Source: Solirubrobacteraceae bacterium | Lineage (GTDB): Bacteria; Actinomycetota; Thermoleophilia; Solirubrobacterales; Solirubrobacteraceae | DNA length: 33,219 nucleotides | Assembly (NCBI GenBank): GCA_025451035.1 | Contig: JANWLE010000108.1 | Span: 1-33,219 of the forward strand | Direction: 5' to 3' | Shown: positions 1-33,219 of the stretch, one piece after another | Layout of the letters: every line of letters begins with the position of its first letter | Numbering within the stretch: position 1 is the first letter of the stretch | The notes under the pieces: model-generated | What the model was told of the DNA's origin: nothing | The model's database searches: none | The model's input: the letters and a program-made list of their open reading frames with translations, nothing else | Made by a program: the position numbers and the translations under genes

Positions 1-605
1 CCGTACGCTCGAGAATTGGCCGCGGCCACCGTGTAGCCGGTGAAACTCACGCGCTCGCCCGGTGGATCCAGTTCGATTTCGAAAGTCGCTGGACGCCAGG
101 AGAGCAAGGCGCGCAGCGCCCCGTACGCGTAGACGAGGTTCCCGAGCCGCGACGGGGCCTCATTGGCGATGCGGTTGGCTTCGCTGTCAAACCCAGCGCT
201 GGCTATACCCACAAACGCTGTGCCATCGACCTCGCCGAGATCGAGCAGGTGTGGCACGCCTTCAGCGATCACGGCGCAAGCCTGCAGTGGATCAAGGGGT
301 ATGCCGAGCACCCGCGCGAGATCATTGCCGCGGCCTCCCGGCAAGATCCCCATCGTCGCGCCGGAGATGTCCCGAAGCTGATTGGCGACCGCACCGATCA
401 TGCCGTCACCACTCAAGACGACAACGGTTTCGCCTGCCTGCGCGCCCTCTATGGCGAGCTCGCCAGCATGGTCGAGGTCACGAGTCTCAGCTGTACGCAC
501 CACCAAACCGAACTGCCGCAGCCTGTCGGTTACCGCGGGGGCAGCTTTGGCGGCACGGCCCCCACCAGCATTGGGGTTCACGATCAGCAATACGGGCGCT
601 CTCAC
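1..605 (-). CDS. Diacylglycerol/lipid kinase, YegS-DagK family (3' end outside window)
   Basis: Minus-strand reading from a GTG at 605 gives about 201 residues and runs off the left edge. The start reads MRAPVLLIVNPNAGGG, the usual N-terminal strand and Gly-rich turn of the diacylglycerol kinase catalytic domain. It is followed by VVVLSGDGM (the family's GGDGT nucleotide loop, here SGDGM) near residue 65, PGGRGND near residue 90, and a YTVAAAN stretch near the window edge that matches the family's VAVANG strand. The family phosphorylates diacylglycerol or related lipids with ATP at the cytoplasmic membrane. No ATG lies between the upstream in-frame stop (636-638) and the GTG, so GTG is the only good start. 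It is divergent from the cyclophilin gene. Substrate cannot be told from sequence. Confidence 0.85.
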   Translation of the reverse strand, partial: MRAPVLLIVNPNAGGGRAAKAAPAVTDRLRQFGLVVRTAETRDLDHAGELAIEGAQAGETVVVLSGDGMIGAVANQLRDISGATMGILPGGRGNDLARVLGIPLDPLQACAVIAEGVPHLLDLGEVDGTAFVGIASAGFDSEANRIANEAPSRLGNLVYAYGALRALLSWRPATFEIELDPPGERVSFTGYTVAAANSRAY

Positions 606-725
606 CCTGCAAGCGTATTGCCTGACGCTCTCTGGTTAGGCCGCTGATCGGCTTTCTGGTTTTGCATTAGGCAAGGTAAGGATTCGATAACAGAGGCACC
701 GACAGCGAAAACGAAGACCTATGCT

Positions 726-1448
726 GTGCCGGTGTCCACCCGAACGATCAACCTGCTGTACGTCCTGACCGCCTCCTCAATGGCAGTGGGCATCGGCGCA
801 TGCGGCTCCAGCGCCACGCACAAGGTGCCCGCCACCAGCCATGTGAGCCTGACAGCAGGCGGGCATGGCACCCAGCCGACCTCCGCCCACGGCTGTCGGG
901 TGGTCAACGCGCCAAACCCGAAGGGTGCCCAGCGCATTCCCAAGCCAACCATCACGCTAGATCCAGCGAAGCATTACTCGGTACGGCTCGAAACTAACTG
1001 CGGCAAGATCGAAATAGAGCTGGCTGTCGAGGAAGCCCCCAAGACGTCATCCTCGTTCGCGTATCTAGTCAAGCGTGGCTTCTACGATGACCTCACGTTT
1101 CACCGTGTCGCCTCGGGTTACGTGATTCAGGGCGGCGACCCGAACGGCGACGGCTCCGGGGGACCTGGCTACACCGTCGTGGAGCCTCCGCCAGGCGGAC
1201 TTCACTACACGTTCGGCACCGTGGCGATGGCCAAGACCGAAGCCGATCCGCCGGGAGCGTCGGGCAGCCAGTTCTTCATCGTCACAGCGCACTCGACCGC
1301 GCTTCCGCCTCAATACGCGCTCGTCGGCCGGGTGGTGGGCAGCTTCTCAGCGGTCAATGCGATCGGGACGCTCGCCACCGACCCTCCCCAGGACGGGGCG
1401 CCAACCATCCCTGTCGTGATAAGTCGGGCCACGCTCGCGTCCAATTGA
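726..1448 (+). CDS. Secreted cyclophilin-type peptidyl-prolyl isomerase (lipoprotein)
   Basis: A 240-aa protein with an N-terminal hydrophobic segment ending in IGAC (Cys26), a plausible lipobox, then a short low-complexity linker. The cyclophilin domain spans about residues 85-238. FHRVASGYVIQGGDPNGDG holds the catalytic Arg and the QGGD signature, and GASGSQFFIV matches the conserved NTNGSQFFI strand. The role is cis-trans isomerisation of Xaa-Pro bonds, here presumably outside the membrane in protein folding. The start is GTG at 726; an ATG at 721 is in another frame. A second in-frame GTG at 732 would also keep the signal. It is convergent with the membrane protein ending at 1491. Confidence 0.9.
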   Translation: MPVSTRTINLLYVLTASSMAVGIGACGSSATHKVPATSHVSLTAGGHGTQPTSAHGCRVVNAPNPKGAQRIPKPTITLDPAKHYSVRLETNCGKIEIELAVEEAPKTSSSFAYLVKRGFYDDLTFHRVASGYVIQGGDPNGDGSGGPGYTVVEPPPGGLHYTFGTVAMAKTEADPPGASGSQFFIVTAHSTALPPQYALVGRVVGSFSAVNAIGTLATDPPQDGAPTIPVVISRATLASN

Positions 1449-1490
1449 CGGCGGCTTTCGGGGCGAGCCTCCGCCAGGCGTAAAGCACCG

Positions 1491-2108
1491 CTACGAGTTG
1501 CTTGACGATCCTGTTCGCGCGGCCAGCGCACGGTCGCGGCGGCGGCGACCGATCACGACCGCCACAGCGATAACAACGATCACGAGGAACAGCCCGAGCA
1601 GAATGCCAGGCGCGAGTCCCAGACCTCCGAAGGGCAACGAGATCAGCTCGACAATACCGAGCCCGAGAGCGAGCATCACGATGATGAGCGCGATGATCAA
1701 GAGGATGCCGCGTATGCGAGCGACGGTGCCAGCGCTGGCGGGGGGGACTAGCAGCCCGGCGGCCTGCAGGAAGAACAGCTGGCGGGCACTCGGCGCGTCG
1801 TGACCAAGCCGCGCTACCGCCTGCTTGAGGTCTCCCGCACGTCGTTCGGCCAGCGCCAGCGAGGCGTCCGCCATGCGGCGAATCTGCATCCTTTCTTGAG
1901 GACGTGCCGCAGCGATCGCGCGTTGAAAGTAGCCGCGCGCCTTATCGGCATCGAAGCGCTCGGCGGCGCGGGCGCCCAGGATGGAGAGGGCAGCCGACTT
2001 GTACTTGGTCTCGGCCTCGAGCTCCTCGTCGGAGCGCTGCTCTAGCGCTTCGATAGCACGCTGGGCACCGCGCGGCTCAATCCTGACCTGTCGCTGCTTT
2101 GGTGGCAT
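1491..2108 (-). CDS. Two-helix membrane protein with soluble N-terminal helical domain
   Basis: 205 aa, family not recognised. Residues 1-115 are charged and helical (EALEQRSDEELEAE, AERFDADKARGYFQRAIAAA) and look like a short TPR-like or coiled module. Two hydrophobic segments follow (about 128-155 and 160-188), and the chain ends in an Arg-rich then Ser-rich tail. This suggests a membrane-anchored protein with the long N-terminal part in the cytoplasm. Its start at 2108 is divergent from the next gene and lies within that gene's longest possible reading, which favours the shorter start there. Confidence 0.7.
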   Translation of the reverse strand: MPPKQRQVRIEPRGAQRAIEALEQRSDEELEAETKYKSAALSILGARAAERFDADKARGYFQRAIAAARPQERMQIRRMADASLALAERRAGDLKQAVARLGHDAPSARQLFFLQAAGLLVPPASAGTVARIRGILLIIALIIVMLALGLGIVELISLPFGGLGLAPGILLGLFLVIVVIAVAVVIGRRRRDRALAARTGSSSNS

Positions 2109-2176
2109 CTGTTCGGCATTCTATGGAGCTACACCACCAAGCGCTATCCTCGCTACTTCGCCTCACCCGAGAACTG

Positions 2177-2773
2177 ATGCGTCGCACATATCCGCATACC
2201 GCACTGATAACGGCGATCTCTGCCCTCATCCTAGGGGTGCTGTGGCTCGCCACCGGTACAGCGGGCGGCGCTGCTGCATCCACCAGTGGTCGCTCGGCGA
2301 CTAGCAAGACGGCGATCAGCAAGGCCGTCCAGAGAAGTCTCGCTAACCCGCAAAGCAAGGCGGCGCTGCAGAGGGAGATCCAGGAAGCGGTAGCACGGGG
2401 GCAAGCGCAGGGCGGTGCGGCGGGTAGCGGGTCATCTGGCGTCGGCTCTGCCTCGCCCGAAAGCGGCTCGAAATTGCTTCAGCTCGCCGAACAAGCTGAG
2501 CAGGAAGAACTGTCAAAAGCCAGCCTCACATCGACAAAACAGGAATCAAACAGCTCATCGTCGGGCACAAGTACTTCGCTCATAATCGCGCTCATCGTTG
2601 GGGCTTTGCTGCTGGGAGGTATCGCCTTCGTCATCGTCCGAGACGCGCGTTCGGTGGCGCCGGTCATCAGCGGACCCGGTGGCCGTGGGAATGCAGAAAG
2701 CGCGGCGGCGCGTCAGCGTCAGCGGCGGGCAAAGGCGAAGGCTGCCCGCGCTCAGCGCAAGCGCAACCGCTGA
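2177..2773 (+). CDS. Membrane-anchored Ser/Ala-rich protein
   Basis: About 198 aa from ATG 2177, preceded by GAGAA at a suitable distance; a longer reading from 2099 overlaps the divergent gene and is less likely. There is an N-terminal hydrophobic segment (TALITAISALILGVLWLA), an Ala/Gly/Ser-rich stretch with QREIQEAVARGQAQ, a second membrane segment (SLIIALIVGALLLGGIAFVIV) near residue 150, and a strongly basic tail (QRQRRAKAKAARAQRKRNR) expected on the cytoplasmic face. Composition and layout suggest an envelope protein. Function unknown. Its 3' end overlaps the end of the following minus-strand gene by 22 bp. Confidence 0.65.
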   Translation: MRRTYPHTALITAISALILGVLWLATGTAGGAAASTSGRSATSKTAISKAVQRSLANPQSKAALQREIQEAVARGQAQGGAAGSGSSGVGSASPESGSKLLQLAEQAEQEELSKASLTSTKQESNSSSSGTSTSLIIALIVGALLLGGIAFVIVRDARSVAPVISGPGGRGNAESAAARQRQRRAKAKAARAQRKRNR

Positions 2774-3066
2774 GCGGCCGGTGTGCCGCCGACACGTGGC
2801 GTGCCGAAGCGCTCGCGACGCTCAGCGAGCCGGGATGCGTCACACGCACCTCGGGCGCGTGATGACCAAGCGTTTGTGAGCGGCACGTGCGGACGTGGTC
2901 CACGAGGATGCTGGTGATCGGCTGGGCTACCGCCGTCGTCGTCGCCGTCATCGCTCACTACGGGAGTTGTCGTCTGTGGCTCACTGCGAAATGCGAGCCA
3001 TAGCAGCAGCGCAAGCAGCGGAAGCTTGATCAGAGCAAGAGCCAGGATCACAAGCCACAGCGACAT
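2752..3066 (-). CDS. Small single-pass membrane protein
   Basis: 104 aa. Residues 2-26 (SLWLVILALALIKLPLLALLLWLAF) form one membrane helix. An acidic stretch (SDDGDDDGG) and a His/Pro/Arg-rich tail follow. The layout, a hydrophobic N-terminus with LIKLP then acidic and PRGPRPH stretches, resembles small unnamed proteins common in related actinobacteria (from memory, not checked). No function can be given. It is convergent with the preceding gene. Confidence 0.6.
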   Translation of the reverse strand: MSLWLVILALALIKLPLLALLLWLAFRSEPQTTTPVVSDDGDDDGGSPADHQHPRGPRPHVPLTNAWSSRARGACDASRLAERRERFGTPRVGGTPAAQRLRLR

Positions 3067-3329
3067 CTACGATCAATGCTACTACGGCTAACGCGGACTA
3101 GATTGCCTATCGCGGCTATTTCCGAAAGGCGGCGCCGCTTGACGGCCAGGGGATGTGTTGGTGAGCGTGCGACAACTTTGTGGTTTACATAAGATAGATT
3201 ATCGAGCGTTGAAGAAGCGGCAGCTTAGCCGCAGTAGCGCTTAGTCAGTCGCCCTGATCGAAGCACCAACGCGGCACCGGCACGGATAGCACCTCACTCA
3301 GGCGAGCCGCGCGAATAGCATTGTCTTTG

Positions 3330-3578
3330 ATGCGTAGACCGTGGCTAACCGTGGCCTTTATGGTCCTGCTCGCTTTGGACGTGCGTGCCGTGATCGAACT
3401 GTGGGTACGCCTCTATTCCCATCGCCACTCGGGATCGATTGAACGGCTGAGCGGCGGCGACGCTCTGTACTGGGGAACCTGGCTACTGGTCGTCCTTTTC
3501 GACCTCGGCGTGCTCTGGCTCACGATTCACATTGGCAGACGCATGCAAGCCCAAAAGGCCATCGCACCCTCGAGCTGA
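3330..3578 (+). CDS. Small two-helix membrane protein
   Basis: 82 aa from ATG 3330; a TTG at 3321 is possible. There are two hydrophobic segments, WLTVAFMVLLALDVRAVIELWV and YWGTWLLVVLFDLGVLWLTIHI, separated by a short polar loop, with a basic C-terminus. No family recognised. It stands alone after about 260 bp of non-coding DNA. The AT-rich stretch near 3176-3215 is the likeliest place for its promoter, but no clear -35/-10 pair was found. Confidence 0.55.
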   Translation: MRRPWLTVAFMVLLALDVRAVIELWVRLYSHRHSGSIERLSGGDALYWGTWLLVVLFDLGVLWLTIHIGRRMQAQKAIAPSS

Positions 3579-3710
3579 GAGCAGGAGCGGCGGCAACGAT
3601 GTGGCTCTCTTGCGAGGCGACCTCGCTCACACCAGCCCAATATGAGTCGTGCGCCCGGGCGCACCGGTAGCTTTCTGCCAAAGAACGGCCATGGGACGAC
3701 AGATCACCAT

Positions 3711-4640
3711 ATGAAAGGGCAAGCACAGCCGGTGCCGCGCCGCGTCCTCCGCGCCGGCGGGCTTGGGATAGCGCTCGCCTGCCTAGCAGCGGTCCTGCTC
3801 AGCGGCTGTGGCGGCAAAGAACGAAGCCATACCGAGAGCTCGCGCGCCACACGAACGTCTACCGCCCAGCAGCACACGACGCCTACGACGGCGTACAGCC
3901 CTGCGCCCAAGGGCGGCCATGGAACCCTCAGGGCCCCAATCCTCATGTATCACGTGATCAACCCACCGCCCTCCGGTGCTCCGTTCCCCGGCCTGTACGT
4001 GACGCCCGGTGAATTCGCTGCGCAGATGCGGGCGCTCGCGAAAGCCGGCTACCACGCGGTCACGATGGACCAGCTGCTCTCCTACTGGCAGCACGGGACA
4101 CCGCTGCCACAAGGCAAGCCGATCGTCCTCAGTTTCGACAACGGCTATCAGTCGCAATACACGCAAGCGCTACCCGTCCTGCGTCAGTTGGGCTGGGTCG
4201 GCGTGGAGAACATCCAGCTCACGGGCCTACCGCCCTCCCAGGGAGGCCTCAGCCAGAGCCAGATCCAGGGGCTTATCACCGCTGGCTGGGAGCTCGATAC
4301 GCAAGGAATCAGCCACGCCGACCTGATCAAGCTCACCCCCACCGAACTGCACGAGCAGGTGGCTGCCTCCCGGGAGACGATTCAGCGGCGCTATCACGTG
4401 CCGGTTAGGTGGTTCTGCTACCCATCCGGCCATTACGACCCGACGGTGGTCGCAGCAGTCTCAGCGGCTGGTTACGTCGGCTCCACGACCGTTGTTCCCG
4501 GCTGGGCGGGCCCCACATCTGACCTCTATCGGCTACCGCGATTGCGGGTGCTCGGCGGTACCAGCCCACAAGGCCTGCTCCAGTTGATCTCGGCGACCGC
4601 AACGGACGGCACGCCACCCGTCTCCTACGGCTCGGGTTGA
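3711..4640 (+). CDS. Polysaccharide deacetylase-like lipoprotein with altered metal site
   Basis: 309 aa from ATG 3711. The signal segment ends in LLSGC (Cys33), a good lipobox, then a Ser/Thr-rich linker. The NodB-type domain covers about residues 75-300: ILMYHVI near the start, IVLSFDNGY where the family has TFDDG, ELDTQGISHADL where it has a His-x3-His pair, and WFCYPSGHYD for the Arg-x-FxYPxG motif. In active enzymes the second Asp of TFDDG and both histidines bind the metal. Here these are Asn144, Gln198 and His202, so two of three ligands are changed. It is probably a surface glycan-binding or inactive homologue. A longer start at 3642 is unlikely because it would bury the signal peptide. 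Confidence 0.85.
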   Translation: MKGQAQPVPRRVLRAGGLGIALACLAAVLLSGCGGKERSHTESSRATRTSTAQQHTTPTTAYSPAPKGGHGTLRAPILMYHVINPPPSGAPFPGLYVTPGEFAAQMRALAKAGYHAVTMDQLLSYWQHGTPLPQGKPIVLSFDNGYQSQYTQALPVLRQLGWVGVENIQLTGLPPSQGGLSQSQIQGLITAGWELDTQGISHADLIKLTPTELHEQVAASRETIQRRYHVPVRWFCYPSGHYDPTVVAAVSAAGYVGSTTVVPGWAGPTSDLYRLPRLRVLGGTSPQGLLQLISATATDGTPPVSYGSG

Positions 4641-4754
4641 GTCGAATCGGTCAGAGCGATTAGGCAGTTCATCCCGGCTTGAACGCTGTAGATCGCATCC
4701 CGTTGAGCAAGAGCGCAGCGGTGGCCCGCGCCTGAGGAGGTCTAATCTCTAGGC

Positions 4755-5084
4755 ATGCGACAGCAGCTACGACCCCTCTTTGACAGGGTGGTGATCAAGG
4801 AGCTCGAGCCCGACCGGGTACGACGTTCTGGCTTGGTAGTTCCATCTGGCTCCAATGAGCCGCCGCCTCAGCACGGCATCGTCCTCTCGGTCGGGCCGGG
4901 GATGGACTGGTGGAGCCACATGGGTTTGGAGATGCCGGTCAAACCAGGCGACCACGTTGTCTTTCCCTTCTCTGCAGGAGCATGGGTGGAGGTTGAGGAG
5001 GAGAAGCTGCTCGTCTGTCGCGTGGGAGAGCTTCTGGGCGTCCTGGAGAGCGCCGACGAGCTGTCGACGATCGGCGAGCTCTGA
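4755..5084 (+). CDS. GroES-like co-chaperonin (orphan)
   Basis: 109 aa, slightly longer than usual GroES (about 95-100). LRPLFDRVVIKELEP at the N-terminus, SGLVVPSGSNEPPP in the place of the mobile loop, HGIVLSVGPG, then MPVKPGDHVVFPFSAG and EEEKLLVCRVGELLGVLE at the C-terminus match the Cpn10 fold strand by strand. The insert between VGPG and VKPGD contains MDWWSHMGLE, which is unusually aromatic. No groEL neighbour is present in the window. Cpn10 normally caps the GroEL barrel; this copy may serve a GroEL elsewhere or have a separate role (inference). Confidence 0.85.
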   Translation: MRQQLRPLFDRVVIKELEPDRVRRSGLVVPSGSNEPPPQHGIVLSVGPGMDWWSHMGLEMPVKPGDHVVFPFSAGAWVEVEEEKLLVCRVGELLGVLESADELSTIGEL

Positions 5085-5318
5085 GTCGACATGACCGCCC
5101 TTCGTGCTTGCTACTCCTCGTGAAGCACCTTGCCGGTCATATATCGGTTGTCTCGGGCTCCAACTGGCTCATCATCGGCATCTCCACTGCAGACTAGGTC
5201 TCCTGCGGCGCCAGATACCACGCAACTGTTCTGCCGCTGCTGCGTTAAGAGCCTGTAGGCGGGGTATTGCATAGAAGAGCCAACCCCGTTCGCCGTAGCT
5301 CACCTCCGCAAAGAATTG

Positions 5319-5347
5319 TTGACAGCGCAACTATCGAGGCGTATAAT
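5319..5347 (+). promoter_or_regulatory. Consensus sigma-70 promoter of the sigma factor gene
   Basis: TTGACA at 5319-5324 and TATAAT at 5342-5347, both perfect hexamers, separated by exactly 17 bp. Transcription would start near 5354, about 27 nt before the ATG at 5381, with AAGGAA between. The match to the housekeeping consensus is complete, which is rare in a high-GC genome and implies strong expression from the principal sigma factor. Confidence 0.85.
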
Positions 5348-5380
5348 TCCGACTCCAGGCATCGGATTAGAAGGAACCAC

Positions 5381-6301
5381 ATGCAAGACGGCACAACCAA
5401 CGACCCTCTCCCCTTGCTCGACGCGCCCGAGACGAAGCCCGAGCGCGCCTCGAACGAGATCGCGCACGTTCCCGACACGTTCATCCCCGAGTCGGTCGAT
5501 CAGCTGCTCGCGCACTCGCGACGCTACCCCCTGCTGACGCCCGACCAGGAGATCGAACTCGCGCAACGCATCGAGCGTGGTGATCTGCATGCCAAGGAAC
5601 TGATGGTCAATTCAAACCTCCGTCTGGTTGCCTCCAACGCCAGGCGCTACCAGAACCAGGGCCTCCCGTTGGCCGACCTCGTGCAAGAGGGGATGCTCGG
5701 CCTGATCCGGGCCTCAGAGAAGTTCGACTGGCGCAAGGGATTTCGCTTCTCCACATACGCAACGCTCTGGATACGCCAGGCGATTCAGCGAGGCCTCGAG
5801 AACTCCGGCAGGACCATCCGGCTACCCGTGCACGTCGCGCAGCGCTCTCGCAAGGTGGGACGGATCGAGCGCGAGCTGTCAGTGCGGCTGGGTCGCGAGC
5901 CGACGATCGAGGAGGTCGCAGCCGAGGCCAACATGCCGCTAGAGCAGATCGAGGAGGTTCACCACCAGCGAGCTGCGCTGGTGAGCCTCGACCAGCAGAT
6001 AGGTGAAGACGGAGACACCGCGCTGGGCGACCTCTTGCCATCGGAGCACGAGGCTCCAGAGGAGACAGCCTGGGGCAGCGAGCGTGAGCGTATCGTCCAC
6101 CGCGCGATAGCCCAGCTCCCGGATACTGAGCGGACAGTCCTCACGCTGCGCTTCGGCACCGGCCGCGAGGAACCCCAGACATTGACCGCCATCGGCAAGC
6201 GCCTCGGGTTCTCAGCCGAGCGAGCCTCCCAGCTCGAGCAACGTGCGCTGAAGAAGCTGGCCGAGTCGCCCGAGCTAGCCGCTCTGCGCGAGGCGGCGTA
6301 G
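5381..6301 (+). CDS. RNA polymerase sigma factor, sigma-70 family (primary-like, group 2 type)
   Basis: 306 aa from ATG 5381, preceded by AGAAGGAACC. An upstream in-frame ATG would place the promoter inside the coding region and is rejected. Region 1.2 (SVDQLLAHSRRYPLLTPDQEIELAQRI), region 2 with the core-binding DLVQEGMLGLIRASEKFDW, -10 recognition FSTYATLWIRQAIQRGL, region 3 (RLGREPTIEEVAAEANM) and region 4 with a C-terminal HTH (LTAIGKRLGFSAERASQLEQRALKKL) are all present. There is no long acidic region 1.1, so it is more likely an alternative primary-like factor than the housekeeping one. It stands alone with its own promoter. Confidence 0.93.
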   Translation: MQDGTTNDPLPLLDAPETKPERASNEIAHVPDTFIPESVDQLLAHSRRYPLLTPDQEIELAQRIERGDLHAKELMVNSNLRLVASNARRYQNQGLPLADLVQEGMLGLIRASEKFDWRKGFRFSTYATLWIRQAIQRGLENSGRTIRLPVHVAQRSRKVGRIERELSVRLGREPTIEEVAAEANMPLEQIEEVHHQRAALVSLDQQIGEDGDTALGDLLPSEHEAPEETAWGSERERIVHRAIAQLPDTERTVLTLRFGTGREEPQTLTAIGKRLGFSAERASQLEQRALKKLAESPELAALREAA

Positions 6302-6430
6302 CCTCTGAGCTCGGCGCGCCGAAGCGAACGCGTCGTCGATACGGGTCAGCGAAATTCGCTTCCCAGCCGCTGCTTCCGCTACCGTTTCAGCGCGCCGAGC
6401 CTTGAGTCCGGCGGCGTGTACCCGAGCTAC

Positions 6431-6436
6431 GGAGGG
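6431..6436 (+). promoter_or_regulatory. Strong ribosome binding site of the hydroxylase gene
   Basis: GGAGGG at 6431-6436 lies 5 nt before the ATG at 6442 and fixes that start. Confidence 0.7.
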
Positions 6437-6441
6437 ACGGT

Positions 6442-7221
6442 ATGCCCAAGCCATCTCTGTGGGAGCGAATAGTCGCGTTGACGATCGCGGTCGGCGAACG
6501 ACTACTGGCGCCGATAGAGCGGTTCATTGGCAGCCGCTCGCTCGTTGGCGACACAACGTTCTTTCCCTCCGAGCGCTTCCCCTGGGTCAGACAGATCGAG
6601 GAGAACTGGACGGTCATCCGCCAGGAGGCCGAGCGGCTGCTGGAGGATCGCGAGGAGCTGGCGAACTTCCAGGACATCTCCAAGGACCAGATCGAGATCA
6701 CTGACGACGACAACTGGAAGACGTTCTTCCTCTACGGCTATGGCTTCAAGGCAAAGCTTGGTATCGAGATGTGTCCCCGTACGGCCGAGCTGATGCAGCA
6801 AATTCCCGGAATGACGACGGCGATGTTCTCGATCCTCTCTCCGCACAAGCACATCCTCGACCACCGGGGCCCATACAAGGGGGTTCTTCGCTACCACCTG
6901 GGCTTGATCGTGCCCAAGGACAGCGCCTCGTGCCGCATACGGGTCGGCGAGGACATTCGCCACTGGGAGGAAGGCAAGAGCCTGATCTTCGACGACACCT
7001 TCAACCACGAGGTGTGGAACGACACCGACGAGACCCGCGTGGTTCTGTTCGTCGATGTGCTGCGGCCCCTCCCCGCTCCCTGGTCGCAGATCAACAAGGC
7101 GATCGTGAAGGCGATCGGCTACTCACCGTTCGTGTTGGACGCCCGACGCAACCAGCAAGCTTGGGAACAGCGTTATCTGGAGCGCAAGCTCTCCACTCCC
7201 CCCACGCCGAGCGCTGTCTGA
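6442..7221 (+). CDS. Aspartyl/asparaginyl beta-hydroxylase family oxygenase
   Basis: 259 aa. The cupin-like domain of the Asp/Asn beta-hydroxylase family spans about residues 50-215. HRGPYKGVLRYHLGLIVP (near 137-155) carries the first iron-binding His and the RYHLGL strand that contacts 2-oxoglutarate. EEGKSLIFDDTFNHEVWN (near 175-195) carries the second His, followed by RVVLFVDVLRP. The family uses Fe(II), O2 and 2-oxoglutarate to hydroxylate peptide side chains or, in LpxO, a lipid-linked acyl chain. The basic, partly hydrophobic N-terminus (IVALTIAVGERLLAPIERFI) could associate with membrane. Substrate unknown. It ends 14 bp before the convergent efflux gene. Confidence 0.88.
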   Translation: MPKPSLWERIVALTIAVGERLLAPIERFIGSRSLVGDTTFFPSERFPWVRQIEENWTVIRQEAERLLEDREELANFQDISKDQIEITDDDNWKTFFLYGYGFKAKLGIEMCPRTAELMQQIPGMTTAMFSILSPHKHILDHRGPYKGVLRYHLGLIVPKDSASCRIRVGEDIRHWEEGKSLIFDDTFNHEVWNDTDETRVVLFVDVLRPLPAPWSQINKAIVKAIGYSPFVLDARRNQQAWEQRYLERKLSTPPTPSAV

Positions 7222-7234
7222 ATCCAAAGCCAGC

Positions 7235-8611
7235 TCACTCAGGCTCAGTGTGAATCAAGATGTCCACGATCTCTGGGTGCTCGATCCGCACGCGCTGCTC
7301 TATCTCGCTTGCCTTTGCATGAGCATCAACGAGAGTAGTCTCGGGGCTGAGGGCTAGCGTCAGGAAAGCCAGCAGGCCATCTGCCGTCTGACGGAAGCGC
7401 AGCTCGCGGGGCTCACCACCGGTCAGCTCGCGCACGACGTTACCTATCAGGGTCCGCTCCTCCTCGAGTCCCCGAGCGCGCGCGGCAGGGGTCGCTCCAT
7501 CCTCGCCTAGCGGCTCGATGTGGGTCTGTACACGGGTGACCTCGGGTATCGAGGCGCGGATCACCCTCTCGACCTCAGTGGCTATGCCGTGAGCCTCCCG
7601 CAGCGTCAAGCTGCCCGTGACCTTCATGTGAAGACCGAGCTCGGTGCCCTCCCCCACCTTCAGAACCGTCACGTTGTGTACCTCACGCACGTTGCCGACT
7701 CCGAGCGCGGCCGCCGTTGCGCGGTGGCGCAACGGCCCGAGTCCACCATCCGGCGCAACGTGCACGACGACGTCAGCGCCCGGCAGTTCTCGCTCGATCG
7801 CATCCTCGATCGCACTGGCGACCGCGTGGCCATGCGCTAGCGCCGCGTCAGGCTCCACACCCACGACCACGTCGGCGAAGTGACGTCCCCCGGCTTGGCG
7901 CATGCGTAGGCGATGCAGGCTGACTGTGCCCTCGATGCCTTCGATGGCACTGCGCGCGGCGTCCTGTACTGAGCCCGTCGGGGCGACGTCCATCAGGATT
8001 TGCACGTTGCGCCGCATCAGCCTCCCAGCGGAGAAGAGAACCAGCCCTGCAACCAAAAGGGCCGCGACCGAGTCAGCCCGCGGATGACCGGACCGGACCA
8101 GTATGAGCCCCACTCCAACCGCCGCCGAGCCAACGAGGTCGAGCGTGAAGTGCAGGGCGTTCGCCTTCAGCGCCGCACTCTGGTAGCGGCGAGCAGCGCG
8201 GCGAGAGACGAGCGAGCGACCCGCGTCGATCACGATCACCGCCCCCACGACCGCAAGCACGTACCAGTGCGCGTCGACGTGATGGGCTGTGCCGCTGAGA
8301 CGTTCGATCGCCTGAACGCCGATGAAAAGGCTCGCCACGATCAGCACCGCACCCTCTGCGAGCGCAGACAGGTGCTCCGCCTTCACATGCCCGTAGGGAT
8401 GCTCGCGGTCGGCAGGACGCACAGCCACGCCGACCGCGAAAAAGGTAAGCAGTGCCGCCACAAGGTCGGTCGCGGAGTGGATCGCCTCAGCCACAAGCCC
8501 CAAGCTGTGAGCCAACAGGCCGACGACTAGCTTGAGCGTGACAAGCGTAGAGGCGGCGAGCACGGACGCAAGCGCTGTGCGCTGCTGAGGAGGCATCTGC
8601 CGCAACCCCAT
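7235..8611 (-). CDS. Cation diffusion facilitator transporter with extended cytoplasmic tail
   Basis: 458 aa from ATG 8611; ATG 8596 is also possible. The membrane domain (residues about 10-200) has six predicted helices with His45-x3-Asp49 in helix 2 (AEAIHSATD) and His154-x3-Asp158 in helix 5 (LHFTLD), the metal site of this family. CDF proteins export Zn(II), Fe(II), Mn(II) or similar ions in exchange for protons. Typical members have one cytoplasmic ferredoxin-like domain and about 300 residues. Here about 250 residues follow the last helix and look like three successive such units (strand cues FADVVVGVEPD, LGLHMKVTGSL, LLAFLTLALSPE, each followed by a helix and a VHV/THIEP/IHTEPE strand). 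It lies downstream of yceH on the same strand with a gap near 85 bp. Confidence 0.9.
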   Translation of the reverse strand: MGLRQMPPQQRTALASVLAASTLVTLKLVVGLLAHSLGLVAEAIHSATDLVAALLTFFAVGVAVRPADREHPYGHVKAEHLSALAEGAVLIVASLFIGVQAIERLSGTAHHVDAHWYVLAVVGAVIVIDAGRSLVSRRAARRYQSAALKANALHFTLDLVGSAAVGVGLILVRSGHPRADSVAALLVAGLVLFSAGRLMRRNVQILMDVAPTGSVQDAARSAIEGIEGTVSLHRLRMRQAGGRHFADVVVGVEPDAALAHGHAVASAIEDAIERELPGADVVVHVAPDGGLGPLRHRATAAALGVGNVREVHNVTVLKVGEGTELGLHMKVTGSLTLREAHGIATEVERVIRASIPEVTRVQTHIEPLGEDGATPAARARGLEEERTLIGNVVRELTGGEPRELRFRQTADGLLAFLTLALSPETTLVDAHAKASEIEQRVRIEHPEIVDILIHTEPE

Positions 8612-8694
8612 GCCAGACGCGCCTAAGCTCGACCTAGACGCCGACCCCACCCGCCCGGAACGCACTGAAGCCGATCTCGTCTTCAGGCATGACC

Positions 8695-9342
8695 CTATTC
8701 CGTGTCGGACGTGGGGATTTCGGCTCGTAGCTGGGCCACTTCGGACTCAAGACACTGAACGCGCCTGGCGAGCGTCGCGATAGCGGACTCGTCGATCCCA
8801 GGCGGCGAGCTCCCAGGCTGGGATACGACCGGCGTCTCCATGTGGGCCTCCTCGGCCTCGGCATCAGAGAGCAGCTCTCGATAGCGGTCCTCCTTCTGCC
8901 CGGGCCTGCGTCCCAAGCACGCGACCAGCTCGCGATCTATCAGTCGCTCGAGCGTCTCCTGCACCTCCATGAGATCACCGAACTCATGCATGCGCTCCGT
9001 GCGCTGCTTGAGCTCACCCGGCGTCTGCGGACCCCGCAGCATCAGCACACACATCACGGCGTGTTCGCTGTCTGAAAGAGGAAGGCTCTCAGCCAGCAGG
9101 TGCCGGTACTTAGCCGCCCGGCTGCCGGCGCCGCTCGCCAGGCGCACATAGCCGCGGCGTTCCAAGCGGTGCAGCGCGTCGCGCAGCACGGCGTCGTCAT
9201 AGTCGACCACGGGATCGCGGTTAGTCGACTGATTGCACGCAAGCCGCAGGGAGTTCAACGACAGTGGATAGACATCCGGGGTGGTGCGCTGCTTCTCCAT
9301 CAGGCAACCGAGGACGCGTATCTCTGTGAGCGAAAGGTTCAT
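8695..9342 (-). CDS. yceH: YceH family protein (DUF480), tandem winged helix
   Basis: 215 aa. LSLTEIRVLGCLMEKQRTTPDVYPLSLNSL opens the first winged-helix unit, with ACNQSTNRDPVV as the characteristic family stretch. The second unit begins at LSDSEHAVMCVLMLRGPQTPGELKQRTERMHEF. An acidic C-terminal coiled stretch (IATLARRVQCLESEVAQLRAEI) ends the chain. The family is widespread; its molecular role is not well established, though the fold suggests DNA or protein binding. The likely transcript continues into the cation efflux gene. Confidence 0.9.
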   Translation of the reverse strand: MNLSLTEIRVLGCLMEKQRTTPDVYPLSLNSLRLACNQSTNRDPVVDYDDAVLRDALHRLERRGYVRLASGAGSRAAKYRHLLAESLPLSDSEHAVMCVLMLRGPQTPGELKQRTERMHEFGDLMEVQETLERLIDRELVACLGRRPGQKEDRYRELLSDAEAEEAHMETPVVSQPGSSPPGIDESAIATLARRVQCLESEVAQLRAEIPTSDTE

Positions 9343-9493
9343 CGTCCGTTAACCCTACGATCCCGCGTCCGGCGACGCGTTATCGTCTCGTCGATCGCCG
9401 CCGCGACATCCAAGCGAGATGCCGTCGAGAACGCAGCGCAGCGGCCTGGAGATACCGGCAGCCAGGACCCTGACCGTCACCCCCGGACTCAAC

Positions 9494-10321
9494 TTATCCC
9501 GTTGAGATGAGGTCTACGATTACACGGGAGAGCTGGGCACCCTGCCAGGCAAGCGGGGACTGGCCTGGCAGCTCGACCAACAGACGCGCTGAGGGGATGG
9601 TTCGCGCGTAGGTTTCGGCGAGAGCGAGCGGATGAGCGGGGTCCGCCTCGTCACGACTGCCCACAACGACTGTTGGCATCTCGATTAGTCCTAGCTGCTC
9701 CAGCCGCTCAAACGGCTGTGACCTGGGGACCGCTTCGAGCGCGTCGGCGACCGCCGCGGGATGTTCGTGTCTGGCGAGCCGTTGGCTGACCACGCGCTCG
9801 ACCGTGGCGCGCCATCTCTCGGGTACGGTCGAAAAGTCATAAGCATCGAGGAATCCCTGCACGCCGCCCTGCCTGAGCCCACGGGCAAGCGCGTCCCACG
9901 CAGCAAGCGACCGCCCAGTGGGTGGCTCCAGTGGGTCATAAGCCGGCGTGATCAAACACAGCGCCGCCACACGCTCGGGGGACGACAGCGCCAACCGCAC
10001 AGCCGTATGGGCCCCCATCGAGGCGCCAGCGAGAATCGCACGGTCGACGCCGAGCTCGTCAAGCACCGTCACCAGGTCACTAGCCAGATGCTGGTAGCCA
10101 TATGCGTCACGCGCGGGAGCCGGCCCCGAGCATCCGTGCCCGCGCGCGTCGTATGAGATAACGCGATACCCGTTGCGCTCCAGCAGCCGTGAGCCCATCA
10201 CCACGTATCGCCGTGTCGCGGTCAGACCATGCAGCAAGACCAATGGCGCGCCCGTGCCGCTCTCCTCTCCAGCCAGGCGCGTGCCGTCTCCTGCGGTGAA
10301 CGTCAGTGGCCGCGACGCCAC
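9494..10321 (-). CDS. Alpha/beta hydrolase lacking the usual catalytic His
   Basis: 275 aa, single-domain alpha/beta hydrolase. LVLLHGLTATRRYV forms the oxyanion region, YDARGHGCSG is the conserved turn, GASMGA holds the nucleophile Ser, and VVGSRDEADP the acid. Where active relatives have GH(S/T)P near the C-terminus, this protein reads LPGQSPLAWQ: the expected His is Gln. Activity is therefore doubtful unless another His serves. The start (ATG 10321) lies inside the end of the preceding small gene (19-bp overlap), so translation is probably coupled. Confidence 0.85.
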   Translation of the reverse strand: MASRPLTFTAGDGTRLAGEESGTGAPLVLLHGLTATRRYVVMGSRLLERNGYRVISYDARGHGCSGPAPARDAYGYQHLASDLVTVLDELGVDRAILAGASMGAHTAVRLALSSPERVAALCLITPAYDPLEPPTGRSLAAWDALARGLRQGGVQGFLDAYDFSTVPERWRATVERVVSQRLARHEHPAAVADALEAVPRSQPFERLEQLGLIEMPTVVVGSRDEADPAHPLALAETYARTIPSARLLVELPGQSPLAWQGAQLSRVIVDLISTG

Positions 10322-10458
10322 CGCAAGAGCTTCGCCAGATACGCCTCGTCAGAGCTCCAGCGGGGGATTCCCAGCCGACGCCTTACGCGCGCTGCGAGGA
10401 CTTGGACCAAGACGACGAGCCCGCCCGCAAGCAGAGCGAGCACGTCATGGTTAGACAT
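10303..10458 (-). CDS. 51-residue membrane protein in the dinB-hydrolase gene set
   Basis: The reading starts at ATG 10458 within the stop of the upstream hydrolase (shared 8 bp, ATGTCTAA) and ends inside the start of the next hydrolase. It has one hydrophobic segment (VLALLAGGLVVLVQVLAA), then an Arg-rich stretch and an amphipathic tail (YLAKLLRWRRG). Double overlap with its neighbours in the same direction and a clean helix plus positive-inside pattern argue that it is real. No family recognised. Confidence 0.55.
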   Translation of the reverse strand: MSNHDVLALLAGGLVVLVQVLAARVRRRLGIPRWSSDEAYLAKLLRWRRGH

Positions 10459-11254
10459 GCGCCAGAGCGTGCTCTGAAATGAGCTCTGCTGATCGCTCTG
10501 GACGCTCCCAGAAGAAGAGGTGCCCAACGCCCTCGAGGATCTCGAGCCGCGCGTGAGGAAGCCGTTGCTGCAGAACATAGGCATTGGCCACGGGAAGCAT
10601 CTGGTCCTCCGTGCCATGAATGATCAATGTCGGCATCTGCAGTATGGACAACCGCTCGCTTGTGTCGTGCCCCGCGATCGCCCGCATCTGCTCCATGATG
10701 ACCGCGAGCGCCACACTGTGCTCCAGTCCAATCGCGCGAAACGCGTCATAGAGCCCCGCGTCGCGCGCGAAGTCAGCCGACACGTTTGCCTCCCATGCTG
10801 AACGCAACGCGAGCTCCAGCTCGCCTGACATCATCCCGCCGGCGAGCTTTTCCATCACCGCCTGACTAGTCAGCGAGCTGCCCTCGCCGCCACAGTAGGT
10901 GCAGCCGATGGCCAGCGTGCGAATTGACTTTGGCCGAGCCAGCGCAAGCTCCTGCGCGATCATGCCGCCCATCGAGATGCCGAGGACATGGGCAGAGTCG
11001 ACCTCCAGCGCGTCTAGCAGGGCGGCCGCGTCACCGGCGAGATCGGCGATTGTGAACGGGGCCTCCACGCGGCCGCTCAACCCAACACCGCGATGGTCAT
11101 AGGTGATCACTTCGAACTCTGCTCGCAGCGGCTCGAGGAACGGCTCTCCCCAGTGCATCGCCGTGCCGCTCATCCCCATGATCAGAAGCAGAGGCGGGCC
11201 AGAGCCGCTGCGCTGGAAGGAAAGCTCTACCGAGCCCGTCTCGATGACCGACAT
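10451..11254 (-). CDS. Alpha/beta hydrolase with complete triad
   Basis: 267 aa. LLLIMGMSGTAMHW, YDHRGVGLSG, GISMGG (nucleophile Ser), IIHGTEDQMLP (Asp) and GVGHLFFWERP (His) give a complete catalytic triad and fold signature. The residue pattern is that of general esterase/lactonase-type members; substrate cannot be assigned. It begins 11 bp after the dinB stop and overlaps the next small gene, so the three downstream genes are probably expressed with dinB. It may be the active partner of the His-less homologue downstream (inference). Confidence 0.9.
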   Translation of the reverse strand: MSVIETGSVELSFQRSGSGPPLLLIMGMSGTAMHWGEPFLEPLRAEFEVITYDHRGVGLSGRVEAPFTIADLAGDAAALLDALEVDSAHVLGISMGGMIAQELALARPKSIRTLAIGCTYCGGEGSSLTSQAVMEKLAGGMMSGELELALRSAWEANVSADFARDAGLYDAFRAIGLEHSVALAVIMEQMRAIAGHDTSERLSILQMPTLIIHGTEDQMLPVANAYVLQQRLPHARLEILEGVGHLFFWERPERSAELISEHALAHV

Positions 11255-11265
11255 GCGAGATGATC

Positions 11266-12375
11266 TTATAGCGGTAGCGCCAGCTGCTGCTGCGCGCGGC
11301 CTTCCTCCTCCGCGAGTCGTCCATCGCAGGTCCGCTCGCCGTCGAGGCTCGCCAGACCCGCGATTCTTACGCCTAGGAGCCTCACCGGACGACGGCGCTG
11401 GTACTCGCCCAGCAACCGCTGCGCAACCGAAGCGACGAGCTGCGCGTCACAGGTGGGACTGCTGACGGAGTGAGCCCTCGTGATCGTCGAGAAATCATCA
11501 AGGCGGATCTTGATCCCGATCGTCCGTCCCGCGCGTTTGTTCGCTGAGAGACTCGCGCACAGCTCATCTGAGAGCCGCTGCAAGATCACCCGCAGTTGCT
11601 CGGGATCATTTATGTCGGTGTCAAACGTCCGCTCGCGCGACTCCGAGACCACCTTGCGAACCTCGCTGACCTCACCGCTGTGTTCAAAGCGCGCACGACG
11701 CTTGAGCTCGAGCCCGAGGTTCGGCCCGAAGCGATCCACCAAGTCCTGCTCAGAGGCGCCGGCGACCTTCGCGATCGTCGTGAGGCCCAGATGGGCTAGG
11801 CGCGCAGCTGTCTTCGGCCCGATCCCCGGGATGAGGCTCGGCAATGAGTCGGCGAAACGGCGACATGCCTGCTCGCGAGTCATGACGACAAACCCAGCAG
11901 GCTTCTCCGCGTCAGAAGCGACCTTCGCGACAAGCTTGTTGGGGCCGATGCCCACCGAGCAGGTCACCTGCGCCGTCGACTTGATCTCAGCCAGGAGCCT
12001 GCGCATCTCCGCGCGTGGAGATAGAAGCCCAGCAAGATCGAGATAGGCCTCATCTAGGCCAATCACCTCAACGGTCTCGATATGCGACCGTACGACCCCC
12101 ATCACCAGACGCGACACCTCGCGATAGCTCTCGAAATCCGGTGGTAGGAAGACCGCTTCGGGACACAGCCTGCGCGCTCTGGCGGCCGGCATTGCAGATC
12201 CGATACCGAACCGGCGCGCCTCGTAGCTGGCGGTGGTCACAACCGCGCGCGGGCCGCTGCCTGCGACCACCACAGGCTTGCCGCGCAGCTCGGGACGGCG
12301 GTTCAACTCGACCGACACGTAGAACGCGTCGGCATCCAGATGCGCGACCTTCAGATACGAATCCGAGTTCTGCAC
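11266..12375 (-). CDS. dinB: DNA polymerase IV (Y-family translesion polymerase)
   Basis: 369 aa, GTG start at 12375. VAHLDADAFYVSVE carries the first catalytic Asp and the steric-gate aromatic residue, EVIGLDEAYLDLAG the second acidic cluster. Helix-hairpin-helix SLIPGIGPKTAARLAHLG and the little-finger domain follow. The C-terminus QQLALPL matches the beta-clamp binding motif (QLxLPL type), so the enzyme should act at the replication clamp in error-prone lesion bypass. It is the first gene of a packed set with two alpha/beta hydrolases. No obvious SOS box was found in the short upstream gap. Confidence 0.93.
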   Translation of the reverse strand: MQNSDSYLKVAHLDADAFYVSVELNRRPELRGKPVVVAGSGPRAVVTTASYEARRFGIGSAMPAARARRLCPEAVFLPPDFESYREVSRLVMGVVRSHIETVEVIGLDEAYLDLAGLLSPRAEMRRLLAEIKSTAQVTCSVGIGPNKLVAKVASDAEKPAGFVVMTREQACRRFADSLPSLIPGIGPKTAARLAHLGLTTIAKVAGASEQDLVDRFGPNLGLELKRRARFEHSGEVSEVRKVVSESRERTFDTDINDPEQLRVILQRLSDELCASLSANKRAGRTIGIKIRLDDFSTITRAHSVSSPTCDAQLVASVAQRLLGEYQRRRPVRLLGVRIAGLASLDGERTCDGRLAEEEGRAQQQLALPL

Positions 12376-12437
12376 CGCCAGGCGAATCTAGCGCCAGCGT
12401 CGGCGGCAGCAGCCCCACAGCTCGACTGCAGGTGGCT

Positions 12438-13460
12438 TCAGACAGTCAGACCCGCCGACAGGCGCCCGGCGAGTATGCTCGCCAGACGAGCCCGGTGATG
12501 CGCAGCGCCGCCGAGGAAGGCGCCGTCCAGCTGCGCCCGCTTGTAAAGCCAGTGGATATCGGCCTCCCAGGTGAACCCAATCCCGCCGTGGGCCTGGATT
12601 GCGCTGGCGGTGACATCGATCGCCGCCTCAGAGGCCGCCGCCTTCGCCATCGCAGCGGTCTCGGCGAGCTGCCCCGGTTCAGCATCCGCCGTCCATGCCG
12701 CGAGAGCTACCGTGGAGCGGGCCTTCTCGGTTTCAAGCAGCATCTGCGCGCAGCGGTGCGATACGGCCTGGAAGGAGCCGACTGGTACCCCGAACTGCCG
12801 GCGATCCTTCACATACGCGACGGTCATCTGAAGAGCGCGGCCACAAACCCCAACCAGGCCGGCTGCGAGCGCGATTAGCGCCCTGTCTGATCCGCCGCCT
12901 ATGTCGCCATCGAGCTCCTCGCCGGTAGTGCCAACACTGACGAACCCCACTGACCGCGTCGGGTCGATCGTCGGGATCGCCTTTACCCCGGCTTCGCTGG
13001 CAGTGAGCAGCCGCGCGTGATCTTCCTGCAGGAGCACGATCACCTGTGCCTCGGGCGCGCCGATCACAAGCGGCGTGCGGCTGTCTTCGGCTCTGCCGAT
13101 TGCCCCTATGACCTCACCGGAAGCCAGGCCCGGTAGCCACCGCTCGCGTTGGGCGTCGGACCCAGCGCGCTCGATTACCGCGCTGGCCATAACCGATGAG
13201 GCAAACGGAACGGGCGCGACGGTTCGCCCTAGCTCCTCGCACAGGATCGAGCACTCCACGGTTCCAAGCCCTTGCCCTCCGTAGCTCTCGCTTACCGCGA
13301 TGCCGGGCCAACCCAGCTCGCACAGCTCGCGCCACAGGACCATATCGGTCTTCGCGCCCTCCGCATGCTCTCTGACACGCTCCGGCTTGGCCCGCTCGGA
13401 CAGCAGCTCCCGCGCGGTGCGCTGGATCTCCTGCTGGTCTGCTGACAGCCCGAAGTCCAT
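12438..13460 (-). CDS. Acyl-CoA dehydrogenase family subunit without catalytic Glu
   Basis: 340 aa. N-terminal helical domain (MDFGLSADQQEIQRTARELL), the middle beta domain, and a C-terminal helical domain with DRRQFGVPVGSFQAVSHRCAQ and AIQAHGGIGFTWE. The position of the catalytic base, which is Glu in a YEG- or IEG-type motif in active subunits, reads AFLGGAAHH. The protein starts 10 bp after its 401-aa partner. In actinobacteria, paired acyl-CoA dehydrogenase genes (for example the FadE pairs of steroid side-chain degradation) form alpha2beta2 enzymes with one active site per pair; this pair fits that model. Substrate unknown. Confidence 0.88.
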   Translation of the reverse strand: MDFGLSADQQEIQRTARELLSERAKPERVREHAEGAKTDMVLWRELCELGWPGIAVSESYGGQGLGTVECSILCEELGRTVAPVPFASSVMASAVIERAGSDAQRERWLPGLASGEVIGAIGRAEDSRTPLVIGAPEAQVIVLLQEDHARLLTASEAGVKAIPTIDPTRSVGFVSVGTTGEELDGDIGGGSDRALIALAAGLVGVCGRALQMTVAYVKDRRQFGVPVGSFQAVSHRCAQMLLETEKARSTVALAAWTADAEPGQLAETAAMAKAAASEAAIDVTASAIQAHGGIGFTWEADIHWLYKRAQLDGAFLGGAAHHRARLASILAGRLSAGLTV

Positions 13461-13470
13461 GGTCCCTGCG

Positions 13471-14625
13471 CTACCCGGCGACCTTCAGACGCGGTAGGCC
13501 AAGGACACGCTCGGCGACGATGTTCTTGAGTACCTCGGTCGTGCCGCCCTCGATCGTGTTGCCCCGGGCGCGCAGCAGCTCATAGCTCCAAGGATTCTCG
13601 CAAGCAAGCGCCTGCGGGCCGATCATCTGCGCCGCCAACTGAGTGAGATGCTGGTTCGTGTCCGACCACAGCCACTTCACAAGCGAGCCCTCGGGCCCCG
13701 GCTGGCCGTAGCGTTCGATGTCGGTGAGCCCCTTCCAGGCAAGCAGCCGGATCGACTCGCAGCGAATGTGGAGGTCCGCGAGCTTATCCGCGTAAAGGTG
13801 GTTCTCGAGCAGGCCGCGCTCTGCGGCGGCCGCGAAGACATCGTCGAGCATTTGACGCAGACGTACCTGGAAGACGAAGCCCAGGCCTGCCCGCTCGTTC
13901 ATGAGAGTCGTGAGCGCGACCTTCCAGCCATTGCCGACGCCGCCCACCACGTTCTCGTCAGGGATCCGGGCCTCGTCGATGAACAGCTCGTTGAACTCAG
14001 CCTCGCCCGTGATCTGCCGTAGCGGCCGGACCTGAACGGCGTCCTGCTCCATGTCCATCAAGAAGTACGTGAGCCCCTTGTGCTTGGGTGCGCCAGGATC
14101 GGTACGGGCGACCAGCATGCACCACTTGGAGTAATGGGCTCCGCTGGTCCACACCTTCTGTCCGCTTACCACCCATTGGTTCCCGTCCTTGACCGCCTTT
14201 GTCTTCAGCGCCGCGAGGTCAGAGCCGGCGTCGGGCTCAGAGAACCCTTGACACCAGATCTCCTCGGCCGAGAGGATCGGCGTCAGGTAGCGTTCCTTCT
14301 GCTCGGGGGTGCCCCAAACCATCAGGGTAGGGCCGCCCAATAGCAGGCCGAGTACGTTCGCCGGCAGAGGCACCCGGGCGCGGCTCAGCTCTTCGAAGTA
14401 GATCGCGGACTCGCTGAGGCTCGAGCCACGCCCGCCGTACTCGACAGGCCATGAGGGAGCAGCCCAGCCACCTTCGTAGAGGCGTCGCTGCCATTCCCGC
14501 CGCCACGCATAGTTAGCGTCTTCGCCAACCCCCTCACCTGGAGGCGCCCCAGGCTTGTTTTGCTCAAGCCAGGAGCAGAGCTCATCCCGAAATGCCGACT
14601 CCCGCTCGCTGAATGTCAGGTCCAT
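13471..14625 (-). CDS. Acyl-CoA dehydrogenase, catalytic partner
   Basis: 384 aa from ATG 14625; the longer reading to 14676 would overlap the upstream gene. It contains GFSEPDAGSDLAALKTKA (flavin and substrate loop), VVSGQKVWTSGAHYSKW, and IEGGTTEVLKNIVAERVLGLPR near the C-terminus, where the Glu aligns with the catalytic base of the family. It oxidises an acyl-CoA thioester at the alpha-beta bond using FAD and passes electrons to ETF. With the adjacent 340-aa subunit lacking this Glu, a heteromeric enzyme is likely (inference from architecture). Confidence 0.9.
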   Translation of the reverse strand: MDLTFSERESAFRDELCSWLEQNKPGAPPGEGVGEDANYAWRREWQRRLYEGGWAAPSWPVEYGGRGSSLSESAIYFEELSRARVPLPANVLGLLLGGPTLMVWGTPEQKERYLTPILSAEEIWCQGFSEPDAGSDLAALKTKAVKDGNQWVVSGQKVWTSGAHYSKWCMLVARTDPGAPKHKGLTYFLMDMEQDAVQVRPLRQITGEAEFNELFIDEARIPDENVVGGVGNGWKVALTTLMNERAGLGFVFQVRLRQMLDDVFAAAAERGLLENHLYADKLADLHIRCESIRLLAWKGLTDIERYGQPGPEGSLVKWLWSDTNQHLTQLAAQMIGPQALACENPWSYELLRARGNTIEGGTTEVLKNIVAERVLGLPRLKVAG

Positions 14626-14672
14626 CGGCGCTAAGTCTATTGGCCGCCCGGCCAAGCAAGCCGTGCGCTTGA

Positions 14673-15050
14673 TCAACTGCTCGCGGAGGTACCCGCGTCA
14701 GGCTTTCCCGCAAGATCAGGCGCCGGACGACCCTCGCGGTGGACCACGAGTTCGGTGACCTCGAGCTTCCCCACACGCAGTTCACCGACGGCAAGCTTCT
14801 CGATCGCGGCATGCTTTATCGCCAAACGCTTGATCGCGACCGCACCGAGCGCGAGCGCGCCAACCGCGATAGCGCCCGACGATATGGCGCCGTTGGCTAC
14901 CGCGGGTTGATTGGCGACTCGCGAACTGAGGCGCACACGGCTCCTAGAGGGAGCGGTAAGCCTGCGGCGCCAAGCTTTTGCAGCCGTGAATGGGAGACGG
15001 CGGGCAGCGCCGGCTTTGACGTGGTCGCGGCATCTACTCACCCTCGACAT
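14673..15050 (-). CDS. Short beta-helix-like repeat protein
   Basis: 125 aa, ATG 15050. Residues about 50-102 are a regular array of five- to six-residue steps with a small residue then Gly or Lys/Arg (GAISSGAIAVGALALGAVAI, then KRLAIKHAAIEKLAVGELRV, KLEVTELVV). Alternating inward hydrophobic residues in this spacing suggest a short right-handed parallel beta-helix or solenoid. The N-terminal 45 residues are basic. It precedes the acyl-CoA dehydrogenase pair on the same strand. No function known; a stacked structural element or a membrane-surface scaffold are possible (inference). Confidence 0.6.
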   Translation of the reverse strand: MSRVSRCRDHVKAGAARRLPFTAAKAWRRRLTAPSRSRVRLSSRVANQPAVANGAISSGAIAVGALALGAVAIKRLAIKHAAIEKLAVGELRVGKLEVTELVVHREGRPAPDLAGKPDAGTSASS

Positions 15051-15102
15051 CGGCTACAGCATGACAGCGCTGCGATAGGCGCGCCACCGGTGAGTATCCA
15101 TA

Positions 15103-15147
15103 CAAAAAGCGCCGGTGACGCGCCTGCCTAGCTGAACAAGGGTTCAG
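15103..15147 (-). terminator. Possible terminator of the RlpA-type gene
   Basis: On the minus strand, just after the stop at 15153, a hairpin with six-base arms (CTGAAC/GTTCAG, 15132-15147, loop CCTT) is followed by a GC-rich stretch and a TTTTT run at about 15103-15107. The hairpin and the T run are not adjacent, so the assignment is tentative. Confidence 0.3.
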
Positions 15148-15152
15148 GCGAC

Positions 15153-15890
15153 CTAACGCGAACTCCAAACCTCGCCGACGCCTTCGAAGCCAAGCGCCCG
15201 CTTGGTCGCTTCGGTCAGGTCAAATTCCCGCCCCGCGACATAGGGGCCGCGGTCGACTACAGGCACATGCACAGAACGCCCGCCGTAGCGGAGGGTGACC
15301 ATCGTTCCGCACGGCAGCGTCTTGTTGGCGACGCCCATAGTTGAGCTGGTCAAATACCCGCCGCAAGCAAGCCCGCCACCGCCTCCATACCAGGATGCCG
15401 CCGCGAGCCTATACACGCCGAGACGTCCGATCATGCGGTGCGCGGGAAAGTCTGCTGCGTCACCGCTGAAACGCACCTGCAGGCTCCGGTCTGTGGTGCG
15501 GTGCGGGGTGTAGCGCAGTACAAAGCGCCCACGGCGCCCGGTCACAGCGCTGGCTAGCACCCGCCACCCTCGTGGCCCGTGCACCCTAAGCGTGAGAACC
15601 CGCCCGGGCAGCGCCGGCAAAAGCGTTCCGGCGACCACCACACGGGTGCCCTCGAGCACGTTCAGCGTCACCCGGCGGATCTTTAGGCGGACCCGCCTGC
15701 GCGCTGCCTGCAGCGCGCTGGGAAGCATCACGCCGCCGCCTGGGGCGGATTCGACCGGCAAGGCTGCCGAGATCACCGCAGCTGGCCCGACCGCCGCGAC
15801 GGCGGCTGGGTTTGATGTCACCGCCGGGGCGGCGAAAGCGGCGAGGCTGATGGCGATAAGCCAGCCACGCCGACATATGTACGGCCTCAT
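15153..15890 (-). CDS. RlpA-type double-psi beta-barrel secreted protein
   Basis: 245 aa. Signal peptide (MRPYICRRGWLIAISLAAFA...), a central Arg-rich beta region of about 100 residues, then a C-terminal double-psi beta-barrel from about residue 168: AASWYGGGGGLACGG, TLPCGTMVTLRYGGRSVHVPVVDRGPY and FDLTEATKRALGFEGVGEV. The Asp of VDRGPY is the conserved acidic residue of RlpA-like barrels, which act on or bind peptidoglycan. AGGAGAG stands before the ATG. Expression appears controlled by the c-di-AMP riboswitch and a CRP-type site upstream, as known for rpfA-like cell-wall genes in actinobacteria. Confidence 0.88.
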   Translation of the reverse strand: MRPYICRRGWLIAISLAAFAAPAVTSNPAAVAAVGPAAVISAALPVESAPGGGVMLPSALQAARRRVRLKIRRVTLNVLEGTRVVVAGTLLPALPGRVLTLRVHGPRGWRVLASAVTGRRGRFVLRYTPHRTTDRSLQVRFSGDAADFPAHRMIGRLGVYRLAAASWYGGGGGLACGGYLTSSTMGVANKTLPCGTMVTLRYGGRSVHVPVVDRGPYVAGREFDLTEATKRALGFEGVGEVWSSR

Positions 15891-15912
15891 AAGCGAGGTC
15901 TCTCCTTGATGT

Positions 15913-16093
15913 CTCTGCCTACGGGGTTAGCTGTCGGGCTCACATCCGTCAGAGCGCGAAATCGAACGCGCTCCAGCCGGGCGTTACAGCCGCATCAGCG
16001 GCCGATTCGCCCCATCCAGGCCGCCTGAGTGGCGGCACCGGCAGTGGGTCCCCCGCTTCTCTCCATCCACGGAGAGAACTCGGCAGGGCAGAA
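15913..16093 (-). ncRNA. c-di-AMP riboswitch (ydaO-yuaA type)
   Basis: The minus strand carries the conserved parts of this class in order: GCGGGGGACCCA (16045-16056), GGGGCGAATCGG, and CCGACAGCTAACCCCGTAGG near the 3' end (about 15916-15936). The outer stem P1 can form between TTCTGCC (16087-16093) and GGCAGAG (15913-15919). Length about 181 nt. The class binds cyclic di-AMP and usually lowers expression of cell-wall hydrolase or ion-transport genes when the ligand is abundant. It sits directly upstream of the RlpA-type gene, a known actinobacterial association. Confidence 0.9.
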
Positions 16094-16104
16094 CAACTGT
16101 TCGC

Positions 16105-16110
16105 AGCGTA
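16105..16110 (-). promoter_or_regulatory. Predicted -10 box of the riboswitch/RlpA promoter
   Basis: TACGCT (TANNNT form) on the minus strand. A start near 16098 would fall 5 nt before riboswitch stem P1. At 17-bp spacing the -35 position reads ACATGG, a poor hexamer, which suits an activator-dependent promoter. Confidence 0.5.
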
Positions 16111-16132
16111 GAGATGGAGCCCGGCCACCATG

Positions 16133-16148
16133 TGTGAGGTGCGTCACA
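16133..16148. promoter_or_regulatory. CRP-type palindrome at the left transposon junction
   Basis: TGTGA-GGTGCG-TCACA, a perfect match to the TGTGA-N6-TCACA operator of Crp/GlxR regulators. Its centre lies about 42.5 bp upstream of the predicted transcription start of the riboswitch-RlpA transcript, close to the -41.5 position of class II activation. CRP of M. tuberculosis is known to control rpfA, which also carries a ydaO-type riboswitch. The right CACA of the site is contributed by the transposon end. Confidence 0.7.
16137..16144. repeat. Target-site duplication, left copy
   Basis: AGGTGCGT, identical to the copy at 19815-19822. It is the central part of the CRP-type site. Confidence 0.85.
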
Positions 16149-16173
16149 TATGGGCAGCGACTGTATAAGCCGG
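16145..16173 (+). repeat. Left terminal inverted repeat of the transposon
   Basis: Begins CACATATGGGCAGC and continues ACTGTA and AAGCCGG. It matches the reverse complement of 19786-19814 except at positions 15 (G/C) and 22 (T/G). Confidence 0.92.
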
Positions 16174-16174
16174 G

Positions 16175-17008
16175 TTAGAGCAGTTCGGGGAGGTCAGGCC
16201 GGTGCTTAGCGAACGGTTCGAGGAGATCGAGAACCCCGGTTGTGTCGGTGATCATTCCTTCGAGGGCTTCAATGCACGGGAGATAGTCCCCACTGAGACC
16301 ATCCCCTATCTGTACCGTCAGGGTGCCTTCGATCTGCACCTTCACATCCGGAGGCAGGGGCTCGCTGGTAGCTCCCACCTGTGCGCCGTGACCGACAACG
16401 TACCCGTCGGGGACCGCGTCATGGTCAATGGGGACCGGTCCTGTCGGACCAATAAAGCTCGCTCTGAGCGCCGTGATCCCGCTCGGGACTACGAGGAGTT
16501 GGTTGTGCTTGTCGGCGTTCTGGAAGGTGCTGAGTTGGGCGAGCGACACGTGTTTCGGGTTTTTCCCATGACGTCTGAGGTTGTAAGGCTGCACCATTTC
16601 AACGGTGGGCATTGCGGCGTGCGGAAAGCCGCGGGTCATTGCTCGCCATCGTTTCCTGGCTCCCGGTTGAAGGTGCTTGCCCGTCGCGGGGTCCATCTCG
16701 TGGATGTCGTCCGTGAAGATCGGGAACGCGGTTTTGCGGGTCCGCTGATCGGGGTGGACCATGGCGACGGCCAGATGGTCCAAGGCCGAGCGCAGGTTGA
16801 ACATCAACTCGCCGACGATGACCGGCGCCATGGGGTCGTCGACCCCTGGAACGACGACACGATGGACGTAGATCTCGCCGTCGTCCTGGGCCTCCAGCCC
16901 TTCGCTCACGTCGTGCACACGGTTCTCTTCGATCGGCGCGAAACGGGAGCTGAGGTCACCGAGGTGATGCTGCGCCCGCGCCACCTTCTGTCGCCATGAG
17001 GGGACCAT
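16175..17008 (-). CDS. Transposon passenger protein with R-x4-H motif, unknown function
   Basis: 277 aa from ATG 17008 (TTG 17011 also possible). Its stop lies 2 bp inside the left inverted repeat boundary. Helical N-terminus (WRQKVARAQHHLGDL), then ELMFNLRSALDHLAVAM near residues 68-84 and LSTFQNADKHNQLLVV near 155-170. The NLRSALDHL and NxDKH pair recurs in unnamed proteins of phages and mobile elements (from memory). R-SALD-H fits the R-x4-6-H spacing of HEPN-type RNases, but the fold is not shown here, so this is only a hypothesis. It is expressed divergently from the transposase, probably without a leader. Confidence 0.75.
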   Translation of the reverse strand: MVPSWRQKVARAQHHLGDLSSRFAPIEENRVHDVSEGLEAQDDGEIYVHRVVVPGVDDPMAPVIVGELMFNLRSALDHLAVAMVHPDQRTRKTAFPIFTDDIHEMDPATGKHLQPGARKRWRAMTRGFPHAAMPTVEMVQPYNLRRHGKNPKHVSLAQLSTFQNADKHNQLLVVPSGITALRASFIGPTGPVPIDHDAVPDGYVVGHGAQVGATSEPLPPDVKVQIEGTLTVQIGDGLSGDYLPCIEALEGMITDTTGVLDLLEPFAKHRPDLPELL

Positions 17009-17017
17009 CAAGCGGCG

Positions 17018-17046
17018 AGGGTATGGGACGACCCAACCACTGTCAA
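17018..17046 (-). promoter_or_regulatory. Promoter of the 277-aa passenger gene
   Basis: On the minus strand, TTGACA (17041-17046), a 17-bp spacer, and TACCCT (17018-17023, TANNNT type). The start of transcription would be at or near 17011, which coincides with the possible start codons (TTG 17011, ATG 17008), so the mRNA is probably leaderless or nearly so. Confidence 0.65.
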
Positions 17047-17057
17047 GCTACTTGACA
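17041..17057. promoter_or_regulatory. Palindrome holding both -35 boxes of the divergent promoters
   Basis: TGTCAAG-CTA-CTTGACA, perfect 7-bp arms. The left arm is the minus-strand TTGACA, the right arm the plus-strand TTGACA. A dimeric regulator bound here would cover both promoters. Confidence 0.7.
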
Positions 17058-17080
17058 CCATCCGATGTGTCAGGTAGGCT
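17052..17080 (+). promoter_or_regulatory. Transposase promoter
   Basis: TTGACA (17052-17057), a 17-bp spacer, and TAGGCT (17075-17080, TANNNT type). Transcription should begin near 17087-17088, at the GTG taken as transposase start, giving a leaderless message. Confidence 0.65.
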
Positions 17081-17085
17081 GACAC
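17067..17085. promoter_or_regulatory. Second palindrome over the transposase -10 box
   Basis: GTGTCAG-GTAGG-CTGACAC, perfect 7-bp arms enclosing the -10 TAGGCT. Its TGTCA/TGACA half-sites repeat those of the palindrome at 17041-17057, so the same regulator could bind both. This one would act on the transposase side only. Confidence 0.6.
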
Positions 17086-17087
17086 TC

Positions 17088-18062
17088 GTGTCTGCTGGGA
17101 ACCGTCATAACCCGACCCGGACTGCGTGCTCGGAGTCGTCGTTTTCGCTCATGGAGTTCATGCGGGACTTCCCCGATGACGCCGCTTGCCTTGAGCACCT
17201 GTGGCGGACCCGCTACTCCCAGGACGGCGAGCACGCCGAATGCCCCAAGTGCGCGTGCGAGCGAGTGTTCCGCCGCTACAACACCGCGCAGGGCCGCCAG
17301 TCGTGGACCTGCACCGGCTGCGGGCACCACGTCCACCCGACGGCCGGGACGATCTTCCACAAGTCCTCTACGTCGCTGCACCTGTGGTTCTTCGCGATCT
17401 ACATGATGGCGAGCACTCGCTGCGGCGTGTCGGCCAAGATGCTTGAGCGCGAGCTAGGCGTGTCCTACAAGACGGCGTGGCGGATGCTGCGCCTGATCCG
17501 CACCGAGCTAATGGCCGACGACGGCGCGATGCTCTCCGGTGACGTAGAGGTCGATGAGGCGTCCGTGGACGGCAAGCCCCGCAGGCCGCAAGGCGCGGCA
17601 CGGCGACAGATCGCCATTGGGCCGTCTCGGCGCTCTGAGGCCGCGAAGCTCAGGGAACGTAGTAGAGCGACCGTCTTCGCTGCCGTTGAGCGAGGGGGAC
17701 GGATCAAGGCGACGGTGCTGCCCTCGCGACGCGGGCCGCAGCTAAACCGTCAGATCATCGAGTGGGTCGAGCCGGAGTCGATCATCATCACCGACGACTG
17801 GTCCTCCTACAACGGCCTGGACCGGCACTTCATCGCCCATAGTCGGATCAACCACTCCGCCGGTTGGTATGTCCAAGGCTCAACCCACACGAACACCGTT
17901 GAGGGGTTCTTTGGGCACTTGAAGCCCGCGATCAAGGGCACCTACCGGAAGGTGTCCCACCGGTGGCTACAGGGCTATCTCAACGAGTTCACTTGGCGAC
18001 GCAACGCCCGCTACTCGCCCACGTCGATGTTCGAGCAGTTGCTCGACAACGCTGCCGTATGA
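17088..18062 (+). CDS. IS1595-family (ISXO2-like) DDE transposase
   Basis: 324 aa from GTG 17088, the predicted transcription start; ATG 17151 (MEFMRDFPDD) is the alternative and matches the usual family start. A zinc ribbon (Cys52, Cys55, Cys75, Cys78; CPKC and CTGC) is followed by an HTH-like region (LERELGVSYKTAWRMLRLIR). The catalytic residues are Asp156 in VEVDEASV, Asp236 in IITDDWSSY, and the HTNTVEGFFGHLK block with Asn269 and Glu272. The C-terminal YRKVSHRWLQGYLNEFTWRRN is typical. All catalytic positions are present and there is no frameshift. Its stop overlaps the next start as ATGA. Confidence 0.93.
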   Translation: MSAGNRHNPTRTACSESSFSLMEFMRDFPDDAACLEHLWRTRYSQDGEHAECPKCACERVFRRYNTAQGRQSWTCTGCGHHVHPTAGTIFHKSSTSLHLWFFAIYMMASTRCGVSAKMLERELGVSYKTAWRMLRLIRTELMADDGAMLSGDVEVDEASVDGKPRRPQGAARRQIAIGPSRRSEAAKLRERSRATVFAAVERGGRIKATVLPSRRGPQLNRQIIEWVEPESIIITDDWSSYNGLDRHFIAHSRINHSAGWYVQGSTHTNTVEGFFGHLKPAIKGTYRKVSHRWLQGYLNEFTWRRNARYSPTSMFEQLLDNAAV

Positions 18063-18265
18063 GCGAGTCTGAGTCGATCAAGGCGATCCGTCGCGCCGCC
18101 AAACGACGCGAGTACGCCGATAGGCTCAAGACACAGGCGACCGACGACCTACGGGAGAACCTACGCCGGGCGCAGGCCGAGGGCGAGCCTATTGCTCGGA
18201 TTGCTCGGGAGGCTCGTCTGTCTCGTCAGGGCGTTTACGAACTGCTGGCGGCGCGATCTTCCTAA
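18059..18265 (+). CDS. 68-residue helix-turn-helix protein coupled to the transposase
   Basis: The start overlaps the transposase stop (ATGA), indicating translational coupling. The chain begins with a basic helical stretch (IKAIRRAAKRREYADRLK) and ends with IARIAREARLSRQGVYELL, an HTH of the kind found in small regulators and resolvase tails. Being made in step with the transposase, it is a candidate repressor for the TGTCA palindromes in front of that gene (inference). Its last 77 bp overlap the antisense small ORF ending at 18189. Confidence 0.65.
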   Translation: MSESESIKAIRRAAKRREYADRLKTQATDDLRENLRRAQAEGEPIARIAREARLSRQGVYELLAARSS

Positions 18266-18356
18266 CGAGCGAGTCGAAGTCCTCGCGCGACGGGACACGG
18301 ATGCGGTGCCCGGCGGGCGTGGTCTGTCTTGGCTCGTCTGGCGCATCGTCGGACAT
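18189..18356 (-). CDS. Possible 55-residue protein antisense to the HTH gene
   Basis: ATG 18356 to TAG 18189. The reading is acidic at both ends with a compact core TPAGHRIRVPSREDFDSLVRKIAPP. That core resembles small proteins in actinobacteria and proteobacteria with a G-x-x-I/V-x-V/I-P-x-R-x-x-F pattern (from memory). It overlaps the 3' end of the HTH gene by 77 bp on the opposite strand, so one of the two may not be translated. It is not in the same frame as the Arg-rich antisense shadow ORF nearby. Confidence 0.4.
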   Translation of the reverse strand: MSDDAPDEPRQTTPAGHRIRVPSREDFDSLVRKIAPPAVRKRPDETDEPPEQSEQ

Positions 18357-18410
18357 CCCCTATCAGGCTAGCGCTGAAGCAGGTCGAGCTGGTGCTTGGG
18401 GTCGGCGAAA

Positions 18411-18442
18411 CTCGAAACCCAGCTCCCAGCCTGGGATTCGAG
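18411..18442. repeat. 12-bp stem hairpin inside the transposon
   Basis: CTCGAAACCCAG (18411-18422) and CTGGGATTCGAG (18431-18442) pair over 12 positions with one mismatch, around an 8-base loop. It lies between the antisense small ORF start and the charged-helix ORF. It could end the transposase-HTH transcript or be a binding site; there is no T run. Confidence 0.5.
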
Positions 18443-18588
18443 TAGCGCCCTGACCGCCGATACCTCGCTCACGGGCCGACGCTACCCCATGCCTCAGCCT
18501 GCCGGGTTTTGCTCCCAAAATGCGCAGTTGTTCTGGAGGTACCAATGACACCGAACCTTGGGATTGGAATAGACTTCGCGCCGCTGCT

Positions 18589-18759
18589 ATGGAAGACAAA
18601 GACAAATCCGACGAGGGCATGGGCACGAGCGGCGAGATTCGCCGGCAGGAGGAGGCCCAGCGGATCGCCAAGCAGCGCCGAGAGGAGGAGCTGGCACGCC
18701 TCAGGGAGGCTGCCCGTCGGCGCGAGGAAGAGGAGCGTCGGCGCAAAGGCCGCGGGTAG
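18589..18759 (+). CDS. Possible 56-residue charged coiled-helix protein
   Basis: ATG 18589. Nearly the whole chain is Glu/Arg/Lys/Ala in a helical pattern (IRRQEEAQRIAKQRREEELA, then RLREAARRREEEERRRKGRG). There is no Shine-Dalgarno sequence before this ATG. A TAGACT -10-like box at 18570-18575 would start transcription about 7 nt before it. A competing ORF from ATG 18545 has a good GGAGG but translates into Arg/Ser-rich sequence typical of a shadow frame. It precedes the membrane protein gene by about 30 bp. Confidence 0.4.
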   Translation: MEDKDKSDEGMGTSGEIRRQEEAQRIAKQRREEELARLREAARRREEEERRRKGRG

Positions 18760-18789
18760 GACGCGGTCACGGAGTAAGGCGGCTTGGGC

Positions 18790-19290
18790 GTGAGCGCCGA
18801 GACGGGTAGCGGCACTGAAACCTATGCGGCGCTGATCGATCGGGAGCTTGATGCGCAGGAGGCGCGGAAGGCATCCCTTGAGCAACGCGGACTCGCCGTG
18901 ATTACGACGGCCGGAGCTCTGACATCGCTCCTGTTCGGGCTCGCGGCGTTTTCGACTACGAACGCCAACGCCGTTGTTTTGCCTGGAAGCGCCCGCCATC
19001 TCCTGATCGCAGCGGTGGTCTTGTTCTTTGCGAGTTCAGTGGGCGCGCTCGTCGTGAACGCCCCGCTGATCTATCAGGCCGTAACGCCCGTCGAAATACG
19101 CGGGCGTCTCAACGAGGAGCCGGTTCGCGACTCCGAGGCGGCCGCCCGAGACATCGCGTTTACGCAGCTCAAAACACTCGAATCAGCGAAGAAAATGAAT
19201 GGCATCAAGGGCTGGGCGCTCTTGGCCTCGATGGTGGTAGAGGCAGCGGCAGTCGGTTGCCTGGTGGCCGCGATCACCTATGTTCTCTAG
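18790..19290 (+). CDS. Three-helix membrane protein, transposon passenger
   Basis: 166 aa from GTG 18790 (TTG 18784 possible). A cytoplasmic helix (YAALIDRELDAQEARKASLEQRG) leads into membrane segments LAVITTAGALTSLLFGLAAF and HLLIAAVVLFFASSVGALVV. A soluble helical loop ending in FTQLKTLESAKKMNGIKG follows, then a third segment (WALLASMVVEAAAVGCLVAAITYVL). The helix-TM-TM-helix-TM plan, with RKxSLExRG before the first segment, is shared with unnamed actinobacterial membrane proteins and is loosely similar to small membrane effectors of nucleotide-signalling defence systems. No cyclase is present here, so no such role is claimed. Confidence 0.7.
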   Translation: MSAETGSGTETYAALIDRELDAQEARKASLEQRGLAVITTAGALTSLLFGLAAFSTTNANAVVLPGSARHLLIAAVVLFFASSVGALVVNAPLIYQAVTPVEIRGRLNEEPVRDSEAAARDIAFTQLKTLESAKKMNGIKGWALLASMVVEAAAVGCLVAAITYVL

Positions 19291-19371
19291 ATGATTGATG
19301 TCACGGTTTAGGCGCAGCAGTTGACGAGTGCGCGGCTGGGGCGGTGGAGTCGGTTGGTGGTCCAAAGGAGC

Positions 19372-19404
19372 GGACCACGCCGCTCTCTGAAGCGGCGCGG
19401 GTCC
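19372..19404. terminator. Bidirectional hairpin between convergent passenger genes
   Basis: GGACC (19372-19376) pairs with GGTCC (19400-19404) and CGCCGCT (19378-19384) with AGCGGCG (19391-19397), with a small internal loop and a CTCTGA apical loop. It lies 82 bp after the membrane protein stop and 11 bp after the winged-helix gene stop. There is no T tract, as often in high-GC actinobacteria. Confidence 0.55.
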
Positions 19405-19414
19405 TCCTCCCCCC

Positions 19415-19669
19415 TCAGACGACTTCGCCGACGAGCGCCACCCACTTGTGCGCCGCAGGCGTGGCAACAACGAACTTCTTAGCGATCCGGTGCATCAGCC
19501 CGGCCGCGATGAGCGGCTGCACGATCGACTCAGGGTCGAAGTAGTCGAGATGACGGCCGATGTCGGCCACCTTCCAGACCGGCGGCGTCTCGTCTTCGGT
19601 GAGCAGGTAGAGCGCGGCTAGCTCTCTCTGTGCCCACTTCTGGGCTTGCTCGTTAGGCTCCTCGGGCAT
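19415..19669 (-). CDS. Winged-helix-like small protein, transposon passenger
   Basis: 84 aa from ATG 19669, fixed by AGGAGG 9 nt upstream; a longer reading to 19726 has no such site. Helical start (EQAQKWAQRELAALYLL), then VWKVADIGRHLDYFDPESIVQPLIAAGLMHRI, a helix-turn-helix pattern, and a wing-like KKFVVATPAAHKWVAL. It probably binds DNA and is the second candidate regulator in the element. It is the last gene before the right inverted repeat and reads away from it. Confidence 0.7.
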   Translation of the reverse strand: MPEEPNEQAQKWAQRELAALYLLTEDETPPVWKVADIGRHLDYFDPESIVQPLIAAGLMHRIAKKFVVATPAAHKWVALVGEVV

Positions 19670-19785
19670 CAGGACTGACCTCCTGGTGTCGGCCCCCGGG
19701 GCGGTTCCGGCCGTCGCCGGGGGCACTCGGTTGTTTAGGAACCGTCGAAGCTAGGCCGCCGGAACGACGGAATCAGCCGTCAGAT

Positions 19786-19814
19786 CCGGCTTCTACAGTG
19801 GCTGCCCATATGTG
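19786..19814 (-). repeat. Right terminal inverted repeat of the transposon
   Basis: Read on the minus strand it begins CACATATGGGCAGC and continues ACTGTA and AAGCCGG, matching the left end at 27 of 29 positions. Confidence 0.92.
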
Positions 19815-19826
19815 AGGTGCGTCACA
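19811..19826. promoter_or_regulatory. CRP-type palindrome at the right transposon junction
   Basis: TGTGA-GGTGCG-TCACA, identical to 16133-16148. Here the left TGTG is supplied by the transposon end and the rest by the duplicated target plus flank. It now lies about 365 bp upstream of the WS/DGAT start. Confidence 0.65.
19815..19822. repeat. Target-site duplication, right copy
   Basis: AGGTGCGT, matching 16137-16144. Confidence 0.85.
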
Positions 19827-20191
19827 CACGCCTTTTGGCGGTACACCGGCCTCCACCGCGAGAATCCCAATGGAAATCGCCCTTGGCGGGCCGATCGTCC
19901 CCTTTTGCGCTTTGCCGTCCTCGCGCGAGACGGGTCTTGTTTTCCGCTTCGGATCCTGGCTGGATGCCAGGCTGCACAAGGCTTTCCCGCCCTTGAGCCA
20001 TTTCCATGTCGAGGAACGAAACCGCGACGAAGTCGAGTAAACAGCCGGCTTCCCGCACAGGTGAAGCCCGGCCCTCAGCGTTGCAATGCGACACGCGAGA
20101 TCACCGCCGTTAGGTGAACCTCGTGTTGCATGGCCGGCAATCTCGAGCCCGGGACGTTGACGCGCACCTCCTCACAGGCGACAATCGACGC
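19823..20191. other. Non-coding stretch with several stem-loops before WS/DGAT
   Basis: 369 bp without a convincing gene. Visible structure: CGCC-TTTT-GGCG at about 19830-19841, CCTGGC-TGGAT-GCCAGG at 19955-19971, and GCCGGCTTC/GAAGCCCGGC at 20044-20072 with one bulged base. Long open frames exist on both strands, but their compositions do not look like proteins. It may hold a leader RNA of the downstream gene or part of a dispersed repeat. Before the transposon arrived, this stretch abutted the CRP-type site and the RlpA promoter. Confidence 0.35.
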
Positions 20192-21670
20192 ATGGCAAAC
20201 GCCGACCGCCTATCCGCGCTGGATTCAGCTTTTCTGCACCTCGAGAACAACTCGACCGCACACATGCACGTCGCCTCGGTCATGGTGTTCCAGGGCGACG
20301 CGCCGACCCACCAAGAGCTGATCGATCACGTTCTCAGCCGGCTGCATCTCGTACCCCGCTACCGCCAGCGACTGGCATATGTGCCGCTCGGCCAGGGACG
20401 CCCAGTGTGGACGGACGACCCACACTTCAATCCCTACTACCACATCCGTCACACCGGTCTTCCCCACCCGGGCGACGAGGAGGCCCTGAAGAAACTTGCA
20501 GGCCGGGCGTTCTCTCAGCGCCTTGACCGCTCGAAGCCCCTCTGGGAGATGTGGCTGGTCGACCGTATGGCCGGCAAACGCTTTGCGATCATCGCCAAGA
20601 CCCACCACGCGCTCGTGGACGGAATTTCCGGCGTTGACATAACCACGGTTCTGTTCGACACGACCGCGGAGCCAGCGCTTCCGCCCAAGCCCACTGAGCC
20701 ATGGATCGCCCAGCCGCTGCCTGGCCCTGCGAAGCTGCTGCGAGATGCGCTCGTGGAACGTGCGACCGTCCCCGCGGAGATGGTGCGCGGCACGCGCGCG
20801 CTTCTGCGTACGCCCCGCAAGGCGCTCTCTCGCCTCAGCCAGGACATCGTCAGCCTCAGCAGCACGACTCTCGCTGGCATCAACGCGCCTGCGCCCGCTA
20901 CACCATTCAATGTGGAGATCGGTCCACACCGCCGCTACACCTGGGTCGATGGTGACCTGACGGAGTTCAAGGCGATCAAGGACGCGCTCAAGGGGACCCT
21001 AAACGACGTCGTCTTGACCGTCGTGAGCATGGCGTTGGGAAGCCACCTGCGGGCGCAGGGATACGACACCGAAGGCTTGGTGCTCAAGGCGATGGTGCCG
21101 GTGTCTGTGCGCGCTCAGGCAGAGCGCGGAGCGCTGGGTAACCGCGTCGCCGCGATGTGGGCCCCTCTGCCGGTTGGCAACGCGAACCCAGTCGAGAGTT
21201 TCCGCGAAATCAGCCTCGCGATGGACGATCTGAAGGAGTCCCGTCAAGCGGTCGGCGCCGAGGTGCTGATCAACCTAGCCGGGTTCGCTCCCCCGACGAT
21301 CCTCAGCCAGGCCGCCCGGCTGCAAGCGCGTCAACGCTACTTCAATCTCGTAGTCACAAACGTCCCGGGCCCACAGTTTCCGCTGTACCTACTGGGCCGT
21401 CGCTTGCGCGCCCTGTACCCAGTCGTGCCGCTGGCTCAAAACCAAGCACTGGGTATCGCCGTATTGAGCTACGACGGGCATCTCGGCTTTGGCTTGCTGG
21501 GCGACTACGATGCTCTTCCCGACATTGAGCTCATCGCCCGCGAACTGAGGCGCGCGATGCGTGCGCTGGCAAGAGCCGCGAACGTGGGCACACAGGACAA
21601 GAAGAAGCAAGCCTCCTCCACACGCAAGCGCAGCCGCTCCACGTCCGCCGCGGGCGTCAGCGGAGCCTGA
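20192..21670 (+). CDS. Wax ester synthase/diacylglycerol acyltransferase (WS/DGAT)
   Basis: 492 aa from ATG 20192; the reading from GTG 20114 lacks support. The N-terminus MANADRLSALDSAFLHLE is typical. The active-site motif HHxxxDG appears as THHALVDGIS (His138, His139, Asp143, Gly144). The conserved NDVVLTVVSMALG and the C-terminal NVPGPQFPLYLLG and GIAVLSYDGHLGFGLLGDYD blocks are present. The enzyme joins acyl-CoA to diacylglycerol or a fatty alcohol, forming storage triacylglycerol or wax ester at the membrane. The basic Ser/Thr-rich tail (KKKQASSTRKRSRSTS) is unusual. nadE follows 18 bp later, so they are probably one transcript. Confidence 0.92.
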   Translation: MANADRLSALDSAFLHLENNSTAHMHVASVMVFQGDAPTHQELIDHVLSRLHLVPRYRQRLAYVPLGQGRPVWTDDPHFNPYYHIRHTGLPHPGDEEALKKLAGRAFSQRLDRSKPLWEMWLVDRMAGKRFAIIAKTHHALVDGISGVDITTVLFDTTAEPALPPKPTEPWIAQPLPGPAKLLRDALVERATVPAEMVRGTRALLRTPRKALSRLSQDIVSLSSTTLAGINAPAPATPFNVEIGPHRRYTWVDGDLTEFKAIKDALKGTLNDVVLTVVSMALGSHLRAQGYDTEGLVLKAMVPVSVRAQAERGALGNRVAAMWAPLPVGNANPVESFREISLAMDDLKESRQAVGAEVLINLAGFAPPTILSQAARLQARQRYFNLVVTNVPGPQFPLYLLGRRLRALYPVVPLAQNQALGIAVLSYDGHLGFGLLGDYDALPDIELIARELRRAMRALARAANVGTQDKKKQASSTRKRSRSTSAAGVSGA

Positions 21671-21688
21671 CCGGTAGGCTCGCGCCCT

Positions 21689-23440
21689 GTGCGGCTGGCT
21701 CTCTGCCAGATGAACGCCTGTGTGGGCGACATCGTCGGCAACGCTCAGAAGGCGAGCGACTCGATAGTCGCTGCGCGTGAAGCTGGAGCTGACCTTGTCG
21801 CTTTTCCGGAGCTTGCGCTGACGGGCTACCCGCCTGAGGATCTGCTTCTGCGCGAGCATTTTCTCGCCGATGCAGCCGCGGCGCTGCGAGACCTCGCAAA
21901 CCATGCATACGGCATCGTCGTGGTCGTCGGGCTTCCTGAGCGAGCCGAGGACGTCTACAACGCCGCGGCGATTCTCGCCGATGGCCGCGTGCACGCCGTC
22001 TATCGCAAGATGTACCTGCCGAACTACGGCGTCTTCGATGAGCAGCGCTACTTCCAGGCCGGCACTTCCGGCGCAGTCATCGACATTGGCTCTCAGCGTG
22101 TCGGCGTAACCGTGTGCGAGGACATTTGGGAGCCCGGGCCGCCCGCCTCCGACGAGGCTCTCGCGGGAGCGACCCTGATCCTCAATATCTCCGCGTCGCC
22201 GTATCACGCGGGCAAGGGCACCGAGCGCGAGCGGATGCTTGCCCAGCGCGCACGCGAGAACCTCGCGTGCGTCGCTTTCTGTGCGCTTGTAGGCGGCCAG
22301 GACGAACTCGTCTTTGACGGTCACTCATGCGTGATCGACCACACAGGCAAGACGATTGCGCGAGCCAGGCAGTTCGAGGAGCAACTGCTCTTCTGTGAAG
22401 TGGATCTCGCGGCGGCCGCAGCTGCAAGGCTCAGGGAGACAGGTCATCGCCCGCTGGCACGCCATTCAAACCCGAGCGTGCAGACCATGCCCGCCCTTCC
22501 ATCCCCAACAGCCGAGCGGGAACCCTCACAGCTCGACTGTTCACCTCTGGCCGAGCCGCTCACCCCCGTACAAGCGGAGATATACGCGGCCCTCTCGCTC
22601 GGGTTGCGTGACTATGTTGAAAAGAACAGTTTTGACCAGGTGCTCCTTGGGCTATCGGGCGGGATCGACTCGGCGCTTGTTGCTTGCCTAGCGTCCGATG
22701 CACTCGGCGCTGAGCGCGTCAATGTCGCGATCATGCCGTCCCCCTACTCCTCCACGGCGACACAGGATGACGCTCGGCTGCTCGCGTCACGACTGGGTGC
22801 GTGCGTGCACGAGCTGCAGATCTCGCCTGTGATGGACGCATACGCCGAGACGCTGAAAAGCGAGTTCGAAGGACTCAAGGAGGACCTCACCGAGGAGAAC
22901 ATCCAGGCGCGCATCCGCGGCAACCTGCTGATGGCCCTGTCGAACAAGTTCGGCTGGCTGGTGCTGACTACAGGCAACAAGTCAGAGATGTCCGTGGGCT
23001 ACACGACGCTCTACGGTGATCTCGCTGGCGGCTTCGCCGTGATCAAGGACGTTCCGAAGACCTTGGTGTACGAGCTGTGCAAGTGGCGCAACTCCCAAGC
23101 CGCACCGCCGGCCGCTGGGGCGAGCGCCCCAATACCAACCTCGATCATCGAGCGTGCGCCCTCGGCAGAGCTTCGCGAGGGCCAGCGCGATGAAGACTCG
23201 CTGCCTCCGTACGAGCTGCTTGACCGGATCTTGCACGGATACATTGAGCTCGACCAGGGCCGCGAGCAGCTGATCTCGAGTGGGCTGCCCGCGGCCGGTG
23301 TGGACCTGGCGATCCGACTGGTCGATCTCGCGGAGTACAAGCGCCGCCAGGCCCCGCCGGGGATCAAGATCTCGACCAGAGCGTTCGGGCGCGACCGGCG
23401 GATGCCGATCACCAACGCGTACCGCCCTCAACCGTCCTAG
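21689..23440 (+). CDS. nadE: Glutamine-dependent NAD+ synthetase
   Basis: 583 aa, GTG start. The N-terminal nitrilase-type glutaminase domain has the triad Glu41 (FPELALTGYPPEDLLL), Lys107 (YRKMYLPNYGVFDE) and Cys143 (VTVCEDIWEPG). The C-terminal synthetase domain starts near 290 with the pyrophosphatase loop SGGIDS (323-328), then TTGNKSEMSVGYTTLYGDLAGGFAVIKDVPK. It makes NAD+ from deamido-NAD+, ATP and ammonia channelled from glutamine. Length and motifs are normal. Confidence 0.95.
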   Translation: MRLALCQMNACVGDIVGNAQKASDSIVAAREAGADLVAFPELALTGYPPEDLLLREHFLADAAAALRDLANHAYGIVVVVGLPERAEDVYNAAAILADGRVHAVYRKMYLPNYGVFDEQRYFQAGTSGAVIDIGSQRVGVTVCEDIWEPGPPASDEALAGATLILNISASPYHAGKGTERERMLAQRARENLACVAFCALVGGQDELVFDGHSCVIDHTGKTIARARQFEEQLLFCEVDLAAAAAARLRETGHRPLARHSNPSVQTMPALPSPTAEREPSQLDCSPLAEPLTPVQAEIYAALSLGLRDYVEKNSFDQVLLGLSGGIDSALVACLASDALGAERVNVAIMPSPYSSTATQDDARLLASRLGACVHELQISPVMDAYAETLKSEFEGLKEDLTEENIQARIRGNLLMALSNKFGWLVLTTGNKSEMSVGYTTLYGDLAGGFAVIKDVPKTLVYELCKWRNSQAAPPAAGASAPIPTSIIERAPSAELREGQRDEDSLPPYELLDRILHGYIELDQGREQLISSGLPAAGVDLAIRLVDLAEYKRRQAPPGIKISTRAFGRDRRMPITNAYRPQPS

Positions 23441-23479
23441 CCGCTCGCCGAGAGCGCCCTCGCCGCTACGCTCCACCAA

Positions 23480-24091
23480 GTGCTCAGGCCAGTACGTAAG
23501 CCAAGTACATCTAGAGCGGCGCGCAGAGTGACCGGTGTCGTGGCGTCGCTCGGGTGCGCAATCACGCTCGCGGCATGCGGCGACACGCTTCAGGATCAGC
23601 CAATCGCGAGCAGCCTGCTCGAGCAGCTCGTGGTGGTGCACCAGTATCCGGTGTACTGGCTTGGAGGATCCTTTCAAGGGATGGCCGTGACCAATGTCGT
23701 GCGGGACCCGAGCGGCGCCTTCACCGTCCAGTACGGGGACTGCATCGAAGGCGGCCAGAGCACCTGCGTGCCGCCGCTTGCGGTCGTCACCTCGCCCGAT
23801 AACAGCTTTCGCCCAACTGGCGAAGCCCCAACCAACCCGCTGCACATACGTGGTGTAACTGCGCTCCTATCCCAACAAGGTCGCGCTATCGAGATGTCAA
23901 CGGGCGCCGTCGTGGTCGATATTTACGCCGGCCGCGCCTCTGTGGCGCTGGCGGCGGCGCAGGCGATCGCCCCCATCAACCGGGTTGGTTTGCCCGGCCA
24001 GCAATTGCCTGCGCCCCAACCCGACAGCGGCTTCGCGGGGCTTCCGCTCGCGAGCCAGGTGCCGCCGCCGACCGCGCGAGCGGGAGGCTAG
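23480..24091 (+). CDS. Putative secreted lipoprotein
   Basis: 203 aa from GTG 23480; GTG 23528 would also leave a signal. RAARRVTGVVASLGCAITLAAC has a basic start, a hydrophobic core and the lipobox LAAC, followed by GDTLQDQPIA. The mature part is rich in small residues, with a Cys pair in YGDCIEGGQSTCVPP that could form a disulfide, and a Pro-rich C-terminus. No family recognised. The stop shares CTAG with the stop of the convergent thioesterase gene. Confidence 0.65.
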   Translation: MLRPVRKPSTSRAARRVTGVVASLGCAITLAACGDTLQDQPIASSLLEQLVVVHQYPVYWLGGSFQGMAVTNVVRDPSGAFTVQYGDCIEGGQSTCVPPLAVVTSPDNSFRPTGEAPTNPLHIRGVTALLSQQGRAIEMSTGAVVVDIYAGRASVALAAAQAIAPINRVGLPGQQLPAPQPDSGFAGLPLASQVPPPTARAGG

Positions 24092-24504
24092 CGCTCCCCG
24101 GCTGGTCGAACCGCGATGGTCATGCGCGTCACAGCGCACGTGCGTCCCGCGTCATCCGTGAAGCTCACGTCCCAAATCCAGGTGGTGCGGCCACAATGAA
24201 TCCGGGTCGCGAGGGCGTGCACCGTCCCTTCGGTGACTGGCCTGAGGAAGCTCGTGTTGTTTGAGAGTCCCATCGCTACCGACCCTTCGGCGAAGACCGC
24301 GATGGCCGTCGCCAGAGACGCAATCGACTCTGCGATCGACGCATACACCCCGCCGTGAAGCAGGCCGGCCGGCTGCTTGAGCTCATCCCGCACGGTGACC
24401 TGAGCGCGAACCTCCTGGTCTGAGCAGTCGAGCAGTTCCAGCCCGTACAGATTGTCGAAGCCGACCAGCACTTCTTGGATCTGCTCGGGAGTCGGCGTGG
24501 GCAT
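24088..24504 (-). CDS. PaaI-type hotdog thioesterase
   Basis: 138 aa from ATG 24504; an extended reading to 24570 overlaps the divergent gene. The hotdog fold is shown by QPAGLLHGGVYASIAESIASLATAIAVF, the HGG turn before the long central helix, then GLSNNTSFLRPVTEGTVHALATRI and TWIWDVSFTDDAGRTCAVTRMTIAV. Members hydrolyse acyl- or aryl-CoA thioesters. Substrate unknown. It is divergent from the HTH-membrane protein with about 50 bp between. Confidence 0.88.
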   Translation of the reverse strand: MPTPTPEQIQEVLVGFDNLYGLELLDCSDQEVRAQVTVRDELKQPAGLLHGGVYASIAESIASLATAIAVFAEGSVAMGLSNNTSFLRPVTEGTVHALATRIHCGRTTWIWDVSFTDDAGRTCAVTRMTIAVRPAGER

Positions 24505-24555
24505 CTCGCGGCCACGATAGCCTACGTGGCCTCGCCCGGTCCACGGCGGGCTTCC

Positions 24556-25569
24556 ATGAGCGGCATGCAAGAACTTCCATCAGATCAGAAGGCGGTACTT
24601 TCGCTGCTCTTGCGTCAAGGCAAGAGCTACGCGCAGATCGCGAGCCTGCTGAGCATCGATCAGGAAGCGGTGCGCAATCGCGCCTACGAGGCGATCCGCT
24701 CGCTCGGCGCGGCCGAGGGCACCAGCCTGTTGCGTGCGCAGCGCCAGGAGATCGCTGATTTCTTGCTCGGTCAAGCAGGTTCCCTGAGCCAGAGCACTAC
24801 GACTTATCTGGATAGCCTCGCCAACGCGCGCTCGTGGGCAGAGCGTGTTCGCTCACAGCTGCAGGAGCTCTCCCCCTCTCCGCTGCCGGAGCTTCCCGCG
24901 CCGCCGTCGAGCTCCAGCGAGCAGCCGGCCGCTGCACCGCCGCCAGAACCGACACCGCCGGCCCCACCTGAACAGGAGGATCAGAGCCCGACGGCCGAGC
25001 CCGCTACGCTGTCTGGCCCGGTCTCACGTCGCGGTGGCGCGATCCTGCTGGTGGCAATGCTTGCGGTGATCGTCCTCGCCGTAGTGTTGATCGCAGATCG
25101 TGGCGGCAGTGGCGGTAAAGCGAGCCAGACGCAGCCCGCCACGACCGCGGGCTCAAGCTCCACCAGTACGTCAGCCATTCACCTCGACAGCCAGCTGAAC
25201 CTCAATCCGCCGCTACCGGGTAGCAAGGCCAAGGGCGTCGTCGAGATCGCCTCCGAGGGCAAGCGGCGAGCGTTCTATCTCGTGGCCGAAGGCCTGCAAC
25301 CCACGAACGGCTTCTTCTACGTCGCCTGGCTGTACAACTCTCAGCACGAAGCCGAACCACTGGGTAAGGCGCCGACGGTCGGCTCGAACGGCCGGCTGCA
25401 AGCCGCCGCTCCACTGCCGTCAGACGCGGGCAAGTTTCATCAGCTGATCCTCACCAGGGAGACCAGCGAAGGCGCCAGCGAACCCGGTGAGGTGGTTTTG
25501 AAGGGGTCGTTCAGCCTGCACGGGAAAACCCCTCCGGCTAAAGGGGCAGTCGCCGAAGAACGCCGCTGA
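24556..25569 (+). CDS. Membrane protein with N-terminal HTH and extracellular domain, anti-sigma-like
   Basis: 337 aa from ATG 24556 (ATG 24565 also fits). Residues 8-50 (DQKAVLSLLLRQGKSYAQIASLLSIDQEAVRNRAYEAI) resemble a sigma region 4-type HTH. The adjacent RQEIADFLLGQAGSLSQSTTTYLDSLANARSWAERV has the spacing of an anti-sigma zinc-finger-like helix bundle but without Cys or His. A Pro-rich linker, one membrane helix (GGAILLVAMLAVIVLAVVLIA, near 185) and an outer beta-rich domain (KAKGVVEIASEGKRRAFYLVAEGL, GFFYVAWLYNSQ, FHQLILTRETS) follow; the last resembles the outer domain of anti-sigma-K type proteins. A transmembrane regulator is likely (inference). Confidence 0.7.
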   Translation: MSGMQELPSDQKAVLSLLLRQGKSYAQIASLLSIDQEAVRNRAYEAIRSLGAAEGTSLLRAQRQEIADFLLGQAGSLSQSTTTYLDSLANARSWAERVRSQLQELSPSPLPELPAPPSSSSEQPAAAPPPEPTPPAPPEQEDQSPTAEPATLSGPVSRRGGAILLVAMLAVIVLAVVLIADRGGSGGKASQTQPATTAGSSSTSTSAIHLDSQLNLNPPLPGSKAKGVVEIASEGKRRAFYLVAEGLQPTNGFFYVAWLYNSQHEAEPLGKAPTVGSNGRLQAAAPLPSDAGKFHQLILTRETSEGASEPGEVVLKGSFSLHGKTPPAKGAVAEERR

Positions 25570-25601
25570 ACGCGCGGCTGTCACCGCTCGCTCTTGCCAG
25601 G

Positions 25602-27251
25602 CTAGGCGAGCAGCTTGCCGGGGTTCATTATCCCGTCTGGGTCAAACGCGTCCTTCAGGGCGGCGAGCGCCCGCATGCCCTCCGGGCCGATCTCGCTCGC
25701 CAGCCACCGGCTGTGGTCAGATCCAACAGCGTGGTGGTGGGTAATCGTGCCGCCGGCGGCGAGAATCACCTCGCTCGCAGCGCGCTTGACGCTCTGCCAC
25801 TGTTCGATCTCCGCCCCCGGCTGCTGGCGTGCCAGGACCGTAAAATACAGTGAGGCGCCTGTCTCATAGATGTGCGAGACGTGACACATCACGATCGCGG
25901 GGGTGCCCATCACCCGTAGCTCCCGGTCGATCCGCTCGCCCACATCTCGGTGCAGGCGCAGAAGATTCGACCAGCGGGTCGCCGTCTCGAGCGTCTCCAC
26001 CATCACCCCATGTGTCATCAGCTCGTCACGCAGGTACGGCGCGCTGAAACGCTGCGACACCCAGGCCTTCCCCGGGGAGCGTCCGACGGCCAGACCACCG
26101 TTGCGGCGAATGATCTCCAGCGCTCCGCGGCGCTGACGCTGCACGGTTCGCTGCGATCCGCTGAAACCGAGGATCGCCAGGCACCCCCCGGAGTAGCCGC
26201 GTAGCGCGAGGTAGCGGCGCCCTAGCCTCTGGCTGGCGGAACCAGAGCCGGCCATCGCCATCGAGATCGCGGTCTCAGATCGATCCGACAGCCTCGCGAG
26301 CGTCGGCGCGTGCTGCGTTTGCGCGAGCTCGCGCAGCGCTTCGCAGCCGCCGGTGAAGTCTTTGAAGAAAAACCCCTCGTACAGCTCGTGCTCAGGCCGC
26401 TGGCGCACGCGCAAGTCGAGTTGTGAGATCACCCCGAGCACTCCCTCGGAACCAAGCACGAGCTCCCGCAGGTCGGGGCCGGCCGCTGTCGCCGGGAACG
26501 CCTGCAGCGTGAGCGGTCCCGTCGGGGTGAGGACGCTCAAACCCTGGACCATGTCGGTAAAGCGGCCGTAGCCGGTCGATGACTGCCCGGCGGAGCGGGT
26601 CGCCGCGCATCCGCCGAGCGACACATGCTCGAACGATTGCGGGAAGTGCCCGAGTGTCAATCCTCGCGTGGCGAGGTGCCGCTCGAGGACAGCGACACGC
26701 AATCCAGCGCCCGCCGTAACGATGAGCGACGTGCGGTCGACACGGACGATGCTCGCGACGCGACTCAGGTCCAGCGAGATGACCGCGTGGTGGGCGCCGC
26801 GCAGAGGCTCAACGCCGCCGACCACGCTCGTGCCGCCGCCGAACGGCACAACCGCAACCGAGTGCTCATGGCAGGCCTCGAGCACAGACTGGATTTCCGC
26901 TGCGCTTTGAGGGAACAGGACAGCGTCTGGCGCTCCTAGCGGTTCTCCAGCTCGCAGCCGCAAGAGGTCCAGGTAGCTGCGGCCGGCCGCGTGACGAACC
27001 CGTTGCTCGTGGTCGCTGCAGATCACGCCGTCGGGCAGGGCGGCACGCAACGCCTGCGCTGCGGTGTCGTGCAATCGGGATGGATCCAGGCGCACGGCCG
27101 AGAGCGCCACTGGTGGGCAAACGCGTTGCAGTTGACCCACACGCTGGCTGAGCAGCGCAAGTTGGTGTGCGTCGAGCATTGGCTCGGCCTCCCCCCAGCC
27201 CCACCAGCGCATCTTCGCCGCGGATGACTGTGGCAGCCCAGCCTCAGACAA
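25602..27251 (-). CDS. FAD-linked oxidase of the alkyl-DHAP synthase type
   Basis: 549 aa. MRWWGWGEAEPML at the start is typical of alkyldihydroxyacetonephosphate synthase relatives. The FAD-binding PCMH domain includes VVPFGGGTSVVGGVEP and the pyrophosphate-contacting FEHVSLGGCAATRSAGQSSTGYGRFTDMV. The C-terminal GGTITHHHAVGSDHSRWL has the His-rich active-site loop, and FDPDGIMNPGKLL closes the chain. Eukaryotic AGPS makes ether lipids; bacterial members vary, so ether-lipid synthesis is possible but unproven. Its ATG overlaps the end of the SRPBCC gene by 8 bp. Confidence 0.88.
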   Translation of the reverse strand: MSEAGLPQSSAAKMRWWGWGEAEPMLDAHQLALLSQRVGQLQRVCPPVALSAVRLDPSRLHDTAAQALRAALPDGVICSDHEQRVRHAAGRSYLDLLRLRAGEPLGAPDAVLFPQSAAEIQSVLEACHEHSVAVVPFGGGTSVVGGVEPLRGAHHAVISLDLSRVASIVRVDRTSLIVTAGAGLRVAVLERHLATRGLTLGHFPQSFEHVSLGGCAATRSAGQSSTGYGRFTDMVQGLSVLTPTGPLTLQAFPATAAGPDLRELVLGSEGVLGVISQLDLRVRQRPEHELYEGFFFKDFTGGCEALRELAQTQHAPTLARLSDRSETAISMAMAGSGSASQRLGRRYLALRGYSGGCLAILGFSGSQRTVQRQRRGALEIIRRNGGLAVGRSPGKAWVSQRFSAPYLRDELMTHGVMVETLETATRWSNLLRLHRDVGERIDRELRVMGTPAIVMCHVSHIYETGASLYFTVLARQQPGAEIEQWQSVKRAASEVILAAGGTITHHHAVGSDHSRWLASEIGPEGMRALAALKDAFDPDGIMNPGKLLA

Positions 27252-27708
27252 CGATCCGCTCCAGCCCGTCCAACGCCTCCTCCAGGGTGGCGGCCGCTGC
27301 GCGACGGACGATGCGCGACCCGAAACGGGGAAAAAAGCCGCGCAGCGACTGGCTCAGTTCGATCGTCACCTCGGTCGCCGCTGACCCCGGCTTGCCTGTT
27401 GTGCCGTCGCGGTCCTGTAGGCGCACCTCGATGTCAGCGCTCTTTAGCACTCGCGCGAACGGGGTCCCTTCGATTTGCTGCGACCAGCGCAATGTATGAG
27501 CCTGCTCGTCTGGCGCTTGCAGTTGAAAGTCGGCCCGCACCAACTTGCCGCTCGAGGTGGCAAGCACTTGCGTGAAGGCGTTCTGCTCGACGCCCTCGAC
27601 CCGCTGTACGCGTGGCCACCAGCGCGGCAGGTGATGCGGGTCTGCGATCACGCTCCATAGCTCGTCTGCCGGGGCAGCGATCCTGCGGCTCGCCCTCGTC
27701 GTGAGCAT
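27244..27708 (-). CDS. SRPBCC (START-like) family protein
   Basis: 154 aa. RASRRIAAPADELWSVIADPHHLPRWWPRVQRVEGVE is the characteristic opening strand, helix and PxWWP turn of the polyketide-cyclase/START superfamily. LRWSQQIEGTPFARVLKSADIEVRL forms the central strands and SRIVRRAAAATLEEALDGLERIV the long C-terminal helix. Members bind hydrophobic ligands; the ligand is unknown. One base separates it from apt upstream and it overlaps the oxidase downstream, so it is in the middle of a tight transcript. Confidence 0.85.
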   Translation of the reverse strand: MLTTRASRRIAAPADELWSVIADPHHLPRWWPRVQRVEGVEQNAFTQVLATSSGKLVRADFQLQAPDEQAHTLRWSQQIEGTPFARVLKSADIEVRLQDRDGTTGKPGSAATEVTIELSQSLRGFFPRFGSRIVRRAAAATLEEALDGLERIVV

Positions 27709-27709
27709 C

Positions 27710-28252
27710 TTAGGAATCGTAGGAAAGCAGGGCGTGCGTCTCGTGTGGCGCGAGCTTCTCCCGACCGCCGAGAAAAGCGAGCTCGATCAGAAAGCCGCAG
27801 CCGACAACGGTCCCTCCGAGCCTCTCTACTAGGTGGCACAGCGCTCGCGCGGTGCCACCAGTCGCGAGCAGATCGTCATGTACGAGGACGCGCGCACCGT
27901 CACCGAGCGCGTCCGCGTGGCACTCGAGGCTCGCGCTGCCATACTCGAGCACGTAATCGGCTGTGACCTTCTCTCGCGGCAGCGAACCTGGCTTGCGGGC
28001 TAGCACGAACCCGGCGCCGAGCTCCAGCGCGAGCGCCGGACCGAGGAGAAAGCCTCGTGCCTCAGGCGCAAGCACGAAGTCGACGTCGAACTCGCTAGCG
28101 TGCTCGGCGAGCCCGCTCACGGCCCATTTCAGTCCGGCCGGATCAGCGATCAGCGGAGTGATATCTCTGAAGAGAATCCCGGGCTTGGGGAAATCAGGGA
28201 TGTCGCGGACCAGGTCGCGTATCTGAAGCTCGGTGATGCCCGAGGCGTCCAT
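27710..28252 (-). CDS. apt: Adenine phosphoribosyltransferase
   Basis: 180 aa. IRDIPDFPKPGILFRDITPL-type N-terminus (here LVRDIPDFPKPGILFRDITPL), DFVLAPEARGFLLGPALA, the adenine-enzyme loop region ARKPGSLPREKV, and the PRPP motif VLVHDDLLATGGTA (122-135). It salvages adenine to AMP with PRPP. Its start shares one base with the ftsR stop (TGATG), so translation is coupled. Confidence 0.94.
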   Translation of the reverse strand: MDASGITELQIRDLVRDIPDFPKPGILFRDITPLIADPAGLKWAVSGLAEHASEFDVDFVLAPEARGFLLGPALALELGAGFVLARKPGSLPREKVTADYVLEYGSASLECHADALGDGARVLVHDDLLATGGTARALCHLVERLGGTVVGCGFLIELAFLGGREKLAPHETHALLSYDS

Positions 28253-29040
28253 CAGCGTACGATCTTGCGCAGGTCGCGGATCAAGAGCAGGTACTTCAGG
28301 TGTGTAGTCACGCTCGCCAGGTTCTCGAGCGCCTCGACCGCCTCCTTGCGCCGCCCTGGGTTCCTCGACCGCAAGGCTGGGGCCAGGATCTGTTGCAGCA
28401 GGCTTGCCTCTCGATCAGCAGAGGAGCGAAAGACACGCAGGTTGCGGCCCCCCACGCCATAGCGAGCGAGCTCGGCGACCGCGCCGATGATCTCCTTTTC
28501 AGTTTCCTCGTAGTAGCGCACGCCACCGCGCAGCTCGCCCTTGATGACTCCGTACTCCTCTAGCTCGGAGACCAACTTAGGGGTGGTCTGTGTCTCTTCG
28601 AGCACATCCTCGAGCGAATAAAGCGCACCGGTACCCTCACCGACGCTGACGCTCGCTCGTCGTGGCCGCTTACCCTCGCGTCCACTTGGCGCGAGCACCG
28701 CACCACTGGAGCGTCCCGCGGCCAGCTCTTGGCGGATCACCCGCAGTGGCAAGAACTCGTCCCGCTGCATGCGCAGGATAGTGCGCAGGCGGGCCACATC
28801 GGCGTGGGTGTAAAGACGGTATCCGCCTGGTGTACGTCGCGGGGAAAGAAGCTTTTGGTCCTCGAGATAACGGATCTTGGAGATCGAGATATCTGGGAAC
28901 TCTTGTTCCAGCGCTTTGCAGACAGCGCCGATCGTTATCGATTTGGCGCGTCTGGCCACCGCCGAGAGCGACGCGTCGCCCTGCGGCTCGATATCCAGCT
29001 GAACGTCGGGTAGCTCTGGGCCAGAGGGAAGACTTACCAT
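28252..29040 (-). CDS. ftsR: MerR-family regulator, FtsR-like
   Basis: 262 aa from ATG 29040; a 148-residue in-frame extension would run over the FHA gene and is rejected. The MerR head is KSITIGAVCKALEQEFPDISISKIRYLEDQKLLSPRRTPGGYRLYTHADVARLRTIL. A second HTH-like segment (YSLEDVLEETQTTPKLVSELEEYGVI) and a C-terminal helical domain follow. Position directly after a GarA-type gene is that of Rv1828 (M. tuberculosis) and FtsR (C. glutamicum, an activator of ftsZ). Role in cell-division control is inferred from this synteny. The start overlaps the FHA stop by one base. Confidence 0.85.
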   Translation of the reverse strand: MVSLPSGPELPDVQLDIEPQGDASLSAVARRAKSITIGAVCKALEQEFPDISISKIRYLEDQKLLSPRRTPGGYRLYTHADVARLRTILRMQRDEFLPLRVIRQELAAGRSSGAVLAPSGREGKRPRRASVSVGEGTGALYSLEDVLEETQTTPKLVSELEEYGVIKGELRGGVRYYEETEKEIIGAVAELARYGVGGRNLRVFRSSADREASLLQQILAPALRSRNPGRRKEAVEALENLASVTTHLKYLLLIRDLRKIVR

Positions 29041-29507
29041 CAGCGGGCGTGGAAGGTGAGCTTGTACTTGCCGATCTGCACTTCGTCGCCCTCCTCGAGA
29101 CGACGCGACTCGATCCGCGAGCGATTTACGTAGGTGCCGTTTAGCGAGCCACAGTCGTCCATGTACCAGTCCTCGCCACGCTTGACCAGCAGCGCATGGT
29201 CGCGTGACACCGTTATGTCGTCGAGGAAGACGTCTGAGTCCGGCCGCCGGCCGATCGTCATACGCTCGCCTTCGACAGGGAAGCTCTCGCCGACCCGCCC
29301 CCCGCCTGCGCGGATCACGAGCGCAGGGCCATGGGCGGTGACCTCGGTTATCTCGACCGGGACAAGCTCGCCGGTCTCGTCGATGCGGTAGGTCGCTGTG
29401 ACAGCGTCGTTGGAACCCTCCGCCCGCACCAGCAGCGCGCCGCACCGCTGACAGTAGTTGGCGCCCTCGGTAGAGATGAAGCCACACTCTGGACAGCTCA
29501 AGGACAT
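29040..29507 (-). CDS. garA: FHA-domain protein, GarA-like, with zinc ribbon
   Basis: 155 aa. An N-terminal zinc ribbon (Cys5, Cys8, Cys19, Cys22) is absent from mycobacterial GarA. A linker with Thr37 and Thr39 (DAVTATYRIDETGEL) stands where GarA has its phosphorylated ETTS motif. The FHA domain covers about 62-153 with GRRPDSD (86-92), SRDH (101-104) and SLNGTYVN (121-128), all phosphothreonine-contacting parts. GarA switches 2-oxoglutarate metabolism enzymes according to Ser/Thr kinase signals; a similar role is inferred. It is followed by the FtsR-like gene, as in mycobacteria. Confidence 0.87.
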   Translation of the reverse strand: MSLSCPECGFISTEGANYCQRCGALLVRAEGSNDAVTATYRIDETGELVPVEITEVTAHGPALVIRAGGGRVGESFPVEGERMTIGRRPDSDVFLDDITVSRDHALLVKRGEDWYMDDCGSLNGTYVNRSRIESRRLEEGDEVQIGKYKLTFHAR

Positions 29508-29553
29508 CTGGTCAGAGCCTCCTTGGGGCGAGCAGACTGACGCTCGGACATGG

Positions 29554-29814
29554 CTACTCGGTGTCCGTGGGCTGGCCGATGTTCCGGCCGGCCAAAATGT
29601 CTGTCAGACGCTGCACATCCTCGCCGGAGATCAGTCCCTCGCCGTCCTCGTGCTTCTTGCGCAGACGGTTTACGAGCTCAGCGCGCAGAATGTCGATCTT
29701 GCCGTGCAGGATCCGGCGCTGATAGGAGATCTCGACCTCCTGCTCGGTGAGTTGCTGGATCAGATCCTTCAGCTCGCCGTCAGACATAGAGCCAAGGTCG
29801 GGAAAGGTGTCCAT
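29554..29814 (-). CDS. RsiG-like small coiled-coil protein with one c-di-GMP motif
   Basis: 86 aa from ATG 29814, fixed by GAGGAG upstream; a TTG at 29838 is less likely. A helical hairpin (ELKDLIQQLTEQEVEISYQR, then RILHGKIDILRAELVNRLRK). Residues Glu26, Ser30, Arg33, His37, Asp41 fit the E-x3-S-x2-R-x3-Q-x3-D signature of the c-di-GMP-binding anti-sigma factor RsiG with His in place of Gln. Streptomyces RsiG has two such motifs; Rubrobacter RsiG has one and works as a homodimer, which fits this short protein. No WhiG-type sigma gene lies in the window, so its partner is unknown. Confidence 0.7.
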   Translation of the reverse strand: MDTFPDLGSMSDGELKDLIQQLTEQEVEISYQRRILHGKIDILRAELVNRLRKKHEDGEGLISGEDVQRLTDILAGRNIGQPTDTE

Positions 29815-29882
29815 CTCAGCCGTCTCCTCTCGTGCCAAGCATCGAACGCGAGGGCACCCCCCAGCGCATCCGCAGAAAAATC

Positions 29883-29888
29883 AGTATA
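29883..29888 (-). promoter_or_regulatory. Predicted -10 box before the RsiG-like gene
   Basis: TATACT on the minus strand, in a 111-bp gap after pgsA. The -35 at 17 bp spacing is weak (TTACCT, 29906-29911). It would give the RsiG-garA-ftsR set its own transcription start near 29876. Confidence 0.4.
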
Positions 29889-29925
29889 GACCGTAGAGAC
29901 CCAAAAGGTAAGGCTTAGCTTGAGA

Positions 29926-30597
29926 CTATGGCCTTGATGTCACCGAGGGCGGCTGGACGGTGCCGCGAAGACCCATCAGCCCTGCCCTTACGTACAGCAC
30001 GCTCGCCCACAGCGCGAGGGTCAAACCCACATAGAGCATGACCTCGGCGGCCCTGGAGAGGCCGACCATCGCGAAGAAAAATGATCCCATCACGGGTATG
30101 ACAGACAGGCGCCCGGGCCAGTTGATGCGAAGATCGATCCCACGGGACAGCCCGACGCGCGCCAACCCGATCATCGCCAGCTCACGCGCCGCGAGCACCG
30201 CGATAGCCCATCGCGGCAGCAGGTCAAAGCGCCAGCAGACCGCAATGCCACTGATGACCAGAAGACGGTCTGTGACGGGGTCCATCAGCGCGCCCAGGCG
30301 GCTGTATTGGCGCGTTATGCGGGCTGCCATGCCATCGGCATAGTCACCCCAGCCGATCACGGCGAACAGCGTCGCGGATACCGCGTCAACGCCGTCGCCG
30401 CTGGAGAAAGCAACCACCAGGAACACGGGGATCAACAGCAGCCTGAGAAAACCAATCGCATTGGGGATCGTCCATGGGTTCAGCGGGCTGCCGGCGCCAG
30501 TGGCCGGCGGCTGCGGCCCTGACCGGTCGAACCCCAGGAGGCGCAAAGCGCTAAGCCGATCCGGCCCGGAGCTCGGCGGACAGCCCAGATTGCTCAT
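29926..30597 (-). CDS. pgsA: CDP-alcohol phosphatidyltransferase, PgsA-like
   Basis: 223 aa from ATG 30597, which overlaps the proS stop as ATGA. About 40 polar Pro/Gly-rich residues precede NPWTIPNAIGFLRLLLIPVFLV. The full catalytic signature D-x2-DG-x2-AR-x8-G-x3-D-x3-D is present (Asp85, Asp88, Gly89, Ala92-Arg93, Gly102, Asp106, Asp110), followed by four or more membrane helices. The enzyme transfers a phosphatidyl group from CDP-diacylglycerol, most likely to glycerol-3-phosphate. Synteny with garA-ftsR recalls the pgsA2 region of M. tuberculosis. Confidence 0.88.
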   Translation of the reverse strand: MSNLGCPPSSGPDRLSALRLLGFDRSGPQPPATGAGSPLNPWTIPNAIGFLRLLLIPVFLVVAFSSGDGVDAVSATLFAVIGWGDYADGMAARITRQYSRLGALMDPVTDRLLVISGIAVCWRFDLLPRWAIAVLAARELAMIGLARVGLSRGIDLRINWPGRLSVIPVMGSFFFAMVGLSRAAEVMLYVGLTLALWASVLYVRAGLMGLRGTVQPPSVTSRP

Positions 30598-32300
30598 GGC
30601 AGCCCCTGACACAACTCCTCGAGCGCGCGGATGAGATCGGCGCGCGCTCCGCCGATGGCTAGCCCTGGCGCCCGCTGGAGGCCGCGTCGCAGCTGCAACT
30701 CAGCCTCTTTGTCGGCAAGCGCTTGGCGCCCCACCGTCAGACGTACAGGGCAGCCGAGCAACTCGGCGTCCGCGAACTTCTCCCCCAGCCGCACGTCGCG
30801 ATCATCGTAAATCACCTCTATGCCCCCCGCACGGAGGGTCTCATAGAGCTCATCAGCGGCTGCACGCTCCTCGGTGTCGCGCTTGCCGACGGCGACCAAG
30901 TGCACGGCGAATGGCGCCAGCGCGCTCGGCCAGGAGATCCCATGCTCGTCGGCGAACTGCTCGACAGCAGCCGCAACTATCCGGGCGGGCCCAATGCCGT
31001 AGGAGCCCATCCAGATCGCCTGTTCGCGCCCGGACGCATCCAAATAGCTTGCTCCGAGAGGCTCCGAGTAGCGCGTTCCCAGCTTGAAGATGTTGCCAAC
31101 CTCGATCGCGCGCTCGATCCTGATCGGGTGACCGTTGACAGTGTCACCGACGCATACTTCGCGCACATCGGCAGGCCGGAACTGGAAGTCGCGACCCGGG
31201 GTGACGCCCCGCAGGTGGGCGTCGGGAACGTTCGCCCCGGTCACATAGCTCCCGGCCAGGTCGACCGCTTCGTCGAGCAGGATCTCGACGCGGCCATCCA
31301 GCCCGACCGGGCCGATGAAGCCAGGGGGACCTAGCTGGCTTTCGATCTCCTCGCTGCGTGCCGGGCGGCTCGGCTTGCCCAAGACGGCCGCTAGCTTGAT
31401 CTCGTTTACGCGATGGTCGCCGCGCACTAGGACCATCACCAGCCGCGCGTCGTCGAGGACCACCGGGTACGCCTTCAATAGCGCGCCGGCTGGCAGCCCG
31501 AGAAAACCCGCGACGCCAGCGACCGCGGTCAGCCCCGGGGTTGACACCCGCTCGGGCGCCGGCTGTGACGGCGGCAGCTCGACCGGTTGGGCGAAGGCGC
31601 TAGCAACCTCGACGTTGGCGGCGAACCCCGGCGCGAGAGCGACCTCGTTCTCGCCGGCAGCGCAGGGCGCCATGTACTCGTGCGCCCCTAGCCCCCCCAT
31701 CATTCCCACATCTGACTGCACCCGATACCACTCGAGCCCAGTGCGGTCCAAGATCCGGTCATACGCGCCGACATGCAGCTGATAGCGCTCCTCGAGGCCC
31801 TCGGCGTCGCGGTCGAAGGTGTAGGAGTCCTTCATGATGAACTCGCGCGTGCGCAGCACGCCGGCGCGTGGCCGCGGCTCGTCTCGCTCCTTGACCTGGA
31901 AGTGGTAGAGGATCAGCGGCAGATCACGATAGGAGCTGACGATCTGGGCGACATGGGTGGTGACCGCCTCCTCGTGGGTCATCGCCAGCACGAGCTCCGA
32001 GCCCTTGCGGTCGGTTAGCTTGAACAGCTCCTCGATCCCGAGGCGGCCGCTCTTGCGCCACGACTCGGCGGGCTGCAGCACCGGCATCAGCATCTCCTGG
32101 CCACCGATCGCGTTCATCTCCTCGCGGATGATCTGTACCGCCCGCTCATGCACGCGCCAGCCCGCCGGAAGCCACGTCCACATTCCCGCCCCGAGTTGAC
32201 GAACCAAGCCCGCACGAACCATCAGCCGATGGGATATCGCCTCAGCATCAGGGCGGTCCTGCTTCTCAGTCGGGAGCCAATATTCAGATAGCCGCGTCAT
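30594..32300 (-). CDS. proS: Prolyl-tRNA synthetase, bacterial type
   Basis: 568 aa, complete. MTRLSEYWLPTEKQDRPDAEAISHRLMVRAGLVRQLGAGMWTWLPAGWRV at the start, motif 1 around EEMNAIGGQEMLMPVLQPAESW, motif 2 FQVKERDEPRPRAGVLRTREFIMKDSYTFD, a large insertion (about 225-385) homologous to the YbaK-type editing domain that clears Ala-tRNA(Pro), motif 3 SYGIGPARIVAAAVEQ, and the anticodon-binding domain. It charges tRNA(Pro). It heads the minus-strand set and is coupled to pgsA. Confidence 0.96.
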   Translation of the reverse strand: MTRLSEYWLPTEKQDRPDAEAISHRLMVRAGLVRQLGAGMWTWLPAGWRVHERAVQIIREEMNAIGGQEMLMPVLQPAESWRKSGRLGIEELFKLTDRKGSELVLAMTHEEAVTTHVAQIVSSYRDLPLILYHFQVKERDEPRPRAGVLRTREFIMKDSYTFDRDAEGLEERYQLHVGAYDRILDRTGLEWYRVQSDVGMMGGLGAHEYMAPCAAGENEVALAPGFAANVEVASAFAQPVELPPSQPAPERVSTPGLTAVAGVAGFLGLPAGALLKAYPVVLDDARLVMVLVRGDHRVNEIKLAAVLGKPSRPARSEEIESQLGPPGFIGPVGLDGRVEILLDEAVDLAGSYVTGANVPDAHLRGVTPGRDFQFRPADVREVCVGDTVNGHPIRIERAIEVGNIFKLGTRYSEPLGASYLDASGREQAIWMGSYGIGPARIVAAAVEQFADEHGISWPSALAPFAVHLVAVGKRDTEERAAADELYETLRAGGIEVIYDDRDVRLGEKFADAELLGCPVRLTVGRQALADKEAELQLRRGLQRAPGLAIGGARADLIRALEELCQGLP

Positions 32301-32493
32301 CGAGCTGTCCAGTATTTCTCTGTGGGGTTAGAGGGATTAGACGCCCGAGCGTATACGGAAACGTCGCGCAGGGGCGATGTCTGCATCGCCGGGACACTGC
32401 GTGTGACTTGCAGCGCCGGGTAATTGAGCCTGCCTTTGATAGAACAGCATCATCGTGACCACTACGAACGAGACTTAGAAACAAGGAGCCCCT

Positions 32494-33099
32494 ATGGCCT
32501 ACTCCGTCCCGGCACTGCCGTACGCCTACGACGCGCTCGAGCCGCATATCGATAAGGCGACGATGGAATTCCACCACGACAAGCACCACCAGGCGTATGT
32601 CGACAAGGTGAATGCCGCGCTCGCGGACACGCCGCTTGCCGACACGCCAATCGAGGAGGTCCTGCGAGACCTGACGCAGGTTCCCGAGGACAAGCGCACC
32701 GCCGTGCGCAACAACGGCGGCGGCCACTACAACCACACTCTCTTCTGGGAGAACATGAGCCCCAATGGCGGGGGCGAGCCCGATGGCGGCCTGGCCCAGG
32801 CGATCGACTCAGCTTTCGGCTCGTTCGCCGACTTCCAGGCGAAGCTCAAGGAAACTGGGGTCAACCAGTTCGGCTCCGGTTGGGCTTGGCTGGTGCTCGA
32901 CGGCTCTGGCCTGTCGATCGTCGGCAGCGCCAACCAAGACAACCCGATATCGGGTGGCAAGACGCCCTTGCTCGGCGTCGATGTCTGGGAGCACTCCTAC
33001 TACCTGAAGTACCAGAACCGCCGCCCCGACTACATCGACGCGTGGTGGAACGTCGTGAATTGGCCGAAGGTCGCCGAGCGCTTCACTTCGGCGTCCTGA
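32494..33099 (+). CDS. sodA: Superoxide dismutase, Mn type
   Basis: 201 aa; AAGGAGCC precedes the ATG. Metal ligands are His27 ([10 protein letters not shown]), His81 ([11 protein letters not shown]), Asp163 and His167 ([17 protein letters not shown]). Gly residues before His81 and Gln148 in ANQDNP follow the Mn-type pattern rather than the Fe-type AQxWNH. No signal peptide, so cytoplasmic. It dismutates superoxide to hydrogen peroxide and oxygen. It is divergent from proS with a 193-bp gap. Confidence 0.95.
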
Positions 33100-33174
33100 A
33101 AACGAGGCTGCGGCGCCTGGCAGTCCCCGCCGGGCGCCGTCCAGCTTCTAGCGGGATGCGACTACGCGATCCGT

Positions 33175-33200
33175 GCCGTTTCAGCGCCGGCTGAAGCGGC
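33175..33200 (+). terminator. Hairpin after the superoxide dismutase gene
   Basis: GCCGTTTCAGC and GCTGAAGCGGC form an 11-bp stem (one G-T pair) around GCCG, 75 bp after the stop. It has no T tract, so it may be a high-GC type terminator. Confidence 0.5.
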
Positions 33201-33219
33201 GCCCCGCGACCGGCGAGAC

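Follow-up and report, generated by a model that had tools for sequence, protein, structure and literature searches.

IS1595-family elements with half-site ends that probably choose CRP-type operators as targets

Between an RlpA-like gene and a WS/DGAT gene of a Solirubrobacteraceae bacterium lies a transposon that carries the palindrome TGTGA-N6-TCACA on each of its sides. This arrangement raises the question of whether a single insertion met such a sequence by chance or whether the element belongs to a lineage whose ends are suited to insertion in CRP-type operators. The features of the locus are numbered within the window, which is the whole 33,219-nucleotide stretch of DNA that was analyzed.

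15153..15890, minus strand: RlpA-like host gene, left of the site (DPBB_1, PF03330)
16133..16148: left rebuilt operator TGTGAGGTGCGTCACA, formed by host TGTG, the duplication, and element CACA
16137..16144 and 19815..19822: left and right copies of the 8-bp target duplication AGGTGCGT
16145..19814, plus strand: IS1595-family element, 3670 bp (~3.67 kb), termini CACA...TGTG
16145..16173, plus strand: left terminal inverted repeat (score 25 over 29 positions)
16175..17011, minus strand: 278-aa ORF within the element, without a Pfam match and called a gene by codon score alone
17052..18062, plus strand: transposase with zinc ribbon (PF12760) and DDE domain (PF12762), start codon uncertain
18059..18265, plus strand: 68-aa ORF overlapping the transposase stop
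18784..19290, plus strand: 168-aa ORF within the element, without a Pfam match
19786..19814, minus strand: right terminal inverted repeat
19811..19826: right rebuilt operator TGTGAGGTGCGTCACA, formed by element TGTG, the duplication, and host CACA
20192..21670, plus strand: WS/DGAT host gene, right of the site (PF03007, PF06974; the scan began at 20114)

The element starts with CACATATGGGCAGC and ends with GCTGCCCATATGTG. The 8-bp duplication is part of TGTGAGGTGCGTCACA, so that both junctions show a perfect CRP-type palindrome, which confirms what an earlier note on this DNA had claimed for each side of the element. The note had also stated that the spacing to the RlpA promoter is unchanged for the left copy; the geometry agrees, although the distance of 242 bp is counted to the rlpA start codon and not to a promoter. 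Five exact TGTGA-N6-TCACA sites are present in the genome assembly, and two of them are the junction copies.

The transposase matches PF12762 (DDE_Tnp_IS1595) with 119.2 bits against a cut-off of 27 and the zinc ribbon PF12760 with 25.5 bits against a cut-off of 25.4. Both domains, terminal inverted repeats, and an 8-bp target duplication place the element in the IS1595 family, whereas the GG-type termini of its sisters, usual for the family as judged from the present sample only, are replaced by CACA at the same position. Since the transposase nests among GG-ended ones, the CACA termini are taken as variation within the family. A Mutator-type (p-MULT) transposase does not fit, as Pfam finds IS1595 domains only. 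The 68-aa ORF, which has a helix-turn-helix appearance by eye, has relatives downstream of the transposase in L063 and in several of the CACA elements. A search of the same genome for a second copy returned only one 68-bp match (85%, contig C20), and two plasmid records contain relatives at ~38% identity. An AlphaFold model of the transposase from a three-sequence input was unusable (mean pLDDT 44.1, pTM 0.34).

Related elements were collected from 64 loci, and their ends were located without using the palindrome motif. Counting only rows with a supported end pair, 17 two-ended elements have CACA-like ends. Fifteen of these sit in exact TGTG-N8-CACA flanks, the other two in TGTG/CACG and AGTG/CACG, compared with none of 17 GG-ended sisters (Fisher 1.5e-7), one of which (L090) has a left flank of a single base. 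The reconstructed empty sites comprise 12 perfect TGTGA-N6-TCACA palindromes, four with one mismatch (L067, L075, L076, and L078), and one with two (L074); no perfect site occurs among the 17 GG-ended sisters. Eight of the 17 CACA-like elements lack a full pair of perfect rebuilt copies. Two elements, L061 (inverted-repeat score 11 over 25) and L128 (10 over 14), were retained below threshold with readable termini and flanks; leaving them out gives 13/15 exact flanks and 10/15 perfect empty sites. A second, G+C-rich L097 row (16 over 34) was excluded as spurious. Among single ends beyond the 17, one L122 end has CCTG outside, and L246 and L248 have CGTG. TGTG/CACA flanks were absent from the other-ended rows L094, L095, L096 (twice), L097 minus, L098, L099, and L127. 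In the transposase tree, the CACA elements form one group that includes one GG-ended row at an unsupported position; the label of this group A also required a duplication starting with A or C, and no CAC- or GAC-ended row was lost by this.

The loci that carry no insertion point in the same direction. Six loci from sister species, each adjoined by a clear RlpA gene (tblastn E 1e-33 or better), were retrieved through WS/DGAT homology and not through the motif; all six have the perfect palindrome, and the spacer is different in each. Across uninterrupted rlpA-WS/DGAT loci, the palindrome is conserved while the spacer drifts, the exceptions being L159 and L169, which align to the locus and lack the palindrome. 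Most of the remaining empty-site loci (L211, L212, L213, L215, L219, L225, L229, and L240) had been selected by the motif. An intergenic position and a palindrome kept across orthologous loci with a varying spacer are what is expected of an operator. The rlpA-side operator was struck in five genomes by different related elements, although the insertions in L069 and L070, which share one orthologous locus, may be a single event. For the comparison of joined flanks, a broad tblastx search was too permissive, and a stricter one was used. Ten cases were classed as "divergent", one of which (L067) has the transposase of an adjoining element on one side. In 26 genomes, including G077 and G118 as extra genomes, lone sites number 33 with N6 and seven with N8. 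The N6 sites lie outside predicted genes in 28 of 33 cases, a figure that is only approximate because the gene finder, purpose-made for this analysis, missed the rlpA of the window.

Targeting is supported because the CACA-like elements lie in exact flanks in 15 of 17 cases, the GG-ended sisters lie in other sequence, and orthologous loci hold the palindrome. The earlier suggestion that the ends are suited to insertion in such operators therefore stands in its targeting part. The refuting case that the note named, copies of the element in unrelated sequence without TGTG/CACA flanks, was looked for among these 17 CACA-like relatives, and only the two with TGTG/CACG and AGTG/CACG depart from exact flanks. 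At the level of sequence, we consider four points to be established: which targets are chosen, the length of the duplication (8 bp), the rebuilding of the palindrome at the junctions, and its conservation in orthologous loci that carry no insertion. Our main reading, to which we assign a probability of about 0.85, is that this IS1595 lineage chooses CRP-type operators, that its tips equal the displaced half-site, and that both junctions are thereby rebuilt. The transposase of the CACA-ended lineage would pick the operator as its target, with an 8-bp stagger spanning the A-N6-T core of TGTGA-N6-TCACA. As the terminal bases CACA...TGTG are identical to the half-site displaced, an operator would again stand at each junction, half from the host and half from the element. 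We regard operator targeting by elements with half-site ends as well supported, and the like behavior of related elements elsewhere suggests a mobile element adapted to host control DNA.

Chance, the other option raised in the earlier note, has a negligible share in our view. Of 2,000,000 random positions in related loci, 108 carry TGTG-N8-CACA, and 15 exact sites among 17 have a binomial P of ~4e-63 at a background of 5.0e-5; the collected relatives led us to reject chance, and no point in its favor remained. Another account holds that the duplication is 16 bp long and covers the whole operator, so that the element would start at TATGGG and CACA would belong to the host. Perfect sites give identical letters for 8 or 16 bp, and L076 is compatible with both; however, the inner and outer copies differ in L062, L064, L074, and L092, which show 8 bp, and the GG-ended sisters, whose ends align with the CACA ends, duplicate 8 bp. 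In L064 and L092, inner ends of CACG/CGTG face outer TGTG/CACA, and element and target can be told apart. The 16-bp duplication was rejected as very improbable.

A stronger contender, to which we give somewhat less than even odds, is that the transposase favors DNA like its own ends and reads TGTG at the cut in both donor and target, which would make the identity of the operator secondary and the sparing of the host a by-product. The same TGTG adjoins the cut in the element end and in the target, and in L067 a second element has inserted in the operator that the first one rebuilt; IS30 provides a precedent of elements with targets resembling their own ends. Against this, the duplication is edged by A in 15/17 and T in 16/17 CACA-like elements; these bases are not carried by the element, which implies that the end sequence is not all that is read, and the GG-ended sisters have no matching flanks. 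Such a preference differs from operator targeting in cause and leads to the same outcome. It is also conceivable, if unlikely, that a different regulator, such as a CRP/FNR paralogue, binds the palindrome in place of CRP, as the hosts hold several genes matching HTH_Crp_2. However, the palindrome is the CRP consensus given in PMC4117774, which also names rpfA as a CRP target, and Rpf-like genes are among the neighbors of the sites. Moreover, a CRP-family protein encoded in this genome (gene in L188) can be aligned to CRP proteins of solved structure, with helix RESASR opposite RETVNK of 3i54, and CRP-family genes are present in 19/19 host genomes. Under the reading as CRP-type operator targeting, we infer that a CRP/GlxR-type host protein is the regulator and would bind both rebuilt copies, which would thereby spare the host and keep its control intact. 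Another benefit may be that the rebuilt operator controls the transposase.

Regulatory DNA is a known target of other mobile elements. According to PMC3942029, the Mutator-like TnGBS, ISLre2, and part of ISKra4 insert on the upstream side of sigma-A promoters, at a distance of 15–17 bp from the −35, and this choice is regarded as a way to keep the cost to the host low; their transposases belong to another family, and their target, as described there, is a promoter distance and not an operator rebuilt from element ends. IS5 enters a control region bound by CRP at glpFK and bgl of E. coli, but, according to PMC4117983, CRP binding blocks the insertion and the target is CTAA, so that the CRP site is not the target. 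The present element shares zinc-ribbon and DDE domains, terminal inverted repeats, and the 8-bp duplication with the IS1595 family (ISXO2-like transposases), whereas its GG-ended relatives in our sample have neither CACA ends nor CRP-type operator targets. Sequence-chosen targets, often palindromic or harmless, are familiar from IS30-type elements, IS elements at REP palindromes, and Tn7 at attTn7; we know of none among these whose target is a transcription-factor operator with half at each tip. Our literature search found no operator targeting by IS1595-family elements and no operator- or SOS-box-targeting insertion sequences in general, though it covered subscription journals sparsely and is no proof of absence.

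Transposons that use harmless sites are already known, but the site here is apparently one bound by a global regulator; each element tip carries half of the candidate operator, and the site is whole again at both junctions. A change of the ends seems to have gone along with a change of target on a single branch, so that the origin of a target specificity becomes open to direct test. In uncultured Actinobacteria, the elements also flag candidate CRP operators, and their sisters candidate SOS operators.

In one sub-group, the transposase itself may in addition come under borrowed host control. In sub-group 2, the rebuilt operator lies ~40 bp upstream of a putative leaderless transposase start, and a −10 box adjoins it at that element end only. 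Class II CRP-activated promoters have the operator centered near −41.5. Compared by operator center, a good −10, and a weak or no −35, the sub-group 2 sequence would fit such a promoter, its operator center falling near −40 provided that transcription begins at the start codon, and the left copy would be an activator site for the transposase promoter. We tentatively propose, as a reading that we would sooner doubt than accept, that insertion assembles an activator-dependent transposase promoter in this sub-group and that the IS1595 branch consists of operator specialists, one clade using CRP boxes and some kin LexA boxes. The element would bring the −10 box and half an operator, the target would supply the other half, and no complete transposase promoter would be its own; host CRP would govern the transposase, the host would retain an operator on both sides, and the ends of the CRP clade would have evolved to match the target. 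Some GG-ended sisters lie exactly 4 bp from LexA-type boxes.

The identical 16 bases TGTGAGGTGCGTCACA stand at both 16133-16148 and 19811-19826 of the window, where an IS1595-family element is flanked by an 8-bp target duplication, AGGTGCGT. The element and its gene are placed as follows.

16145-19814: element, 3670 bp, with a terminal inverted repeat scoring 25 over 29 positions
17052-18062: IS1595-family transposase gene (PF12762, 119.2 bits; PF12760, 25.5 bits)

An RlpA-like gene lies to the left of the element and a WS/DGAT gene to the right, in divergent orientation, and one full copy of the element is present in the assembly (2.87 Mb in 122 contigs). The earlier note had described the element, its duplication, and a TGTGA-N6-TCACA palindrome rebuilt at each junction, half from host and half from element tip; coordinates and sequence confirm this description as exact. 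A 68-bp stretch elsewhere in the assembly (L002, G000:C20:13639-13706) matches element position 3155-3222 at 85%. In addition, a 68-aa ORF (window 18059-18265) overlaps the transposase stop codon; its relatives directly follow the transposase in L005, L060, L062, L064, L065, L071, and L063 (loci from other genomes carry L numbers, genomes G numbers) and adjoin the plus-strand transposase of L067.

Relatives were collected by searching for the transposase in 101 relatives' genomes, 232 of the order, 399 from the class, 396 from the phylum, and two families of 103 and 39 genomes, all of these sets overlapping. A contig scan gave three loci, L005 being on the same contig as a whole-genome match and counted once. 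In 64 loci, element ends were assigned by a script that looked for exact 8-bp direct repeats adjoining the highest-scoring inverted repeat and was blind to TGTG and CACA.

Seventeen elements start with CACA, CACG, or GACA (CACA-like elements): those of the window, L005, L060, L061, L062, L064, L065, L067 (minus strand), L069, L070, L071, L074, L075, L076, L078, L092, and L128. The outer host flank, beyond the duplication, reads TGTG on the left in 16/17, CACA on the right in 15/17, and both in 15/17, and the duplication itself begins with A in 15/17 and ends with T in 16/17. The empty site, reconstructed as it was before insertion, is a perfect TGTGA-N6-TCACA in 12 of the 17, has one mismatch in four and two mismatches in one; both rebuilt copies are perfect in nine. 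TGTG-N8-CACA occurred at 108 of 2,000,000 random positions, and the binomial probability of 15/17 exact flanks is 4e-63. In contrast, among 17 sisters with GG at the corresponding tip position (compare CACACTTATCCCTT of L065 with GGCAAGTATCCCTT of L066), none has TGTG in the left flank or CACA in the right (for L090, one left-flank base only), a difference with a Fisher's exact test value of 1.5e-7.

Single ends were mostly concordant: TGTG stands outside CACA-type ends of L067 (plus strand), L073, L079, L130, and L122, whereas another L122 end has CCTG outside. Searching 232 genomes with the inner end sequence returned nine places, five of them known before; of the remaining four ends, two are bordered by TGTG (L243, L251) and two by CGTG (L246, L248). 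Several CACA-type ends cluster in L122 (G006:C100), two of them at one and the same 8-bp core read on opposite strands, which looks like nested or rearranged elements. Separately, a stretch of about 1.6 kb in L252 (G130:C29:4686-6269) has CACA/CACG-type ends on both sides and is perhaps a non-autonomous copy; its genome gave no transposase match at E ≤1e-60 in the search of the order's 232 genomes.

At perfect sites, 8-bp and 16-bp duplications give the same letters, and L076 is compatible with either length. The longer duplication was rejected because the inner copy, in the element tip, and the outer copy are unlike in L064 and L092 (CACG/CGTG inside versus TGTG/CACA outside) as well as in L062 and L074. 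The duplication is therefore 8 bp, the CACA-like tips being part of the element and the outer half-sites host DNA.

No CACA-like insertion (0/17) falls within a gene predicted by a rough gene finder, and by script 10/17 lie between divergent genes, one of them (L067) beside another element's transposase. Exact TGTGA-N6-TCACA occurs at 52 sites in 26 genomes and the N8-spacer version at seven. Judged by their coordinates, 19 of these 52 sites are junctions of elements, and the other 33 stand alone; 28/33 lone sites lie outside genes, as predicted by the rough finder. The window's own locus offered the best operator test, for which WS/DGAT orthologues were retrieved by homology alone. Matches were found in 24/24 genomes of the genus. 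RlpA was matched at E ≤1e-33 in six of the loci (L154, L157, L160, L165, L167, and L168), and every one of these carries a perfect intergenic palindrome, the N6 spacer being different in each. Constant halves around a drifting spacer are expected of a protein-bound operator. The palindrome is also present in L153 and L164 of the homology set and in L229, a locus of another family picked for its motif, and is absent from L159 and L169, though both align to the rlpA-WS/DGAT locus. Overall, the palindromes targeted by CACA-like elements look like operators.

The palindrome is the CRP consensus quoted in excerpts of PMC4117774, which also name rpfA as a target of mycobacterial CRP. CRP-family genes were present in 19/19 hosts searched, and one CRP-family protein of the window's genome matches solved CRP-family proteins, with a recognition helix reading RESASR versus RETVNK in 3i54. 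CRP would be the protein bound at the palindrome.

Some operators have been hit more than once: elements occupy the rlpA-WS/DGAT site of the window, of G020 (L075, whose transposase is 54% identical to the window's), and of G125 (L065, another family). An RlpA-like gene also neighbors the insertion of G017 (L061, in the opposite orientation) and that of G080 (L128), and Rpf-like genes adjoin L062, L067, and L078. Other neighbors are MarR-type (L064), FtsJ-type (L060), formyltransferase (L005), and MMPL genes (L069 and L070, one orthologous locus and possibly one old event). Ten genes scanned beside lone sites comprised three MarR-type, four FtsJ-type, one Rpf-like, one PadR-like, and one with no match. 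In L067, a second element sits inside the junction rebuilt by the first, so a rebuilt site is usable as a target. At the rlpA-WS/DGAT locus of both the window and L075, an SOS-box-like palindrome, GAACAACTGTTC, lies on the outer side of the left duplication, at a distance of 34 bp in the window (about 16092-16105) and 33 bp in L075.

To the extent that sequence evidence can, these data show that CRP-type palindromes are chosen as targets and rebuilt on both sides. The host may benefit from the rebuilt operators. Our literature searches listed no report of CRP-type operator targeting by transposons; the nearest case among the papers listed is that of Mutator-like elements, which choose sigma-A promoters (excerpt of PMC3942029).

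In a subgroup of eight elements (L067, L069, L070, L074, L075, L076, L078, and L092), TATAAT or TATACT lies at offset 23-24 of the left end in 8/8 versus 0/8 for the right end. An in-frame transposase ATG stands at offset 35-36 in 7/8 (not counting L092; offsets of L067 and L078 taken from the printed translation), so the message would be leaderless. TTGAC occurs in the first 30 bases of 0/17 CACA-like elements versus 11/26 other rows, the single-ended L130 being an exception. The rebuilt operator would be centered about 40 bp upstream of the subgroup's transposase start, near the -41.5 at which operators of class II CRP promoters are centered, and from this position it may control the transposase in this subgroup. 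In the window's own subgroup, the transposase starts about 900 bp inside the element, so this reading cannot be carried over to it unchanged.

A phylogeny of 58 transposases places the CACA elements in one 21-row group (support 99/98), which also includes three rows of unknown ends and the GG-ended L072. The position of L072 within the group is unsupported (48/27), and it may be the sister of all the other members. Three residues, S171, E196, and G271 (numbered as in the window's transposase), are each shared by 89% or more of 18 CACA-group rows versus 4% or fewer of 26 others and are candidates, no more, for reading the target; the structure model of the transposase was too poor to place them.

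Judged post hoc, some of the GG-ended sisters appear to be placed at a fixed distance from LexA/SOS-type boxes, in parallel to the CACA group. The exact box GAACnnnnGTTC lies precisely 4 bp past the duplication in 5/17 (right side in L077, L080, L081, and L083; left side in L088); 10/17 are without it at that place. L066 has a 7/8-base match at 4 bp, and L086 has the box at 7 bp. By eye, single ends of L082 and L119 also have it at 4 bp, and one of L123 has a 7/8 match. In the GG-ended L085, the two flanks form a long palindrome, with one arm on either side of the duplication. The genes past the box are ImuB/DinB-type in L080, L083, and L086 and encode a short LysM protein in L081, which fits the expectation for SOS boxes.
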